Positions 1-64,000 of a stretch of DNA of 64,000 bases are shown one piece after another. The notes under the pieces were generated by a model that worked only from the letters and a program-made list of their open reading frames with translations, was not told where the DNA came from and did no database searches. The position numbers and the translations under genes were made by a program. Source of the DNA: Fusobacterium perfoetens ATCC 29250 (lineage in GTDB: Bacteria; Fusobacteriota; Fusobacteriia; Fusobacteriales; Fusobacteriaceae); NCBI RefSeq assembly GCF_000622245.1, contig NZ_JHXW01000004.1, positions 62,001-126,000 on the forward strand. The letters run 5' to 3'. Each line of letters opens with the position of its first letter. Positions within the stretch are counted from its first letter, which is position 1.

Positions 1-437
1 TGGATATTTCAGAAGTTATTTCAAATATTATTTCAGAATTAAAAGTTGTTTATCCTAAACAAAAAATATCTTTTAATGGTAGTGAAAATTACATAAACTC
101 TGATTATTTTTTAATAAAACAACTATTTTTCAATATTATTGAAAATGCAATAAAATATGGAAATAATAATGAAATAAATGTGTCTATTGTCAATAATAAA
201 AATATTTCAATTATAATTGAAGATAATGGTATTGGAATATCAAAAGAAAATCTAAATCATATCTATGATAGATTTTTTAGAGTTGATAAAAGTAGAAATA
301 GAGAAATAAAAAGTCATGGTTTAGGTTTATCAATAGTTAAAAAAATTACTAGAATATTAAAAATTGATTTGAATATTGAAAGTGAAATAAATAAAGGCAC
401 AAAGGTTACAGTAACAATTCCTACTACAAAAATATAA
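1..437 (+). CDS. sensor histidine kinase, C-terminal part (cut by window edge)
   Basis: The reading frame is open from base 3, so the gene begins before the window. What remains is the HATPase_c domain of a two-component sensor kinase: the N box (NIIENAIKYG), G1 box (EDNGIGIS), F box (RFF) and G2 box (GLGLSIVKK) are all present, and the protein ends about 12 residues after the TVTIP strand, as usual. This domain binds ATP and phosphorylates the kinase's own histidine, which then passes the phosphate to a response regulator. The dimerisation helix, any sensor domain and the partner regulator lie outside the window, so the signal is unknown. A terminator follows 24 bases after the stop. The domain call is sure; orthology cannot be assigned. 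Confidence 0.9.
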   Translation, partial: DISEVISNIISELKVVYPKQKISFNGSENYINSDYFLIKQLFFNIIENAIKYGNNNEINVSIVNNKNISIIIEDNGIGISKENLNHIYDRFFRVDKSRNREIKSHGLGLSIVKKITRILKIDLNIESEINKGTKVTVTIPTTKI

Positions 438-460
438 ATTTTTTATATCTTTTATAATAA

Positions 461-503
461 AAAGAGGCTATTGTATTTTATATTTACAATAACCTCTTTT
501 TTT
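461..503. terminator. bidirectional intrinsic terminator between the kinase and thiE
   Basis: A 15-bp stem (461-475 with 485-499) closes a short AT loop. It is followed by a T run on the + strand and has an A run before it, giving a T run on the - strand. It can end both the kinase transcript and the convergent thi operon. Confidence 0.85.
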
Positions 504-529
504 ATTTAAAGAGTCTTTTAGGAATAAAT

Positions 530-1162
530 TTATTTTTTTAATTTGCTTATTAAAGATTTTACTTTTTCTGAAATATTTTCAGCTCCCACAATATCACTTA
601 CTAAGCAAATTCTTTTTGCCCCTCTCTCAATTATTTTATCAATGTTATAATCTTTTATTCCTCCAATGGCAACAAAAGGAATATCTAAATTATTTACAAC
701 ATATTCTAAATATTCTAATCCTACAGGAGCAGTATCTTTTGTTGTTGTAGGAAATATTGGCCCAACTCCAATATAATCTACATCATTATTTTCATAAGCT
801 TTTTTTCCTTGTTCTGGAGAATGAGTTGATAGACCAATTATTTTATTTTCTCCTATAAGTTTCCTTACTTCACTAGGAGGAATATCATCTTGTCCCACAT
901 GAACCCCATCTGCATCAACTAAAATTGCTATATCAATATTATCATTTACAATAAAAGTAACTCCATTTTTTTTACAAATTTCCCTTATCTCTCTAGCTTC
1001 TTTTAATTTTTCGCCCAAACTTTTATTCTTTTCTCTATATTGAATTATTTTTATTCCACCACGAATCATCTCTTCTACACATTGTATATTAGTCTTTCCA
1101 TTAGTAAAATTTTCACCTGTAATTCCATAGATTCCTTCAGGAATAATTATTCTATTTCTCAA
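530..1162 (-). CDS. thiE: thiamine-phosphate synthase
   Basis: ThiE joins HMP pyrophosphate to thiazole phosphate to make thiamine monophosphate. The 210 residues match the usual length of this TIM-barrel family. Visible motifs are YREKN near residue 43, GQDDIP near 123, the phosphate loop GPIFPTTTKDTA near 155-166 and AIGGI near 190. It is the last gene of the thiSGHFE operon and overlaps thiF by 11 bases, implying translational coupling. No thiC, thiD or thiM is adjacent, so the pyrimidine half must be made elsewhere or salvaged. It should follow the TPP riboswitch upstream of thiS. Confidence 0.95.
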   Translation of the reverse strand: MRNRIIIPEGIYGITGENFTNGKTNIQCVEEMIRGGIKIIQYREKNKSLGEKLKEAREIREICKKNGVTFIVNDNIDIAILVDADGVHVGQDDIPPSEVRKLIGENKIIGLSTHSPEQGKKAYENNDVDYIGVGPIFPTTTKDTAPVGLEYLEYVVNNLDIPFVAIGGIKDYNIDKIIERGAKRICLVSDIVGAENISEKVKSLISKLKK

Positions 1163-1694
1163 AATATCCTCCTATCTCTAAAACTTTTTCACTCATTAAA
1201 GCTGCAACTATTCCAACTTTATGAGAATAAGTCTTATAATCATCAGTATCTTTTTTGAAATCTCCTACTACAATTAAATTTTTTCCAATATTTTTTATTT
1301 CAATTGATTTTGTATCATAATCTCCTATTCCAGAAGCTGAAATAATCTTTTTTCCAAGTGGTAAAAGTTCTTCCACTAAAATACTTTTATATTCTTTTTT
1401 ATCAAAAGCTTCTACTACAATATCACAATCTTTAAAAAATTCAGAAATATTATTTCTATCAAATTTAATTATTTCAAAATCAATTTTTATTTCAGGATTT
1501 ATAAGGGTTAAATTCTCTTTTAAAGTTTCACTTTTATATTTTCCAATTTGATTTTTGAAATAAAATTGTCTATTCAAGTTTGATTCTTCAATCTTATCAA
1601 AATCTCCAAACTTTAAATATTTTACCCCTGTTCTCACCAAATGATAAGCTACATTACTTCCGATTCCACCACAACCAGCTATACCTATTATCAT
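1152..1694 (-). CDS. thiF: ThiF-type adenylyltransferase, short form
   Basis: This protein is expected to adenylate the C-terminal Gly-Gly of ThiS so that sulfur can be loaded for thiazole synthesis. It has the E1-like nucleotide loop GCGGIGSN at the N-terminus and the SNLNRQ segment with its catalytic Arg. At about 180 residues it lacks the zinc-binding CxxC pairs and the C-terminal part of E. coli ThiF, so it fits the short ThiF family found in anaerobic thi operons. I chose the ATG at 1694, which overlaps the thiH stop as ATGA and has GGGAG eight bases upstream; a TTG at 1709 would add five residues but sits on that ribosome site. Confidence 0.88.
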   Translation of the reverse strand: MIIGIAGCGGIGSNVAYHLVRTGVKYLKFGDFDKIEESNLNRQFYFKNQIGKYKSETLKENLTLINPEIKIDFEIIKFDRNNISEFFKDCDIVVEAFDKKEYKSILVEELLPLGKKIISASGIGDYDTKSIEIKNIGKNLIVVGDFKKDTDDYKTYSHKVGIVAALMSEKVLEIGGYFEK

Positions 1695-2797
1695 TTGATT
1701 TGCTCCCAATCTTTAAATATTGGTTGGTATCCATTATCTCTAATTGCTTGTATTGTTTCTTCAGCACTTCTATTATCACTTATTTCAAATTGACAAGTAG
1801 ATGGGTCATTCTCTGTATATCCTCCAACATCTGTTTTAGAACCAACAGACATTTTTGTAATTCCCATATGCATTAAATGGTCTCTAAATGAAGCTACCTC
1901 TCTTGTAGAAATATTTATATCCGCTTTTATTTGGAAAATTCTAAAAGCTGTCATAAATTGTACAAAAGTTATATCATCTAGTGGATGGTCTGGTTGGAAT
2001 CCCCCTTCTGCTGGATTTATTCTTGGTAAAGAGATTGAGAAAGAAGAATTCAAATAATTATCAGTTAAATATTTTAAATGCATTCCAGCCATAAAAGCTT
2101 CTTTTCTTATTTCACTCAAACCAAATAAAGGTCCAATTCCAATAGTTCTTATTCCAGCTTTTGCCCCTCTCTCTGGAGTATCTAAACGGAAATGATAATC
2201 TTTTTTCTTACCAGATAAATGAACTTCATCATATCTCTCTTCATTATATGTTTCTTGATATACAGTTAATCCATCTAATCCAATATCTACTAATTCTTTA
2301 TATTCCCATTCTTCTAATGGCATAACTTCTATTGAAACAGAATTAAAATATTTTTTTAATACTTTTACAGCATCTTTTAAATAATCTAAAGTCACAAGTC
2401 CATGAGCTTCTCCTGTAAGCATTAAAATATGTTCTACTCCTGTTTTTGCTATCTCTTTGGCCTCTTCTTCTATTTGTTCAAGATTTTGATGTTTTCTTAC
2501 AATATGATTTTTCTTTGAGAAACCACAGTAAGTACAATTATTTGTACAGAAATTTGAAATATATATTGGCATATAAAGAGATATAATATTTCCAAAATGT
2601 TGAGTTTTTATCTCATTAGCTCTTCTAGCCATTTCCTCTAAATGATTTTTAGCTATTGGAGAAAGTAAATTTAAAAAATCATATTCAGTTAAATGTTCTT
2701 TATAAATACTATCTACCACATCTTCATCAGTAACTTTTGAAAAATATCCTTCAAAGTCAAAATCTTTCCATTCTTTCACAACAGAATAAAATCCCAT
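1691..2797 (-). CDS. thiH: 2-iminoacetate synthase (tyrosine lyase, radical SAM)
   Basis: ThiH cleaves tyrosine by radical SAM chemistry to p-cresol and dehydroglycine, the two-carbon donor for the thiazole ring. The CxxxCxxC cluster motif is visible as C84, C88 and C91 (CTNNCTYC), followed by GFSKKN. The 368 residues are normal for the family. ThiH is oxygen-sensitive and replaces the oxygen-dependent ThiO of aerobes, which fits an anaerobe. Its start overlaps the thiG stop by one base (TAATG) and its stop overlaps thiF. Confidence 0.96.
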   Translation of the reverse strand: MGFYSVVKEWKDFDFEGYFSKVTDEDVVDSIYKEHLTEYDFLNLLSPIAKNHLEEMARRANEIKTQHFGNIISLYMPIYISNFCTNNCTYCGFSKKNHIVRKHQNLEQIEEEAKEIAKTGVEHILMLTGEAHGLVTLDYLKDAVKVLKKYFNSVSIEVMPLEEWEYKELVDIGLDGLTVYQETYNEERYDEVHLSGKKKDYHFRLDTPERGAKAGIRTIGIGPLFGLSEIRKEAFMAGMHLKYLTDNYLNSSFSISLPRINPAEGGFQPDHPLDDITFVQFMTAFRIFQIKADINISTREVASFRDHLMHMGITKMSVGSKTDVGGYTENDPSTCQFEISDNRSAEETIQAIRDNGYQPIFKDWEQIK

Positions 2798-3573
2798 TAT
2801 TTTTCACCTCTGAATAAGAAATCTGTAAGAGGAGATGAAGCATTAGCATATTTTGAAGTTTTAGCTAATTTTGAAAGATAAGCCATTCTCCCAGCTTTTA
2901 CTCCCAAAGCAAAAGCCTCTCCCATTTTTACAGGGTCTTCAGCTGTTGAAATGGCTGTGTTAACTAATACAGCGTCAACTCCCATTTCCATAGCTTCAGC
3001 TGCTTGTGATGGAGTTCCAATTCCAGCATCTACAATTACAGGAACTTTTTTATTTTCATTTATCATTTCTATTAAAGCTTTTGTTTGTAATCCTTTATTT
3101 GAACCAATTGGTGAACCTAAAGGCATTACAGCAGCTGCCCCAGCCTCTTCTAATTTTTTGGCTGTAATTAAATCAGGAACTATATAAGGTAAAACTATAA
3201 ATCCTTCATCAGCTAATACTTTTGTAGCTTTTATTGTTTCTTCATTATCAGGCATTAAATATTTCATATCATTAATTATTTCAATTTTTATAAAATCTCC
3301 ACAACCAGCTTCTCTAGCTATTCTAGCTATTTTTATGGCCTCTTCAGCATTTCTAGCCCCTGAAGTATTAGGTAATAATGTTACATCTTTAGGAATATAA
3401 TTTAAAACATTTTCCTTTGGATTTGAAAAATTTACTCTTCTTAATGCCATTGTTATAATGTTTGAACCACTTGCTTTTAACATTGGAGCTATCAAATTTT
3501 TATCAGAAAATTTTCCTGTTCCTGTTAATAATCTACTTTCAAATTCATGTCCTTTTAATACTAACTTATCCAT
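2797..3573 (-). CDS. thiG: thiazole synthase
   Basis: ThiG builds thiazole phosphate from deoxyxylulose phosphate, dehydroglycine and ThiS-thiocarboxylate. The 258 residues show the expected N-terminal LTGTGKF, the Schiff-base lysine (about K96 in DFIKIEI), the [13 protein letters not shown] loop and the [18 protein letters not shown] phosphate-binding segment. A clear GGAGG precedes the ATG. The substrate deoxyxylulose phosphate comes from the same pathway as Dxr, encoded at 28048-29205. The gene is tightly coupled to thiH. Confidence 0.97.
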
Positions 3574-3620
3574 TTTTCCTCCAACTTATTTTTTATTTTT
3601 ATTTATATACATATTTTTTC

Positions 3621-3833
3621 TTATCCACCAGAAACAAAAACTAGAACTTCTACAACATCATTTTCTTTTATAGTTACATCTTGCCAATTATCTTTTTTAA
3701 TAAGATTATCATTTACTAAAACCACTGCTCCAGAAAGAGTTATATTTTTTTCTATTGAAATTTTTTCAATAAATTCTTTTAAAATAATTTCTTTTTCTAT
3801 TTCCTCTTCAACACCGTTTAAAATTATTTTCAT
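3621..3833 (-). CDS. thiS: sulfur carrier protein ThiS
   Basis: This is a 70-residue beta-grasp sulfur carrier ending in the required Gly-Gly (VSGG). ThiF activates this end and ThiG takes sulfur from it. It is the first gene of the thi operon, about 140 bases downstream of the TPP aptamer, with AAAGGAGG seven bases before its ATG. It is short but the C-terminus, length and context make the call firm. Confidence 0.95.
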   Translation of the reverse strand: MKIILNGVEEEIEKEIILKEFIEKISIEKNITLSGAVVLVNDNLIKKDNWQDVTIKENDVVEVLVFVSGG

Positions 3834-3865
3834 AAATTTTCCTCCTTTCTCAAAAATTTTTCTAT

Positions 3866-3897
3866 AAAAAAATCCCTAGTAGAAATCTACTAGGGAT
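3866..3897 (-). terminator. TPP riboswitch expression platform: intrinsic terminator
   Basis: A GC-richer stem, ATCCCTAGTAG pairing with its complement around a short loop, is followed on the - strand by a T7 run. It lies between the TPP aptamer and thiS, so it decides whether the operon is transcribed. Its 5' arm is also complementary to the 5' strand of aptamer helix P1. Confidence 0.85.
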
Positions 3898-3967
3898 AAA
3901 TCTTCTTATAAAATTTTCCTCTTAAATAACTTAATAGTACAAAGCCTCTTTATGAGGAAATAATTTT

Positions 3968-4053
3968 ACTTCCTTTCGCCAGCATTATCTGGTTCAAGTA
4001 ATAAGAGTCGAGGTCGAACCTCCTCTCAGCCTTTTTGGCTCCCCTAGTAAGCT
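3968..4053 (-). promoter_or_regulatory. TPP (THI-box) riboswitch aptamer
   Basis: The - strand carries the THI-box core: GGGGAGCC, GGCTGAGAGGAGG, then CTTGAACCAGATAATGCTGG and CGAAAGGAAGT. Helix P1 is closed by TTACT pairing with AGTAA. It stands directly upstream of thiS and is known to bind thiamine pyrophosphate and switch off transcription. The TTACTAGGG strand of P1 can alternatively pair over nine positions with the terminator 5' arm, giving an obvious antiterminator. Confidence 0.95.
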
Positions 4054-4076
4054 ATCTATTTAATTTTTTCAAAAGT

Positions 4077-4105
4077 ATTGTATAACTTTATGTTTTATTT
4101 GTCAA
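4077..4105 (-). promoter_or_regulatory. sigma-70-type promoter of the thi operon
   Basis: On the - strand TTGACA (4100-4105) and TACAAT (4077-4082) are separated by exactly 17 bases. Transcription would start about 17-20 bases before the TPP aptamer. The promoter sits just after the stop of the FadL-like gene, with no clear terminator between them. Confidence 0.8.
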
Positions 4106-4112
4106 GTTTTTA

Positions 4113-5459
4113 TTATAATTTAAATTCAGCAGCTAATCCAATAGCATGAACTTGTTTCTCAAATCTTGTTCCATGTTCTTTTGAAGTTCCATCAATATAA
4201 TCTACATATGAATAAGCGATTGTATATGTTCTAGTTTCATTTGGAGTATATTTAAGTCCTATACTATACATATGAGCATCTAAAGCATAGTCAGTATCTT
4301 TGTATGTATCTTCATTAGCTCCTGTATTTGTATATTGGTATCCAGCCATTAAAGTATATTGTTCATTTAGTTTATAATCAAATCCAACTGATGCTTCATA
4401 TCCATTTGTATAATGAGCATAAGCATTACTATCATTAGCATCTTCTATAAAATAATAGTTTCCACTTGTAAGTAATGTAAGTCTATCATTAACATCATAA
4501 GAAATTCCTAATGACATCATTGCTGGTAAATTTCTATATCCATCTACTAACCATTCACTTACTATAGGATTTTTGGCTAAACTTCCATATATATCCTCTT
4601 CCTTTATTGGAGAATTTACTTTTAATCCATTCATTCCATTCTTAGCTTCAAAATCTAATTTAATTTCACTTTCATATTTAAAACCAATATTTAATTTTTC
4701 TATTGGTTTATAGTTAAATCCTACTAACCAACCAATTCCATAAGCTTCTCTTTCAGAATCTATAGTAACATCTACATTTTGTTGAGGAATATTTCCTTGC
4801 CCATCTAGGTCTAATCCAAAATGTCCTGTTCCTTCTAAAGCTCTTGTAGCATAAATAAATCTAACTCCTCCAGCTACAGAAAATTTTTCATTAAGTTTTT
4901 GAGCCATTCCTAAGTTTAAATTATAATAAAAAGATGAACCTTTTACTTTACTTCCTCCTAAATATTCAACTGTTGCTTCTGGAGATTCTCCAAGTTTAAT
5001 TTGTTCTTGTCTAAATATTCCTTGTATTCCTTCTCCAATAACTTCAAAAGCTGATATTCCATTGTTATATTTTAAACTTCCTCCACCAGCAGCTATACCA
5101 CCGTGTAAGAAATAACTTCTATCTCCATCTTTTTTTACTATTTGAATACTTGGAACCATTACTGATGGATAATCACTATCATGTTTTCCTTTTACATTAT
5201 CTGTAAATCCAGGTATTCCTTTATAATCTGTATTCATAGTATAATTTTTAAATACTGTTTGAGTGTTTACTTTTACATAAAGTCCATCTTCCATGAAAGC
5301 TGTACCAGCTGGATTATAGAAAGCTCCTGATGTTCCAATTTTTCCTGTCATTGAAGCATGGGCAAAATATTCAGCATCTTGTTGGGCTAAATAATCAATA
5401 CTTCCAGCATAAACATTTACTGAAGCTATTAAAGCTGTTAACATAAGTGTTTTTTTCAT
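4113..5459 (-). CDS. OMPP1/FadL/TodX-family outer-membrane transport protein
   Basis: The 448 residues begin with a cleavable signal peptide (MKKTLMLTALIASVNVYA) and then show the FadL-family N-terminal hatch signature with FYNPAGTAF near residue 50. The remainder is amphipathic beta-strand sequence rich in aromatic-Gly pairs, ending in a short strand with a terminal hydrophobic residue (AEFKL). Members let hydrophobic molecules such as long-chain fatty acids or aromatics cross the outer membrane; the substrate here is unknown. It lies 28 bases downstream of a TetR regulator, probably in one operon. No terminator is visible before the thi promoter. Confidence 0.88.
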   Translation of the reverse strand: MKKTLMLTALIASVNVYAGSIDYLAQQDAEYFAHASMTGKIGTSGAFYNPAGTAFMEDGLYVKVNTQTVFKNYTMNTDYKGIPGFTDNVKGKHDSDYPSVMVPSIQIVKKDGDRSYFLHGGIAAGGGSLKYNNGISAFEVIGEGIQGIFRQEQIKLGESPEATVEYLGGSKVKGSSFYYNLNLGMAQKLNEKFSVAGGVRFIYATRALEGTGHFGLDLDGQGNIPQQNVDVTIDSEREAYGIGWLVGFNYKPIEKLNIGFKYESEIKLDFEAKNGMNGLKVNSPIKEEDIYGSLAKNPIVSEWLVDGYRNLPAMMSLGISYDVNDRLTLLTSGNYYFIEDANDSNAYAHYTNGYEASVGFDYKLNEQYTLMAGYQYTNTGANEDTYKDTDYALDAHMYSIGLKYTPNETRTYTIAYSYVDYIDGTSKEHGTRFEKQVHAIGLAAEFKL

Positions 5460-5487
5460 TTCTCTCTCCTTAATCTATATATAATTT

Positions 5488-6069
5488 TTAATTTTTTTCC
5501 TCATTTATTTTCATAGCTTGTTTTAATATAAGATAACCAACTTCACGTAATTCACTTTCAATCATTTCATAAGTTGGATTATAAAAACCTGAGCAAATTA
5601 AACAAGCAAAACCATGAGTATACCACCAACCTTTTCTTATCATCCAGTTAATAGTACTATCTTTTAAAATATTGTATTTGTCACTCTCTTTAAATCCTTT
5701 ATAAACTAAATTTATCAAATCTCTAGTAATTTCATTTAAAAATTCTTCTGATAAATTTTCTCTCATAAATATAGCTCTAAATAAAGCCTTTTCCTCTTTA
5801 GCAAAAAGACAAATTCCTATTCCTATATTTAAAAGTCCAAGTTCTGTATAATTAATTTTTACTTTATCTAGTAGTTTATTTTTAGCAAGTAATGAAAGTT
5901 CATTTTTTAAATCTGACATTGATTTAAAATTAGAGTAAACACCTATTGTTGATATTCCCAACTCATTAGCTATTGTCCTAGCTGAAATTTTTTTCATACC
6001 TTCTTTTACCAAAATTTCATAAGCTTTATTTAAAATTTCTTCTCTTGTGAACTTTAATTTCCTTCCCAT
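5488..6069 (-). CDS. TetR/AcrR-family transcriptional regulator
   Basis: The 193-residue protein has the N-terminal TetR helix-turn-helix (FTREEILNKAYEIL followed by ISARTIANELGIST and GVYSNFKS). The C-terminal ligand pocket is divergent and includes a WMIRKGWWYTHGF segment of unknown meaning. It is co-directional with and just upstream of the FadL-like porin, so it likely controls itself and that porin in response to a small hydrophobic ligand (inference). The start has AAGGAG upstream. No dyad operator stands out with confidence between promoter and start. Confidence 0.9.
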   Translation of the reverse strand: MGRKLKFTREEILNKAYEILVKEGMKKISARTIANELGISTIGVYSNFKSMSDLKNELSLLAKNKLLDKVKINYTELGLLNIGIGICLFAKEEKALFRAIFMRENLSEEFLNEITRDLINLVYKGFKESDKYNILKDSTINWMIRKGWWYTHGFACLICSGFYNPTYEMIESELREVGYLILKQAMKINEEKN

Positions 6070-6142
6070 AAAAAACTCCTTTTCGTTTTTTACATAACAC
6101 TATTATTAAAATAAAAAAACATATTTTACATGAACAAAAAAA

Positions 6143-6172
6143 ATTATACTATATATATCCTTGAAAAGTCAA
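6143..6172 (-). promoter_or_regulatory. promoter of the tetR-fadL-like unit
   Basis: On the - strand TTGACT (6167-6172) and TATAAT (6143-6148) are separated by 18 bases. A perfect 10-bp palindrome, ATAACGTTAT, lies upstream at 6201-6210 and could be a regulator site, but it is short. Confidence 0.65.
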
Positions 6173-6286
6173 TATATAAATAAAATTTATTTTTTATTTC
6201 ATAACGTTATTATTTTTTTTCATTACATTTTTTATAAAATAAAATCACATTAGTAATTTATTAAAATAAAAAATTTGTAAATAAAA

Positions 6287-6313
6287 AACTCGTTAAGTTT
6301 CCTTAACAAGTTT
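6287..6313 (-). terminator. intrinsic terminator of the DUF1275 gene
   Basis: An 11-bp stem (AACTTGTTAAG against CTTAACGAGTT, with one G-U) is followed by a T run on the - strand. The stop codon of the DUF1275 gene lies inside the first arm, so the last codons double as terminator stem. Confidence 0.8.
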
Positions 6314-6983
6314 CTTTTTTATTTCTATCATAATCAACAAACATCATTATAAATACTATCATTAATCCAATTACAGAAAAAAGAACCGATTTTTCTAAAT
6401 ATTTTTTAGTAAGAATAGCTCCTATCATTCCACCTATAATAAAAAAAGTTATTATTCCAAAATAGTTCATACTACTCCTAAAATCTTCTTTATTTTTTCC
6501 TATCATAGATTTATAAAGAGCTTCACTTGCACTTCTTAAATTTCCTGTACACATTGTTGAAGCATAAGCTTTACCTCTAAATTTTCTAAAAGCTTCTACC
6601 TGAAGAGAGCACACAAAAGATATTAGTACATTTACTAATATATCTAAATCTCCCATAGGCATAAAAGATACCATTATCAAAATAGCCATTTCTAATAATA
6701 AAATACTTTGTCTCCAATGTAAAAATTCTTTATTATATTTTTTTCTAAAAAACTCTGAAAGAAGAATCCCTACTACAAAGGCCATTATTGGAGTAAAATA
6801 TTCTAAAGCACTACCCCATTGTTTTTCTACAAGTTTTATTCCAAATAAAACTATATTTCCTGTTTGAGCATTTGCAAATACCTTACCTCTACACACATAA
6901 GTGTAAGCATCTAAATAACCACCTACAATAGCTAAAATTAGACCTACCCTATACCGTTCAGACATTTGAAATACTTTGTTCAA
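6303..6983 (-). CDS. DUF1275 (YoaK-family) integral membrane protein
   Basis: The protein shows DUF1275 features: an N-terminal helix containing GGYLDAYTYV, the conserved ANAQTGNIVLFG, and ASTMCTGNLRSA in the second half, with about six membrane helices. Function is unknown for the family; transport has been suggested. I start it at the TTG at 6983 because AGAGGTG lies six bases upstream and the product then begins (M)NKVFQMSERYRVG. A longer frame reaches 7055, but its extra 24 residues have no ribosome site and would overlap the divergent SAM-riboswitch promoter. The length is then 226 residues. It is transcribed alone. Confidence 0.85.
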   Translation of the reverse strand: MNKVFQMSERYRVGLILAIVGGYLDAYTYVCRGKVFANAQTGNIVLFGIKLVEKQWGSALEYFTPIMAFVVGILLSEFFRKKYNKEFLHWRQSILLLEMAILIMVSFMPMGDLDILVNVLISFVCSLQVEAFRKFRGKAYASTMCTGNLRSASEALYKSMIGKNKEDFRSSMNYFGIITFFIIGGMIGAILTKKYLEKSVLFSVIGLMIVFIMMFVDYDRNKKETC

Positions 6984-7048
6984 TTTTATCACCTCTCTGT
7001 ATGTAATACCAACTTTATTATAACATAAAGAAAAAATAAAAAAAATAG

Positions 7049-7077
7049 TTGACAAATTTATTTTTTTATTATATCAT
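7049..7077 (+). promoter_or_regulatory. promoter of the SAM-riboswitch-metQ unit
   Basis: TTGACA (7049-7054) and TATCAT (7072-7077) are separated by 17 bases, and the aptamer begins about 20 bases downstream. Confidence 0.75.
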
Positions 7078-7097
7078 ACACAAAATAAAAAATATCC

Positions 7098-7220
7098 ATC
7101 AAGAGAAACTGAGGGACTGGCCCTATGATGTTTCAGCAACCTACTTTAGAGTGTGGTGCTAATTCCATGTAGATGGTTTAGATTAATAATCTATTCCTTA
7201 TATCTCTAAATTTTCTTGAT
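7098..7220 (+). promoter_or_regulatory. SAM-I (S-box) riboswitch aptamer
   Basis: The S-box core is clear: AAGAGAAACTGAGGGACTGG, then CCCTATGA, CAGCAACC and the GGTGCTAATTCC segment. Helix P1 is ATCAAGA (7098-7104) with TCTTGAT (7214-7220). S-boxes bind S-adenosylmethionine and shut off methionine synthesis or uptake genes. This one directly precedes the MetQ-type gene. Confidence 0.95.
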
Positions 7221-7240
7221 AGTAAAATTTAGAGATTTTT
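7202..7240 (+). terminator. SAM riboswitch expression-platform terminator
   Basis: ATCTCTAAATTTT (7202-7214) pairs perfectly with AAAATTTAGAGAT (7224-7236) and a T run follows. Its 5' arm abuts the 3' strand of aptamer helix P1, the arrangement expected for SAM-dependent termination. Confidence 0.85.
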
Positions 7241-7294
7241 TATTAAGAGTGATATTTTTTATAATTAAAAAAATTTTAAGGAGATGATAATATT

Positions 7295-8086
7295 ATGTCA
7301 AACTTATCAAAAAAATTATTTACAACACTTGTAGCTTTTTCTCTACTAGGAAATTATTCATTTTCTAAAACTCTTAAAGTAGGAGCTTCACCTGTTCCTC
7401 ATGCTGAAATTTTAGAGGCTGTTAAACCTCAGTTAAAAGAAAAAGGAATAGATTTAGAAATCATTGAATTTAATGAATATGTTACTCCTAACTTAGCTTT
7501 AGCTGATGGAGATTTAGATGCAAATTTTTTCCAACATACACCTTATCTTGAAAAATTTAAAACAGAAAGAAATTTAAAAATTTCTCAAATAGGTGAAGGA
7601 ATTTTTATTTCTCCAATAGCTGTATTTTCTGATAAATATAAATCTTTGGAAGAAGTAAAAAAAGGTGGAGTAGTAGCTATTCCTAGTGACCCTACAAATG
7701 GTGGAAGAGCTTTATTACTTCTTCATAATAAAGGAATTATTACTTTAAAAGACCCTACAGACCTTAGTGCTACTGAATTTGATATTATAAAAAATCCTAA
7801 AAAATTAAAATTTAAATCTATTGAAGCTCCTCAACTTCCTCGTGTTATAAAAGATGTTGATGTAGCTATCATAAATTGTAACTATGCTCTTCAAGCTAAT
7901 TTAGACCCTATAAAAGATTCTATTGCCATTGAAGGAGCTGAATCTCCTTATGCTAATATTGTGGCTGTTAGAGATGAAAATTTAAATGATGCTGATGTCA
8001 AAGTGTTAGTTGATGAACTTAGAACTGAAAATATTAAAAAATTTATAAATGAGCAATATAAAGGGTCTGTAATAGCAACTTTTTAA
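7295..8086 (+). CDS. metQ: MetQ/NlpA-family methionine-binding protein without lipobox
   Basis: The 263 residues match the NlpA/MetQ family of ABC-transporter solute-binding proteins: LKVGASPVPHAEIL after the signal, NLALADGDLDANFFQH, and VAIPSDPTNGGRALLLL. The SAM riboswitch upstream supports D/L-methionine as the ligand. Most family members are lipoproteins, but here the signal peptide (to about NYSFS) has no cysteine; the only Cys is near residue 203. It should therefore be a soluble periplasmic protein. No metN ATPase or metI permease adjoins it, so the rest of the transporter must be encoded elsewhere. AAGGAG lies ten bases before the ATG. Confidence 0.9.
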   Translation: MSNLSKKLFTTLVAFSLLGNYSFSKTLKVGASPVPHAEILEAVKPQLKEKGIDLEIIEFNEYVTPNLALADGDLDANFFQHTPYLEKFKTERNLKISQIGEGIFISPIAVFSDKYKSLEEVKKGGVVAIPSDPTNGGRALLLLHNKGIITLKDPTDLSATEFDIIKNPKKLKFKSIEAPQLPRVIKDVDVAIINCNYALQANLDPIKDSIAIEGAESPYANIVAVRDENLNDADVKVLVDELRTENIKKFINEQYKGSVIATF

Positions 8087-8123
8087 TTTAAGCTGATAAT
8101 TTTGGGAAAATTTATCATAAATT

Positions 8124-8216
8124 AAAATAAGATAGGGAATATTTTTATAAAAAAAGTGTTATAACTTACTTTATTTATTATTAATAATATAAGTTATAAC
8201 ATCCCTTCTTATTTTA
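8124..8216. terminator. extended inverted repeat between convergent genes
   Basis: GTTATAACTTA (8158-8168) pairs with TAAGTTATAAC (8190-8200). An outer arm, AAAATAAGATAGGGA, pairs imperfectly with TCCCTTCTTATTTT. It lies between convergent metQ and the AhpF-like gene, so it is probably a bidirectional terminator, although the T runs are weak. Confidence 0.5.
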
Positions 8217-8226
8217 AATTTTTAAT

Positions 8227-9858
8227 TTATATTTTTTCTAAAATATCTAAAACTTCTTCTAAAGATAGTTGTCCAAAACGAAGTTCTTTATCATTTATAA
8301 CCATTGCTGGCACACTTAATATATCATATTTTTTCTTAAATTCTTTGTGAGAAAATACATCTATTACTTCAACATTAATATTTGGATTTTCTACAGCTAT
8401 TCTTTGTGTTGATTGAACTGTCTCTGGACATCTAGTACAATTTAATGAAATTCCTATTTTTATATTTAATTTTTTATCTATTTTAGATATTCTTTCAACT
8501 AAAGAATCATTTATTTTTTGTCCTGGTCCTGAAACATTATACATAGCTAAAATAAATGAATTTAATTCATGTCCTGTAGGAACAGTTGTGTATTTTATTC
8601 TTGAATATTCCCCTTTATCATTTAATATAGCAATAGCTGGTAATTTTTCTAAATCAATTCCTTTTTCTCTTAATTGTACATCTGTTTTTTCATAAATTTT
8701 AACTTGAATTTTATCATTTGTACTTCCAATTTCTTCTGCCATTTGGATTATCTCTGAAGTTTCTTCTAAATTTTCTCCTTTTATTACAGCTAATTCTATT
8801 TTATTTTGAAATACTTTAGTTACCTCTCTAAGTTGTTCTTTTAGATTCTCATCTAACATTTGTTCTTTTACTTCATTTTCTTTTTGTACTTCTACTTCAT
8901 CTTTTTTTAATCCTAATTTTTCTCTAAGGTCAAAAACATACTTCTCTATATTACTAGAAGCTATAGCCCCATCAGAGACTGCTGTAACAACTTGTCTTAA
9001 TTTTTTAGGTCTAATATCACCTACTGCATATACTCCTGTTACATTAGTCATTAAATCTTCATTTGTTAAAATAAAACCTTGTTTATCAATTTCTACATGA
9101 TTTTTAAAAATTTTACTTTGAGGTTCATATCCAACAAAAATAAATATTCCAAAAGTTTCTCCATCTTCAGGAGAAAATTCTTCAATTTCATTAGTAATAT
9201 TATTTTTTAAAAGTATTTTTCTTAAAAATTTATCTCCTGTAGCTTCTAATACTTCTGTATTAAATCTAACATCTATTTTTGGATGAGCCAATACTTTATC
9301 AGCTATTGTTCTAGCACAAGTAAATTCTGGTTCTCTAACTATAACATGGACTTTTTTAGCATATTTAGTTAAAAACATTGATTCCTCAGCTGCAGCAAAT
9401 CCTCCACCAATTACAAAAACATCTAATCCTGTAAAAAATTCTCCATCACATGTAGCACAATAAGCTACCCCTCTTCCTGAATATTCTATTTCTCCTGGAA
9501 AATTTAATTTTCTTGGAGAAGCTCCTGTAGCTATAACAACTGATAATCCTTTATATTCCTTTCCAGATTTTGTTTTTATAACTTTTATATCTCCATGTAA
9601 TTCCATATCAATAACTTCATCTTGAATAAACTCATTTTTAAAACTTTTAGCTTGTTCTTTTATTTTATCAACTAATTCACTTCCAGAAATTTCTTTTATT
9701 CCTGGATAATTAACAACTTCACTTGTTATTTTTATTTGTCCACCTTTTTCTTCTTTTTCTATAACAAGAACATCTAATTTTGCTCTTCCTCCATAGATTC
9801 CAGCTGTAAGTCCAGCTGGTCCTCCTCCTATTACAATCATATCATAAATTTTTTCCAT
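8227..9858 (-). CDS. AhpF-like peroxiredoxin reductase, inverted domain order (copy 1)
   Basis: The N-terminal ~315 residues are a thioredoxin-reductase flavoprotein: FAD loop GGGPAGLTAG, active-site CATC (C134/C137), NADPH loop GGGFAAAEES, and TGVYAVGDIR. A linker leads to a C-terminal tandem thioredoxin-fold region with a second disulfide, CTRC (C474/C477), and a cis-Pro SVPAMVIN. Canonical AhpF has the opposite order, thioredoxin folds first. This matches the AhpF-homologue family (TIGR03143) that sits beside ahpC in anaerobes. The likely job is passing NADPH electrons to AhpC, whose gene lies 56 bases upstream. A near-identical architecture recurs at 10727-12346. Confidence 0.9.
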   Translation of the reverse strand: MEKIYDMIVIGGGPAGLTAGIYGGRAKLDVLVIEKEEKGGQIKITSEVVNYPGIKEISGSELVDKIKEQAKSFKNEFIQDEVIDMELHGDIKVIKTKSGKEYKGLSVVIATGASPRKLNFPGEIEYSGRGVAYCATCDGEFFTGLDVFVIGGGFAAAEESMFLTKYAKKVHVIVREPEFTCARTIADKVLAHPKIDVRFNTEVLEATGDKFLRKILLKNNITNEIEEFSPEDGETFGIFIFVGYEPQSKIFKNHVEIDKQGFILTNEDLMTNVTGVYAVGDIRPKKLRQVVTAVSDGAIASSNIEKYVFDLREKLGLKKDEVEVQKENEVKEQMLDENLKEQLREVTKVFQNKIELAVIKGENLEETSEIIQMAEEIGSTNDKIQVKIYEKTDVQLREKGIDLEKLPAIAILNDKGEYSRIKYTTVPTGHELNSFILAMYNVSGPGQKINDSLVERISKIDKKLNIKIGISLNCTRCPETVQSTQRIAVENPNINVEVIDVFSHKEFKKKYDILSVPAMVINDKELRFGQLSLEEVLDILEKI

Positions 9859-9877
9859 ATTCCCTCCTCTATAAAGA

Positions 9878-9907
9878 AAAGATGTTACTTAAAAAAGCAA
9901 CATCTTT
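9878..9907 (-). terminator. hairpin between ahpC and the AhpF-like gene
   Basis: On the - strand AAAGATGTT (9899-9907) pairs with AACATCTTT (9878-9886), followed by only a mixed T-rich stretch. It falls between two functionally linked genes, so it may reduce rather than stop read-through. Confidence 0.55.
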
Positions 9908-9914
9908 TTAAATC

Positions 9915-10475
9915 TTAAAGTTTTCCAACTAAATCAATTGATGGTTTTAAACTTTCTTTTCCTGGTTTCCATTTAGCTGGACAAACCTCTCCATGTTCTC
10001 TTACAAATTTAGCTGCTTGTAATTTTCTTAATAATTCACTAGCTTCTCTTCCTATTCCATTAGCATGAACTTCATAAGCTTGGATAACTCCTTCTGGGTC
10101 TATAATGAAACTTCCTCTTAAAGCTAATCCCTCTTCTTCTATCATAACTTCAAAAGCTCTTGATAATTTTCCTGTTGGGTCAGCTATCATTGGGTATTGA
10201 ACTTTTTTAATTCTTTCAGAAGTATCGTGCCAAGCTTTATGAACAAATTCTGTATCTGTTGAAACTGAATATACTTCGCATCCTTCTTTTTTGAATTCTT
10301 CATATAAATTAGCTAAATCTTCTAATTCTGTAGGACATACAAAAGTAAAATCAGCTGGATAAAATACTACTGCTGCCCATTTTCCTTTCATTGATTCATT
10401 TGTTATCTCTATAAAATCACCATTTTGATATCCTTTTGCTTTAAATTCTTCAACTTTTTTTCCTATTAAAGACAT
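9915..10475 (-). CDS. ahpC: peroxiredoxin AhpC
   Basis: This is a typical 2-Cys peroxiredoxin of 186 residues that reduces hydrogen peroxide and organic peroxides. The peroxidatic site is DFTFVCPTE (C47), with the resolving cysteine in GEVCPAKW (about C165). The mid-protein SRAFEVMIEEEGLALRG segment is the normal AhpC form. The AhpF-like reductase directly downstream should recycle it. A strong promoter and a 7-5-7 palindrome lie upstream. AGGAGG precedes the ATG. Confidence 0.97.
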   Translation of the reverse strand: MSLIGKKVEEFKAKGYQNGDFIEITNESMKGKWAAVVFYPADFTFVCPTELEDLANLYEEFKKEGCEVYSVSTDTEFVHKAWHDTSERIKKVQYPMIADPTGKLSRAFEVMIEEEGLALRGSFIIDPEGVIQAYEVHANGIGREASELLRKLQAAKFVREHGEVCPAKWKPGKESLKPSIDLVGKL

Positions 10476-10504
10476 AATCTTCCTCCTGTTTAAAATTTAT
10501 TGTT

Positions 10505-10523
10505 ATTTGTATTGATTACAAAT
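10505..10523. promoter_or_regulatory. candidate operator: 7-5-7 palindrome at the ahpC start site
   Basis: ATTTGTA-TTGAT-TACAAAT is a perfect palindrome placed three bases downstream of the ahpC -10 element, over the expected transcription start. That is a standard repressor position. The sequence is not the usual PerR or Fur box, so I do not name the regulator. Confidence 0.5.
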
Positions 10524-10525
10524 TT

Positions 10526-10554
10526 ATTATAACAACTATCTTATTTTTTGTCAA
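10526..10554 (-). promoter_or_regulatory. ahpC promoter
   Basis: On the - strand TTGACA (10549-10554) and TATAAT (10526-10531) are separated by 17 bases. Both hexamers are perfect consensus, suggesting strong expression unless repressed. Confidence 0.85.
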
Positions 10555-10668
10555 TAGTTTTTTTGAAATTCAAAATATTTTTTTTTAAAATTATAACAAA
10601 AGAATCTTTATATCTTCTAAAAAGTGATTTTAAACTTTATAATTAAAAGGATGTTTATTATATAAAAA

Positions 10669-10715
10669 GAGTTATTGCCTTTTTTATTATTAAGAAACAA
10701 ACTTGACAATAACTC
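10669..10715 (-). terminator. intrinsic terminator of the second AhpF-like gene
   Basis: On the - strand GAGTTATTG (10707-10715) pairs with CAATAACTC (10669-10677), with a T run immediately after the second arm. The loop is long (29 bases). Confidence 0.75.
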
Positions 10716-10726
10716 CAATATTTTTT

Positions 10727-12346
10727 CTATTGTTTTTCTAAAATTTCTATCATTTCTTCTAATGACATTTGACCAAAATAAATATTTTTTTCATTTACTA
10801 CTATAGCTGGAACTCCTACTATATCATGTTTCTTTTTAAATTCTTTATGTGTTAATACATCTATTATTTCAACAGAAACATTTTTATTTCTTGAAACAAT
10901 AAATTGAGTAGCTTGAACTGTATCTGGACATCTAGTACATTTTAATGAAACTCCTATTTGTACATTTATTTTCTTTTCTATCTTATCTATTCTTTCTAAC
11001 AATTCCTCTTTTACTTCATCACCAGGCCCAGCTATATTATACAAAGCTTGCATAAAAGAATTTAATTCATGCTCTAAAGGAATTGTGGAATATTTTATTC
11101 TTGAGTATTCATTATCTTTATTTAAGATAAATACTGCTGGTAATCTTTCTAAAAGAAATTTTTCATTTATTTCTGGAGAGTTACTTTCATAGATAGAAAC
11201 TTTTATTTTTTCTGTTAGTCCACTTAATTCTTTTAGTAATTCTTCTAGTGCTTTTGATTTTTCTAAATCTTCTCCTTTTACCATTATAAGATTTAATGGA
11301 GATTCAAATCTTTTTGTAAGTTCTACGATTTGTTTTTTCATATCACTATCTAAAATTCCATTCTCTTCACAATCATCTTCTCTTTCTACTCTTGGAAGAT
11401 TTAATTTTTCCCTAAGTTCAAAAACATATTTTTCTATTCTAGAAATTGCTGTTCCTCCATCTGAAATAGCTGTAACTAATTGTCTTAACTCTTTTGGTCT
11501 TATATCTCCTACTGCATATACTCTTTCAACATTAGTTTCCATAAATTCATTTGTTTTTATATATCCCTCTTCTGTTAATTCTACAATTCCTTTATAAATA
11601 TCAGTTTGGGGAACAAAACCAATAAAAATAAATAAACCTATATTATCGTTATTTTCTGAAATAAATTCTGTTATCTCTCCAGTAATATTATTTTTCATTT
11701 TTATTTTTCTAAGAAGGTTATCTCCCTCAGCACTGATAATTTCTGTGTTAAATTTCACTTCTATTTTAGGATTTTTTAATACTTTATCAGCTATTGTTTT
11801 GGCACAAGTAAACTCAGGTTCTCTAGCTAGTATGTGAACTTTTTTCCCATATCTTGTTAAAAATATAGATTCTTCTGCTGCTACAAATCCAGCTCCTACA
11901 ACAAAAATATCCTTTTCCTTAAAAAATTCTCCATCACAAATAGCACAATAACTAACCCCTTTTCCTAAAAATTCATTTTCTCCAACAAAATTTAATTTTT
12001 TATGAGTTATTCCACTGGCTATTATTACTGTTAAACCTTTATATTCACCTAATTTAGTTACAACTTTTTTTATATCTCCTTCTAAGTCTAATTTTATAAC
12101 TTCATCATGAATAAAAGTTACTCCAAACTTTTGAGCTTGTTTTTTCATTACTTCTACAATTTCTTTTCCTTTTATAGAATTTATTCCTGGATAATTGACA
12201 ACTTCATCAGTTAATTTTATTTGTCCTCCAAAATCATCTTTATCAATAATTAATACATCCAATTTTGCTCTTCCACCATAGATTCCAGAAGTTAAACCTG
12301 AAGGTCCCCCTCCAATTACAATAACATCATATACTCTTTCGCCCAT
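10727..12346 (-). CDS. AhpF-like peroxiredoxin reductase, inverted domain order (copy 2)
   Basis: This 539-residue paralogue of the 8227-9858 gene is collinear along its whole length. It has FAD loop GGGPSGLTSG, redox pair CAIC (C134/C137), NADPH loop GAGFVAAEES, VYAVGDIR, a charged linker, and the C-terminal thioredoxin fold with CTRC (C470/C473) and GVPAIVVN. The copies are clearly related but well diverged, so the duplication is old. It is a separate transcription unit upstream of ahpC, with its own terminator. It could reduce AhpC too, or a different peroxiredoxin or thioredoxin-like partner. Confidence 0.88.
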   Translation of the reverse strand: MGERVYDVIVIGGGPSGLTSGIYGGRAKLDVLIIDKDDFGGQIKLTDEVVNYPGINSIKGKEIVEVMKKQAQKFGVTFIHDEVIKLDLEGDIKKVVTKLGEYKGLTVIIASGITHKKLNFVGENEFLGKGVSYCAICDGEFFKEKDIFVVGAGFVAAEESIFLTRYGKKVHILAREPEFTCAKTIADKVLKNPKIEVKFNTEIISAEGDNLLRKIKMKNNITGEITEFISENNDNIGLFIFIGFVPQTDIYKGIVELTEEGYIKTNEFMETNVERVYAVGDIRPKELRQLVTAISDGGTAISRIEKYVFELREKLNLPRVEREDDCEENGILDSDMKKQIVELTKRFESPLNLIMVKGEDLEKSKALEELLKELSGLTEKIKVSIYESNSPEINEKFLLERLPAVFILNKDNEYSRIKYSTIPLEHELNSFMQALYNIAGPGDEVKEELLERIDKIEKKINVQIGVSLKCTRCPDTVQATQFIVSRNKNVSVEIIDVLTHKEFKKKHDIVGVPAIVVNEKNIYFGQMSLEEMIEILEKQ

Positions 12347-12383
12347 AGTTATTCTCCTTTTTTATTTTATAAAATTTATATAA

Positions 12384-12674
12384 TTAAATTCTATTTGTAG
12401 ATTTATAAAGAAAAATAAGAATTAAAATTATTAAAATAAATACTATTTTCCTTTCAAATTTAAATTAATAAAGTCTTCAAGACTAACTTAAACAACTTCT
12501 GTTATTAACCAAAAAAACTAGTTATAAAAAAATCCTAAGAAAATTATAAAAAGTTCAAAATTTAAAGGAGGAATTTTTTCTGCTTTTATATAATTGTATA
12601 TATCTAAAAAAATAATAATTAAAATAGGTAGTAAAATATATTTAAAAAAATTAAATTTGAGTTTTTCTATTCAT
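12384..12674 (-). pseudogene. possible decayed small membrane-protein gene
   Basis: An ATG at 12674 with AAAGGA upstream encodes only seven residues. One frame over, the sequence reads a hydrophobic protein (KYILLPILIIIFLDIYNYIK, then IPPLNFELFIIFLGFFYN) to a TAG at 12518, continues past it (FFWLITEVV) to a TAA at 12488, then VSLEDFINLNLKGK. After another frame change comes RKIVFILIILILIFLYK, ending at 12384. The succession of transmembrane-like stretches interrupted by two stops and two shifts suggests a dead gene for a protein of about 95 residues. AT-rich DNA produces hydrophobic frames by chance, so confidence is low. Apart from the oad terminator, I see nothing else in 12347-12924. Confidence 0.3.
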
Positions 12675-12869
12675 TAGTATTATCCTTTCTTTTTTATACT
12701 CATACTAATTGTATAAATATAAAATTCCTTTTCGTCAACTCTATCTAAAAATTTATCTTTTATTTCTTATAATATTTATTTTAAAATATTTTCTATTTTC
12801 ATATCTATTACTTTCTTAAAATATTATATTCTTATTTTTTTATTTTATAAATGTATAAATTAAATTTTT

Positions 12870-12911
12870 AAATAAAAAAAATTCTTTCAGTAATAAATAC
12901 TGAAAGAATTT
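12870..12911 (-). terminator. intrinsic terminator of the biotin decarboxylase subunit gene
   Basis: AAATTCTTTCAGTA (12879-12892) pairs with TACTGAAAGAATTT (12898-12911), and a T run follows on the - strand. It lies just after the gene ending at 12925. Confidence 0.85.
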
Positions 12912-12924
12912 TAATTTTTTTAAA

Positions 12925-14733
12925 CTAGAAAGTAATTATTGCATCTCCAGTATTTACTTGAGTTCCTTTTGCTGCATTGATTGCCTTTACTATTCCTGTT
13001 TTTGTAGAATATAAATCTGTTTCCATTTTCATTGCTTCTATTACAGCAACTAAATCTCCCTCTTTTACTGAATCTCCAACTTTTACTTTTATATCAACTA
13101 TTGTTCCTGGCATTGGAGCCTCAACAATTTCTCCACTAGCTGATGTTGTTTGTGTAGGAGCTGGTGCAGGTGTAGGTTCTGGTTTTGGAGTAGGTGCTGG
13201 TGCCACTGGAGCTGGTGCTGCTTTTGGTTGTACAGGTGCTGTTGTAGTTTGAGCTCCTATTTCCTCTACCTCTACTTCATAAGATTTTCCGTTTACATTT
13301 ACTCTGTAAGCTCTTAACATTGGTTCCTCCTGAATTTCTTTTGTATCTTTTTCTTGAATTGGTTTTTTAACCTCTTCTACTGTTTCTACTTTTGGTTTTC
13401 CTCTATTTTCTAAGAATTTCTTAGCATATTCAGGGAATAAAGCATAACTTAGTACATCTTCCATTGATTTTGCTAAACTTCCTATTTCTCCTTTTAATTT
13501 TTCTAATTCTGGAGCTATTTTATCAGCTGGTCTACATGTACTAGGTACTTCATCTCCAATAATTATTTTTTGTATTTCTTTATCTATTGGAGCTGGACTC
13601 TTTCCATATAATCCTCTTACATAGTCTTTTATTTCTTTAGGTACTACTTTATATCTTTGTTTTAATAATACGTTAAATACTGCTTGAGTTCCTACCATTT
13701 GTGACATTGGAGTTACTAATGGTGGATATCCTAAATCTTTTCTTACTCTTGGTATCTCTCTTAATACCTCTTCATATTTATCCATAGCGTTTTGTTGAGA
13801 TAATTGAGACATTAAGTTAGATAACATTCCTCCAGGAACTTGATATACTAATGCTTTTGGCTCAGTTTCCATTACTTTTGGATTTAATATACCATTTTTT
13901 CTATATTTTTCTATTACTCCTTTTAAGTAATCAGCTACTTCACCCAATACTTCCATATTTAATTTAGGGTCTCTCTCTGTATCTTTTAATATTTCAGCAA
14001 ATACTTCTGTAGCTGGTTGTGATGTTCCTCCAGAGAATGGTGACATTGCTGTATCTATTATATCTACTCCTGCTTCTATAGCATTTGCATATAATATTTG
14101 AGCTATTCCACTTGTACAGTGAGTATGTAATTCTAATGGTAATGAACAATTTTCTTTTATAGCTGTTATTAAATCATATCCTGTATCAGGTAATAATATT
14201 CCAGCCATATCTTTTATACAAATTGAATCTACTCCCATTTTTTCTAATTCTTTTACTTTTTTTACATAATAATCTATTGTATGAACCTCACTTGTTGTAT
14301 AAGCTATACATCCTTGACAATGTCCTTTATATTTTTTTATTGCTTTTATTGTAGTTTCTAAGTTTCTAAAATCATTTAATGCATCAAAAGCTCTTATTAT
14401 ATCTATTCCATTTTCTAAAGATTTTTTTACAAATTCTTCTACTACATCATCTGAATAATGTCTATATCCTAATAAATTTTGTCCTCTTATTAGCATTTGT
14501 AGTTTTGTATTTTTTACTTTAGCTCTTATAGCTCTTAATCTTTCCCATGGGTCTTCATTTAAGAATCTTATACAAGAATCAAATGTAGCTCCACCCCACA
14601 CTTCCATAGAATAGAATCCAGCTTGATCCATTTTTTCTATTATAGGCAAAATTTCTTCTGTTGTTAATCTTGTAGCTATTAGTGATTGTGCCCCATCTCT
14701 TAGAGATGTTTCTGTTATTTTTAATTGTGTCAT
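12925..14733 (-). CDS. oadA: oxaloacetate decarboxylase alpha subunit type (carboxyltransferase + biotin carrier)
   Basis: Residues 1-~460 form the carboxyltransferase domain (TETSLRDGAQSL, EVWGGATFDSC, LIRGQNLLGYRHY, and the metal site LHTHCTSG). A Pro/Ala-rich hinge of alternating AP follows, then a biotin-carrier domain with EAMKME (biotinyl lysine about K569). The family decarboxylates oxaloacetate and hands carboxybiotin to a membrane sodium-pumping beta subunit. No beta or gamma gene adjoins it, so a role as pyruvate carboxylase subunit B or partner of another decarboxylase is possible. At 602 residues it is full length. It has its own promoter and terminator. OadA is the best but not the only name. 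Confidence 0.88.
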   Translation of the reverse strand: MTQLKITETSLRDGAQSLIATRLTTEEILPIIEKMDQAGFYSMEVWGGATFDSCIRFLNEDPWERLRAIRAKVKNTKLQMLIRGQNLLGYRHYSDDVVEEFVKKSLENGIDIIRAFDALNDFRNLETTIKAIKKYKGHCQGCIAYTTSEVHTIDYYVKKVKELEKMGVDSICIKDMAGILLPDTGYDLITAIKENCSLPLELHTHCTSGIAQILYANAIEAGVDIIDTAMSPFSGGTSQPATEVFAEILKDTERDPKLNMEVLGEVADYLKGVIEKYRKNGILNPKVMETEPKALVYQVPGGMLSNLMSQLSQQNAMDKYEEVLREIPRVRKDLGYPPLVTPMSQMVGTQAVFNVLLKQRYKVVPKEIKDYVRGLYGKSPAPIDKEIQKIIIGDEVPSTCRPADKIAPELEKLKGEIGSLAKSMEDVLSYALFPEYAKKFLENRGKPKVETVEEVKKPIQEKDTKEIQEEPMLRAYRVNVNGKSYEVEVEEIGAQTTTAPVQPKAAPAPVAPAPTPKPEPTPAPAPTQTTSASGEIVEAPMPGTIVDIKVKVGDSVKEGDLVAVIEAMKMETDLYSTKTGIVKAINAAKGTQVNTGDAIITF

Positions 14734-14784
14734 AAGCTCTCTCCTATCTTTCTATTTTTTTATTTTTTAACTTATTTTGGTTAT

Positions 14785-14813
14785 ATTTTAACACTTTATA
14801 TATTTTTTTTCAA
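14785..14813 (-). promoter_or_regulatory. promoter of the oadA-type gene
   Basis: On the - strand TTGAAA (14808-14813) and TAAAAT (14785-14790) are separated by 17 bases. It is a moderate match in AT-rich sequence. Confidence 0.5.
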
Positions 14814-14851
14814 TCATTTTTTATAAAAAAAATACAATTTAAAGGTTAAAC

Positions 14852-15478
14852 TTATTTAGTTCCAAATATTCTATCTCCACAATCTCCTAATCCAGGAACA
14901 ATATAACATTTTTCATTTAATTTTTCATCTATTTTTGCTGTATAAATATTTACATCTGGATGAGCTTCTTGAACTTTTGCTATTCCTTCTGGAGCTGATA
15001 TTAAACACATAAAAGTTATATTTTTAACTCCTTCATTTTTTAAATAATCTATAGCATAAATTGCTGACCCTCCTGTAGCTAACATTGGGTCTACTAAAAT
15101 TACTTTTCTATCTTTTATATCTAATGGAAGTTTACAATAATAATATACAGGTTTCATTGTTTCTTCATCTCTATAAACACCTATATGTCCTACTTTTGCT
15201 GTAGGAATTAAAGATAAAATTCCATCTACCATTCCTAATCCAGCTCTTAAAATTGGAACTACTGCTATTGCTTTATCTTTCAATACATATCCTTTTGTTT
15301 TTTGAATAGGAGTTTCTACTTCAATTTCTTCTAATTCTAAATCTTTTGTTGTTTCGTATATCATTAATTTTGCTATTTCATTTAAATTTTCTCTAAAAGT
15401 TTTAGTATCAGTATTTTTGTCTCTTAAATAAGTTAATTTGTGCTCAATTAAAGGGTGTTTTATTTCTAATATTGCCAT
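14852..15478 (-). CDS. upp: uracil phosphoribosyltransferase
   Basis: Upp salvages uracil with PRPP to make UMP. The 208 residues are the standard length. The PRPP loop is [10 protein letters not shown], and the uracil-binding C-terminus is [14 protein letters not shown]. The N-terminal [16 protein letters not shown] is also typical. AGGAGG lies before the ATG. A terminator separates it from rpmE upstream, so it is probably a monocistronic unit or relies on read-through. Confidence 0.97.
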
Positions 15479-15511
15479 GGGTTTTCCTCCTAAAAAAATT
15501 TATCTATATAG

Positions 15512-15536
15512 TAAAAAAGCAGGACCTCAGTCCTGC
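15512..15536 (-). terminator. intrinsic terminator of rpmE
   Basis: On the - strand GCAGGAC (15530-15536) pairs with GTCCTGC (15519-15525) and is followed by TTTTTT. It lies between rpmE and upp. Confidence 0.88.
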
Positions 15537-15547
15537 CTCTTCCTGCC

Positions 15548-15757
15548 TTATTTGTTAAGATTATATTTTTTGTTGAATTTGTCAACTCTTCCTGCAGTAT
15601 CTAAGAACTTAGCCTTTCCTGTATAGAATGGGTGGCATTTAGAACATACAGCTATTTTAAGATCTCCTTTAGCATAAGTTGATCTTGTTTCAAATTTTTC
15701 TCCACAAGTACATTCAACTGTAACTACTTTGTATTCTGGATGTAGATTCTTTTTCAT
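15548..15757 (-). CDS. rpmE: 50S ribosomal protein L31, zinc-binding form
   Basis: The product is 69 residues, starting [11 protein letters not shown] start at the ATG at 15757, which has AAGGTG just upstream; the open frame extends a further 30 codons, but those do not belong to L31. The C+ zinc-binding form is shown by CTCGEKF and [10 protein letters not shown], four cysteines in all. This form is used under zinc-replete conditions. No zinc-free paralogue is in the window. Confidence 0.97.
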
Positions 15758-15926
15758 TCTTTCACCTTCTTTCGATAATAAACTTATAAATTCACAAGAA
15801 ATTTTACCATATTTTAGATATTTTTGCAAGTGTTTTTTTATAAACATTCTAAAGTATTTATTTTTTATCTCTTTTATTTTTCTTTAATAAATGATAAAAT
15901 ATATATTATTTTCCTGTGAGGTATAT

Positions 15927-16724
15927 ATGAATAAAAAATTTTATAGTTATTACATAGAATCTACAAAAGAAAGTGGTATTTTAGATAATTGGGATGATTG
16001 TCAAAAAAAAGTTCTAGGTATAAAATCTAGTTATAAGTCTTTTAAAACTTATGAAGAAGCTAAAAATTGGTTAGATAATCTACTTAATCCAAATGGAAAA
16101 AATATTTCTTCTACTAAAACTAATTCTAAATTTTATGCTTGTTTTTATATTAATGATAAGTCTTATAAAATTTTTGATAATTGGACTCAATGTAAAGAAG
16201 AGATAGAAAATAATCAATGTCGTTATAAATCTTTTAAAACTTATGAGGAAGCTAAAAATTGGTTGGAAGATGGAGCAATTTATCAAACAAAAGCTCTTAT
16301 TGAAAAAACTCTTGTTGATGGAATCTATTTTGATGCTGGTACAGGTAGAGGAATTGGAGTTGAAGCTAAAGTTTCCTTTAAAAATGGAATTTCAATTTTA
16401 AAAAGATATTTTCCTAATGAAAATATAAATGAATTTGGAAATTTATCCTTAGGTTTTGAAAAAACAAATAATTTTGGAGAATTAAAAGCTTTAGATATGG
16501 CTCTTGATATTGCTCTAAAAGAAAATATTTTAAATATTTTCGGAGATAGTGCTTTAATTATAAATTATTGGTCTAAAGGAATTATAAAAAGTGATATTAA
16601 TAGTGAAACCATTGAACTTTCTAAGATAGTTTCTTATAAAAGAAAAAAATTTGAAAAAATTGGTGGTACTATATCACATATATCTGGTGATATTAATCCT
16701 GCTGATTTAGGTTTCCATAAATAA
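15927..16724 (+). CDS. rnhA: ribonuclease HI with two N-terminal viroplasmin domains
   Basis: RNase HI removes RNA from RNA-DNA hybrids. The first ~125 residues hold two tandem viroplasmin/RNHI hybrid-binding repeats, each ending KSFKTYEEAKNWL. The catalytic domain follows with the D-E-D-D residues (YFDAGTGRG, NNFGELKALD, FGDSAL, NPADLGF). It is 265 residues from the ATG at 15927, chosen because GTGAGGT lies four to five bases before it; an earlier ATG at 15891 has no ribosome site. One such repeat is common in eukaryotic and Gram-positive RNase H1; two is less usual. A membrane-protein gene follows after 10 bases. Confidence 0.9.
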   Translation: MNKKFYSYYIESTKESGILDNWDDCQKKVLGIKSSYKSFKTYEEAKNWLDNLLNPNGKNISSTKTNSKFYACFYINDKSYKIFDNWTQCKEEIENNQCRYKSFKTYEEAKNWLEDGAIYQTKALIEKTLVDGIYFDAGTGRGIGVEAKVSFKNGISILKRYFPNENINEFGNLSLGFEKTNNFGELKALDMALDIALKENILNIFGDSALIINYWSKGIIKSDINSETIELSKIVSYKRKKFEKIGGTISHISGDINPADLGFHK

Positions 16725-16734
16725 AGGAGGTATT

Positions 16735-17397
16735 TTGGAATTTATTAAACTTTTTTCTACTGAACATATTATGTACATTTTATTTTTTACTGTTTTTTAT
16801 GGCTCTTTATTATATTTAAGAAAATTTATAAATAGTAGATTTTTTGAAATTTCAATAGCTTCTACTATGGGAGTAATTAAAATCCTTGGTTATATAGGAA
16901 GATTTTATATTAACCATGAACCTTTATATGCTCTATTTCCTATTCATATATGTAATGTTTCTTTTATTATGGCAGTAATCTTCATGATAAAACCAAATAT
17001 AAAAGCTTTTCAGATTATTTTTTATATGTCTTTAGGAGCTTTAGCTGCTATTTTATTCCCAGAATCTGTAGTAGTTTTTCCTAATCCTTTTGGAATATTA
17101 TTTTTCTTAGAACATTTTTTTATACTATTTATGATTGTATATCAAATGATTTATTTAGGATTTAGTCCTACTAAAAAAGGAATTTTATATACTTTTATAT
17201 GTTTAAATATTTTAGCAATAGTTGCTTATAATTTTAATAAATTTTTTAATACTAATTATATGTATATAAATCACAAACCTTTGACTCCTACTCCACTTGA
17301 TTTCTTTGGCCCTTGGCCAATTTATATATTAGTAGTTGAAGTACTATTTATTTTTCTTGGATTTTTATTTTATTTATTATTTAGAAAAAGAAAATAA
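16735..17397 (+). CDS. TIGR02206-family (YwaF-like) integral membrane protein
   Basis: This 220-residue protein has about seven hydrophobic helices. It carries the family signature region FPIHICNVSFIMA near residue 80, plus GALAAILFPESVVVFPNP and FEHFF-like aromatics around 125. Function is unknown for the family. It starts at a TTG (16735) preceded by AAAGGAGG, a very strong ribosome site that offsets the weak start codon. It is probably co-transcribed with rnhA, 10 bases upstream, without an evident functional link. Confidence 0.75.
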   Translation: MEFIKLFSTEHIMYILFFTVFYGSLLYLRKFINSRFFEISIASTMGVIKILGYIGRFYINHEPLYALFPIHICNVSFIMAVIFMIKPNIKAFQIIFYMSLGALAAILFPESVVVFPNPFGILFFLEHFFILFMIVYQMIYLGFSPTKKGILYTFICLNILAIVAYNFNKFFNTNYMYINHKPLTPTPLDFFGPWPIYILVVEVLFIFLGFLFYLLFRKRK

Positions 17398-17416
17398 TTC
17401 CTAATAAAATCAATAT

Positions 17417-17452
17417 AAAAAGAGGATATTATAAAACAATATCCTCTTTTTT
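17417..17452. terminator. bidirectional terminator between the membrane protein and rnpB
   Basis: AAAAGAGGATATT (17417-17429) pairs with AATATCCTCTTTT (17438-17450), with a T run on the + strand and an A run before it. It serves both the + strand gene and the rnpB transcript on the - strand. Confidence 0.85.
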
Positions 17453-17457
17453 ATTTA

Positions 17458-17781
17458 GGCATTACGTAAGCCGGGTTTTGTATCAGTTAATTATTTATCT
17501 AGACTTACAATTACTTATAAGTTCAAGCAACTTACCATGAAAGTGGACGAGCAGCCCTTAACCTTTCTTTCTTAGTCTTGCTCCAGAGGGGGTTTACAAA
17601 ACATTTTCAGTTCCCTAAAAATTTGGTAGTCTCTTACACTGCCTTTTCACCCTTACCATTTCTGGCGGTTTGTTTTCTGTTGCACTTTCCTTAGAATTAC
17701 TTCCAATAGCCGTTAGCTATCCTCTTGCTCTATGGAGCCCGGACTTTCCTCTTGAATAATCAAGCAATTAACTGTAATACC
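17458..17781 (-). ncRNA. rnpB: RNase P RNA (bacterial class A)
   Basis: This is the catalytic RNA that matures tRNA 5' ends. On the - strand the 5' part has the universal GAGGAAAGTCCGGGCTCC, the middle has ACAGAAAACAAACCGCC, AAGGGTGAAAAGGC and AGAGACTACC, and the 3' part has ACAAAACCCGGCTTACG. The ends are set by helix P1: GGTATTAC (17774-17781) pairs with GTAATGCC (17458-17465). The length is about 324 nt; the true 5' end could be a few bases further out. Confidence 0.95.
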
Positions 17782-17792
17782 TACAGTTTTTT

Positions 17793-17798
17793 ATTATA
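17793..17798 (-). promoter_or_regulatory. -10 element of rnpB
   Basis: TATAAT lies twelve bases before the predicted RNase P RNA 5' end. No good -35 hexamer is present at 16-18 bases. Confidence 0.5.
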
Positions 17799-17814
17799 TC
17801 ATACTTTTCTTTTT

Positions 17815-18249
17815 TTAGCTAGTAGAATCTTCATTTTCCTCTTCAGGAATGACTTTTTCTAAAGCTTCCAATACACCTATTATATATTTCTCATACTCTC
17901 TATTATAAAGTTCTTTTTTAAAGTTATCCAATATAATACCTAAATCAACAGATTTTTCTTCCATATTCAAGTCTTCTGAAAATTTTAACTCTATTCCTAA
18001 CTCATCAGTTTCTATATTTTGAATATTAAAAATTAAAACTTTTTGAGGATTTTCTGTATAAAAATCATTTTCTCCTTCAAAAATATTTAAATAGACTTTT
18101 ATATTTTTAGAATTCTCTAATTTTTCTATAGCTCTTTCAACTCTTCTTAACTCTTTAAAATTTAAAATATCTTTTTCCATATTTACTTTTGCAAAAGCAA
18201 GAGAAAATATAAACATATTAATTATAAAAAATTTTATTATTTTTTTCAT
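17815..18249 (-). CDS. small secreted protein of unknown function
   Basis: I do not recognise the family. From the ATG at 18249 (GGAGA upstream) it has 144 residues. A signal peptide is clear (MKKIIKFFIINMFIFSLAFA), and the rest is acidic and soluble, with mixed helix and strand and an EEENEDSTS tail. It should be periplasmic. A longer frame to 18297 would overlap the Nif3-like gene by 38 bases and hide the signal peptide, so I reject it. It ends the dnaG-rpoD operon, immediately before rnpB. Confidence 0.7.
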   Translation of the reverse strand: MKKIIKFFIINMFIFSLAFAKVNMEKDILNFKELRRVERAIEKLENSKNIKVYLNIFEGENDFYTENPQKVLIFNIQNIETDELGIELKFSEDLNMEEKSVDLGIILDNFKKELYNREYEKYIIGVLEALEKVIPEEENEDSTS

Positions 18250-18259
18250 TTTTTCTCCA

Positions 18260-19042
18260 TTATATCTTAGTAAAAACAGGTAAGTCATTAAATTCAATTA
18301 TATTAATATCTTTTATTTCTTCTAACTCTTTTAAAATTATTTTTCCAAAAAAATGTTCTGTTTCATAATGCCCTATATCTATTATTATAAAATTTTCTTC
18401 TAAAGCCTCTAAAGCCTCATGATATTTTACATCACCTGTTATTAATAAATCAGCACCCATTTTTTTAGCTTTTCTCCAATAACTACTTCCTGCACCATTT
18501 ACAATAGCAATTTTTTTTATTTTTTTAGAATTTAACTCTCTACCAACTACTCTTATATTTTCTTTTAAAAAAGTTTCTTTTATTTTTTGTAAAAAATTAT
18601 TAAACTCTTCTTTTTCATTTAAAGAATAAACTCTCCCTATTCCACATTCATTCTCTTTTATTTCATCTATTATTTTACCATTAGTTAAACCTAATCTTTC
18701 TCCTACAAAATCATTTAATCCACCAATAGTACTATCTAAATTTGTATGTAAAGTATAAATTGAAATATTATTTTCTATTGCTTTTATTATTTTATTCCCT
18801 AAAATTGTATCACTATTAATTCTTTTAATCTCTGAAAATATCATAGGATGGTGTGAAATAATTAAATCTACATTATTTTTTATTGCATTTTCTAAAACCT
18901 TATTAGTTACATCTAAAGAAATCTGTATCTTTTTTATTTCATTATTTCTTTTTCCAATTAATAATCCTACATTATCCCAATCCTCACTATTTGTTGTAGG
19001 AAATTTTTTTTCTAAAACTTTTATTATTTCATTTAATATCAT
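18260..19042 (-). CDS. Nif3/YbgI-family dinuclear-metal protein
   Basis: The family forms toroidal hexamers with a two-metal site; its cellular substrate is unsettled, with a GTP cyclohydrolase-like activity proposed for some members. Metal ligands are visible: SHHPMIF near residue 64, HTNLD near 98, and IDIGHYETEH near 225-234. At 260 residues it lacks the inserted domain of longer homologues. It overlaps the sigma-like gene by four bases (ATGA) and follows the common bacterial order in which a nif3 gene sits by rpoD. Confidence 0.92.
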   Translation of the reverse strand: MILNEIIKVLEKKFPTTNSEDWDNVGLLIGKRNNEIKKIQISLDVTNKVLENAIKNNVDLIISHHPMIFSEIKRINSDTILGNKIIKAIENNISIYTLHTNLDSTIGGLNDFVGERLGLTNGKIIDEIKENECGIGRVYSLNEKEEFNNFLQKIKETFLKENIRVVGRELNSKKIKKIAIVNGAGSSYWRKAKKMGADLLITGDVKYHEALEALEENFIIIDIGHYETEHFFGKIILKELEEIKDINIIEFNDLPVFTKI

Positions 19043-19815
19043 AATGAAAACATCCTTCCATCTCTTGAAGAAATTTTAGCTAATGCTTTAGTAAATAACT
19101 CTTCTCCTTTATTCTTTTCTAATCCCATTTCTTTTTCTATTTCTAAAACAGAATATCTTTTATCATATCCCAAACCAAAATAATATTCCATTGTCTTTAT
19201 TTCATCATATGAAAGAGTAAACAAAACATCATCTATTGATAAATTTTCAATAATTTTTATTTTCTTTTCTTTATCTTCATTTGTTATTTCAACTTCATCC
19301 ATATGAGTTTTTGTAAAATAGAATAAAAATTCTTGTCTTATTTGTTCAAATCTTTCTTCTGTATATATTCCCATTTGTCTTGCTGCCCAAATTCTAATAT
19401 ATTTCTTTATATCTCCATTATCATAAGTATATCTATTGATGGCTTCAACAGCTCCCATTATTCCTTCTTGAATAAGCTCTAAATACTCTACGCCTTCTCT
19501 TACAAAATAAAGAGCAATTCTTGCTACCTCATTAAAATTATCAATTAAAAGTTTTTCTCTAACTTCTTCTTCCTCTATTTCATTACTTAAATTTTGATAT
19601 TCTTCTTCTGTTAAAGGCTCATATAAATTTATTTCTTCTAAATAATCTAAAACGTCATCATTTTCTAACTCTTGTACCTCTCTTTTTGAAACTAAAAACT
19701 CATTTTCTCTTTCTAATTCCACATCAAAATCTAAATTTTCAATTAAAAAGTTAGCAAACTCATTATTATCTCTATATTTTTCAAATACAAATCTTTCAAA
19801 ATTTTCTATTAACAT
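19039..19815 (-). CDS. divergent sigma-70-like protein encoded after rpoD
   Basis: The 258 residues align with the RpoD core. A region 1.2-like stretch sits near 57-80, then region 2 with EVARIALYFVREGVEYLEL and IQEGIMGAVEAINRY up to IRIWAARQMGIY, and a region 4-like helix-turn-helix (KTMEYYFGLGYDKRYSVLEI, then EKEMG). Key differences are clear: the -10-melting aromatic run is absent, and the recognition helix [10 protein letters not shown] of RpoD is replaced by LEKNKGEELF. It might be an alternative sigma factor, or a core-polymerase-binding regulator. The N-terminal 50 residues are unrecognised. A terminator separates it from rpoD, so it may be made at a lower level. Confidence 0.75.
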   Translation of the reverse strand: MLIENFERFVFEKYRDNNEFANFLIENLDFDVELERENEFLVSKREVQELENDDVLDYLEEINLYEPLTEEEYQNLSNEIEEEEVREKLLIDNFNEVARIALYFVREGVEYLELIQEGIMGAVEAINRYTYDNGDIKKYIRIWAARQMGIYTEERFEQIRQEFLFYFTKTHMDEVEITNEDKEKKIKIIENLSIDDVLFTLSYDEIKTMEYYFGLGYDKRYSVLEIEKEMGLEKNKGEELFTKALAKISSRDGRMFSL

Positions 19816-19833
19816 TCTTTCTCCTTATTTAAA

Positions 19834-19854
19834 AATAGGAGCTTTTGCTCCTAT
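19834..19854 (-). terminator. intrinsic terminator after rpoD
   Basis: AATAGGAGC (19846-19854 on the - strand) pairs with GCTCCTATT (19834-19842), with a T run beyond. It lies in the 41-base gap before the sigma-like gene and probably lets only part of the transcripts continue. Confidence 0.8.
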
Positions 19855-19856
19855 TC

Positions 19857-21122
19857 TTATTTTTGTTTGAAATCTTCTAATTTTTTTCTTCTACTAGGAT
19901 GTCTTAATTTTCTTAAAGCTTTTACTTCAATTTGTCTAATTCTTTCTCTTGTAACTTTAAATATTTTTCCAACTTCTTCTAGAGTTTTTGGCGCTCCATC
20001 TTCAAGTCCATATCTATATCTTAAAACTTGTTTTTCTCTGTTATTTAAAGTATTAAGAACCTCATTAAGTTGTTCTTTTAATAAAACTCTATTAGTTTCT
20101 TCATAAGGATTTAACATTTTGTTATCCTCTACAAAATCTCCTAATTCACTATCTTCTTCACTTCCAACAGGAGTTTCTAAAGATATTGGGTCTTGATTCA
20201 TCTCTTGAATAGCTTTTACTTTTTCTACTTCAAGATTTAATCTCTTAGCTATGATATCAGGAGTAGCATCTCTACCTGTTTCTTGTAAATAAACTCTAGC
20301 TTCTTTTTTAATTTTATTAATTGTTTCTATCATATGAACAGGTATTCTTATTGTTCTACCTTGGTCAGCTATGGCTCTTGTAATAGCTTGTCTTATCCAC
20401 CATGTAGCATATGTTGAAAACTTATATCCTTTTGTATATTCAAACTTATCAACAGCTTTCATAAGTCCAATATTTCCCTCTTGAATTAAATCAAGAAGTT
20501 TTAATCCTCTATTTGTATGTTTTTTAGCAATACTAACAACTAATCTTAAATTTGCTTCTACTAATTGTTGTTTTGCATAGTCATCCCCTTCAAAGGCTCT
20601 TTTTGCATAATCTAATTCTTCTGCATGACTAAGTAATGGGATTTGTCCTATTTCTCTTAAATACATTTTAATAGGCTCATCTACTCCCATTTCATTAGGT
20701 ATTATTCCACCATAATAATCATCATCTGAGAAATCATCTCTTCCATAATCATCAAAATCATCTAAATCCATATCATCAAAATCATGGAAATCTAAATCAT
20801 CTAAGTCTCCAAACTCATCTTCATCTAATATATTTTGTCCCGAAAATTCATCATAATCCATATAATCTAATGGGTCTTTTTCTACTTTCTTTTCTTGTAC
20901 TGAGCTTGTTTTCTTATTATTTTTAACAACTAAATCTTTCTCAAGAACTACTTCTATTCCTTGGTCTATCATTCCCTCTATTAGTTGTTTAATCTTTTCA
21001 ACAGAAAGTTCATCTTTTAATTCTCTATTGATTTCTTCATAAGTTACTACCTTATCTTGAATAGCTTTACGAAGTAATGCAAGAACTTTTTCATTTGTTA
21101 TTAATTCTTTTAATCCTTCCAT
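19857..21122 (-). CDS. rpoD: primary sigma factor RpoD/SigA
   Basis: At 421 residues this is the housekeeping sigma-70. After a region 1.1-like start and an acidic Asp-rich stretch (about residues 85-140) come region 1.2 ([18 protein letters not shown]), region 2 ([31 protein letters not shown]), region 3 ([13 protein letters not shown]) and region 4 ([20 protein letters not shown]). The -10 and -35 contacts are canonical, consistent with the TTGACA/TATAAT promoters across the window. It lies 16 bases downstream of dnaG in the classic dnaG-rpoD order. Confidence 0.98.
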
Positions 21123-21137
21123 AGTTGAAAAGCCTCC

Positions 21138-22943
21138 TTATAAAATATTATATTCACTTAGTATCCCCCTAAAATTTTTATATTTTTCCAATAATTCCTC
21201 AAAACTTATATCAGAATATAAACAAATTTCTATCTTTTTTACCTCTAGTGAAAATTTCAAATTTTTCATTTGCATGTTTATATCCTTTATCTCTTTTATG
21301 AACCAAGATTTAAATATTTCCTTTAACAACTCTTGCTTTTTTTTATTATCTGTATAATCTAAAGCTCTGTATTGCATTATAAATAATTTATTTTTTTCTT
21401 CTTCTGTAAAATTCTCTCTTTCTATAAATTCTTTAAACTCTTTTAAGAAATTTATATTTTTATTTTCGTTAACTTCTTCAAAAAAATAAAATATTTTTTT
21501 CACAAAAGATGACTCTATATTTTTATCAGAAAAATATTTATAAAAATCAATCTGTGAAAAAATCAATTCAACAGTCATTTCTTCTAATATACTAACACTA
21601 CTTGTTTTTTCCTTTTCTTTTTCTAAAAAAAACTCTTTTCTTTCTTCTTTTTTTTGATAAATATTGTTATCTACTAAAGTTTCTTGTAATAATTTTTTTT
21701 CTATACCTGTATATTTGGATAATTTATCTAAATAAAGACTTCTCTCTAAAGTAGATTCTACATTCTTAAAAAATTCTTTAAATCTATCTATAAATTTTTC
21801 TTTAGACATTATATTAGATAAATCATATTCTTTTGAATACATCTCATATAAGAAATCAAATATTTCTAAAGAATTTTTTACTGCCTTTAAAAAAGCTTCT
21901 TTCCCAAAATTTTTTAAAAATTCATCAGGGTCTTTAGCATTTTCTAATTTTAAAACTCTAATATTAAATCCTAAATTTTTTAATATTAAAGCTGTTCTTT
22001 CTGTTGCCATTTGTCCAGCATTATCCATATCCAAAGACATTATAATATTATTAGTATATTTTTTTAGTAACTCTCCTTGTTCATATGTAAAAGCAGTTCC
22101 CAAAGAAGCAAGTGCCACATCAAACCCATAACAATGAGCCGATAAAACATCCATGTACCCTTCCATTAATAATGAATAATTTTTTTTCTTTAAAATATTT
22201 CCCTTATCTTTTATTCCATAAAGATTTTTTCCTTTTTTGAATATTGGTGTATCTGGTGAGTTTATATATTTAGGAACTTCTTTATTATTCTCTAAAGTTC
22301 TTCCTCCAAAAGCTATAACTTTCCCACCTATTGAATATATAGGAAAAATTATTCTATTTCTAAAAGTATCATATACACCTTTTTCTCCATTTTTGGCTAA
22401 ACCTAACTCTATAATATCTTCTTTTTTATGTCCCTTTACTACAAGGTAATCATACAGACTACTCCACTCATTCAAAGCATATCCTAACTGATTTTCTCTT
22501 ATTATTTTAGGATTAACACCTCTTTTATTTAGATATTCTAAAGCTATTCTTCCATTATTTTCAAAAATATTATCTTGATAATATCTATGTGCATCTTCCA
22601 TTATCTTATAATATTTTTCATTCTCATTTTCTTTTGCAAAATTTCTTTTATATTCTTTTATAGAAATATTATATTTTTTAGCTAACTCTTCAATAGCTTC
22701 TTCATAAGAAATTTTATAATACATAGAGTAAAATTTAATTGCGTTTCCACCAGCTCCACAAACAAAACATTTACAAATATTTTTAGTCGGGCTAACTGAA
22801 AATGAAGGAGTTGTATCAGGGTGAAAAGGACAAAGCCCCTTATAATTAGCTCCACTTTTCTTTAATTCAATTACATCTCCTACTACTTCTTCTATTCTTA
22901 ATTGATTTAATAAATTTTCTATATCTTCTGACCTATATCTCAT
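21138..22943 (-). CDS. dnaG: DNA primase
   Basis: DnaG makes RNA primers for replication. The N-terminal zinc ribbon is CPFHPDTTPSFS with CKCFVCGAGG (ligands within about 40-65), followed by the TOPRIM domain (LLMEGYMDVLSAHCYG; SLDMDNAGQMA). The C-terminal DnaB-binding region is variable, as expected. The 601 residues are normal. It starts the dnaG-rpoD-sigma-like-nif3 run. Confidence 0.98.
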   Translation of the reverse strand: MRYRSEDIENLLNQLRIEEVVGDVIELKKSGANYKGLCPFHPDTTPSFSVSPTKNICKCFVCGAGGNAIKFYSMYYKISYEEAIEELAKKYNISIKEYKRNFAKENENEKYYKIMEDAHRYYQDNIFENNGRIALEYLNKRGVNPKIIRENQLGYALNEWSSLYDYLVVKGHKKEDIIELGLAKNGEKGVYDTFRNRIIFPIYSIGGKVIAFGGRTLENNKEVPKYINSPDTPIFKKGKNLYGIKDKGNILKKKNYSLLMEGYMDVLSAHCYGFDVALASLGTAFTYEQGELLKKYTNNIIMSLDMDNAGQMATERTALILKNLGFNIRVLKLENAKDPDEFLKNFGKEAFLKAVKNSLEIFDFLYEMYSKEYDLSNIMSKEKFIDRFKEFFKNVESTLERSLYLDKLSKYTGIEKKLLQETLVDNNIYQKKEERKEFFLEKEKEKTSSVSILEEMTVELIFSQIDFYKYFSDKNIESSFVKKIFYFFEEVNENKNINFLKEFKEFIERENFTEEEKNKLFIMQYRALDYTDNKKKQELLKEIFKSWFIKEIKDINMQMKNLKFSLEVKKIEICLYSDISFEELLEKYKNFRGILSEYNIL

Positions 22944-23040
22944 TAACTTCTCCTAAAAGAAATCTCCAAAAGTATATTATAATATATTTTATTATAAATA
23001 TCAATTATTTTAATAAAACTCTCTTAATTTCCTGATTAGA

Positions 23041-23067
23041 AAGGCAACCTATAAAGGTTGCCTTTTT
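23041..23067. terminator. terminator between the PpiD-like gene and dnaG
   Basis: AAGGCAACC pairs with GGTTGCCTT across ATAAA. The + strand side has a long T run; the - strand side, used by the upstream PpiD-like gene, has only TTTC. It is placed to insulate dnaG from upstream transcription. Confidence 0.7.
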
Positions 23068-24771
23068 TTATTTTAAAACCTCTTGTATCTTTTCTGTTGC
23101 TTTTTGAGCTTTATAATCTCTTTCAACATTTTCTTTTACTTCTGATAAGTCTACTTTTCTAGGTTTTATTTCATTCACTTTTTGGAAAAGGAAAATTTCT
23201 CCATCTAAATTTTTAGCTACAACTTTGTTTAAAGGAGCTTTATAAATTTCATTTGTTAAATTTTCTTTATATCCTAATCCTGGAATATATCCTTGGTCTG
23301 TGATTCCGTTAAATAAATTAGTATTTAGATATTTATCCAATGGTAAATCTCCAAAAGTTAATTCCCCATTAGAAATTTTTTCTGCTTGTTCTTGAACTTC
23401 TTTTAATTTATTAGCAATAGTTTCTTGAGAAATCTCATTTTTTACTAAAATATGACTAGCTTTTACTTTATCTCCATCTTTCTCTTGTACATAAATTATA
23501 TGTGAACCAAAAACTGTATTAACAACTTCTGGATATATTTTTCCCGCTTCACCTTTAAAAGCTGCCTCAGAAAACTCTGATACCATTTGCTCTTTTGTAA
23601 ACCAACCTAATTCTCCTCCATTTGCTGAACTTGGATAATCAGATTTTTCTTTTGCAATACTTGCAAAATTTTCTGGTGTTACAGTTACTAATATCTCTTT
23701 AGCTTTTTTTTCAGAATTTGCTTTATCTAAATCAGATGGCTCTATTTTTACAAAAGAAATATAAGCATCAGCTGATGGTTGTATATCATATCTTGCTCTA
23801 TTTTTTTCAAAATAACTATTTAATTCTTCTTGTGTAGGAGTTATCTTCTTTTCTATAGCATTATAAATACCATCATAAGCTTCCTTTACTTGTAAAGAAA
23901 TTGGTAACCCCTCTTCTAATTTAACCTGATATTCTTCTGCTTTTTTTAATATCTTTATTTGTGTATCAATAAATCTATCTGTTTCTTCTAAAGCTTTATC
24001 TTTAGGAACTCCATTACTTATAAATGTAATATAAATTTTATTATAATCTACATTAGTAAAAGTAATTCCCTCTTTTTCTACTTTTGTTTTTTCTAAGTAG
24101 TTTGTAAATTGTGGGTCAACATCTGTAATAACCATTTTTTCTTTTAATTTAGTAATCTCTTTTTGATATAATTCTCCTGCTTTTTCTTCTTTTAAATATC
24201 CTCTTATTTGTTCTTTACTTTCCTCTAAAGAAAGTCCTTGTAACATTGTAAATTTATTTTCTTCATAGAATTCTTCTATTTCTTCATCTGTTACACTAAT
24301 ATTTCCACCTATTGTTTCTTTAAGTTTTATACTTTTCATACTTCTTTCTAATTCTTTCTTTAAAGAAGCCTTTGTATAACCTTGAGCTGTTAACATCCTT
24401 TTAAATTGTTCTTTGTCTTTAAAATTAGATTCTAAGTTATTATACTCATTATTGATATCTTTAGATGAAATCTTTATTTTTAAACTATCAGCCATTTCTT
24501 GAACAAGTTCATTTTCTATTACTTGGTCCAAAGCTAAAGTTCCTACTATATCTTCATCTATTTCATTTTTAAAATTATTTGATATCATATTCTTACTTCT
24601 TAATACATCTTCTATTTTTATTTTGTTTCCATTTATTTTTAAAGCATAATTTTTAGTTGATGAATATGTTATGTGATTCATTACATATAATGCTAATGAA
24701 GAAACAATAAAAGCTACTGTTATAATTACAGTTATAACTTTCATTTGTTTTCTAAATTTTCTAATAGCCAT
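23068..24771 (-). CDS. membrane-anchored SurA/PpiD-type peptidyl-prolyl isomerase
   Basis: The 567 residues have one N-terminal membrane helix (about 12-31), a SurA_N-like helical chaperone region, and a parvulin (PpiC) domain with PSSANGGELGWF and NTVFGSHIIYVQEK, followed by a second KASHILVKNE segment. Family members help outer-membrane and exported proteins fold in the periplasm. It probably serves the abundant barrel proteins of this cell. It is 27 bases downstream of the AAA+ regulator and shares its promoter. Confidence 0.85.
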   Translation of the reverse strand: MAIRKFRKQMKVITVIITVAFIVSSLALYVMNHITYSSTKNYALKINGNKIKIEDVLRSKNMISNNFKNEIDEDIVGTLALDQVIENELVQEMADSLKIKISSKDINNEYNNLESNFKDKEQFKRMLTAQGYTKASLKKELERSMKSIKLKETIGGNISVTDEEIEEFYEENKFTMLQGLSLEESKEQIRGYLKEEKAGELYQKEITKLKEKMVITDVDPQFTNYLEKTKVEKEGITFTNVDYNKIYITFISNGVPKDKALEETDRFIDTQIKILKKAEEYQVKLEEGLPISLQVKEAYDGIYNAIEKKITPTQEELNSYFEKNRARYDIQPSADAYISFVKIEPSDLDKANSEKKAKEILVTVTPENFASIAKEKSDYPSSANGGELGWFTKEQMVSEFSEAAFKGEAGKIYPEVVNTVFGSHIIYVQEKDGDKVKASHILVKNEISQETIANKLKEVQEQAEKISNGELTFGDLPLDKYLNTNLFNGITDQGYIPGLGYKENLTNEIYKAPLNKVVAKNLDGEIFLFQKVNEIKPRKVDLSEVKENVERDYKAQKATEKIQEVLK

Positions 24772-24798
24772 GATATTTTAGTCCTTTCTTTCTGTTTT

Positions 24799-26184
24799 TT
24801 ATTTATCATCTAATTTATATTTTCTGATTTTTTCATATAAAGTTGTTCTTCCTATTCCTAAAATCTTAGCTGTTTCTTGTTTATTCCATCTAGTTCTTTG
24901 TAATGCCATAGCAATAACAACTCTTTCAACATCATCAAGACTAAATATTTCTTTTTCTAATATTTCTTTTAATGGTCCAATTCCTGAGACAGTTTTATTT
25001 TCAACTGTATCAGATTTCATTTTTATTTCAAGAGGTAGATTTTCAATATCAATTATTCTTTCATCTGATAAGATTATCATTCTTTCTAACATATTTCTTA
25101 ATTCTCTAATATTTCCAGGGAAAGCATATTCTAATAAATATTTCATTACTTCTCCTGAAAGTACAGGAATTGGTTTATTTAAATCTTTAGAAATTCCTGT
25201 TAAAAAATAGTTTGCTAATAATGGTATATCCTCTCTTCTATCTCTTAAAGGTGGAACTTCTATTTTAAATCCATTTAATCTGTGATATAAATCTTTTCTG
25301 AATTTTCCTTTTTCAATTTCATCTCTTAAATCTTTATCTGTAGAAACTATAAATCTTACATCAGCTCTTTTAGCTCTAGTTCCTCCAACTTTTCTATACT
25401 CTCCATATTCAATAACTTTTAAAATTCTTGATTGGATTTTTATATCTATTCCAGCTATCTCATCTATAAATAAAGTTCCTCCATCAATTTCTTCTAGAAT
25501 ACCTTTTTTACTAGATATAGCTCCTGGGAAAGCTCCTCTTTCATATCCAAATAATTCTCTTTCTAATACTTCACTTGTCATTGTTCCACAATTTAAAGTA
25601 TAAAAATCCTTTCTTCTTCTATCACTTTTTCTATAGATTTCTCTAGCAACTAAAGTTTTTCCAACCCCAGCTTCTCCTGTAATTAGTATAGGTAAATCTG
25701 TTGTTGCCATTTTTTCTACTTTAGCTTTTACTTCTTTTATTTTTATAGATTGTCCTATTATTTCTTTTTGTTCTTCTAATTCAGCTATTTTCTCTTTTAA
25801 TTTTTTATATTTTTTTACATTTTCAATATTTACTAATGCTGGTTTTATAAGTTTTACTATTTCTTCTCCATTAATTGGTTTTAAAGCATAACTATAAATT
25901 CCAGCTTTTTCTAATTCATCTAAAATTTCATCTGTTTCTTCATCTATAAGACCAATTGTTACAAATTCTTTCCCTAATCCATTTAATTTTTTCTTTGCAT
26001 CAATAAAATTAAACCATGTTAAATACTGGTCTAATAATACCACATCAAAATCACTTTCTCTCAACATATCTAATCCATCAAGTAAGTTATTGAAAGTTAT
26101 AACTTCATAATATTTAACTAATTCTTTTCTAATTTCTTTTAAAACTTCTTTTCTTTCAGATATTGCTAATACTGACTTTTTCAT
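24799..26184 (-). CDS. NtrC-type AAA+ response regulator with altered GAFTGA loop
   Basis: The 461 residues have a receiver domain (phospho-acceptor about D53 in VVLLDQYLTW, lysine in ALKPING), an AAA+ domain (Walker A GEAGVGKT, Walker B GGTLFIDEIAG, arginine fingers in FRKDLYHRL) and a C-terminal Fis helix-turn-helix (ETAKILGIGRTTLYEKI). Two features are odd. The acidic pair of the receiver reads SE instead of DD or DE, and the sigma-54-contacting loop reads GAFPGA (ELFGYERGAFPGA) instead of GAFTGA. Whether it can activate sigma-54 is doubtful. No kinase adjoins it. It leads an operon with the PpiD-like chaperone, hinting at an envelope role. Confidence 0.88.
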   Translation of the reverse strand: MKKSVLAISERKEVLKEIRKELVKYYEVITFNNLLDGLDMLRESDFDVVLLDQYLTWFNFIDAKKKLNGLGKEFVTIGLIDEETDEILDELEKAGIYSYALKPINGEEIVKLIKPALVNIENVKKYKKLKEKIAELEEQKEIIGQSIKIKEVKAKVEKMATTDLPILITGEAGVGKTLVAREIYRKSDRRRKDFYTLNCGTMTSEVLERELFGYERGAFPGAISSKKGILEEIDGGTLFIDEIAGIDIKIQSRILKVIEYGEYRKVGGTRAKRADVRFIVSTDKDLRDEIEKGKFRKDLYHRLNGFKIEVPPLRDRREDIPLLANYFLTGISKDLNKPIPVLSGEVMKYLLEYAFPGNIRELRNMLERMIILSDERIIDIENLPLEIKMKSDTVENKTVSGIGPLKEILEKEIFSLDDVERVVIAMALQRTRWNKQETAKILGIGRTTLYEKIRKYKLDDK

Positions 26185-26254
26185 TACTACCTCCTAATTT
26201 TTATATACTATTCTTAAAAATATTTACGAACTATTTTAAAACTTTTATATCTGT

Positions 26255-26283
26255 ATTATAATAGTTTTTTTGTATTTTTTCAA
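26255..26283 (-). promoter_or_regulatory. promoter of the AAA+ regulator-PpiD-like unit
   Basis: On the - strand TTGAAA (26278-26283) and TATAAT (26255-26260) are separated by 17 bases, an ordinary housekeeping promoter. Confidence 0.7.
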
Positions 26284-26350
26284 GACTTTTTTTTAATTAT
26301 ATCCTTTTATTAATTTTTTTGTTTATTTTATAAACTAGAATTTTCTACTT

Positions 26351-27358
26351 TTATCTTATCAAATTCATAAAATCATTAGCTGTTATAAATATAATCAACA
26401 TAAATATAATAATAATTCCACCATAATGAATTCTTTCTTCTACTTTTTTATTCACTTTTATTTTTAATATTTCTAATATAACAAATATTAATCTTCCTCC
26501 ATCAAGAGCTGGAAATGGTAACAGATTAAAAATTCCAATATTTATTGAAAGAACTGCCACTAACCACAGTAAAGTTCCAATTCCTAATTTACTAGCTTCT
26601 CCTACTATATTTATTATTCCAATAGGTCCACTTATTTCCTCTCTTTTTACTTCCCCATTTATCATCATTTTTAAACTATCCAATATATTTCCAAAACCTT
26701 TTAAAGCTAAATTTAAACTTTCACCTATTCCATATTTTTCTATATGATACTCTGGAGATATCCCTAAATAATATTTATTATTTTCATTATTTTTAGTTAA
26801 TTTTGTAACTATTTCTTTTTTTTCTCCATCTCTTTCTATCAATATATTTTTTTCTAAATCTTTTGAATTATCTAAAGAGTTTATAGTTTCTTTTATATCC
26901 CACCAAGTATTTATTTTTTTACCTTCAATTTCTAATATTAAATCTCCCTCTTGTAGTGTAGTATTTTTTTCTGAAATTACCTTTCCTACTACAGGTCTTT
27001 CATCTATTTTTATCTCTCCACTTGTATATATCATTCCAAATAATATTGTATAAGCTAATAAAAAGTTCATAAAAACTCCAGCTATTAAAACTATGAATCT
27101 TTGATAAGCTGGTCTTAAATTAAATCCATCTTCACTTTTATCTTCTAAGTCCATACCTTTAATATTTACATACCCACCTATTGGAATTGCTCTAAAAGAG
27201 TATTTAGTTTTCATTCCATCATAAGTATACACTTCTGTTCCCATTCCTACAGAAAATTCTTCCACAGGTATTTTAAATAATCTAGCACTTAAAAAATGTC
27301 CTAACTCATGTATTAAGATAATAACGCCTAAAACGAGTAAGGAAATTAAAATTTTCAT
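26351..27358 (-). CDS. rseP: site-2 (RIP) zinc metalloprotease RseP
   Basis: This is an intramembrane protease that cuts anti-sigma factors or remnant signal peptides. The zinc site HELGH is at residues 17-21 in the first membrane helix, the third ligand is in LPFPALDGGRL near 280, and a single PDZ domain lies between (GDLILEIEGKKINTW). The 335 residues suit the one-PDZ form. It ends the uppS-cdsA-dxr-tmk-rseP operon and overlaps tmk by one base. No anti-sigma target is visible in the window. Confidence 0.95.
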   Translation of the reverse strand: MKILISLLVLGVIILIHELGHFLSARLFKIPVEEFSVGMGTEVYTYDGMKTKYSFRAIPIGGYVNIKGMDLEDKSEDGFNLRPAYQRFIVLIAGVFMNFLLAYTILFGMIYTSGEIKIDERPVVGKVISEKNTTLQEGDLILEIEGKKINTWWDIKETINSLDNSKDLEKNILIERDGEKKEIVTKLTKNNENNKYYLGISPEYHIEKYGIGESLNLALKGFGNILDSLKMMINGEVKREEISGPIGIINIVGEASKLGIGTLLWLVAVLSINIGIFNLLPFPALDGGRLIFVILEILKIKVNKKVEERIHYGGIIIIFMLIIFITANDFMNLIR

Positions 27359-28038
27359 TATCTTTCCTCCAATTTATTCTTTACAATTTTGTATATTTCC
27401 TCTGATATTTCCTCTATTGTTTTTAATCTTCCATTTTCTACACAATTAACTTCTGTCCAACCTTGAGTTTTTGCAACTTCACAAGCATTTTCATATGATT
27501 TTCTCATATATTCCTCATCTCTTTCATGAATATCTTTCTTCTCTTCTCCTGTGATTTTATTTTTTCTATTAGCCATAAGGATTTTAGCAAACTCAAGTGG
27601 CATATTTATGAAAATTACTAAATCAGCTCTAGGAATTCCAATTTTTTCAAATTCTAAATCCTCTAGCCACTCAATATATTTTCTTTTTTCTTCTTTTGTC
27701 GCCAACTTTGAAGCCTGATGAATTATATTTGATTGAACATATCTATCTGTAACTATTACTCCATTATTATTGTAAAATTCTTCCCAATCTTTTTTAAAAG
27801 AAGCATATCTATCAATAGCAAACATAGTTGAAATTGGATATGGATTAACTTTTAATGGAGTTTCTCCAAACTCACCAGCTAAATACATTTTTACAGGTGC
27901 ACAAGCTGGACTATCATAATTAGGAAAAGTTATTTTTTTTACATTTAATTTATCTAATAATAATTTTTCAAAAAGTCTATTTGTTTGAGTTTCTTTTCCA
28001 CTAGAATCTGTACCTTCTATAACTATTATTTTTCCCAT
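27358..28038 (-). CDS. tmk: thymidylate kinase
   Basis: Tmk phosphorylates dTMP to dTDP. The 226 residues have the P-loop GTDSSGKETQ, the DRY-type motif VTDRYVQSNI near 98, and a lid segment NRKNKITGEEKKDIHE. The sequence is divergent from E. coli Tmk but retains the family order. It sits in an envelope-lipid operon, where its presence is probably by genomic neighbourhood only. It overlaps rseP and lies 9 bases after dxr. Confidence 0.88.
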   Translation of the reverse strand: MGKIIVIEGTDSSGKETQTNRLFEKLLLDKLNVKKITFPNYDSPACAPVKMYLAGEFGETPLKVNPYPISTMFAIDRYASFKKDWEEFYNNNGVIVTDRYVQSNIIHQASKLATKEEKRKYIEWLEDLEFEKIGIPRADLVIFINMPLEFAKILMANRKNKITGEEKKDIHERDEEYMRKSYENACEVAKTQGWTEVNCVENGRLKTIEEISEEIYKIVKNKLEER

Positions 28039-28047
28039 TTCTCTCTC

Positions 28048-29205
28048 CTAAATAATATTTACATAATTTTTGTATACCCATTCTCTAGTAGCATTATCTA
28101 CCTTTAATATAGAATCTAAGTCATTTATCTCTACCAAAGAATGATTATCCATTGCTTTTTCTATAATTTTATAAATATCTAAAAATTTTATTTTTTTATT
28201 TAAAAATAACTCAACAGCTATTTCGTTAGCAGCATTTAAAACTGTAGGCATTGATTTTCCAATCTTTCCAGCTTTATAAGCTAAATCTAATCCTTTAAAA
28301 ACTTTTCTATCTGGTTCTTCAAAAGTTAAGTTTCCTACTTTTAATAAATCTAAAGTATCTAAACAATTATTTTGTATTCTATCAGGATAAGTAAAAGCTA
28401 ATTGTATTGGAAGTTTCATATCAGTAACACCTAATTGAGCTATAACTGCATTATCTTGAAATTCTACAAGAGAATGAATTATACTTTGAGGATGAATTAC
28501 AACTTTTATTTGGTCGTAATCTACATTAAACAAATGATGAGCTTCTATAACTTCTAATCCCTTATTAACAAGTGATGAAGAATCCACTGTAATTTTTTTA
28601 CCCATTGACCAATTTGGATGTTTTAGAGCTTCTTCAACAGTAACATCTTTTAATTCTTCCTCTTTTTTTCCTCTAAAAGTTCCACCACTTGCTGTTAAAA
28701 TAATATTTTTTACTTGAGATTTTTTTCCAGCAAGTAATGATTGAAATATCGCTGAATGCTCACTATCTACAGGAATTATTTCTGACTTAGAATTTTCTTT
28801 TAGAAGTTTATTTATATAATCTCCACCAGCTACCATTGTTTCTTTGTTAGCTAAAGCAATTCTTTTTCCTAATTTTATTGCTTCTGATGTAGCTTCAATT
28901 CCAATAGCTCCTATTACAGATACTAAAATTATATCAGTTTCCTCTAATTGTCCTAATTTTTTTAATCCCTCTCTACCTACATAAACTTCTAATTCTGGAA
29001 ATTCAGCCTTTATTTTTTCTTTTCCCTCTTCTGTTCCTATAGAAATATATTTTGGATTAAATTCTTTTATTTGCTCTATTATTAATTTATAATTACTATG
29101 AGCACTTAATCCTATTACATTAAATTCATCTCTTTTATTTCTAATAATTTCTAAAGCATTAGTTCCTATACTTCCTGTTGACCCCAATATTGTTATATTT
29201 TTCAT
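28048..29205 (-). CDS. dxr: 1-deoxy-D-xylulose 5-phosphate reductoisomerase
   Basis: Dxr converts deoxyxylulose phosphate to methylerythritol phosphate, the committed step of isoprenoid synthesis. The NADPH loop is [12 protein letters not shown], the metal/substrate site is [10 protein letters not shown], and ASGGTFRG and [15 protein letters not shown] follow. The 385 residues are standard. Its product feeds undecaprenyl diphosphate made by UppS two genes upstream. Confidence 0.98.
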
Positions 29206-29221
29206 AACTTACTCTACCTCA

Positions 29222-30019
29222 TTATTCAAATATTTTTAATATATAATATGCCATTGGAATAACAAAAATCATACTGTCAAATCTATCAAGTATCCCACCA
29301 TGTTCTCCTAAAATTCTACTTGAATCTTTTGTTTTAAATTCTCTTTTAAACATTGATTCAGCCAAATCTCCGATTTGTGCTGTTATACTTACTATTAATC
29401 CTAACCAAAATATTGCTATATTATTATCTGATAAATGAAATATTTTATTTATTACAAATAAACTAAGAATCGTAAAAATAATTCCTCCAATAGCTCCCTC
29501 TTTTGATTTTTTAGGGCTGATTATAGAAAATCCTTCTTTAAAGAATTTTCTTCCAATACTCATTCCAACAAAATATGCTGCTGTATCACATACCCATACC
29601 ATAATTTGAACTGCAATAAGCCATTTACCACCATTCTCAAGACCTTGAAACATTATAATATGTCCAAACATCAAACCAATATAAATTATTCCTAATAAAC
29701 TTGTTCCAACATCTCTAGTTGTATTTTCTATTTGATTTTTTATAACTCTTATACCTAACATTAAAACTAAAGATAGAATTATAAGTCCAAAAGTTTCTTC
29801 AAGCCCCACAAAATACATAACATTTGGGATTAATACCCCTGTTAATACACCTAAATTTTTATAAGGTTTTATTTCTACAACCTCTGACATTTTATAAAAT
29901 TCATGTAGAGCTATACCTATAATTATACTAGCAAGTAATAATAAATAAATATCTCCTTTTAAATATATAAACATTAATACAGGAATACCTAATATGGCTA
30001 TTAATATTCTATTCAGCAT
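29222..30019 (-). CDS. cdsA: phosphatidate cytidylyltransferase
   Basis: CdsA makes CDP-diacylglycerol for phospholipid synthesis in the inner membrane. The 265-residue protein has about eight membrane helices and the family signature SPKKSKEGAIGG with the downstream HGGILDRFDSM. It overlaps uppS by 11 bases and dxr follows after 16 bases. Confidence 0.96.
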   Translation of the reverse strand: MLNRILIAILGIPVLMFIYLKGDIYLLLLASIIIGIALHEFYKMSEVVEIKPYKNLGVLTGVLIPNVMYFVGLEETFGLIILSLVLMLGIRVIKNQIENTTRDVGTSLLGIIYIGLMFGHIIMFQGLENGGKWLIAVQIMVWVCDTAAYFVGMSIGRKFFKEGFSIISPKKSKEGAIGGIIFTILSLFVINKIFHLSDNNIAIFWLGLIVSITAQIGDLAESMFKREFKTKDSSRILGEHGGILDRFDSMIFVIPMAYYILKIFE

Positions 30020-30707
30020 CTAATCTTCCTCCAAATCTTCTTTCTCTTTTGTTATAACTGTATATTGCCTTTTCTAATTCTTTTTCATCAAAATCTGGCC
30101 AATAAGTATCTGTTATATAAAATTCTGAATAAGCTATTTGCCAAAGAAGAAAATTTGAAATTCTAAATTCTCCACTTGTTCTTATAATTAATTCTGGGTC
30201 TGGCAAATCATTATATAGATATTTTGAAAAATTTTCCTCTGTAACCTCCTCTTGAGAATCCTTTATTTTTTTTATTGCATCAATTATTTCAGCTCTTCCT
30301 CCATAATTAAATGCAATATTTAATGTCATTTTATAATCTTTTGAAGTTTCTTCTTGTAATTTTTCTATTGCTTTTAAAAGAGATTCACTAACTCCCTCTT
30401 TTCTTCCTGAAACCATAAATCTTACATTATTATCTAATAACATTTTTCTTTCTGAGTTTATATATGTTTTAAACAAAGTCATTAAAGCATTTACTTCTTC
30501 TTGTGACCTTTTCCAATTTTCTGTTGAGAAAGCATAGACTGTTAAATACTCTACCCCTATTCTTCTACAATGTTCTACTATTTTTCTTAAGGCTGTTGCT
30601 CCAGCTTTATGTCCAAAAACTCTAGGTCTATTTTTACTTTTAGCCCATCTTCCATTTCCATCCATTATAATTCCAATATGTTTTGGTATATTTATATTTT
30701 TTTCCAA
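30009..30707 (-). CDS. uppS: undecaprenyl diphosphate synthase (cis-prenyltransferase)
   Basis: UppS extends farnesyl diphosphate to the C55 carrier used for peptidoglycan and surface polysaccharides. It shows the catalytic IMDGNGRWAK (Asp near residue 16), YAFSTENWKR and ELIIRTSGEFRISNFLLWQ near 190. The 232 residues are normal. The start is a TTG at 30707 with GAGGTG upstream, placing MEKNINIPKHIG at the N-terminus. It leads the envelope operon. Confidence 0.97.
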   Translation of the reverse strand: MEKNINIPKHIGIIMDGNGRWAKSKNRPRVFGHKAGATALRKIVEHCRRIGVEYLTVYAFSTENWKRSQEEVNALMTLFKTYINSERKMLLDNNVRFMVSGRKEGVSESLLKAIEKLQEETSKDYKMTLNIAFNYGGRAEIIDAIKKIKDSQEEVTEENFSKYLYNDLPDPELIIRTSGEFRISNFLLWQIAYSEFYITDTYWPDFDEKELEKAIYSYNKRERRFGGRLDAE

Positions 30708-30834
30708 TTTTTCACCTCACTTATTATTCTAAGATTCTATCATATATTTTGTTTTTTTTCCATACATATTTACATTATATTCTTTTTTTAATCTTGTTAT
30801 TTTTTTATTTTATTTAATAATTTAGATTTGTTAA

Positions 30835-30867
30835 TAATAAAAGCCCGAGATTTCTCTCGAGCTTTTA
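30835..30867 (-). terminator. intrinsic terminator of the autotransporter gene
   Basis: On the - strand AAAAGCTCGAGAG pairs with CTCGGGCTTTT (one G-U) around AAAT, with a T-rich tail. It lies 50 bases after the stop. Confidence 0.8.
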
Positions 30868-30916
30868 CCTTTATGAATATTAATTACATTAAAACAACTA
30901 ATTTATTTAAGTAGTC

Positions 30917-33900
30917 TTATTTTTCATATTTTACTTCTACTCTTCTATTTTTTGCTCTTCCTTCTTTTGTTCTGTTGTCTACTACTGGTCTATCTTCTCC
31001 ATATCCTTTTGTTTCATATTTTAATTTTTCATTTGTTACATTTTTCTTTAATTCTTCTTCTACTGCTTTGGCTCTTCTTTCTGATAGACCTTGGTTGTAT
31101 TCTCTTGTTCCTGTCCAGTCTGTATGCCCTTCTAATTTTAATGTTCCTTTATATTTTTTTTTATTCAATTCTTTTGATACTTTTTCTATTGTTTCTTTTC
31201 CTTCTGGTTTAATTTCTGATTTATCAAAGTCAAATAGATTTGTTAATGAAAAATCTTTTATACTACTAAACTTATATCTAAATCCTAAATTAAATTGCCA
31301 TGAATTATCATCTCTATGACCAAATTGTCTTTCTATATCTGCATATACATATAGATTTTCTGTCATATTTTTAGCTGCTCCTATTCCTACATCATACCAA
31401 GTTCCTTTATTTTTGTAATTTCTAAATTCTTCTCCTAGTGAACCTGTCATATCCACAGCATTTACATCTTGTTCTCCTAAAAATTCATGATTTACATCTG
31501 CTTTTAAGTAAATTGTATTGTCTTTACCGTTATCGTTATAGAAATCATGACCTAATCTAAATCCTATACGACCAATTAAACTATGAATATCACTATAATC
31601 TACTCTTGTTCCTTGATTTGTTGTATAATCTACATCTTCTATATATGTATATTGTAATTGCGCTTGTGGTTCAAAGTATGTTTTTTCTGTTAAATCGTAT
31701 CTTTTCCCAAATTCTGCACTTGCTCCTAAGAATAGGTTTCTAAAATCCCCTTCTACTTTAGCTCCAGTTTCTCTTCCATTTATACTGAAGTTATTTGACA
31801 TTCTTCCTACTCTAAATACATAGTCACTATAGAATCCATCATTATAAACATTTGTATCATATAACCATAAAGCTACACGGTCTATATCTGCTTCTCCTAT
31901 TATATTTTTATATTCCATAGTTCCTTCTGTGTATTCAAGCGCTATTCCTCTATATTCATTTCCTTTTCCATCGTCCATTGGATAAGTTTTGTCATAACCT
32001 AATTGGTACATATTATTACGTAATCTATATTCTTTATCTTCTCCAACTCTATCATTTCTAATTCTTGTCCAAATTCCCTCATCACCATCTACAAAACTCA
32101 TATCTCCTAAACGTTTATTAAGGTTATCCATATATACAGCACTTGCATAGTTGGCTCTTGACATTTCTAATATAGTTTTTCCACCATCATTGATTTCTTC
32201 TCCTACTCTTGTTAAATACCAGTTTTCAGAAGCAATAAATTTTCCTTCTTCTGTAGTTGTTTCGTCATCAGCTAATGTTATTTCCAAAGTTGTTGATGTA
32301 TTATCTTTTGTTTGTTCTTTATTTCCAGAAACAAGACTATCTCCTGGTTTATTAGCACTTGCTCCATCACCATTATAAACTTTATTTTCTTCATCATTTA
32401 TATCATAATCTTCATTATGAGTTTCAAAAGAAACATTATTAATACCTCTTTCTTTTACCTCATTTACTTCAAATGTTACTTTTCCATAAGCATTTTTTCC
32501 TAATGTAGCAAAACGTAATTTTTCTCCATAATCTAAAGATAAAACACTATCTGTTAAGTTTATTTTTTGAGTTAATACTTTAGATTCTTGACCATCTGAA
32601 TTATCATCTAAAGATAGTGCCTCAATTCCAGTACCTACATCATAAATATATAACATATTTCCTAATTCTTTTTCCTCTGCGTTTAATGTTAAATTAAAAG
32701 TTCCTTCTCCAGTTAGATTTTTTATTCTCAAAGCGTTTCCTTCATATGTTAAATCTACAACTCCACCACCATCAGTAAAATTAAGATTAGTTATAAAGCT
32801 TTGACCTATGACATTCCACATAGCATTATTTCCTAAATTTAAAGTAACTTCTCCACCTGAAGTTATATCTGATGAGAATTTATCATTACGCAACCCTATA
32901 CCATCAAAATCTCTTGAAGAATAATCATCTACTCTTCCAACAAAGTATCCACCATTAGACATATCTAAATTTACTTTTCCGCCATTAGCTGCAAGAACTT
33001 CTCCTACTACTATTGTACTACTATTTTTTCCATTATTTATTTCTATTAATGATTTCTCTTTTCCTGAAATAATATCTCCTATTAAATAAATCTTACTTTC
33101 ATCTTTTCCTTCTACTTTTATTTTTCCTCCAGCTGTTGCCATCAAAGAAATATCCGTATTTTCTATAATTTCTTTTGCTTTTTCTGTATAAATATCGTCT
33201 GGATTATAAGGATTGTCTTCTTTTTCAAATATATCATTTCCAGAAATTATTGTTAAACTTCCATTTACAGTAGATGACGAATCTTTTCCTTCTGTATATA
33301 TTCCTACATTATTAATTTTAATATCATCTTTTTGTCCATCTTCGCCAGTATTACTTATTATAGTAGTATTACCTGATAAACTAATATTACCACCTTCTAT
33401 AGCTTGAATTACTGGTCTTACCATCAAATTTTCTTTATCATATTTTTGAATTAAATAATTATTTCCTTCAAAACGATTAGTTCCATTAAATACCATGTTA
33501 GCATTTTTACTTGTTATAGCTATATCACTAGATTTGAATTCATTTATTCCAGCTATTTCAAATTTATTTTCTTTTCCTTCAATCTTTATTCCTTGAGTTA
33601 CATCATCAAAAAAACTAGTTACAGTTGAATTAGTACCAACTTGTTTTGCGCTTTCTCCAGTTAATTGTTTTCCATTTACTTCCATAATAAGATTACTACC
33701 AGTTAAAGAAATTTTTCCTCCATTACTATTTTCTATTCCCATAACAGTATTATTTTCAGAAGAGTTTCTCCATAAATGTTGTCCTTCTCCAGAAAAATTA
33801 AGAGTTAAATTTCCTTTATTTGAAGTAGCATTCCCATTTATTAAAGAGCCTGAAGCAATATTTAAATTTATTAATCCACTATTAGAAGCTAAAATGTCTC

Positions 33901-34861
33901 CTTTTATATTATATAATATTTCTTTATTATTTTCAGAAGTAATTTTTCCATATTCACTATCAGCCCAAATAGCTTTTCCTGAATTAAGATTAATAGTTAC
34001 ATTATTTCCCTTTAATAATATTTCACTGCCATGTCTATTTTTTCCACCAAATATAAATCCACCTAGGCTCTTATTATTAGCAACTATACCATTATTATCT
34101 TTATATCCATTTATAACTACATCTCCAACTTCAATATATCCATCTTTTCCTGCCCATATACCATAAGAATTATTTTCAAATAAATTTATATTTGTTATTC
34201 CTTTTAAATATATTTCCCCTTTTCCTTTTGAGTTATCTCTTAAAGTTTCATCACAACCTGCAAAAACAGCAGTATAACCCTTACCATAAATATCAATTTT
34301 AGCTGATTCATTTATAGTAATTTTATGAATTTCATTTTCACTTTGTATTGATGAATTAGCTCTTATTCCATGTCCTTGTTTTACTGTAACATCTAAATAA
34401 TTTATAGTTGCATATGCTGAAGTAGCATCACGACTTAAATTTAAAGCATCTGATATAGGAGCGTCTATATTTGCAACATACTTATTTAATACTATATGAG
34501 GATTCCAGTTTGTTAAATGAATTCCATCAGAGTTTGATGCCTTCCCATTAACAGTAATATATAAATCAGTATTTGGTAAATCATATCTACCACTCCATGT
34601 TTTTAATCCTGATTTATCTGTAACAGTAATATGTATTTCTTTAAATTGGTCTAAGGTCATTCCCCCATGTTCTGAAGATTTATATTCGGTAAAACTTTCA
34701 TTATTATTTCCAGTTAATTTTTTCCCACCTGCGATATCTTCAATTATAAAATCAGCATAACCAATACTACCAGTTATTAAAAAAGTAGTTATTAACGCCA
34801 ATGTTACTTTAACTTTTCTCTTAAGCCATCTCTTCAAACTTTTTTCAATATTATCTTTCAT
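30917..34861 (-). CDS. autotransporter adhesin with a C-terminal OmpA-like domain
   Basis: The 1314 residues start with the fusobacterial autotransporter-type extended signal (SLKRWLKRKVKVTLALITTF, cut near residue 36). A long passenger of Gly/Asn-rich beta-helix repeats follows (about 37-920; GGKISLTGSNL, GGNISLSGNTT and similar rungs). The beta-barrel occupies about 960-1197 and ends NLGFRYKF. Unusually, a complete OmpA/MotB domain follows (about 1198-1314) with NLFDFDKSEI, LEGHTDWTGT, YNQGLSERRA and AKNRRVEV. OmpA domains bind peptidoglycan in the periplasm, so the barrel is probably anchored to the wall. It is monocistronic, with AT-rich control DNA upstream. The adhesin role is inferred from architecture. 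Confidence 0.88.
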   Translation of the reverse strand: MKDNIEKSLKRWLKRKVKVTLALITTFLITGSIGYADFIIEDIAGGKKLTGNNNESFTEYKSSEHGGMTLDQFKEIHITVTDKSGLKTWSGRYDLPNTDLYITVNGKASNSDGIHLTNWNPHIVLNKYVANIDAPISDALNLSRDATSAYATINYLDVTVKQGHGIRANSSIQSENEIHKITINESAKIDIYGKGYTAVFAGCDETLRDNSKGKGEIYLKGITNINLFENNSYGIWAGKDGYIEVGDVVINGYKDNNGIVANNKSLGGFIFGGKNRHGSEILLKGNNVTINLNSGKAIWADSEYGKITSENNKEILYNIKGDILASNSGLINLNIASGSLINGNATSNKGNLTLNFSGEGQHLWRNSSENNTVMGIENSNGGKISLTGSNLIMEVNGKQLTGESAKQVGTNSTVTSFFDDVTQGIKIEGKENKFEIAGINEFKSSDIAITSKNANMVFNGTNRFEGNNYLIQKYDKENLMVRPVIQAIEGGNISLSGNTTIISNTGEDGQKDDIKINNVGIYTEGKDSSSTVNGSLTIISGNDIFEKEDNPYNPDDIYTEKAKEIIENTDISLMATAGGKIKVEGKDESKIYLIGDIISGKEKSLIEINNGKNSSTIVVGEVLAANGGKVNLDMSNGGYFVGRVDDYSSRDFDGIGLRNDKFSSDITSGGEVTLNLGNNAMWNVIGQSFITNLNFTDGGGVVDLTYEGNALRIKNLTGEGTFNLTLNAEEKELGNMLYIYDVGTGIEALSLDDNSDGQESKVLTQKINLTDSVLSLDYGEKLRFATLGKNAYGKVTFEVNEVKERGINNVSFETHNEDYDINDEENKVYNGDGASANKPGDSLVSGNKEQTKDNTSTTLEITLADDETTTEEGKFIASENWYLTRVGEEINDGGKTILEMSRANYASAVYMDNLNKRLGDMSFVDGDEGIWTRIRNDRVGEDKEYRLRNNMYQLGYDKTYPMDDGKGNEYRGIALEYTEGTMEYKNIIGEADIDRVALWLYDTNVYNDGFYSDYVFRVGRMSNNFSINGRETGAKVEGDFRNLFLGASAEFGKRYDLTEKTYFEPQAQLQYTYIEDVDYTTNQGTRVDYSDIHSLIGRIGFRLGHDFYNDNGKDNTIYLKADVNHEFLGEQDVNAVDMTGSLGEEFRNYKNKGTWYDVGIGAAKNMTENLYVYADIERQFGHRDDNSWQFNLGFRYKFSSIKDFSLTNLFDFDKSEIKPEGKETIEKVSKELNKKKYKGTLKLEGHTDWTGTREYNQGLSERRAKAVEEELKKNVTNEKLKYETKGYGEDRPVVDNRTKEGRAKNRRVEVKYEK

Positions 34862-34904
34862 AGTACACCCCCATAATAATAAATTATTTTTTAGATAAAA
34901 AAAA

Positions 34905-34962
34905 GCAATCTAAAATAGATATATAAAAACTTTTGTTTTTTTTATATCCTCTTAAATTGCAA
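34905..34962 (-). terminator. terminator-like hairpin in the autotransporter leader
   Basis: On the - strand GCAAT and GATATA pair with TATATC and ATTGC across a loop, then TTTTTTTT follows, about 45 bases before the autotransporter start. The stem is imperfect, so it could be an attenuator or simply AT-rich noise. Confidence 0.4.
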
Positions 34963-34996
34963 TCATTACATTTATTTCTTAATAAAAGTTTACTAC

Positions 34997-35015
34997 AAAA
35001 AAAAAAAAAAAAAAA
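34997..35015. repeat. A19/T19 homopolymer upstream of the autotransporter
   Basis: There are nineteen consecutive A on the + strand (T19 in the direction of transcription), about 136-154 bases before the autotransporter start. TTGC precedes and GTAGTAAACT follows the T run on the - strand, so it could lie inside the promoter spacer. Such tracts slip during replication and can change expression. Confidence 0.7.
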
Positions 35016-35148
35016 GCAATACTTTTTTATCAAAAATAACATTCAATCTTATATACATGTATTTATTTTAAAGTATTTCAATATTAAAATATAACAAAAA
35101 ATATTTTTTTAGATTATATTTATTTTTTTGTATCACTATTTTAACAAA

Positions 35149-35580
35149 TGGCAAAATTTGTCTTTATACTTTATACTAAATTAAATATTATTAGATAGTT
35201 AAATTTTTATTCTTAATCCTACTCTTAATAAATAAAAAATTTGGTAACAAATAATATAAATTTTTAAAATTTTGGCACAACTTTTATAATCTATATTTAC
35301 AATAGTTATATCTATTTTTTATAATTTGTGCCAAAGTGCCACTTTTTCCTATATATCTATTTTTTTTTAAACTTTTTCAAAAAAATTATATATATAGTGA
35401 AGTTTTTTTTATAATTTTGGCAACAAATTTTTTATAAATTATTTAATATTAATATTTTATAACTAGATTTTTTAAAATGTTTTTTGGCACACTTTGGCAC
35501 ATATTTATATAACATATTATTTTATCTAAAATTAAAAATTTTAAGTTTTGGCACACTTTTGGCAACAACTGGCACATTTT
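35149..35580. repeat. cluster of TTTGGCA(C/A)A motifs
   Basis: About ten copies of a short motif around TTGGCACA or TTGGCAACA occur in 430 bases: + strand near 35149, 35243 (GGTA variant), 35273, 35418, 35486, 35496, 35549, 35560 and 35570, and two on the - strand at 35328-35342. Several are spaced 10-11 bases apart, one helical turn. No coding frame spans the region. I see no other feature in 34862-35665 apart from the A19 tract, leader hairpin and lysE terminator. Confidence 0.7.
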
Positions 35581-35600
35581 TTATTAAATTATCAAAAAAA

Positions 35601-35658
35601 CAAAAAAAGGAATATATTTTATATAATTATAAATATAATCATAATAAAAATATTCCTT
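35601..35658 (-). terminator. intrinsic terminator of the LysE-type gene
   Basis: On the - strand AAGGAATAT (35650-35658) pairs with ATATTCCTT (35608-35616), followed by a T7 run. The loop is long and AT-rich. Confidence 0.7.
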
Positions 35659-35665
35659 AATAATA

Positions 35666-36292
35666 TTAATTTAATTTTGCTTTTAATAACATAACTCCTA
35701 AAATAATATAAATTATTCCTGAAACTTTTTTCATTATATTTGTTTTTTCTATGCCTTTCAAAAGTTTTGAAGCAAACAAAACTAAAATTATTCCATATAT
35801 ACTACTTGTTATAATAAAACTAATTCCTAAAAGTAAAAAAGGTATTATTCCATAACTACTACTTTCATCAATAAATTGAGGTAAAAAAGCTAGAAAAAAT
35901 ATTGCTACCTTTGGATTTAATATATTAGTTAAAATTCCTTGCTTATAGATTTCTAATAATTTTTTTCTTGGAAGATTTGTATCTATATTATCTTTTTCTA
36001 TTTTTTCTTTCTCTAATATACTTCTAAATCCTAAATAAATTAGATAAAAAGCTCCCAAATATTTTATTAAATTAAAAACAAAAATAGATTTTACTAATAT
36101 TGTTGAAAGTCCAAAAGCTACTAATAAAGTATGAAAAAATACTCCTGTTGATATTCCTAATACTGAAACTATCCCAGAATTTTTTCCCCCAGAGAGAGTT
36201 CTACCTAAAATATACATAGTATCAGCTCCTGGAGTTAAATGTAAAATTATACAAGATGTAAAAAATACTCCATAATTAATTATTCCAAACAT
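35666..36292 (-). CDS. LysE/RhtB-family amino-acid exporter
   Basis: This 208-residue inner-membrane protein has about six helices. Family motifs are LTPGADTMYILGRTLSGGKNSG at the N-terminus, GFRSILEKEK mid-protein and GILTNILNPKVAIFFLAFLP near 115-135. The RhtB subfamily exports amino acids such as homoserine or threonine, but the substrate cannot be read from sequence. It lies 14 bases downstream of the DUF1847 gene, in one operon. Confidence 0.9.
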   Translation of the reverse strand: MFGIINYGVFFTSCIILHLTPGADTMYILGRTLSGGKNSGIVSVLGISTGVFFHTLLVAFGLSTILVKSIFVFNLIKYLGAFYLIYLGFRSILEKEKIEKDNIDTNLPRKKLLEIYKQGILTNILNPKVAIFFLAFLPQFIDESSSYGIIPFLLLGISFIITSSIYGIILVLFASKLLKGIEKTNIMKKVSGIIYIILGVMLLKAKLN

Positions 36293-36306
36293 TTTTTCTC
36301 CACCTT

Positions 36307-36933
36307 TTATTTATTAAAAAGTTTTTTATTATAATATCCCTCTGCCATATAGATAGCTGCTAAAGGATTATGACCTAGAACTCTATCTTTAACAGCAAAA
36401 ACTGTTATTGGAGCATCTGAATGTTTTATAAAAAGTGTATCATGCCCAACACATAAACCTAATAATATATTAAAATCTGTTTTTTGAGAATTTAAAAATT
36501 CTGCTTGTCCAATAGGATTACACATAGCCTCAAATTCACAATATGGTCTTACTTGTTTTTCTCTTTCTATTCCTATAAATTTTTTACTTACTCCACCACT
36601 TTTACATATTACAGAGTTTACTTGAAATCCATGGTATCTTAAAATTTTCCCAAATGTTTTAGCTTCTTTTGAAAGACCTAAACAAAAAGCTAAACCTATT
36701 TTTTTATAATTCATTCTTTTGGCAAAATCTATTATCTCTTGAACTCTAGTTAATTGACAATATCCTTCTGCTTCAACTAAGGCTGAATTATAAGCTATCT
36801 CCAATTCTTCATCTTTATATAAAGATTTTATTTCTTCTAATTTTTCTAATTCTCTACAAGGACAATTTGTTGGTAATAATTCTACCTCTCCTTTTGTACA
36901 ACTATGTTTTTCACATAAATCACAAGTATACAT
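36307..36933 (-). CDS. DUF1847 cysteine-rich protein
   Basis: The 208 residues start with a cysteine cluster (YTCDLCEKHSC, then NCPCRE) typical of DUF1847 and likely to bind metal. The rest has a conserved LAFCLGLSKEAK segment, a GLCVGHDTLFIKHS segment and NPLAAIYMAEGYY at the C-terminus. Function is unknown; the family is common in anaerobes and next to other small-molecule genes. AGGAGG precedes the start. It is probably co-transcribed with the LysE exporter. Confidence 0.8.
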   Translation of the reverse strand: MYTCDLCEKHSCTKGEVELLPTNCPCRELEKLEEIKSLYKDEELEIAYNSALVEAEGYCQLTRVQEIIDFAKRMNYKKIGLAFCLGLSKEAKTFGKILRYHGFQVNSVICKSGGVSKKFIGIEREKQVRPYCEFEAMCNPIGQAEFLNSQKTDFNILLGLCVGHDTLFIKHSDAPITVFAVKDRVLGHNPLAAIYMAEGYYNKKLFNK

Positions 36934-37033
36934 AATTTTCCTCCTAAAACTTTTTATAACTGTTATTCTTTAGAATCTTCTGTTTTCCTTTTTTCTTTTT
37001 AGTATTTAACTTATTAGTCAGCAATTAAAAAAA

Positions 37034-37062
37034 TTGTATTTAGTAGTTTTATATAGTAAAAT
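37034..37062 (+). promoter_or_regulatory. promoter of the MBL hydrolase gene
   Basis: TTGTAT (37034-37039) and TAAAAT (37057-37062) are separated by 17 bases, 46 bases before the start. It is a moderate match. Confidence 0.4.
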
Positions 37063-37107
37063 ATTATTATTGAAGAAAATTACTAATCAGAAAATAGAAA
37101 GGCAAAA

Positions 37108-37941
37108 ATGAAAAAAGAAAATTATTACAAAGTATCTAATCCATTTAAAAATATCTATAGGATTTATGAACCAGGAGATATTTTTTCTACTCTAATTATT
37201 GGAGAGGAGAAAGCTCTTCTTATAGATACAGGACATGGATTTGAAAATTTAAAAGAGGAAGTGAAAAAAATAACTTCTCTTCCTTTAATGGTTATTAATA
37301 CTCATGGACATATGGACCATACAGGAGGAAATTATCTTTTTGATGAAATCCACATTAATCCTAAGGATATTCCTTTATACTATAAGTATGAAAAAGAAAA
37401 AAAGATGATGATTGATACCTACAAAGAGCTTTATAAAGAAAGAGGCTTGGTAATGTGGGCAGATGACTTTAATGAAGAAAAATTTTTAAAAACAACTACA
37501 AAAACTTTTATTCCTTTAGAAAATAATCAAATTATAGATTTAGGAAATAGAAAATTAGAGGTTATTGAAGTTCCAGGGCATACTCTTGGACATATGGTTA
37601 TACTTGACTATGAAACAGGAATTGTATTTTCTGGTGATGCAGTTTCTACTTCTATATGGATATATTATAACAATGGAATTTCCCCTGAACAATATATTGA
37701 AAATTTAGAAGTATTAAAAAAATATTCAATAAAAGGATTTTTATCAGCTCATGTAGAAAATTTACTTCCTCCATCTCTTGTAACAGAATTACAAAACTTA
37801 ATCAAAGAAAGAGACCCTGAAAAAAGTAAAGTTTTCACTCATAGAAGAAATGGAGAAAAAGCTTTAATCTATAGAAAAGATGTTGAAACTTTAGGTAGAC
37901 TTTATTTACTTTATTCTATAAAAGAAAAATATAAAGTATAA
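37108..37941 (+). CDS. MBL-fold metallo-hydrolase
   Basis: The metallo-beta-lactamase metal site is explicit: THGHMDH (H66, H68, D70, H71), then GHTLGHM near 155 and FSGDAVS near 173, with a final SAHVENL histidine. Family members hydrolyse thioesters, lactones, phosphodiesters and other bonds; the substrate is unknown. The 277 residues lack any extra domain. It is 45 bases upstream of a nitroreductase on the same strand and probably shares its transcript. Confidence 0.88.
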   Translation: MKKENYYKVSNPFKNIYRIYEPGDIFSTLIIGEEKALLIDTGHGFENLKEEVKKITSLPLMVINTHGHMDHTGGNYLFDEIHINPKDIPLYYKYEKEKKMMIDTYKELYKERGLVMWADDFNEEKFLKTTTKTFIPLENNQIIDLGNRKLEVIEVPGHTLGHMVILDYETGIVFSGDAVSTSIWIYYNNGISPEQYIENLEVLKKYSIKGFLSAHVENLLPPSLVTELQNLIKERDPEKSKVFTHRRNGEKALIYRKDVETLGRLYLLYSIKEKYKV

Positions 37942-37986
37942 TTTTTTATTAAATCTGGGGTTAATCCCTTTTAGTGAGGTGAGAAT

Positions 37987-38532
37987 ATGGATTTTAAAAA
38001 TTTACAAAATTTACGTGAAAGTTGTCGTGTGTACAAAGACACAAAAGTTCCTAGAGAGCTTTTAACTGAATTAGTTGAAGTTGCCCGTTTTAGTCCTAGT
38101 GGTTGTAACTCTCAACCTTGGCATTTCATCATAGTTGATGAAAAAGAAGCTCACGATAAAGTTGTGGAAGCTTTTGATGACAATGGACTTACAGGTTGCC
38201 CTTGGGGAGATAAAGTTCCAGCTTTTATAGTTATTTGTGAAGAAAAAGCAAAATTAATGCCTGGTGTAGCTGAACATTATGGTTCACAACATTTTGCTCA
38301 AATGGATATCGGTATGGCTGCTATGGCTATCTGTTATGAGGCTACTGCTCTTGGTCTTGGTACTTGTATGATTGGAACTATTAATCAAGAAAAAATAAAA
38401 AAATCTCTAGGAATTCCTGAAGATAAAATAGTTCGTCTTGTAATTACAGTTGGATATCCTGCTACAAATGATGGTCCAAGAAAGAAAATAAGAAAAAATT
38501 TAGATGAAATTTTATCATATAATAAATGGTAA
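37987..38532 (+). CDS. nitroreductase-family FMN oxidoreductase
   Basis: This is a short nitroreductase (181 residues) that probably works as a dimer with FMN. Motifs are RESCRVYKDTKVPRE at the start, ARFSPSGCNSQPWHF for FMN phosphate contact, and GLGTCMIG near 137. The C-terminus includes VGYPATNDGPRKK. These enzymes reduce nitro groups, quinones or enones with NAD(P)H. A good GAGGTG precedes the ATG. A terminator follows. Confidence 0.92.
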   Translation: MDFKNLQNLRESCRVYKDTKVPRELLTELVEVARFSPSGCNSQPWHFIIVDEKEAHDKVVEAFDDNGLTGCPWGDKVPAFIVICEEKAKLMPGVAEHYGSQHFAQMDIGMAAMAICYEATALGLGTCMIGTINQEKIKKSLGIPEDKIVRLVITVGYPATNDGPRKKIRKNLDEILSYNKW

Positions 38533-38550
38533 AATAAAAATTAATTATAA

Positions 38551-38595
38551 AAAGCTGAGTAACATTTCCAAAAAATGTTTTACTTAGCTTTTTTT
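38551..38595 (+). terminator. intrinsic terminator after the nitroreductase gene
   Basis: AAAGCTGAGTAACATTT pairs with AAATGTTTTACTTAGCTTT (some G-U and bulges), followed by T7. The rest of the 38533-38840 gap holds only AT-rich DNA and the comM promoter. Confidence 0.85.
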
Positions 38596-38767
38596 ATTGT
38601 CAAATTTTTTCTACCTCATTTTATGGTATTTTAATGTATAAAACAATAGTACAAGATATTACTTTTAATATACTCTATTTTTTTTATTATAGATATTTTC
38701 CATAAATTCTTTTATTTATGATATTTCATAATTTTTTATGTTAATAAAAATTTTTTATAAAAATCTA

Positions 38768-38796
38768 TTGAAAATATAATATCCAAGGAATATAAT
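38768..38796 (+). promoter_or_regulatory. promoter of comM
   Basis: TTGAAA (38768-38773) and TATAAT (38791-38796) are separated by 17 bases. A second TATAAT lies at 38811-38816 without a matching -35. Confidence 0.65.
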
Positions 38797-38840
38797 TAAT
38801 GAAAAACAGGTATAATAATATTAATTAGGAGAAAAATATT

Positions 38841-40364
38841 ATGATAGTAAAAATCAAAAGTTTAGGTTATTTTGGAATAGATTCCTTTTTAACAGAGGTT
38901 GAAGTTGATATCTCTAATGGACTACCAACTTTTAATATAGTAGGACTTGGGGATACTACTATAAATGAAAGTAAAGAGAGAATAAAAGCTGGTATAAGAA
39001 ATAGTGGCTATAAATTAGAGCCTAAAAGAATTACAGTTAATCTTACTCCAGCAAATATAAAAAAAGTAGGAACTCATTTTGATTTACCTATAACTGTTGG
39101 AATTCTCTGTGGACAAAAAACTTTTAGCTATAAAGAATATATCTTAGAAAACTATCTTTTTATGGGAGAAATTTCTCTTAGTGGTGATTTAAAAAGAACT
39201 CAAGGAATTGTAAATGGAGCTATTATTGCTAAAGATTTGGGATATAAGGGAATTGTAATTCCTTTTGATAATTTAAAAGAGGGAAATTTAATAAAAGGAA
39301 TAGATGTAATAGTTGTAAAAAATTTAAAAGATATAGAAAATTTTTTAACAACAGGAGAATTTCAAAAAATAGAAACTTACATTAATGATAATGAAGAAAT
39401 AGAAAATATATATGATGAAGACTTAGATTTTTCTCATGTAAAAGGACAAGAAAAAGCAAAAAGAGCTTTAGAAATTTGTGCTGCTGGTGGACATAATTTT
39501 TTAATGATAGGAACTCCTGGTTGTGGTAAAACTATGTTAGCTAAAAGAATAATGTCAATTTTACCACCTATTACAGAGGAAGAAAAAATAGAGCTTACTA
39601 AACTTTACAGTATAGCTGGAAAATTAACAGAGGAAAATCCTATAATTACAAAAAGACCTTTTAGAACTCCACACCACACAAGTAGCGGAGTAGCTATTAT
39701 TGGTGGTGGAAGAACTCCAGCTTTAGGAGAAATTACCTTAGCAAATAAAGGAGTTTTATTTTTAGATGAAGTTGTAGAATTTAAAAAAGATATTATTGAA
39801 AATTTAAGAGAACCTTTAGAGGAGAAAAAAATTTCTATAACAAGGGCTGGGTATAGGGTAGAATTTCCTACAGACTTTATTCTTATTGCTGCTTGTAACC
39901 CTTGTAAATGTGGCTTTAGTTTAGAGCCTTCTGAAATTTGTACCTGTACACCTAGAGAAATTTCAAATTATATGAAAAAACTATCTGGCCCAATATTAGA
40001 TAGAATAGATTTAAAAATAGAAATGACTAGATTATCAGAAGATGAACTTTTAGATAACATTCCAAGGGAAACTTCTGAAGAAATTAGAAAAAGAGTTATA
40101 AAAGCTAGAGAGATTCAAAAAGAAAGATTTAATTCAGATAAATTAAATAGTCATATGACTAGAAATGATATCGAAAAATTTGTAGTTTTAGATGAAAATT
40201 TAAAAAATTTATTAAAAACAGCTATAAAAAATCTTAACTTATCAGCTAGAGCCTATGATAGAATATTAAAGGTAGCTCGTACAATAGCCGATTTATCTAA
40301 TAGTAAAACTATAGAAAAAGAGCATTTATTTGAGGCTATTTCATATAGAATAAATGAAAGGTAG
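38841..40364 (+). CDS. comM: ComM/YifB-family AAA+ ATPase (Mg-chelatase-like)
   Basis: The 507 residues comprise an N-terminal ChlI-like domain (LPTFNIVGLGDTTINESKER), an AAA+ core with Walker A GTPGCGKT near 220-230 and Walker B LFLDEVVEF, and a C-terminal helical lid. ComM is a branch-migration helicase that helps integrate transformed DNA in competent bacteria. DprA, another competence-linked protein, is encoded at 52809-53870. The gene is followed 11 bases later by a hydrolase gene. Confidence 0.92.
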   Translation: MIVKIKSLGYFGIDSFLTEVEVDISNGLPTFNIVGLGDTTINESKERIKAGIRNSGYKLEPKRITVNLTPANIKKVGTHFDLPITVGILCGQKTFSYKEYILENYLFMGEISLSGDLKRTQGIVNGAIIAKDLGYKGIVIPFDNLKEGNLIKGIDVIVVKNLKDIENFLTTGEFQKIETYINDNEEIENIYDEDLDFSHVKGQEKAKRALEICAAGGHNFLMIGTPGCGKTMLAKRIMSILPPITEEEKIELTKLYSIAGKLTEENPIITKRPFRTPHHTSSGVAIIGGGRTPALGEITLANKGVLFLDEVVEFKKDIIENLREPLEEKKISITRAGYRVEFPTDFILIAACNPCKCGFSLEPSEICTCTPREISNYMKKLSGPILDRIDLKIEMTRLSEDELLDNIPRETSEEIRKRVIKAREIQKERFNSDKLNSHMTRNDIEKFVVLDENLKNLLKTAIKNLNLSARAYDRILKVARTIADLSNSKTIEKEHLFEAISYRINER

Positions 40365-40375
40365 ATGAAATATAA

Positions 40376-41332
40376 ATGATAGAATACAAACCAAATTGGC
40401 TTTTTAAACACAAGCATATAAATACTTGTTTTCCAACATTATTTAGAAAAATAAAATTAGATTATACAGAGAGAGAAAAAATAAATACTTTTGATGGAGA
40501 TATTCTCTATATTAACTGGGTAAAAAATAATAATAAAAAGCTTTTAATACTTTGTCATGGATTAGAGGGAAGTTCTAAAAGCAAATATATTCAAGGACAT
40601 GGAAAATATTTTTCTGAAAGAGGTTGGGATATAATAGCTATAAATTATAGAGGTTGTGTTGGAGAAAATCAAAAACCCTCTGCTTATCATGGAGGACTTA
40701 CAGATGATTTAAAACTTTTAATTGAAGAAAAGGGAAAAGATTATGAAATTGTTGTAATAGGTGGATTTAGTTTAGGTGGAAATATTGTACTTAAATATTT
40801 AGGAACAGAAACATATCCTAAAAATTTAAAATGTGGTTTTGCTGTATCTCCTCCTTGTGACTTTTTTTCATCTAATAATCAATTAAAGAAACCAGAAAAT
40901 AAAATTTATTCTATAAGATTTTTAAAAAAGTTAAAAAACAAATGTGAAGAAAAATATCAAAATCACCCTGAATGGAGAAAATTTATAAATATTGAAAAAA
41001 TAAGAGAATCTAAAACAATAGAAGAGTTTGATGATGCTTACACAGGAAGATTCTTTGGTTTTAATGGTTATAAAGATTATTATTCAAAAGTAAGTAGTAA
41101 AAAAAATATTGTAAATATTTCTATTCCTACTTATATATTAACTCCATTAGATGACCCTATGATGGGAAAAGAATGTTATCCATATGAAGAAGCTAATCAA
41201 AATAAAAATATTACTTTAGAAACTCCTACTTATGGTGGTCATGTTGGTTTTGCTTCTTTTAAGGATTATCCTTATATTTTAGAAGAAAAAACTTACGAAT
41301 TTGTAAGAAAAGTTTTAGAAAAATCTTTTTAA
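40376..41332 (+). CDS. YheT-family alpha/beta hydrolase
   Basis: The 318 residues show LICHGLEGSSKSKYIQG (oxyanion His-Gly), INYRGCVGE, and the nucleophile elbow GGFSLGGN near 142. The catalytic Asp is probably in TPLDDPM and the His in YGGHVGF near the C-terminus. This matches the COG0429 (YheT) group of carboxylesterase-like proteins with no settled substrate. It lies directly after comM. Confidence 0.88.
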   Translation: MIEYKPNWLFKHKHINTCFPTLFRKIKLDYTEREKINTFDGDILYINWVKNNNKKLLILCHGLEGSSKSKYIQGHGKYFSERGWDIIAINYRGCVGENQKPSAYHGGLTDDLKLLIEEKGKDYEIVVIGGFSLGGNIVLKYLGTETYPKNLKCGFAVSPPCDFFSSNNQLKKPENKIYSIRFLKKLKNKCEEKYQNHPEWRKFINIEKIRESKTIEEFDDAYTGRFFGFNGYKDYYSKVSSKKNIVNISIPTYILTPLDDPMMGKECYPYEEANQNKNITLETPTYGGHVGFASFKDYPYILEEKTYEFVRKVLEKSF

Positions 41333-41372
41333 ATAAAGTTTATTAAGTTATAAAAAAAATAGTAAAATTCTT

Positions 41373-41400
41373 TTGAAAAACATATTTAATAAAGTATAAT
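41373..41400 (+). promoter_or_regulatory. promoter of galE
   Basis: TTGAAA (41373-41378) and TATAAT (41395-41400) are separated by 16 bases, 32 bases before the start. Confidence 0.6.
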
Positions 41401-41432
41401 TATGATATAAATATTTATTGTGAGGTGAAAAT

Positions 41433-42446
41433 ATGGCAGTTTTAGTAACAGGTGGAGCAGGTTATATTGGAAGTCATACAGTAGTTGAACTTTTAGAAGC
41501 TGGAAAAGAAGTTATTATAGTAGATGATTTAAGTAATAGCTCAGAAAAGGTAATTGACAGAATAGAAGAAATTACAGGAAAAAGACCTAAATTTTATAAA
41601 TTAAATATTCTTAATAAAGATGAATTTAGAAAAGTATTCATGGAAAACAAAATAGATTCTATTATTCACTTTGCAGCTTTCAAGGCTGTCGGAGAATCTG
41701 TAGCAAAACCATTAGAGTATTACACTAACAATCTTGTAAATACTCTTACAGTTTTAAATACAATGAGAGAATTTAATGTTCATAACTTTGTATTTAGTTC
41801 ATCAGCAACAGTTTATGGAAATCCTCATACTTGTCCTATATTAGAAGATTTCCCATTAAGTACAACAAACCCTTATGGAAGCACAAAACTTATGATAGAA
41901 GATATGTTAAGAGATATTTGTAAGGCTGATTCTACATTAAATGTAGCAATCTTAAGATACTTTAATCCAGTTGGAGCTCATGAAAGTGGAAAAATTGGAG
42001 AAGAACCAAATGGAATTCCTAACAACTTAATGCCTTATATTACAAAAGTTGCTATAGGAAAATTACCTGTTTTAAGTGTATATGGAAATGATTATCCTAC
42101 TCATGATGGAACAGGAGTTAGAGATTATATTCACGTTGTAGACTTAGCAAATGGACATCTTAAAGCATTAGAAAAATTAGAAACTAAACCTGGACTTGTA
42201 ACTTATAATTTAGGAACAGGAAAAGGATATAGTGTTTTAGACATGGTTAAAGCATTTAGTAAAGCTTGTGGACACGATATTCCATATAAAATTGTTGAAA
42301 GAAGACCTGGAGATGTTCCTATGTGCTATGCTGACCCTACTAAAGCAAAAAATGAACTTGGTTGGGAAGCTAAATATGATTTAGATAGAATGTGTGCTGA
42401 CTCTTGGAGATGGCAAAGTAATAATCCTAATGGATATAATGACTAA
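41433..42446 (+). CDS. galE: UDP-glucose 4-epimerase
   Basis: GalE interconverts UDP-glucose and UDP-galactose for sugar use and surface polysaccharides. The NAD loop is GGAGYIGSH, the catalytic Tyr-Lys pair is in NPYGSTKLM near 150, and SSSATVYG precedes it. The 337 residues are standard. GTGAGGTG precedes the ATG. It has its own promoter and terminator, so it is a single-gene unit. A related UDP-sugar epimerase specificity (GlcNAc) cannot be excluded. Confidence 0.95.
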
Positions 42447-42464
42447 TTAATAAAATAATTTTTT

Positions 42465-42498
42465 AGACTGTTGTAAAATTTTTACAACAGTCTTTTTT
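42465..42498 (+). terminator. intrinsic terminator of galE
   Basis: AGACTGTTGTAAAA pairs with TTTTACAACAGTCT, followed by a T7 run. Confidence 0.9.
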
Positions 42499-42565
42499 TA
42501 TAAATATAAAAATTTTACAATTAAAAAACTCTTTTTCTAAAAGTATTAATAAAAAAATACCTTCC

Positions 42566-42594
42566 TTGTCAAAATTAAATTAATATGGTATAAT
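42566..42594 (+). promoter_or_regulatory. promoter of the SNF2 helicase unit
   Basis: TTGTCA (42566-42571) and TATAAT (42589-42594) are separated by 17 bases. Confidence 0.75.
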
Positions 42595-42628
42595 ATCCAT
42601 TGGAAATTTTTTTTAAAGGAATGAAAAC

Positions 42629-45367
42629 ATGGATAATTTAATAGACGAAAAAAATATATATTTTATGTTGTGTTCAGATGAAAATGGTGGTTTTATAAGA
42701 GCTATTGATAATCAAAAAAATAAAATCACAGATTTTTCTAATTATAATATAAAAAATGAACATATACAAAATATCATCACCATACTAGAAGATGTTGAAC
42801 AAGATGACTTTTTTTCTGGTTGGGGAGATGAACCTAACAATAAAGAACTTTATTTAGAAGATGCTGCTGAAGTTATTAATAATTTAAAAAATATCGATAC
42901 TTTTGTAGATGAAAATTTTAATAAAATTCTTTGGAGTTTTGAAGAAAATACTCTAACTTTAAAAATTGAAGAAATAGAAAATAATGATTTAATTTTAAAG
43001 TCACAGTTACTGCTTAATAAAAAATATACTGATTTTAAAGTTATAAGTGAAAATCTTATTTTTAGAAAAGGAATTATCTATGTATTTGATAATTTTATAG
43101 ACGATATTCACTTTATTCAAGAGATGAATACAGAAATTCCAAAAGATTCTGTTGAAGCATATCTATCTCTTGCAAACCATTATATAAAAGATTTAGAAAT
43201 TTTATATAATAATTATACTACAGAGGAAAAGAAAGATATAGAAGCTGTACCTCAACTTTCTATAGAAAAAATTTCAAAAGATAATAGTTTATTTTTAAAA
43301 ATAGAAACTTTCTTTTCTACAATAAGTGATTCTTTCATAAAAGAAAATGATTTAGAAAAAGTTATACTTGTTAATAATTTAGAAAAAAAATTACTTATTT
43401 GTGATGTTAACTATAAAACTTTTGAAGCTGTAATAGATGAAATTATAAAACTTCTTTTAAAACATCAAAGAAACTTCTCTATCCGTTCTGGATATTACTT
43501 AGATGAAGGAAATCTTTTAATTATTCAAGAAGATATTGCAAAGGAATTTATCACAAAAGATTTATTCCAACTAGCTTCAAAATATAGAATAGTTGGTTCT
43601 GATAAATTAAAAAAATATAATATTAAATTTATTAAACCAAAATTAGTTGGAAAATTATCAAGTTCTATTGATTTCTTAGAAGGAAATTTAGAAGTAGAAA
43701 TTGGTAATGAAAAATTCAGTATTATGGAGCTTTTATCCAAGCTTAAAAAAGATTCTTACATAGTTCTTGGTGATGGAAGTAGTGCTATTATCAATAAAAA
43801 ATATATAGAAAAATTGGAAAGAGTATTTGATAATACTACTTCTAATAATGTAAAAATCTCTTTCTTTGATTTACCTATAATAGAAGATTTAATAAATGAA
43901 AAAATATTTGAAGATGGACATAATCCACAAAGAGATTTCTTTGAAGGTATCAACAATATTTCTTTAAATAAAAATCTTCCAAAAATCAACGCAACTTTAA
44001 GGGAATATCAAAAATATGGATATCATTGGATATCATATTTATTAGAAAATAATTTAGGTGCTTGTTTAGCTGATGATATGGGACTTGGAAAAACTTTACA
44101 AGCAATATCAGTCATAACTAACCTACATAATAAAAAATTAAGTGAAAAAACTCTGATTATAATGCCAAAAAGTCTTATTTTTAACTGGGAAAGTGAAATT
44201 AATAAATTCAGTCCTAAATTAAAAGTAGGAATTTATTATGGAACTAATAGAGATTTAGATACATTTAAAAACTATGAAGTAATATTGACTACTTATGGAA
44301 CTATCAGAAATGATATTGAAATTTTAAAAGATATAAAGCTAGACTTTGTAATTCTTGATGAATCACAAAATATTAAAAATATTTATTCTCAAGCTAATAA
44401 AGCTATAATGCTTTTAAATACTAGATATAGACTTGCTCTTTCTGGTACTCCAATAGAAAATAATCTTTTAGAACTTTATTCCCTATTTAGATTTTTAAAT
44501 CCAACCATGTTTGGTTCTTTGGATAATTTCAACAGATATTATATTCTTCCAATTCAAAAAGATAATGATAAAGTTGCTATGGAAGAGTTAAAGAAAAGAA
44601 TTTATCCATTTATTTTAAGAAGAGTTAAAAAAGAAGTTCTTAAAGATTTACCAGAAAAAATTGAAAAAACTCTATTTATCGAGATGAATAAAGAACAAAA
44701 GAAATTCTATGAAGAGAGAAGAAGTTATTATTATAACTTAGTTCATATGAACATCAAAACACAAGGAATAAATAAAAGTCAATTTAGTATTTTACAAGCT
44801 CTTAATGAGTTAAGACAAATTGCAAGTTGTCCTGAAAATAAAAATCCAAATATTTTCTCAAATAAAAAAATTGCTGTTATTGAAAATGCTATTGAAGCTG
44901 TTGAAAATAACCACAAAGTTTTAATCTTTGCTAATTATTTAACTTCTATAAATAGTATATGTAACGAATTAGAGAGTAGAGGTATAAAATATTTATCAAT
45001 GACAGGAGATACTAAAGATAGACATGTTTTAGTTGATAAATTCCAATCAGACCCAAGTTATAAAGTATTTGTTATGACTTTAAAAACAGGTGGTGTTGGA
45101 CTTAACCTTACAGCAGCAGATACTATATTTATCTATGACCCTTGGTGGAATAAAACAGTAGAAAATCAAGCTATAGATAGAGCCTACAGACTTGGACAAG
45201 ATAATACAGTATTTGCTTATAAGATGATACTAAAAGATACTATTGAAGAAAAAATATTAACATTACAAAAAGCAAAAAGTCTACTTATAGAAAATTTAAT
45301 ATCTGATGAAGGGGCAGATTTCAAATTCTTAAGTGAAGAAGATATTGAATTTATTTTAGGTAGTTAA
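42629..45367 (+). CDS. SNF2-family DNA translocase/helicase
   Basis: The C-terminal half is a Swi2/Snf2 ATPase: Walker A ADDMGLGKTLQ near residue 485, motif II DESQ near 575 (DEAH or DEAQ in most relatives), motif III SGTPIENNLLELYSLF, and the helicase C motif with GGVGLNLTAAD and IDRAYRLGQ. The N-terminal ~450 residues have no SWIM zinc finger that I can see and probably include a bacterial SNF2-associated domain. Such proteins move along double-stranded DNA and remodel protein-DNA complexes. The gene has its own promoter and is followed 10 bases later by an unrecognised gene, with which it forms a two-gene unit. Confidence 0.9.
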   Translation: MDNLIDEKNIYFMLCSDENGGFIRAIDNQKNKITDFSNYNIKNEHIQNIITILEDVEQDDFFSGWGDEPNNKELYLEDAAEVINNLKNIDTFVDENFNKILWSFEENTLTLKIEEIENNDLILKSQLLLNKKYTDFKVISENLIFRKGIIYVFDNFIDDIHFIQEMNTEIPKDSVEAYLSLANHYIKDLEILYNNYTTEEKKDIEAVPQLSIEKISKDNSLFLKIETFFSTISDSFIKENDLEKVILVNNLEKKLLICDVNYKTFEAVIDEIIKLLLKHQRNFSIRSGYYLDEGNLLIIQEDIAKEFITKDLFQLASKYRIVGSDKLKKYNIKFIKPKLVGKLSSSIDFLEGNLEVEIGNEKFSIMELLSKLKKDSYIVLGDGSSAIINKKYIEKLERVFDNTTSNNVKISFFDLPIIEDLINEKIFEDGHNPQRDFFEGINNISLNKNLPKINATLREYQKYGYHWISYLLENNLGACLADDMGLGKTLQAISVITNLHNKKLSEKTLIIMPKSLIFNWESEINKFSPKLKVGIYYGTNRDLDTFKNYEVILTTYGTIRNDIEILKDIKLDFVILDESQNIKNIYSQANKAIMLLNTRYRLALSGTPIENNLLELYSLFRFLNPTMFGSLDNFNRYYILPIQKDNDKVAMEELKKRIYPFILRRVKKEVLKDLPEKIEKTLFIEMNKEQKKFYEERRSYYYNLVHMNIKTQGINKSQFSILQALNELRQIASCPENKNPNIFSNKKIAVIENAIEAVENNHKVLIFANYLTSINSICNELESRGIKYLSMTGDTKDRHVLVDKFQSDPSYKVFVMTLKTGGVGLNLTAADTIFIYDPWWNKTVENQAIDRAYRLGQDNTVFAYKMILKDTIEEKILTLQKAKSLLIENLISDEGADFKFLSEEDIEFILGS

Positions 45368-45377
45368 GGAGTAAAAA

Positions 45378-47138
45378 TTGGGAATTAACAAAGATAGATT
45401 TAGAAAAGCCTTAGATAATTTTTATACACAAGAAATGTTGTATAATCTTTTTAAGACATATTTTATAAAATGGATAGCTGATGGATATATCGGTTTAAAT
45501 TTAGGACTTTTTGAGGTTTCTCTCTTAACTGAAAATAGTCCTAAAATAAAATTTTTAGATTTGATGGAGCAATCATTTTCAAAAGAAAAAATATTTTTAA
45601 CTATTTTTGAAACATTACCAAAAAATATCCAAAAAATATTTACAGAAATTGCTTGGAAAGGAAAATATAACATTTCTCCTGAAGAAAGAGATATATTCTT
45701 TAAGAAAAATCAAAGATTTTCATCTATTGTTGATTTAAATGAAAATTATTCTTTCTTTAAATATGGAGAAGATAATAAGAAAAATGAATTTCTATATTTA
45801 GATAATGATATTGTAAGATGGTATAGACAATTCCTTCCTAAAAATAAAGAGTGTTTTATCTATACAATAAATAATGTAGATGGATATAAGATTGGAAATA
45901 ATGAAGAAAGTATTATAGAAAATCTAGGAAAATATTTTAATTTTTTCAATGATAATAAGTTAGAAATTTCTTCTAGTGGAAAACTATTAAAATCTTCTAA
46001 AATAGGAATGCATAAATATTGTAATATTGAAGAATATTATACTGACTTAAATGATTTAGATTTCTTAAAGACAGAAACTATAGCTCTATTCTTTTACATA
46101 TTAAAAAAAGAATATTTAACTTCTACATATATGAAAGGAAATAATTTAAAAACTATTATCTTAGACTTCTTAGATGGAAAAAATATTATAGACGATAACT
46201 ATACCTTCCCAAGATTATATTTAAATTATCTAAAAGGATATACAAAACCTAAGAAAACTAATAGTGAAGTTCTTAGAGGAATACAAACAATTAAAGATAT
46301 TTTAAAAAATATTTCTCCTAACAAAATTATTAGTGTAGATAATATTATAAATTATATAATTTATAATGATAAATTTATAGAAATTTTAAATATTGATGAA
46401 GTTTATGAAAGAGTTTATATAAATGAAGCAAATTATGAAAGAACAAAACTTTTAAATTATGAAGCTTATAAAGATTATATTATAGAACCTTTTATAAAAT
46501 CTATACTTTTTATTTTAGGTACTTTTGGAGTTTTAGAGATTTATTATACTGTTCCTAATGGAAAAAATTCTCTTTACCTTAGACATGGTTACTTATCAAA
46601 ATATGATGGAATAAAAGCTTTTAAGCTTACCAAATTAGGAGAATTTATTTTTGATAAAAGAGATTCCTTTGAATTCAAACAAGAGGAAGAGGGAGTTGTA
46701 TTCTTAGAAGATGATATTTTAATAGCAAGTATTGTTGGAGAAGCTCCTACTAGAGCATTATTCTTAGAAAGTATTGGTACTAAAATAGCTCAAAACAAAT
46801 ATAAAATTTCATATGAAAGTTTCTTAAAGAAAGTTTCTAATAAAAAAGAAGCTGAAGAAAAAATCAATGAATTTAGAAAAAAAATTGCTGAAAATCCTGG
46901 AGAAATCTGGGAAGACTTTTTTAAAGGAGTTAAAGAAAGAATGTCATCTGTAAAATTACTAGAAGATTATAGTGTACTACAACTTAAACAAGATAAAGAA
47001 TTAATTAGCTTTATTTCTTCAAATAAAGAATTATCTAAAATTATCTTAAAAGCTGAAAATTTCCATATTATAATAAAAAATGAAAATATTAATAAATTCC
47101 AAGAAATTTTGAATAGTAATGGATATTATTTATCATAA
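45378..47138 (+). CDS. unrecognised protein paired with the SNF2 helicase
   Basis: I do not recognise this 586-residue protein. It starts at a TTG (45378) with AAGGAG upstream, directly after the helicase stop. It is soluble and rich in Lys, Glu, Ile and Asn. A central segment (about 365-430) looks like a winged helix (FILGTFGVLEIYYTV, then AFKLTKLGEFIF). The last 60 residues (LEDYSVLQLKQDKELISF to KFQEILNSNGYYLS) resemble the form of helicase-associated C-terminal domains in the XPB-like group, although I cannot confirm that. Operon position implies it works with the helicase. A terminator closes the unit. Confidence 0.7.
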   Translation: MGINKDRFRKALDNFYTQEMLYNLFKTYFIKWIADGYIGLNLGLFEVSLLTENSPKIKFLDLMEQSFSKEKIFLTIFETLPKNIQKIFTEIAWKGKYNISPEERDIFFKKNQRFSSIVDLNENYSFFKYGEDNKKNEFLYLDNDIVRWYRQFLPKNKECFIYTINNVDGYKIGNNEESIIENLGKYFNFFNDNKLEISSSGKLLKSSKIGMHKYCNIEEYYTDLNDLDFLKTETIALFFYILKKEYLTSTYMKGNNLKTIILDFLDGKNIIDDNYTFPRLYLNYLKGYTKPKKTNSEVLRGIQTIKDILKNISPNKIISVDNIINYIIYNDKFIEILNIDEVYERVYINEANYERTKLLNYEAYKDYIIEPFIKSILFILGTFGVLEIYYTVPNGKNSLYLRHGYLSKYDGIKAFKLTKLGEFIFDKRDSFEFKQEEEGVVFLEDDILIASIVGEAPTRALFLESIGTKIAQNKYKISYESFLKKVSNKKEAEEKINEFRKKIAENPGEIWEDFFKGVKERMSSVKLLEDYSVLQLKQDKELISFISSNKELSKIILKAENFHIIIKNENINKFQEILNSNGYYLS

Positions 47139-47175
47139 AAAATAATGGCTTTTGAATTTTTATTCTTATAATAAA

Positions 47176-47222
47176 TAAGACTATTGCATTTTATAAAAAA
47201 GAATTTGCAATAGTCTTTTTTA
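47176..47222 (+). terminator. intrinsic terminator of the SNF2 unit
   Basis: AAGACTATTGCA (47177-47188) pairs with TGCAATAGTCTT (47206-47217), followed by a T run. Confidence 0.88.
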
Positions 47223-47316
47223 TTTGTATATTATCAAAAATATTACTTTTTATTTTATTTATTCTTAGAATTTTTTATGATATAATTTTATTGAAAAATA
47301 TTTTTTGGAGGTACAA

Positions 47317-48732
47317 ATGCTAGAAAAAGTATTAATAATAAATACAGGTGGAACAATTGGAATGGTTCATAATGACCCTAAAGACCCAACTAGCCCATTA
47401 AGACCAGCAAATGATTGGAATGAAATAGCTAAAGAACATCCTATTTTAAAAAAATTTCCAACAGATTATTATCAATTTAATCCTTTAATAGATTCTTCTG
47501 ATATGTCTCCAGAAGTTTGGATAAAAATAGGTGAACTCATAGAAAAAGAATATGATAATTATAGAGGATTTGTAATTTTACATGGAACAGATACAATGGC
47601 TTTCACAGCTTCTGCCCTTTCTTTTATGTTTAAAAATCTTTCTAAACCAATAATACTTACAGGTTCACAAGTCCCTCTTCAATTTCCAAGAAGTGATGCT
47701 TTACAAAATCTTATAACAGCTATTCAAATAGCTGGAAATGAAATTTATGGAGTTAGACTTGTACCAGAAGTTGCTATATTCTTTAGAGATACTTTACTTA
47801 GAGGAAATAGAGCAAGAAAAATAGATGCTACAAATTATTTTGGTTTCTCATCTCCTAATTATCCAGCTATTGGAGAAGTTGGTGGAGATATAAAAATAAT
47901 AAAAGATAGAATCTTAAAACCTAGCCATGATAAATTTTATGTGGATAAAAGAATATCTAATCAAGTTATTGTATTAGAACTTTTCCCAGGACTTAACTTT
48001 AATTATTTGAAAAAAATCTTTGATGATAATTGTGATATAAAAGGAGTTATTCTAAAAACTTTTGGAAATGGTAATGCTCCAACTAATAAAGAATTTCTTG
48101 AAATATTAGAATATATCTCTTCTAAAAATATTGTTATTATTGATATTACTCAATGTACAAAAGGTTTTGTTAAAATGGGATTATATGAAGCTAGTGCCAA
48201 ACTTACAGATGTCGGTGTTATAAGTGGAGCTGATTTAACTCCAGAAGCTGCTGTAACAAAACTTATGTATTTATTAGGAGCTTATAAAGATATTAAACAA
48301 GTAAAAAGAAAAATGCAAGTTGATATTAGTGGAGAGCAAACTTTGAGTCAATATGATTTTGTTATAGAAAATGATAAAGAATTTACTGATAATTTCTCTA
48401 TGGAAATCGTTGTCCCTAAAAAATTAAAAAAAGAATACTTAGTAAGAGCTGTTGTACGTATAAATAAAATTACTGAAAGAGAATTTAATGATAAAGATTT
48501 AGAAATAACAATGTCTATGGAAAGTCTAGATGATTACAACGATAACTTTATCGAATCAAGCAGTAAAATAAAGAAAAAAATAGATGTTACACAAAAAAGT
48601 GCTCATATTATTTTTAATAATTCTGTTAAAAGAATTTTAGATAGCAGTAAATCTGTTAAAATTTCTATGGAAAGTAATATGAAAATAAATTGGGAAAATA
48701 TTAGTTTTTCTATTTTCTCTGAATTAATTTAA
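47317..48732 (+). CDS. L-asparaginase with a C-terminal extension
   Basis: The first ~335 residues are a type I/II asparaginase: TGGTIGMVH with the nucleophile Thr, HGTDTMAFTASALSF with the catalytic Thr-Asp, and LTGSQVPLQFPRSDAL. It hydrolyses asparagine to aspartate and ammonia. No signal peptide is present, so it is cytoplasmic. I start at the ATG at 47317, with GGAGG upstream; the frame opens four codons earlier at a TTG on that site. At 471 residues it carries about 130 extra C-terminal residues (after about 340), with no domain I recognise, reading like mixed alpha/beta (VPKKLKKEYLVRAVVRINKI). Confidence 0.88.
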   Translation: MLEKVLIINTGGTIGMVHNDPKDPTSPLRPANDWNEIAKEHPILKKFPTDYYQFNPLIDSSDMSPEVWIKIGELIEKEYDNYRGFVILHGTDTMAFTASALSFMFKNLSKPIILTGSQVPLQFPRSDALQNLITAIQIAGNEIYGVRLVPEVAIFFRDTLLRGNRARKIDATNYFGFSSPNYPAIGEVGGDIKIIKDRILKPSHDKFYVDKRISNQVIVLELFPGLNFNYLKKIFDDNCDIKGVILKTFGNGNAPTNKEFLEILEYISSKNIVIIDITQCTKGFVKMGLYEASAKLTDVGVISGADLTPEAAVTKLMYLLGAYKDIKQVKRKMQVDISGEQTLSQYDFVIENDKEFTDNFSMEIVVPKKLKKEYLVRAVVRINKITEREFNDKDLEITMSMESLDDYNDNFIESSSKIKKKIDVTQKSAHIIFNNSVKRILDSSKSVKISMESNMKINWENISFSIFSELI

Positions 48733-48737
48733 TTTTT

Positions 48738-48766
48738 TTGACTTTATTTTATCTATAAAATATTAT
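48738..48766 (+). promoter_or_regulatory. promoter of the uvrB operon
   Basis: TTGACT (48738-48743) and TATTAT (48761-48766) are separated by 17 bases. The downstream half overlaps the palindrome at 48764-48780. Confidence 0.65.
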
Positions 48767-48780
48767 ACAATAGTTGTATA
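48764..48780. promoter_or_regulatory. candidate operator: 7-3-7 palindrome on the uvrB promoter
   Basis: TATACAA-TAG-TTGTATA is a perfect inverted repeat covering the end of the -10 element and the expected start site, 24 bases before the uvrB ATG. The gene is a DNA-repair function that is SOS-controlled in many bacteria. The sequence is not the E. coli or B. subtilis LexA box, and no regulator is identified. Confidence 0.45.
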
Positions 48781-48803
48781 TAATTTTTTGTTTAGGAGAT
48801 TTT

Positions 48804-50789
48804 ATGTTTAAATTACATTCTAATTTTAAACCTACAGGTGACCAACCTCAAGCTATAGAAACTTTAACAAAAAGAATAAAAGAGGGAGTGAAAGACCAAG
48901 TATTATTAGGTGTAACAGGTTCTGGTAAAACTTTTACAGTAGCCAATGTTATTGCTAATGTTGGAAAACCTACTCTTATTTTAGCTCCTAATAAAACTTT
49001 AGCAGCTCAGCTTTATTCTGAATATAAAAAATTTTTTCCAGAAAATGCTGTAGAGTATTTTGTTTCTTATTATGATTATTATCAACCTGAAGCTTATATA
49101 AAATCTACTGATACATATATAGAAAAAGATTCATCTGTAAATGATGATATAGATAGACTTAGAAACTCTGCTACTGCTGCTCTTATAAATAGAAAAGATG
49201 TCATAATTGTAGCTTCTGTATCGGCTATTTATGGATTAGGTTCTCCTGAAACTTATAAAAAAATGACTATACCTATTGATTTAAAAACAGGATATGATAG
49301 AAATAAACTAATTGAAAAATTAATAAATTTAAGATATGAAAGAAATGATATTGCTTTTGAAAGAGGAAAATTTAGAATAAAAGGTGATGTTATTGATATA
49401 TATCCATCATATATGGAAATGGGATATAGATTAGAATTTTTTGGTGATGATTTAGATGAGATTTCTACTATAAATACTTTGACAGGACAAAAAATTCAAA
49501 AGAATATCCAAAGAATTGTTATATATCCCTCTACTCATTATTTGACAGAAGAGGAAAAACTTGAAAAAATAATTGAAGAAATAAAAAATGATATGAATGT
49601 AGAAGTCCAAGCTTTTAAAGATAAAGGAAACATTTTAGAAGCTCAAAGACTAGAGCAAAGAACTAATTATGATATAGAGATGATACAAGAGATTGGACAT
49701 TGTAAAGGGATTGAAAACTATTCAAGATATTTAAGTGGTAAAAAACCTGGAGAAAGACCAGATACTCTAATCGATTATTTTCCAAAAGATTTTTTAATAT
49801 TTATAGATGAATCTCATATAGGCGTTCCACAAATTGGTGGAATGTACAATGGAGATAGAGCTAGAAAGGAATCTCTTGTAGAAAATGGATTTAGATTAAA
49901 AGCTGCTCTTGATAACAGACCTTTAAAATTTCAAGAGTTTAGAGATATTTCAAATCAGACAGTTTTTATTTCAGCAACTCCTGGAGATTTTGAAATAAAA
50001 GAGTCTAAAGGAAATATTGCAGAACAACTTATTAGACCTACGGGACTTCTTGACCCTGAAATTGAAATAAGAAAAACTGAAAATCAAGTTGATGATTTAT
50101 TGAATGAAATAAGAGAAAGAGTAAAGAAAAAAGAGAGAGTTTTAGTTACAACTCTTACTAAAAAAATGGCTGAGGAGCTTACTGAATATTATTCCACTTT
50201 AGGTGTAAAAGTGAAATATATGCACTCAGATATTGATACTCTTGAAAGAATTGAAATAATTCGTGAATTAAGATATGGAACTATTGATGTTATAGTTGGA
50301 ATAAATCTTTTAAGAGAGGGATTAGATATCCCAGAAGTTTCTCTTGTAGCTATTCTTGAAGCTGATAAAGAGGGATTTTTGAGAAGCCGTCGTTCTCTTA
50401 TCCAAACCATTGGAAGAGCTGCTAGAAATTTAAATGGAAAAGCTATTCTTTATGGAGATGTTATAACAAAATCTATGGCTCAAGCTATAGAGGAAACTGA
50501 AAGAAGAAGAAAAATACAACATGAATATAATGTATTTAATAATATAGACCCAAAATCTATAATTAGAGAGGTTTCTGAAGAAATTTTAAATCTTGATTAT
50601 GGACTAGATACTGAAGAAACTTCTAAAAAATCTCCAATTAAAAAATTCTCTAGTAAAGATGAGATTGAAAAAGAGATTGAAAAATTATTAAAAGAAATAA
50701 AAAAATGTTCTGAAGAGCTTGATTTTGAAACTGCTATAATAAAAAGAGATGAAATGAATAGATTAAAAAATATATTATTGGAGTTATAA
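48804..50789 (+). CDS. uvrB: excinuclease ABC subunit B
   Basis: UvrB is the damage-verifying helicase of nucleotide-excision repair. The ATG at 48804 (AGGAG upstream) gives 661 residues starting MFKLHSNFKPTGDQPQAIE. Visible motifs are Walker A GVTGSGKTFT, the beta-hairpin YYDYYQPEAYI, DESH, and the helicase motif QTIGRAARN. The C-terminal UVR domain (EEIEKEIEKLLKEI-like) contacts UvrA/UvrC. A frame extending ten codons upstream has no ribosome site. The stop overlaps xseA as TAATG. Confidence 0.97.
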   Translation: MFKLHSNFKPTGDQPQAIETLTKRIKEGVKDQVLLGVTGSGKTFTVANVIANVGKPTLILAPNKTLAAQLYSEYKKFFPENAVEYFVSYYDYYQPEAYIKSTDTYIEKDSSVNDDIDRLRNSATAALINRKDVIIVASVSAIYGLGSPETYKKMTIPIDLKTGYDRNKLIEKLINLRYERNDIAFERGKFRIKGDVIDIYPSYMEMGYRLEFFGDDLDEISTINTLTGQKIQKNIQRIVIYPSTHYLTEEEKLEKIIEEIKNDMNVEVQAFKDKGNILEAQRLEQRTNYDIEMIQEIGHCKGIENYSRYLSGKKPGERPDTLIDYFPKDFLIFIDESHIGVPQIGGMYNGDRARKESLVENGFRLKAALDNRPLKFQEFRDISNQTVFISATPGDFEIKESKGNIAEQLIRPTGLLDPEIEIRKTENQVDDLLNEIRERVKKKERVLVTTLTKKMAEELTEYYSTLGVKVKYMHSDIDTLERIEIIRELRYGTIDVIVGINLLREGLDIPEVSLVAILEADKEGFLRSRRSLIQTIGRAARNLNGKAILYGDVITKSMAQAIEETERRRKIQHEYNVFNNIDPKSIIREVSEEILNLDYGLDTEETSKKSPIKKFSSKDEIEKEIEKLLKEIKKCSEELDFETAIIKRDEMNRLKNILLEL

Positions 50790-51991
50790 TGAAAGATAGA
50801 ATCTACAATGTTTCTGAATTTAATAAAATAGTAAAAGAATATGTAGATGAAATTCCTGAATTTCATAATTTTTTTCTAAAAGGTGAGTTATCAGGTATAA
50901 CTTATTATAAAAGTGGACATCTATATTTCACTTTAAAGGATAGAAAATCTCAAATAAAATGTGTAGCATTTAATTATAAATTAAAAAGAATTCCAGAAGA
51001 TTTAAAAGAGGGAGATAATGTTACACTTTTTGGAGATGTTGGATTTTATGAAGTTCGTGGAGATTTTCAAATACTTGTTCGGCATATTGAAAAAGAAAAT
51101 TCTATAGGTGAACTATATCAAAAATTAGAGGAATTAAAATTAAGAATGGAAGAAGAGGGATATTTTTCTCCACTTAATAAAAAACCTCTTCCAAAATATC
51201 CTACTACAATAGGAATAGTTACATCTTCTATTGGAGCTGGACTTTATGATATAATAACTACAGCTAGAAAAAGAATGGATAATATAAATATCTATGTGTA
51301 TCCAGCCAAAGTTCAAGGAGAGGGTTCTGTTGAGGAGATTATAAAAGGGATTGAAACTCTTGATAAAATTCCAGAAATAGATTTAATAATAGCTGGAAGA
51401 GGTGGAGGAAGTATCGAAGATTTATGGTCTTTTAATGAAGAAAAAGTTGCTCTTGCCTTTTTTAACTGTAAGAAACCTATTATATCTGCTGTAGGTCATG
51501 AAACAGATTTTCTTTTAACTGATTTAGTAGCTGATGTTAGAGCAGCAACTCCTACTCAAAGTATAGAAATCTCTGTTCCTGTAAAAAAAGAAATTTTATC
51601 ATTACTTGATGATGATAAAAGATATCTTACAACTCTTATAAATGAAAAAATAAAAAAATCAAAATTAATTTTAGAAAATAAAAGTCAATCATATATTTTT
51701 AAAAACTTTAATAAAAAAATTGAAAAGGCTAAAGAAGATTTATTTGAAAGAGAATTATTTTTAGAAAAAAATTTAAAATTAATTTTAGAAAGAAAAAATC
51801 AAAATTTAAAATTACAAATTGAAAAACTTATAGCATTAAATCCTTTAAATATTCTTGCAAGAGGTTTTTCTATAGTCAAATCTAATGATAAAATAATAAA
51901 GTCATCTAAAGAAATAGAAAAAGATGATGAACTTTTTATAAAATTATATGATGGTAGCTTAAAAGCTACTGTAAAGGAGATAAAAAAATAA
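50789..51991 (+). CDS. xseA: exodeoxyribonuclease VII large subunit
   Basis: XseA with small subunit XseB degrades single-stranded DNA from either end. The 400 residues have an N-terminal OB fold (FFLKGELSGITYYKSGHLYF) and the catalytic domain with VTSSIGAGLYDII, AGRGGGSIEDLW and SAVGHETDFLL, then a long coiled C-terminal helix. No xseB lies next to it in this window. It overlaps both neighbours by one base, so uvrB-xseA-TPR is a tightly coupled run. Confidence 0.95.
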   Translation: MKDRIYNVSEFNKIVKEYVDEIPEFHNFFLKGELSGITYYKSGHLYFTLKDRKSQIKCVAFNYKLKRIPEDLKEGDNVTLFGDVGFYEVRGDFQILVRHIEKENSIGELYQKLEELKLRMEEEGYFSPLNKKPLPKYPTTIGIVTSSIGAGLYDIITTARKRMDNINIYVYPAKVQGEGSVEEIIKGIETLDKIPEIDLIIAGRGGGSIEDLWSFNEEKVALAFFNCKKPIISAVGHETDFLLTDLVADVRAATPTQSIEISVPVKKEILSLLDDDKRYLTTLINEKIKKSKLILENKSQSYIFKNFNKKIEKAKEDLFERELFLEKNLKLILERKNQNLKLQIEKLIALNPLNILARGFSIVKSNDKIIKSSKEIEKDDELFIKLYDGSLKATVKEIKK

Positions 51992-52797
51992 TGAAATATT
52001 TTTATAAAATTTTATTAATTTGTATTTTAACAATTAATACTTTTGCTAATACTCTTTATCCAAACTCTTCAAATCTTTTAAATGGAAAAGTTAATATAGA
52101 GAATAATAATTCATTAAAAGATAAAAAAGAAGAAAATGTTAAAATTGCTCTTGAACTTAAGTATCGAAATAAAGAAAATGGAAATAAACTTACAACATTT
52201 AGAATTCCTATAAGAAAAAAAGATAAGGATGACCCAAGACCAGCTGATATTGCTACTATCGAAGAGTTAGTAAATAGAGAAAGAGTTAGAGAAAAAGCTG
52301 CTGCTATGCTTGAATATTATGAAGAAGCTTTTCGTTATCATCTTGAGTCTATCAGTAATGATTCTAAAGAAGTATATAAATTAGGAAATTATTATTTTAC
52401 TCATGGAAGATATGAAAAAGCAAGACAAGTTTTTAGTAAAAATATAAATAGTATCGAAAATCTTTTTGGAGCTGCTGTTACAAATAGATTCTTAGGTGAT
52501 TATGATACAGCTATTTTATATTATAGTGAGGTCATTGATATGAATCCAAACTTAGCTGAACCTTATCTTGAAAGAGGGCTATGCTATAGAAATCAAGAAA
52601 AATATAGAGAAGCTTTAGCTGATTTATTAAAATACAAAAAAATGAGAAATACAGAAGAAGCTTATGCTGCTTTAGGAAATCTTTATATTTTGAAAAAAGA
52701 TTATTCTAATGCTAGATTTGTTTTAAATGATGGAAAGATATTATATCCTAATTCAAAAATTATAAATGAACTTTTAATAAAATCTCATGGTAAATAA
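51991..52797 (+). CDS. secreted tetratricopeptide-repeat protein
   Basis: The 268 residues start with a signal peptide (MKYFYKILLICILTINTFA, cut near 19) and have a basic linker. TPR units fill about residues 100-268, for example YYSEVIDMNPNLAEPYLERG, with YREALADLLKYKK and EAYAALGNLYILKKDYSNAR. It is probably a periplasmic protein-binding scaffold; function is not known. Its place between xseA and dprA, with one-base coupling, is likely co-expression rather than a shared function. Confidence 0.85.
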   Translation: MKYFYKILLICILTINTFANTLYPNSSNLLNGKVNIENNNSLKDKKEENVKIALELKYRNKENGNKLTTFRIPIRKKDKDDPRPADIATIEELVNRERVREKAAAMLEYYEEAFRYHLESISNDSKEVYKLGNYYFTHGRYEKARQVFSKNINSIENLFGAAVTNRFLGDYDTAILYYSEVIDMNPNLAEPYLERGLCYRNQEKYREALADLLKYKKMRNTEEAYAALGNLYILKKDYSNARFVLNDGKILYPNSKIINELLIKSHGK

Positions 52798-52808
52798 TAG
52801 GTGAAAAT

Positions 52809-53870
52809 ATGGAATGGTATAGATTAAGGATTATTGGACTTAAAGATAGTATTATAGCTAAACTTATGCTTCATTTTGAAAAATATAATGATATTTTTTT
52901 GTTAGATAAAGAACTATTAAAATTATATTTTAAATTTGATGATGAAACAATTTCCTTGATATATCAGTCTAAAAAAACAAATTTAGAAAAAGAATTGACT
53001 TTTTTTAAAGAAAAGAATATAAATATTATATCTTTGAAAGATAAAAATTATCCAATAAATTTAAAAAATATTTCTCATCCACCTTTATTCCTATATTATA
53101 AAGGGGATATTTCTATTGCAAATGAAAAAACTATTGGAATTGTAGGGACTAGACGACCAACTACTTATGGAAAAAGAGTTTGTGAAAAAATAACAACTGA
53201 TTTAGTAAAATCTCAAGTTACTATTGTAAGTGGATTGGCATTAGGAATTGATGCAATCTCTCATAAAACCACTCTTGAAAATAATGGAAAAACTATTGCA
53301 GTTGTTGGTTCTGGATTAGATATAATTTATCCTAGAGAAAATAAAAGATATTGGGAAGAAATTGGAGAAAAAGGACTTTTAATATCTGAATTTCCTTTAG
53401 GTACTGAACCTTTATCATATAATTTTCCAATGAGAAACAGAATAATTGTAGGTTTATCTAAAGGAATAGTTGTAGTAGAAAGTAAAGAAAAAGGAGGAAG
53501 CCTTATAACAGCTTCATTAGCTTTAGAAGAAGGTAGAGATGTCTTTGCTATACCTGGAGATATTTATTCACCTGTTTCTACAGGAACAAATAATTTAATA
53601 AAAAATTCTGAAGCTAAACTTATTACATCTAGTGAAGATATACTAAAAGAATTTAATTGGCCTATAAAGGAATCTAATAAAATAAATCTAAATTTATCAG
53701 AAGATGAACTTAAAATATACAATATTTTAGAAAAGGAAAAATCACTAGATGAATTAATAATAATTACAGGAATAAAAGCTAAAATTCTATTAGCTATATT
53801 AATGGAAATGGAAATAAATGGATACATTCTAAGTATTAGTGGAGGAAAATATATTAGAAAAATAAAATAA
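52809..53870 (+). CDS. dprA: DNA-processing protein DprA
   Basis: DprA loads RecA on incoming single-stranded DNA during natural transformation. The Rossmann core shows GIVGTRRPTTYGKRV, SGLALGIDAISHKTTLENNG, VVGSGLDIIYPRENK and SEFPLGTEPLSYNFPMRNR, and the C-terminus has a winged-helix tail. The 353 residues are normal. With comM at 38841-40364, this suggests competence genes exist in the genome. The neighbours dprA-topA are a common bacterial order. Confidence 0.96.
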   Translation: MEWYRLRIIGLKDSIIAKLMLHFEKYNDIFLLDKELLKLYFKFDDETISLIYQSKKTNLEKELTFFKEKNINIISLKDKNYPINLKNISHPPLFLYYKGDISIANEKTIGIVGTRRPTTYGKRVCEKITTDLVKSQVTIVSGLALGIDAISHKTTLENNGKTIAVVGSGLDIIYPRENKRYWEEIGEKGLLISEFPLGTEPLSYNFPMRNRIIVGLSKGIVVVESKEKGGSLITASLALEEGRDVFAIPGDIYSPVSTGTNNLIKNSEAKLITSSEDILKEFNWPIKESNKINLNLSEDELKIYNILEKEKSLDELIIITGIKAKILLAILMEMEINGYILSISGGKYIRKIK

Positions 53871-53900
53871 ACTTATTTTATTTTGGAAAGGTTTGATATT

Positions 53901-56210
53901 ATGAAGAAGAATAATAAAAAAAATCTAGTTATAGTAGAATCACCAGCAAAAGCTAAAACTATTGAAAAAATATTAGGAAATAATTTCCAAGTAACAGCTT
54001 CATTTGGACATATTAGGGATTTACCTAAAAGTTCTCTTGGTGTTGATATAGAAAATGGTTTCACTCCAAATTATTCAACTATAAGAGGAAAAGGAGAAGT
54101 TACAAAAAATTTAAAAGCTTTAGCTAAAAAATCTGATAAAATTTATCTTGCTTCTGACCCTGATAGAGAAGGAGAAGCTATAGCTTGGCATATTGCTTAC
54201 ACTTTAAAACTAGATGAAAATGAAAATAATAGAATAGAATTTAATGAGATTACGGCTTCAGCCATAAAAGAAGCTATAAAACATCCTAAAAAAATTGATA
54301 TAAATAAAGTTAATGCTCAACAAGCTAGAAGAATTTTAGATAGGCTTGTTGGTTATGAAGTTAGTCCACTTTTATGGAAAACTGTTTCATCTAATACAAG
54401 TGCTGGTCGTGTTCAATCAGTAGCTTTAAAATTAATTTGTGAATTAGAAGACAGCATAAAGGCTTTTGTTCCTGAAAAATTCTGGGATATAAATGGAGAG
54501 TTTGAAAACAAAATTAATTTATCTCTTTATAAAATTAATAATAAAAAAATAGATAAATTGAAAGATGAAAAAATAGTTGAAAAAATAAAGTCTTTTAAAG
54601 GAGAAGAATTCTTAGTAGAAAGTGCTAAAGTTACTAAAAAAACTAAAAATCCACCTGTTCCTTTAAAAACAAGTACACTTCAACAACTTTCATCTTCATA
54701 CTTAGGATTTTCAGCTACAAAAACTATGAAGATAGCTCAAGGACTATATGAGGGTGTTAGTATAAATGGAACTCATAAAGGACTTATTACATATATGAGA
54801 ACTGATTCCATAAGAATTTCAGAGGAAGCTTCTAAAATGGCAAAAGATTATATTCTTGAAAATTTTGGAAAAGAATATGTTGGTGGAGAAATTAAAAAAT
54901 CTACTAAAAAACAAGAGAATATTCAAGATGCTCATGAGGGAATTAGACCTACAACTATAGAATATACTCCTGATTATTTAGCTAAATTTTTAGATAAAGA
55001 CCAACTAAAGTTATATAAGCTTATTTGGGAAAGGTTTTTAATTTCTCAATTAGCTCCTATGAAATATGAACAATTTGAACTTATTTGTTCAAAAGATAAT
55101 ATTCAATTTAGAGGAATTTTAAACAAAATCTTATTTGATGGATATTACAAAGTTTTTAAAGATGAAGAAGATATTCCATTAGGTGATTTTCCAAATATAA
55201 AAAAAGACGAATTATTAAAACTTTTAAAATTAAATATAAAAGAAGATTTTACAAAACCACCTGCAAGGTTAACAGAATCATCTCTTATTAAAAAACTAGA
55301 GTCAGATGGAATTGGTAGACCATCTACTTATGCTACTATTATCAATACTTTAAAAGATAGAGAATATGTTACTCTTAAAGGAAAAAGTTTTGTTCCTACA
55401 GAATTAGGATATCAAGTTAAACATGTTCTTAATGAAAATTTTAAAACTTTTATGAATGTTAAGTTTACTGCTGATATGGAAAATAAACTTGATGATATTG
55501 CAGAGGGAAAAGAACATTGGCAAGAAGTTCTTGAAAAATTTTATTCTGAACTTTCTAAAAATATTGAAAAATATAAAAAAATTATAGATGAAGATGAAAA
55601 TAAAATTATTGTATCAGATGTTATATGTCCTTGTGGTAAAGGATATATGATAATGAAAAATGGTAGATTTGGTAGATATCTTGCTTGTAATGAAGAAGGA
55701 TGTAAACAAAATATCTCTCTTCGTGGAATAGATATTCCTATGGAAGATATACAAAAAGGAAAAATATTTGTAAAAGATATCTTAGAAGCAAAATTAGATG
55801 AAAAAAAAGGAAAGTTAACAGATGTTTTTAGTAATGATGGAACTAGATTATTACTTAAAGTTGGGCCTTATGGAAGTTATTTAGAAAGTGAAAATTATAC
55901 TAATGATAATATTAGAGTTACTCTTCCTAGTGAAATAAAAAAGGCTTTAATGCAAAATCAAGTTTTAATTGAAGATGGTATTGTGAAATTAAATGAGAGA
56001 TTACAAGTAATAAAATCTGAAGAAAAAAACATTCTTGATAAAGCTGGAGTTTGTGAAAAATGTGGTCGACCATTTAGAATTGGTAAAGGTAGATTTGGTA
56101 GATATCTTGCTTGTACAGGATATCCAGAATGTAAAAATATTAAAACTTTAGATAAAGATGGAAATATTATAGAAAAAAAAGAAAAGAAAACTACTAAAAA
56201 GAAAAAATAA
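53901..56210 (+). CDS. topA: DNA topoisomerase I
   Basis: TopA relaxes negative supercoils. From the ATG at 53901 (GGAAAGG upstream) it has 769 residues. TOPRIM motifs are VIVESPAKAKTIEKIL and ASDPDREGEAIAWH, and the active tyrosine is in GLITYMRTDSIR near 290. Two C-terminal zinc fingers follow, CPCGKGY with CNEEGC and CEKCGRPF with CTGYPEC, then a Lys-rich tail. A TTG six codons earlier is in frame but sits on the ribosome site. Confidence 0.97.
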   Translation: MKKNNKKNLVIVESPAKAKTIEKILGNNFQVTASFGHIRDLPKSSLGVDIENGFTPNYSTIRGKGEVTKNLKALAKKSDKIYLASDPDREGEAIAWHIAYTLKLDENENNRIEFNEITASAIKEAIKHPKKIDINKVNAQQARRILDRLVGYEVSPLLWKTVSSNTSAGRVQSVALKLICELEDSIKAFVPEKFWDINGEFENKINLSLYKINNKKIDKLKDEKIVEKIKSFKGEEFLVESAKVTKKTKNPPVPLKTSTLQQLSSSYLGFSATKTMKIAQGLYEGVSINGTHKGLITYMRTDSIRISEEASKMAKDYILENFGKEYVGGEIKKSTKKQENIQDAHEGIRPTTIEYTPDYLAKFLDKDQLKLYKLIWERFLISQLAPMKYEQFELICSKDNIQFRGILNKILFDGYYKVFKDEEDIPLGDFPNIKKDELLKLLKLNIKEDFTKPPARLTESSLIKKLESDGIGRPSTYATIINTLKDREYVTLKGKSFVPTELGYQVKHVLNENFKTFMNVKFTADMENKLDDIAEGKEHWQEVLEKFYSELSKNIEKYKKIIDEDENKIIVSDVICPCGKGYMIMKNGRFGRYLACNEEGCKQNISLRGIDIPMEDIQKGKIFVKDILEAKLDEKKGKLTDVFSNDGTRLLLKVGPYGSYLESENYTNDNIRVTLPSEIKKALMQNQVLIEDGIVKLNERLQVIKSEEKNILDKAGVCEKCGRPFRIGKGRFGRYLACTGYPECKNIKTLDKDGNIIEKKEKKTTKKKK

Positions 56211-56217
56211 TTATTAT

Positions 56218-56250
56218 AGCAAAAGCCACCCTTTCGAGTGGCTTTTGCTA
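56218..56250. terminator. bidirectional terminator between topA and cstA
   Basis: AGCAAAAGCCAC pairs perfectly with GTGGCTTTTGCT (56218-56249). It lies between the convergent topA and cstA genes and can serve both. Confidence 0.85.
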
Positions 56251-56284
56251 TTTTAACATTACAAAGGATTTATACTGAAATCAA

Positions 56285-57988
56285 CTACTTAGTTGAATTA
56301 GTATTTTTTTTAAGGTCAATTAAAACTTTTGTTCCTTCTACAACTAACATAAAAGCAAGAATAAAGATAAAGAAAATTACAACTGATTGTAATCCATGTA
56401 CTGCTAGTTTTCCTTGACCTGAAATTAATAATACTATATTAGTTTTAAATGAAATTAATAAAGAACTCATAGTAGCACAAATCATAAATATCATAGGAAT
56501 AAATAACATCTTATTATTTTTTCCTGTTTTAGCAAGCCATACAGATACTCCTAAGAAACATGGTACAGCAACTAATTGATTACATGCTCCAAATATAGGC
56601 CAAATATTTTTATATCCTCCAAGACATAATACTCCACCTAAAAATACTGTAATGATTGTAGCTACATACATATTACTAAACGATTTTTTAATTCCTACAT
56701 TTTCTTCTGGGTTTTTAGAAGTAAATAACTCTTGAAATAAAAATCTTCCTAATCTTGTAGCTGTATCTAGTGAAGTTAAAGCAAAAGCTGAGAAAGCTAG
56801 AGAAATTACTGTAAATGTAGTTCTAACAGCTATATCATTAAATCCCATTGCTCCAAAAAATCCTGAAACCCCTGTAGCAAATACAACAGCTGGTGACCCA
56901 TTTGGCATTTGACCATCTTTAAATAAAACTCCTACTGTAATTAAAGCAATAACAGCTAATACACATTCTATTAACATAGAACCATATCCAATCATTTTAG
57001 CGTCTTTTTCATTATCTAATTGTTTTGAAGTTGTTCCAGAACCAATTAATGAGTGGAATCCTGAAATAGCTCCACAAGCTACTGTAATAAATAGATATGG
57101 GAATACAAATTGTCCATTAAAACTATTTTTTAGTCCTGTAAAACTTGGTAAATTAATTGTTGGATTTGTAAATACAACTCCAATAAAAGCAGCTAAAATC
57201 ATGAAATATAATAAGAAACTATTTAGATAATCTCTTGGTTGTAATAAAATCCATACAGGAGTAACTGAAGCAATAATAATATAGATAAATACAAATCCTA
57301 ACCAGAAATTTTTACTTAAATAGATAGGAAATTTTAATCCTAAATATATACATAGTATTAAAAGAGCTACTCCAACAACTGAAGAAATAACAAGTGGAGC
57401 ATTTTTTCTATATACTAAGAATCCAAAAGCTATAGCTAGTGGAATAAATAATACAGAAGCTGTAGCTACTGAACCATTAGCTTGAATATATGTTTTTGTT
57501 CCATCAGCTGCTACTGTATATCCTTGGAAAGTACTAGCCACAATATCAGCAAAAGCAGCTATAACTAATAAAATTACTAACCAAGCAAATGTTGTAAATA
57601 ATACCTTACATTTATGTCCAATATATTCTTCAATAACTTCTCCTAAAGTTTTTCCACCATGTTTTATAGAAACAACAATAGATGAAAAGTCTTGAACTCC
57701 TCCAAAGAAAATTCCTCCAATAACAATCCATAAAAATACTGGAATCCATCCAAAAACTGCTGCTTGAATTGGTCCTGTTATTGGTCCTGCCCCAGCAATA
57801 GAAGCAAAGTGATGTCCTAAAAGAATAGGAGCTTTAGCTGGTACATAATCTACTCCATCTTCCATTGTATGAGCTGGTGTTACTTGTTTTGGGTCTACTC
57901 CCCATTGTTTTGCTAACCATGAACCATATGTTACATAGGCTATTAAAAATAAAATAATAGCTACTGATAAAATTAATAAACTACTCAT
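56285..57988 (-). CDS. cstA: carbon starvation protein CstA (peptide/pyruvate permease family)
   Basis: The 567 residues form about 16 membrane helices. Motifs are APILLGHHFASIAGAGPITG near 50-70, GGVQDFSSIVVSIKHGGKTL, and GFHSLIGSGTTSKQ near 318. CstA-family proteins take up peptides or pyruvate in nutrient stress. It ends the ilvE-unknown-cstA operon and lies 22 bases after the unknown gene, so it is under the same leader control as ilvE. Short relatives (about 480-560) are normal for anaerobes. Confidence 0.95.
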   Translation of the reverse strand: MSSLLILSVAIILFLIAYVTYGSWLAKQWGVDPKQVTPAHTMEDGVDYVPAKAPILLGHHFASIAGAGPITGPIQAAVFGWIPVFLWIVIGGIFFGGVQDFSSIVVSIKHGGKTLGEVIEEYIGHKCKVLFTTFAWLVILLVIAAFADIVASTFQGYTVAADGTKTYIQANGSVATASVLFIPLAIAFGFLVYRKNAPLVISSVVGVALLILCIYLGLKFPIYLSKNFWLGFVFIYIIIASVTPVWILLQPRDYLNSFLLYFMILAAFIGVVFTNPTINLPSFTGLKNSFNGQFVFPYLFITVACGAISGFHSLIGSGTTSKQLDNEKDAKMIGYGSMLIECVLAVIALITVGVLFKDGQMPNGSPAVVFATGVSGFFGAMGFNDIAVRTTFTVISLAFSAFALTSLDTATRLGRFLFQELFTSKNPEENVGIKKSFSNMYVATIITVFLGGVLCLGGYKNIWPIFGACNQLVAVPCFLGVSVWLAKTGKNNKMLFIPMIFMICATMSSLLISFKTNIVLLISGQGKLAVHGLQSVVIFFIFILAFMLVVEGTKVLIDLKKNTNSTK

Positions 57989-58010
57989 ATAAATTTCCCT
58001 CTCCTTATTA

Positions 58011-58535
58011 TCAATTTTTTAAATTTTTTTCAAATACATTTATAATTTCTTTAGAAGGTTTATTATAATAGATTTTATTTTCTTTTAAATCTATTCCTAT
58101 AAATCTAGTTGTTAAAAAACCTCTTATAGAAAATAAATATGTCTTTTCAAACTTAAATTTTTCTATTTTCTTTTTTATATTTTCAGAAATTTTATTTGAA
58201 GATATAAAAACTATTGATATATAACTTGTCATATGATTTTTAGGAGGATATTTTTCTCCCTTTCTTACATAATCTTTTTCAATCTTGTTTTTTATTAAAA
58301 GTTCCATATTGTCTATATCTTTTTCACTAAGTTTATTAACTTCTAAGAAAAAGATATATTCAAAATTATTAACTTCCCAAAGATTTACTTCTTTTACTAA
58401 TATATATTTTTCAGCCTTGGAATTAAAATATCCATAGGCTGAAAAATTATACTCATCAATTTTTATATTTTCTTCTATATCAAAACAACTTTTATATACT
58501 TCCAATAAATTATTTAAATACTCTTTTGATTCCAT
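58011..58535 (-). CDS. protein of unknown function between ilvE and cstA
   Basis: I do not recognise this 174-residue protein. It has no signal peptide or membrane helix. It is charged, with an apparent beta-rich core (YFNSKAEKYILVKEVNLWEV, NFEYIFFLEVNKL) and a conserved-looking GFLTTRFIGIDLKENKIYYN near 140-160. Nine bases separate it from ilvE and 22 from cstA, so it is made with both. It might regulate or assist the CstA permease, but nothing in the sequence proves that. Confidence 0.7.
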   Translation of the reverse strand: MESKEYLNNLLEVYKSCFDIEENIKIDEYNFSAYGYFNSKAEKYILVKEVNLWEVNNFEYIFFLEVNKLSEKDIDNMELLIKNKIEKDYVRKGEKYPPKNHMTSYISIVFISSNKISENIKKKIEKFKFEKTYLFSIRGFLTTRFIGIDLKENKIYYNKPSKEIINVFEKNLKN

Positions 58536-58544
58536 ATACCTCTC

Positions 58545-59609
58545 TTATTTAACTTCTCTTGTCCAATTTTTTGTATCTTCTAGTTTACCCCATTGAATAC
58601 CTGTTAGAGTATCATATAATCTTTGAGTTAAAGCTCCTGTTTTAAAATCATTAATAACAGCAGTTTCTCCTCTATAGAATAATTCTCCTACTGGAGATAT
58701 TACAGCTGCAGTTCCTGTTCCAAAAGCTTCTTGAAGTTTTCCATTTCTTGCTGCTTCCATTAAGAAATCAATAGTGAAATGTTCTTCATGTACTTTATAT
58801 CCCCAATCTTTTAAAAGTTGAATACAAGAATCTCTTGTTACCCCTGGAAGAACTGTTCCATCAATAGGTGAAGTATAAACTTCTCCATCAACTAAAAACA
58901 TAACATTCATTGTTCCAACTTCCTCTACATATTTACGCTCAGCTCCATCTAACCAAAGAACTTGTGTATATCCCTTTTGTTGAGCATTGTATTGAGCTAG
59001 GATACTAGCTGCATAGTTTCCTCCACATTTTGTAAATCCTGTTCCACCTTTACAAGCACGAACTAATTCTTCTTCAACATAAATTTTTACAGGACTAACT
59101 CCTTCTGGATAATAATTTCCTACAGGAGATAAAATTATAGCAAATAGATAATTACTTGCTGGGTGAACTCCTACTGTAGCTTCTGTTGAAAACATAAATG
59201 GACGAATATATAGAGAAGTTCCCTCTGCTGATGGTATCCATTCTTTTTCATATTCAACTAATTTTTCTATAGCTTCAACAAACATATCTTCTGGAAACTC
59301 TGGCATACAAAGTCTTTCACAAGATTTTTGCATTCTTCTAGCATTCATTTCAGGACGGAATAATAAAACTTTTCCCTCTTTTGTTCTATAAGCTTTTAAT
59401 CCCTCAAATACCTCTTGAGCATAATGTAAAACAAATGAAGCTGGACTTAAAGATAATGGTCCATAAGGAACTATTCTTGCATCATGCCATCCTTTTTCTT
59501 TTGAATAATCCATTAAAAACATGTGGTCAGTAAAATATTTTCCAAATCCTAATTTGTTTTGGTCTGGTTTCTCCTTTAACTCTTTAACTCTTTCAACTCT
59601 GATTTCCAT
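58545..59609 (-). CDS. ilvE: branched-chain amino-acid aminotransferase
   Basis: IlvE moves the amino group between branched-chain amino acids and 2-oxoglutarate, used in biosynthesis or in amino-acid fermentation. The 354-residue type has AQEVFEGLKAYR near 65-76, the PLP-lysine region GTGFTKCGGNYAAS near 193, and EVGTMNVMF with the C-terminal GTGTAAVISPVG. No ilvBC or leu gene adjoins it, which leans toward catabolic or exchange use. A leader ORF and terminator precede it (59636-59893). Confidence 0.95.
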   Translation of the reverse strand: MEIRVERVKELKEKPDQNKLGFGKYFTDHMFLMDYSKEKGWHDARIVPYGPLSLSPASFVLHYAQEVFEGLKAYRTKEGKVLLFRPEMNARRMQKSCERLCMPEFPEDMFVEAIEKLVEYEKEWIPSAEGTSLYIRPFMFSTEATVGVHPASNYLFAIILSPVGNYYPEGVSPVKIYVEEELVRACKGGTGFTKCGGNYAASILAQYNAQQKGYTQVLWLDGAERKYVEEVGTMNVMFLVDGEVYTSPIDGTVLPGVTRDSCIQLLKDWGYKVHEEHFTIDFLMEAARNGKLQEAFGTGTAAVISPVGELFYRGETAVINDFKTGALTQRLYDTLTGIQWGKLEDTKNWTREVK

Positions 59610-59635
59610 AAAACTTTCCTCCTTGTAATGTCTAT

Positions 59636-59664
59636 AAAAAAAACAGCCTTGGCCAAGGCTGTTT
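59636..59664 (-). terminator. attenuator-type terminator in the ilvE leader
   Basis: AAACAGCCTT-GGCC-AAGGCTGTTT (59641-59664) is a perfect hairpin followed by T8 on the - strand. It ends 27 bases before the ilvE start codon and lies downstream of the leader ORF, so it must be bypassed for ilvE to be expressed. Confidence 0.85.
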
Positions 59665-59724
59665 TAATATTTTTTACTTAATTTTTTATATAAAATTTAT
59701 TATTTTATCCCTAGTAAAAAATGG

Positions 59725-59835
59725 TTACACCAAACAACTCTTAGCATTTATTTTTTGTACGTCAAAACTTCTGATATTCATAAATATCAGATTTATTATA
59801 CTTATGACAAATATTATGCTAAGTAGTTTAAACAT
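59725..59835 (-). CDS. ilvE leader peptide (putative attenuation peptide)
   Basis: AAGGAGG precedes an ATG at 59835 that opens a 36-codon ORF ending TAA at 59725. It starts MFKLLSIIFVISIINLIFMN and ends KINAKSCLV. Nine Ile, five Leu and three Val codons, several adjacent (LL, II, VI, II, LI), make it resemble enterobacterial IlvL/IlvB leader peptides. It sits between a good promoter and the ilvE terminator. Ribosome stalling at these codons when branched-chain aminoacyl-tRNAs are short could let polymerase pass the terminator. Alternatively it is a small membrane peptide. No codon evidence beyond composition is available. Confidence 0.6.
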   Translation of the reverse strand: MFKLLSIIFVISIINLIFMNIRSFDVQKINAKSCLV

Positions 59836-59864
59836 ATAACCCTCCTTAAAGTTTTCTTGCGTAA

Positions 59865-59893
59865 AGTATAAAACATTCTTTTAAAAAAATCAA
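59865..59893 (-). promoter_or_regulatory. promoter of the ilvE leader
   Basis: On the - strand TTGATT (59888-59893) and TATACT (59865-59870) are separated by 17 bases. Transcription would start near 59858, about 250 bases before the ilvE start codon, leaving room for the leader ORF and terminator. Confidence 0.75.
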
Positions 59894-59942
59894 GTGTTTT
59901 TTTAATTTTTTTTATTTTTTTTAATTTTTTAGTATTTTTTTC

Positions 59943-60671
59943 TTAAAATATAGTATTTTCTTTAGAAATAACATTAATTTTTTTATCTATAAAAGATATT
60001 TTTCCATTTTTTAGCTTTAATTGAATAGGATATACCTCTACACCTTTACTTATAGCCTTATAAAAAGTCTCAAAAAATGATTTATCTGTTTTATAATTTG
60101 GTATAAAACTATGAGAATCTCTAAAAATTAAAAGCATTACTGCTGCTCTTTCCCCTTTTTCTTTAATTTCCATTAAAGTTTCTAAATGTTTTACTGCTCT
60201 TTCAGATGGAGCATCTGGAAATATAGCTATTTTATTTTCTGAAAGTGAAACTCCTTTCACTTCAACCCAAATTTTTTCTCCATTTTTTTCTAAATAATAA
60301 TCAAGCCGACTATGTCCATTTTTTACTTCAGCTTTTACTAAATCCACTTCTCCAAAAGGTGATATTGAAAAATCTCTTAAAATATTTTCTGAAATATACC
60401 TATGAAAAGATGAATTTAAAAGAATATCTTCTCCATCAGGAGCTTTAGCTGAAATTAAATCCCATTCTGTTTTTCTTTTACTTAAATCTTTAGCTTTTCT
60501 AAGAGAAACTTCATTTCCTTCATAAAGTAACTCTTTTATCCTTCCACTATCATGTACATGAACTGTTACAATATCTTTATTTTTTAATTCTACTTTTGAA
60601 ATAAATCTATTAGGTCTTTCTAAAAAACTTCCTATTTCATTTATTTCAATTTCATATATAACTTTTTCCAT
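59943..60671 (-). CDS. sfsA: SfsA family DNA/sugar-fermentation stimulation protein
   Basis: From the ATG at 60671, with GGAGG eight bases upstream, the protein has 242 residues starting MEKVIYEIEINEIGSF. Family segments are FLERPNRFISKV, VHVHDSGRIKELL, and EVKGVSLSENKIAIFPDAPS with a nuclease-like Asp/Glu/Lys set, followed by ERAVKHLETLMEI. SfsA was described as a sugar-fermentation stimulator and probable DNA-binding nuclease-fold protein. An upstream extension to 60704 would include the ribosome site, so I reject it. Confidence 0.9.
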   Translation of the reverse strand: MEKVIYEIEINEIGSFLERPNRFISKVELKNKDIVTVHVHDSGRIKELLYEGNEVSLRKAKDLSKRKTEWDLISAKAPDGEDILLNSSFHRYISENILRDFSISPFGEVDLVKAEVKNGHSRLDYYLEKNGEKIWVEVKGVSLSENKIAIFPDAPSERAVKHLETLMEIKEKGERAAVMLLIFRDSHSFIPNYKTDKSFFETFYKAISKGVEVYPIQLKLKNGKISFIDKKINVISKENTIF

Positions 60672-60840
60672 TTTACCTCCATAAGTTTTTTTATATTTTA
60701 TCATAAAAAATTATATTTTATAATTGTTAAATATGAAATAAAATTTGAATAATCTATGAAATAATTCAATAAATAGGAAATAATTTATTGAAATATAATT
60801 ATTTCTTTAAAATAAATGAAATAAAACTAATATTTTTATA

Positions 60841-60875
60841 AAAAAGACTGTTGTAAATTTTCCAACAGTCTTTTT
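60841..60875 (-). terminator. intrinsic terminator of the amidohydrolase gene
   Basis: AAAAAGACTGTTG pairs with CAACAGTCTTTTT around a short loop, with T runs on both strands. It lies right after the amidohydrolase stop. Confidence 0.85.
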
Positions 60876-60880
60876 TACTT

Positions 60881-62512
60881 TTATTTTTGAGAATAAACTA
60901 TTTTTCCACCAACCATAGTTATAATAGGTTTTATATTTCTAATTTCCATAGGGTCAACTGTAAATATATCTTTATCTAATATAACTATATCAGCATAATA
61001 ATTTTCTTTTATTCTTCCTTTTCTATCCTCACAAAATTCAGCATAAGCACTACCTATTGTATAGGCATCTATTGCTGTATAAACATCTACACATTCTTCA
61101 GGATAAAATCCATTTATAGGTTGTCCATTAGAGTCTTTTCTAGTTACAGCAGAATAAATATTTGGGAATGGATTACAAGATTCTACTGGACAATCTGTTC
61201 CATAAGATATTTTTCCACCTAATTTGTCAAGAGTATTAAAAGCATATGAAGTAGAAGCTAATTCTTTTCCACATCTATCCTCTACTATTTTCATATCATA
61301 ATCTAAGAATATTGGTTGATACATAACAAGTATTCCAGATTTTGCAATATCTTCAAGCATCTCTTTATCAGTAATTTGACAATGAACTAAAGCATGTCTT
61401 AATTTATTTTTACCATCAACAAAAGCTTTTTTATAACATTCTATTGTTTCCTTTATAGCTCTATCTCCAATAACATGAGTAACAACTTGAATTCCATGTT
61501 CTTTAGCTATAGCACAATATTCTTCCATCTCTTCAGTTGTTGTAAAATGTTCTCCTATTGTTGAAGGATCATCATTATATGGTTTACACATAAGAGCTGT
61601 TCTTGCTCCTAAACTTCCATCTTTAAAAAGTTTCAAAGGTCCTAAAGTTATCCAATTTTCTTCTGAATATCCATCTCTAGTAAACTCTCCATCTGTTACA
61701 TATTTTTTAAATTCCTCTATATTTGTAAAACAAACTTGATGTCTATAACGAAGAAGACCTTTTCCCTCTTTAAATAATTTTTTAAACATTGCAAAATGTT
61801 CATCTATTGATTTTACTATTGTTGTTCCTATATCATTACTTTGTACGCTTGTAAGCCCATAAGCAACTGCTTGTTTCATACTTTTTATAAGCATTCTTTC
61901 TCTATCTTCCATTGTATAATCTGGAATAAGTTTTTTTACAAAGTTACAAGCATTTTCTGTGAATACTCCATTAGGATATCCATCTTCACCTATCACAAAA
62001 GTTCCACCAGGCCATTGAGGTGAATTTCCATCAATTTCTAATAATTCTATTGCTTTTGTATTTGTTGATAATATATGGCCACAAACACGTTCTAATATAA
62101 TTGGAATTTCTGTGGAAATTTTATCTAAATCAAATCTTGTTGGTATTCTTTTATCTGGAAAATAATCTTGATTCCAACCTATAGCATGGATACAATGTTT
62201 TGTTAATTCAGGATTTTCTTTTTTAAATTTTATACATCTTTCAACTAAATCTTCTACTGAAGTACAATCAAAAATAGATACTTCTTGTAATACTTCAGCA
62301 AATTGTATAAGGTGTAAATGAGAATCATTTAATCCAGGAATTACTGTTCTTCCCTCACAATCTATTTTTCTACAATCTTCTAAACATAATGGTAAAAGTT
62401 CCTCTTTTTTTCCAACTTTTTTTATGATTCCATCTTCTATAAGAATAGCTTCTGTAAATTTTTCTCTTTCAAGATAAACTTTTCCATTAAATATTAAAGT
62501 TTGTGTACTCAT
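60881..62512 (-). CDS. YtcJ-like metal-dependent amidohydrolase
   Basis: The 543 residues match the YtcJ/NfdA amidohydrolase_3 group. Zinc ligands are NDSHLHL near 63-69, HVIGDRA near 340 and ALVHCQI near 372, with the late catalytic Asp in SYGTDCPVE near 440. The ADIVILDKDIF tail is typical of this superfamily. These enzymes hydrolyse cyclic or linear amide bonds; no substrate can be inferred. It is 2 bases after the APC permease, so transport of the substrate by that permease is a reasonable guess. Confidence 0.9.
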   Translation of the reverse strand: MSTQTLIFNGKVYLEREKFTEAILIEDGIIKKVGKKEELLPLCLEDCRKIDCEGRTVIPGLNDSHLHLIQFAEVLQEVSIFDCTSVEDLVERCIKFKKENPELTKHCIHAIGWNQDYFPDKRIPTRFDLDKISTEIPIILERVCGHILSTNTKAIELLEIDGNSPQWPGGTFVIGEDGYPNGVFTENACNFVKKLIPDYTMEDRERMLIKSMKQAVAYGLTSVQSNDIGTTIVKSIDEHFAMFKKLFKEGKGLLRYRHQVCFTNIEEFKKYVTDGEFTRDGYSEENWITLGPLKLFKDGSLGARTALMCKPYNDDPSTIGEHFTTTEEMEEYCAIAKEHGIQVVTHVIGDRAIKETIECYKKAFVDGKNKLRHALVHCQITDKEMLEDIAKSGILVMYQPIFLDYDMKIVEDRCGKELASTSYAFNTLDKLGGKISYGTDCPVESCNPFPNIYSAVTRKDSNGQPINGFYPEECVDVYTAIDAYTIGSAYAEFCEDRKGRIKENYYADIVILDKDIFTVDPMEIRNIKPIITMVGGKIVYSQK

Positions 62513-62514
62513 AA

Positions 62515-63900
62515 TTACTCACCTTTTTTTAATTTTTTATCAAAATACATATAGAAAAATACTCCAACTACTAAAACTAAAGTTCCTAATATAGAGTTTG
62601 TTGTATCTTCTATAAATGTATTAATAACTAGCCCTAAGAAAATCACTGCTGTTATTATTACAGATACTGGATATGCCCAAACTTTATAAGGACGCTCTAA
62701 GCTTGGATATTTTTTACGACATCTCATTACTGCTACTATTGATAAGAAACTAAATATCATACTTGAAAATACAACTAAAATTGTTAATTGTTCTAAGTTA
62801 CGTAATAAAACTAAAACTACAGAAATAACTCCTTGAATAACTATAGCAACTGTTGGCACTTTATATTTTGGATGTAAATAAGCATAAGATTTGAAGAAAT
62901 GTCCCTCTACAGCCATAGCATAATACATACGAGGTTGAGCCATTATTAATCCATTAAGAGCACTAAACATAGCTAATACCATTCCTATAACAACAACTGA
63001 AGCTCCTATATTTCCAAGAACTTTTTTAGCTACAGCTGTTCCTAAATAAAAATCTCCACTACCTATCATAGATACTATTTCTTCATGAGGAAGAACTTTA
63101 AATATAGCAAAGTTAAAAAATACATAAAGTAAAGTTACTCCACCTATACCAAATATTAAAGAAAGAGGTAAATTTCTTTTTGGATTTTTTATTTCTTCAG
63201 CTAAAGTATTTAAGTTTGTCCATCCTTCATAAGCCCATAAAGTAGCCACAACAGCAAAAGCTATCATTCCAATTAAACCTCTTTCACTAGTTTCAACAGC
63301 TGTTGATACACTAGCTAAAGAAAAATCTGGTTTTACATCTCCAACAAAAATAGCCACAAACATTATTAATAAAATAGGTATTAATTTTGCTACCATTGAA
63401 GCATTTTGAAGCCAACTTGAACCTTTAACTCCATAACAATTATATATTGTTAATACAACTATAAGGATTATGGCAATTATTTTTATTGTAAAATCACTCA
63501 TATCAAAAAAAGTTCTTAAAGCTGTTGGTAAGGCAATAGCAATACTGGCTACAGAACCTGGTCCTCCAATAGCCCAATCTGTAAATCCTGTTAGGAATCC
63601 AACAATTGGATGAAAGGCCTCTGTTAAATATACAGTTCTTCCTCCAGCCTTAGGCATTAAAGTTCCTAACTCTGCATAACAAAGTCCAGCCATTAAAGAG
63701 ATTAATCCCCCTATAAGCCAACATAAAAGAGCTAATCCTAAATTCATATTAACTCTTTCTAAAACATAAGAACCAAGATAGAAAATTCCTGACCCTATCA
63801 TGATTCCTCCAATAATACTAACTCCCCCAAAAACTCCAATTTCTCTATTAAATTGAGTTTCCTCAGAGGTTAGATTTTTTATTCTCTCTTGTTCGTTCAT
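62515..63900 (-). CDS. APC-family amino-acid permease
   Basis: The 461 residues contain about 12 membrane helices. The APC signature GGVSIIGGIMIGSGIFYLG is in helix 1, ELGTLMPKAGGRTVYLTEAF is near 78, and WAYEGWTNLNTLAEEIKNPK is near 230, as in LAT/YfnA-type transporters. The substrate is probably an amino acid or amino-acid derivative. It is upstream of and nearly abutting the amidohydrolase gene, forming a two-gene unit. A consensus promoter precedes it. Confidence 0.92.
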   Translation of the reverse strand: MNEQERIKNLTSEETQFNREIGVFGGVSIIGGIMIGSGIFYLGSYVLERVNMNLGLALLCWLIGGLISLMAGLCYAELGTLMPKAGGRTVYLTEAFHPIVGFLTGFTDWAIGGPGSVASIAIALPTALRTFFDMSDFTIKIIAIILIVVLTIYNCYGVKGSSWLQNASMVAKLIPILLIMFVAIFVGDVKPDFSLASVSTAVETSERGLIGMIAFAVVATLWAYEGWTNLNTLAEEIKNPKRNLPLSLIFGIGGVTLLYVFFNFAIFKVLPHEEIVSMIGSGDFYLGTAVAKKVLGNIGASVVVIGMVLAMFSALNGLIMAQPRMYYAMAVEGHFFKSYAYLHPKYKVPTVAIVIQGVISVVLVLLRNLEQLTILVVFSSMIFSFLSIVAVMRCRKKYPSLERPYKVWAYPVSVIITAVIFLGLVINTFIEDTTNSILGTLVLVVGVFFYMYFDKKLKKGE

Positions 63901-63934
63901 AAAAACTACCCCCTCTTTTATTTAATTAAAATAA

Positions 63935-63963
63935 AGTATAGTATATATTCTTTTTATTGTCAA
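63935..63963 (-). promoter_or_regulatory. promoter of the permease-amidohydrolase unit
   Basis: On the - strand TTGACA (63958-63963) and TATACT (63935-63940) are separated by 17 bases. AGAGGGGG lies before the permease ATG. Confidence 0.8.
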
Positions 63964-64000
63964 GAATTAATATTATAGTAGTTAGATTAAATTTTTCTTG

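Follow-up and report, generated by a model that had tools for sequence, protein, structure and literature searches.

In Escherichia coli and its relatives, the ilvGMEDA, ilvBN and leuABCD operons carry leader-peptide attenuators. Leader-peptide attenuators are also described for ilvBNC of Corynebacterium (PMC11857589, PMC10272879), and a leucine-rich attenuator peptide for Staphylococcus aureus (PMC5794164). An earlier survey, from 2010, knew leader-peptide attenuation only from Proteobacteria, Actinobacteria and the histidine leaders of bacilli that the survey itself contributed (PMC2965389). Our search of the open-access literature finds no report of leader-peptide attenuation in Fusobacterium or the Fusobacteriota. 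Here we analyze the region in front of ilvE within a stretch of 64,000 nucleotides from Fusobacterium perfoetens ATCC 29250 (the window), and its sequence indicates that this leader very probably functions as a ribosome-mediated transcription attenuator.

The Shine-Dalgarno sequence AAGGAGG and the 36-codon ORF with adjacent Leu, Ile and Val codons that an earlier note on this DNA described before ilvE are both present (59847-59841 and 59835-59725, with the stop codon at 59727-59725; Table 1). This short ORF with its ribosome-binding site lies upstream of a biosynthetic operon and is predicted to be translated. Its codons 4-11 read Leu-Leu-Ser-Ile-Ile-Phe-Val-Ile and 10 of codons 4-17 specify Leu, Ile or Val, a run that corresponds to the amino acids of the regulated pathway; Ile codons dominate among the three candidate sensed amino acids. 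Between the ORF and the first structural gene stands an intrinsic terminator, whose hairpin (59665-59640) comprises 11 bp (4 G-C) and a 4-nt loop, with a T-run at 59643-59636. It begins 59 nt past the leader stop codon and ends 30 nt ahead of the ilvE start (59609). Terminator-like sites exceed chance (2 found, one hairpin being counted on both strands, versus 0.3 expected), and the terminator claimed directly before ilvE is present (59665-59636). Among the 49 genes of the window, ilvE alone is preceded by an Ile/Leu/Val-rich ORF with a Shine-Dalgarno sequence and a terminator outside a coding gene. The promoter claim stands only in part: the match to TTGATT-17-TATACT exists (59893-59865), but a consensus scan finds such matches in this AT-rich DNA at the chance rate (7 versus 6.5 expected).

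Table 1. Features of the ilvE leader and its operon, in window coordinates.
Feature	Position	Strand	Remarks
Leader region		-	between sfsA and ilvE
Promoter-like TTGATT-17-TATACT	59865..59893	-	consensus scan; chance-level frequency; position suits a short 5' leader
Shine-Dalgarno AAGGAGG of leader ORF	59841..59847	-	
Leader peptide ORF MFKLLSIIFVISIINLIFMNIRSFDVQKINAKSCLV, 36 codons	59725..59835	-	homologous leaders precede ilvE/livJ in other species
Conserved core CTTAGCATAATATTTGTCATA (Leu Ser Ile Ile Phe Val Ile), control codons	59803..59823	-	same before ilvE and livJ elsewhere; codon bias
Strand 1	59816..59828	-	pairs with 59747-59736, 12 bp; dG -15.0, p 0.020 (window)
Strand 2 GCUAAGAGUUGUUU, near ORF 3' end	59732..59745	-	alternative partners: strands 1 and 3
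Spacer hairpin, nested between strands 2 and 3	59669..59722	-	59722-59713 with 59678-59669; inner 59708-59702 with 59696-59690
Strand 3 AAACAGCCUUGGC, terminator 5' arm and loop	59652..59664	-	joins strand 2 in the antiterminator
Intrinsic terminator (attenuator), strands 3:4 and T-run	59636..59665	-	hairpin -13.0 kcal/mol
ilvE, branched-chain aminotransferase (ilvE_II), first regulated gene	58545..59609	-	TIGR01123, 415.8 bits (cut-off 250)
Gene for a 174-aa protein, second in operon	58011..58535	-	no family match
cstA-family transporter, third in operon	56285..57988	-	PF02554, 521 bits

Folding of the 254-nt leader, a check proposed in the earlier note, gives z = -4.9 relative to dinucleotide shuffles, none of 200 being as good. 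Strand 1 contains the Leu-Leu-Ser-Ile codons and forms with its partner, strand 2, a protector hairpin over the control codons. Strand 2 can pair instead with strand 3 through 6 + 7 pairs and one bulged base, at -15.5 kcal/mol and p 0.003 to 0.007 versus dinucleotide shuffles of the leader. This pairing of 59745-59732 with 59664-59652 overturns the statement that no clear antiterminator is visible. The hairpin previously seen between ORF and terminator is real; in predicted structure B2 it sits within the loop closed by strands 2:3 and shortens that loop.

These elements suggest the following mechanism, in which aminoacyl-tRNA supply would control ilvE. With charged branched-chain tRNAs in ample supply, the ribosome would reach the stop codon (59725) and mask strand 2, which ends 4 nt before the stop codon, so that a ribosome positioned there would cover part of it; alternatively, strands 1:2 would re-pair after ribosome release. 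With strand 2 masked or paired in this way, terminator 3:4 would form and transcription would end before ilvE. When charged tRNAs are scarce, the ribosome would stall at the Leu-Ile-Val codons, over strand 1, leaving strand 2 free to pair with strand 3 once made, with the nested hairpin drawing both together. Pairing of 2:3 would then block the terminator and permit transcription of ilvE, the 174-aa gene and cstA. The operon is thus probably switched on when branched-chain amino acids are scarce; we infer promoter use, leader translation, stalling and the identity of the signal. In predicted folds of the free RNA, the terminator forms with P = 0.99. If a ribosome is instead placed in the stalled position at codon 10-11 and the transcript reaches only as far as strand 3, the antiterminator has the lowest predicted energy. 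Adding strand 4 is predicted to return the advantage to the terminator at equilibrium, even with the ribosome stalled (P = 0.88); the switch must therefore be kinetic, as it is in the E. coli trp attenuator.

To determine how widely this arrangement is kept, we located ilvE, livJ and ilvD orthologues in 61 Fusobacteriaceae genomes and read their upstream DNA. An Ile/Leu/Val-rich ORF with a Shine-Dalgarno sequence followed by a terminator occurs in 53 of the 96 upstream regions. The conservation expected by the earlier note holds throughout the ilvE orthologues of at least 72% identity, 14 of 14 of which have both the leader ORF and the terminator. The same pair stands before some 20 genes of the livJ family, spread over 16 species, as well as before ilvD (in several genera), leuA, brnQ (in genomes G001, G004 and G005), oligopeptide-transporter and M20-peptidase genes; example leaders are MFRLLSIIFVIRIILLIS (ilvE), MNLKTISIIGLILSIIIIIVQIKI (ilvD) and MNKFKNLFTIIIIICFWVWI (ilvD of another genus). 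Targeted searches of the F. perfoetens genome itself reveal leaders before ilvE, livJ (MFILNIIGLVICAVILIQVNM), an ABC-ilvC-ilvD-ilvB operon (MTLMQNTIIISIISIIIISIIIKK) and leuA, the last with a terminator 22 nt ahead of the gene. A model that scores sequence only (R1, built from a MAFFT alignment of 29 leaders) detects additional copies at oligopeptide-transporter genes, an M20 peptidase and, in G004, the 174-aa gene homolog with cstA. A DNA pattern scan of the whole collection returns one relative only, a Fusobacterium MAG. As a negative control, hisG upstream regions lack both a terminator and a His-rich leader, with the reservation that hisG may lie inside an operon. Separately, at locus L078 (G001 C5) an Ile/Leu/Val leader and terminator are followed by a very short ORF and then by a regulator gene and an operon for a 2-oxoacid:ferredoxin oxidoreductase.

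The MAFFT alignment of the 29 leaders yields no consensus pairs in RNAalifold because it aligned start codons rather than strand 1; pairing was therefore tested leader by leader against shuffles. Among 31 representative leaders (one or few per genus and gene), the antiterminator reaches p < 0.05 in 17 and p < 0.1 in 22, for a combined p of about 3e-20 that overstates the independence of related leaders. Several leaders, among them the ilvE group of G031-G034, fall short of significance individually. In most leaders the first base of strand 2 lies at +73 to +99, counted from the ATG. The 2:3 partners comprise unrelated complementary sequences, namely GUUAGG:CCUAAC, AUUAGGC:GCCUAAU, CGUUGGCU:AGCCGACA, GGUUAGCUA:UAGCUAAC, AAACAAGAU:AUCUUGUUU and CCAUUGGAUUU:AGAUUCAAUGG, for which, judging by these comparisons, descent alone cannot be a sufficient explanation. 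The antiterminator, which occupies the terminator 5' arm and excludes the terminator, is thus kept by compensatory change. The 1:2 hairpin, assessed in 50 leaders, has a combined p of 4e-18, likewise overstating independence among related leaders; the signal is carried by the ilvE/livJ types, and most ilvD leaders are non-significant.

The amino acid of the codon run tracks the target gene, Leu before leuA and Ile, Val and Leu before ilv and liv genes. The leuA leaders contain the Leu runs MILTNILSINLLLLLLLLLLPLGCKQ, MKTLLLLLALLLLIKRNN and MIISYTISISLLLSLLLVLLLVLNQQ, and the Ile:Leu count is 332:172 in ilv/liv leaders versus 24:98 in the leuA leaders of other genera (odds ratio 7.9, p 1e-20, the relatedness of the leaders again overstating independence). 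Ile accounts for 30% of leader codons, with AUA making up 77% of Ile codons versus 51% in the window's genes; GUC (GTC) supplies 51% of leader Val codons versus 1.7%, and AGC 36% of leader Ser codons versus 2.3%. The enrichment of rare Val, Leu and Ser codons is due in part to strand 1 pairing and common descent. The leaders of two second livJ paralogues (L104, L105) are Leu-rich rather than Ile-rich and may mark leucine-specific uptake.

The first 18 residues of the ORF are hydrophobic and would form a membrane segment, so the ORF could instead encode a functional small membrane protein with its own terminator, ilvE being expressed by read-through or from another promoter. We consider this very unlikely. 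Leader peptides range from about 20 to 54 codons and their C-terminal parts vary freely, the amino-acid run becomes Leu before leuA, the antiterminators covary, and the 30 nt between terminator and ilvE leave scant space for a second promoter. Moreover, the strand 2 motif GUUAGG falls in different reading frames, giving Tyr-Val-Arg (YVR) in livJ leaders and spanning Met-Leu-Gly (FMLG) in ilvE leaders, indicating that RNA pairing and not the peptide is conserved at strand 2. The comparison that the earlier note named as its own refutation, a membrane peptide kept in place of the codons, thus finds Ile/Leu/Val codons and RNA pairing kept while tails and lengths differ. An arrest peptide that senses a small molecule, with stalling caused by the nascent LSIIFVI core and not by codon supply, would agree with the presence of an identical core in the ilvE and livJ leaders of several species. 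The conserved nucleotides, however, fall on strand 1, which accounts for their conservation, and leaders lacking the core carry IIIIICFW or LLLLLLLLLL at the equivalent place, making this reading highly improbable.

The strong structure of the leader would also suit a metabolite- or tRNA-binding RNA that drives the terminator, the ORF being incidental. In an Rfam scan of the leader, run at the gathering score and with E relaxed to 10, no family clears its cut-off and neither a riboswitch nor a T-box emerges; the lack of an RF00230 match bears out the absence of a T-box core stated earlier. A T-box exceeds the cut-off in one of the seven genus genomes searched (L162; G004 C2:400391-400662) and not in that of F. 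perfoetens, and the ilvE/livJ and ilvD/leuA leaders share no common sequence, only Ile/Leu/Val codons and pairing logic. We therefore give a binding RNA hardly any credence. The best weak Rfam leader match, Phe_leader (RF01859), resembles the locus in an A-rich stretch followed by a terminator; at 25.2 bits against a cut-off of 55, and with no Phe-rich leader, the match is at chance level. Elsewhere the window encodes an ordinary TPP riboswitch (3954-4055), SAM riboswitch (7093-7179) and RNase P RNA (17452-17783). At the sequence level, the ORF, its Shine-Dalgarno sequence, the codon bias, the terminator and the antiterminator are established together with their conservation, and the codon run matches the target gene, lending good support to the earlier reading of a leader-peptide attenuator.

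The attenuator would govern three genes, since gaps of 9 nt (ilvE to the 174-aa gene) and 22 nt (174-aa gene to cstA) suggest co-transcription. The 174-aa protein has no match in Pfam or NCBIfam, and a PDB fold search with its predicted structure (pLDDT 78.7) returns no usable match (best E 0.025). Its gene is kept between ilvE and cstA, and in G004 (L209) it pairs with cstA, without ilvE, behind an Ile/Leu/Val leader and terminator of its own. The leaders thereby provide a functional lead for this protein.

A further, improbable link between leaders would involve brnQ, the divergent neighbor of livJ in F. perfoetens, whose terminator has an arm (AACCUAAU) complementary to strand 2 of the livJ leader (GUUAGGUU). 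This terminator (GGCAACCTAATTTATATAAGGCTGCC; L161:11700-11860, C3) directly follows a promoter-like site, and brnQ here has neither a leader ORF nor a strand 2 of its own, whereas its relatives in the three genomes named above have the Ile/Leu/Val leader. The brnQ terminator may be a decayed member of the leader family or a target in trans. That the terminated leader RNAs from one operon regulate other operons in trans seems very improbable to us; if they did, cross-pairing among leaders would couple the branched-chain amino-acid operons.

Taken together, the leaders point to a branched-chain amino-acid regulon in the Fusobacteriaceae that relies on leader-peptide attenuators, and in this genus T-boxes are nearly absent. 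A single signal would thereby govern genes of biosynthesis (ilv, leu, ilvE) and of uptake (liv, brnQ, opp-like, cstA) together with a peptidase, and the difference between Ile and Leu among leaders yields predictions directly testable by reporter assay. T-box riboswitches (RF00230) resemble this device in responding to tRNA charging at a terminator, but the Fusobacterium leader is ORF-based. The leaders of Corynebacterium ilvBNC and S. aureus, as described, similarly place ilv/leu operons under branched-chain codons outside the Proteobacteria; they belong to other phyla, and the likeness is drawn from those descriptions. With the ilvGMEDA, ilvBN and leuABCD attenuators of E. coli the locus shares an Ile/Leu/Val- or Leu-rich peptide, alternative 1:2, 2:3 and 3:4 pairings and a T-run terminator, a likeness of features across phyla. 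In contrast to the E. coli attenuators, the Fusobacteriaceae device also precedes the transporter genes livJ, brnQ, opp-like and cstA, and several operons share one set of sequence-related leaders (model R1). The mechanism itself is already known; what is notable is how far it extends in the Fusobacteriaceae, across genes of both biosynthesis and uptake.
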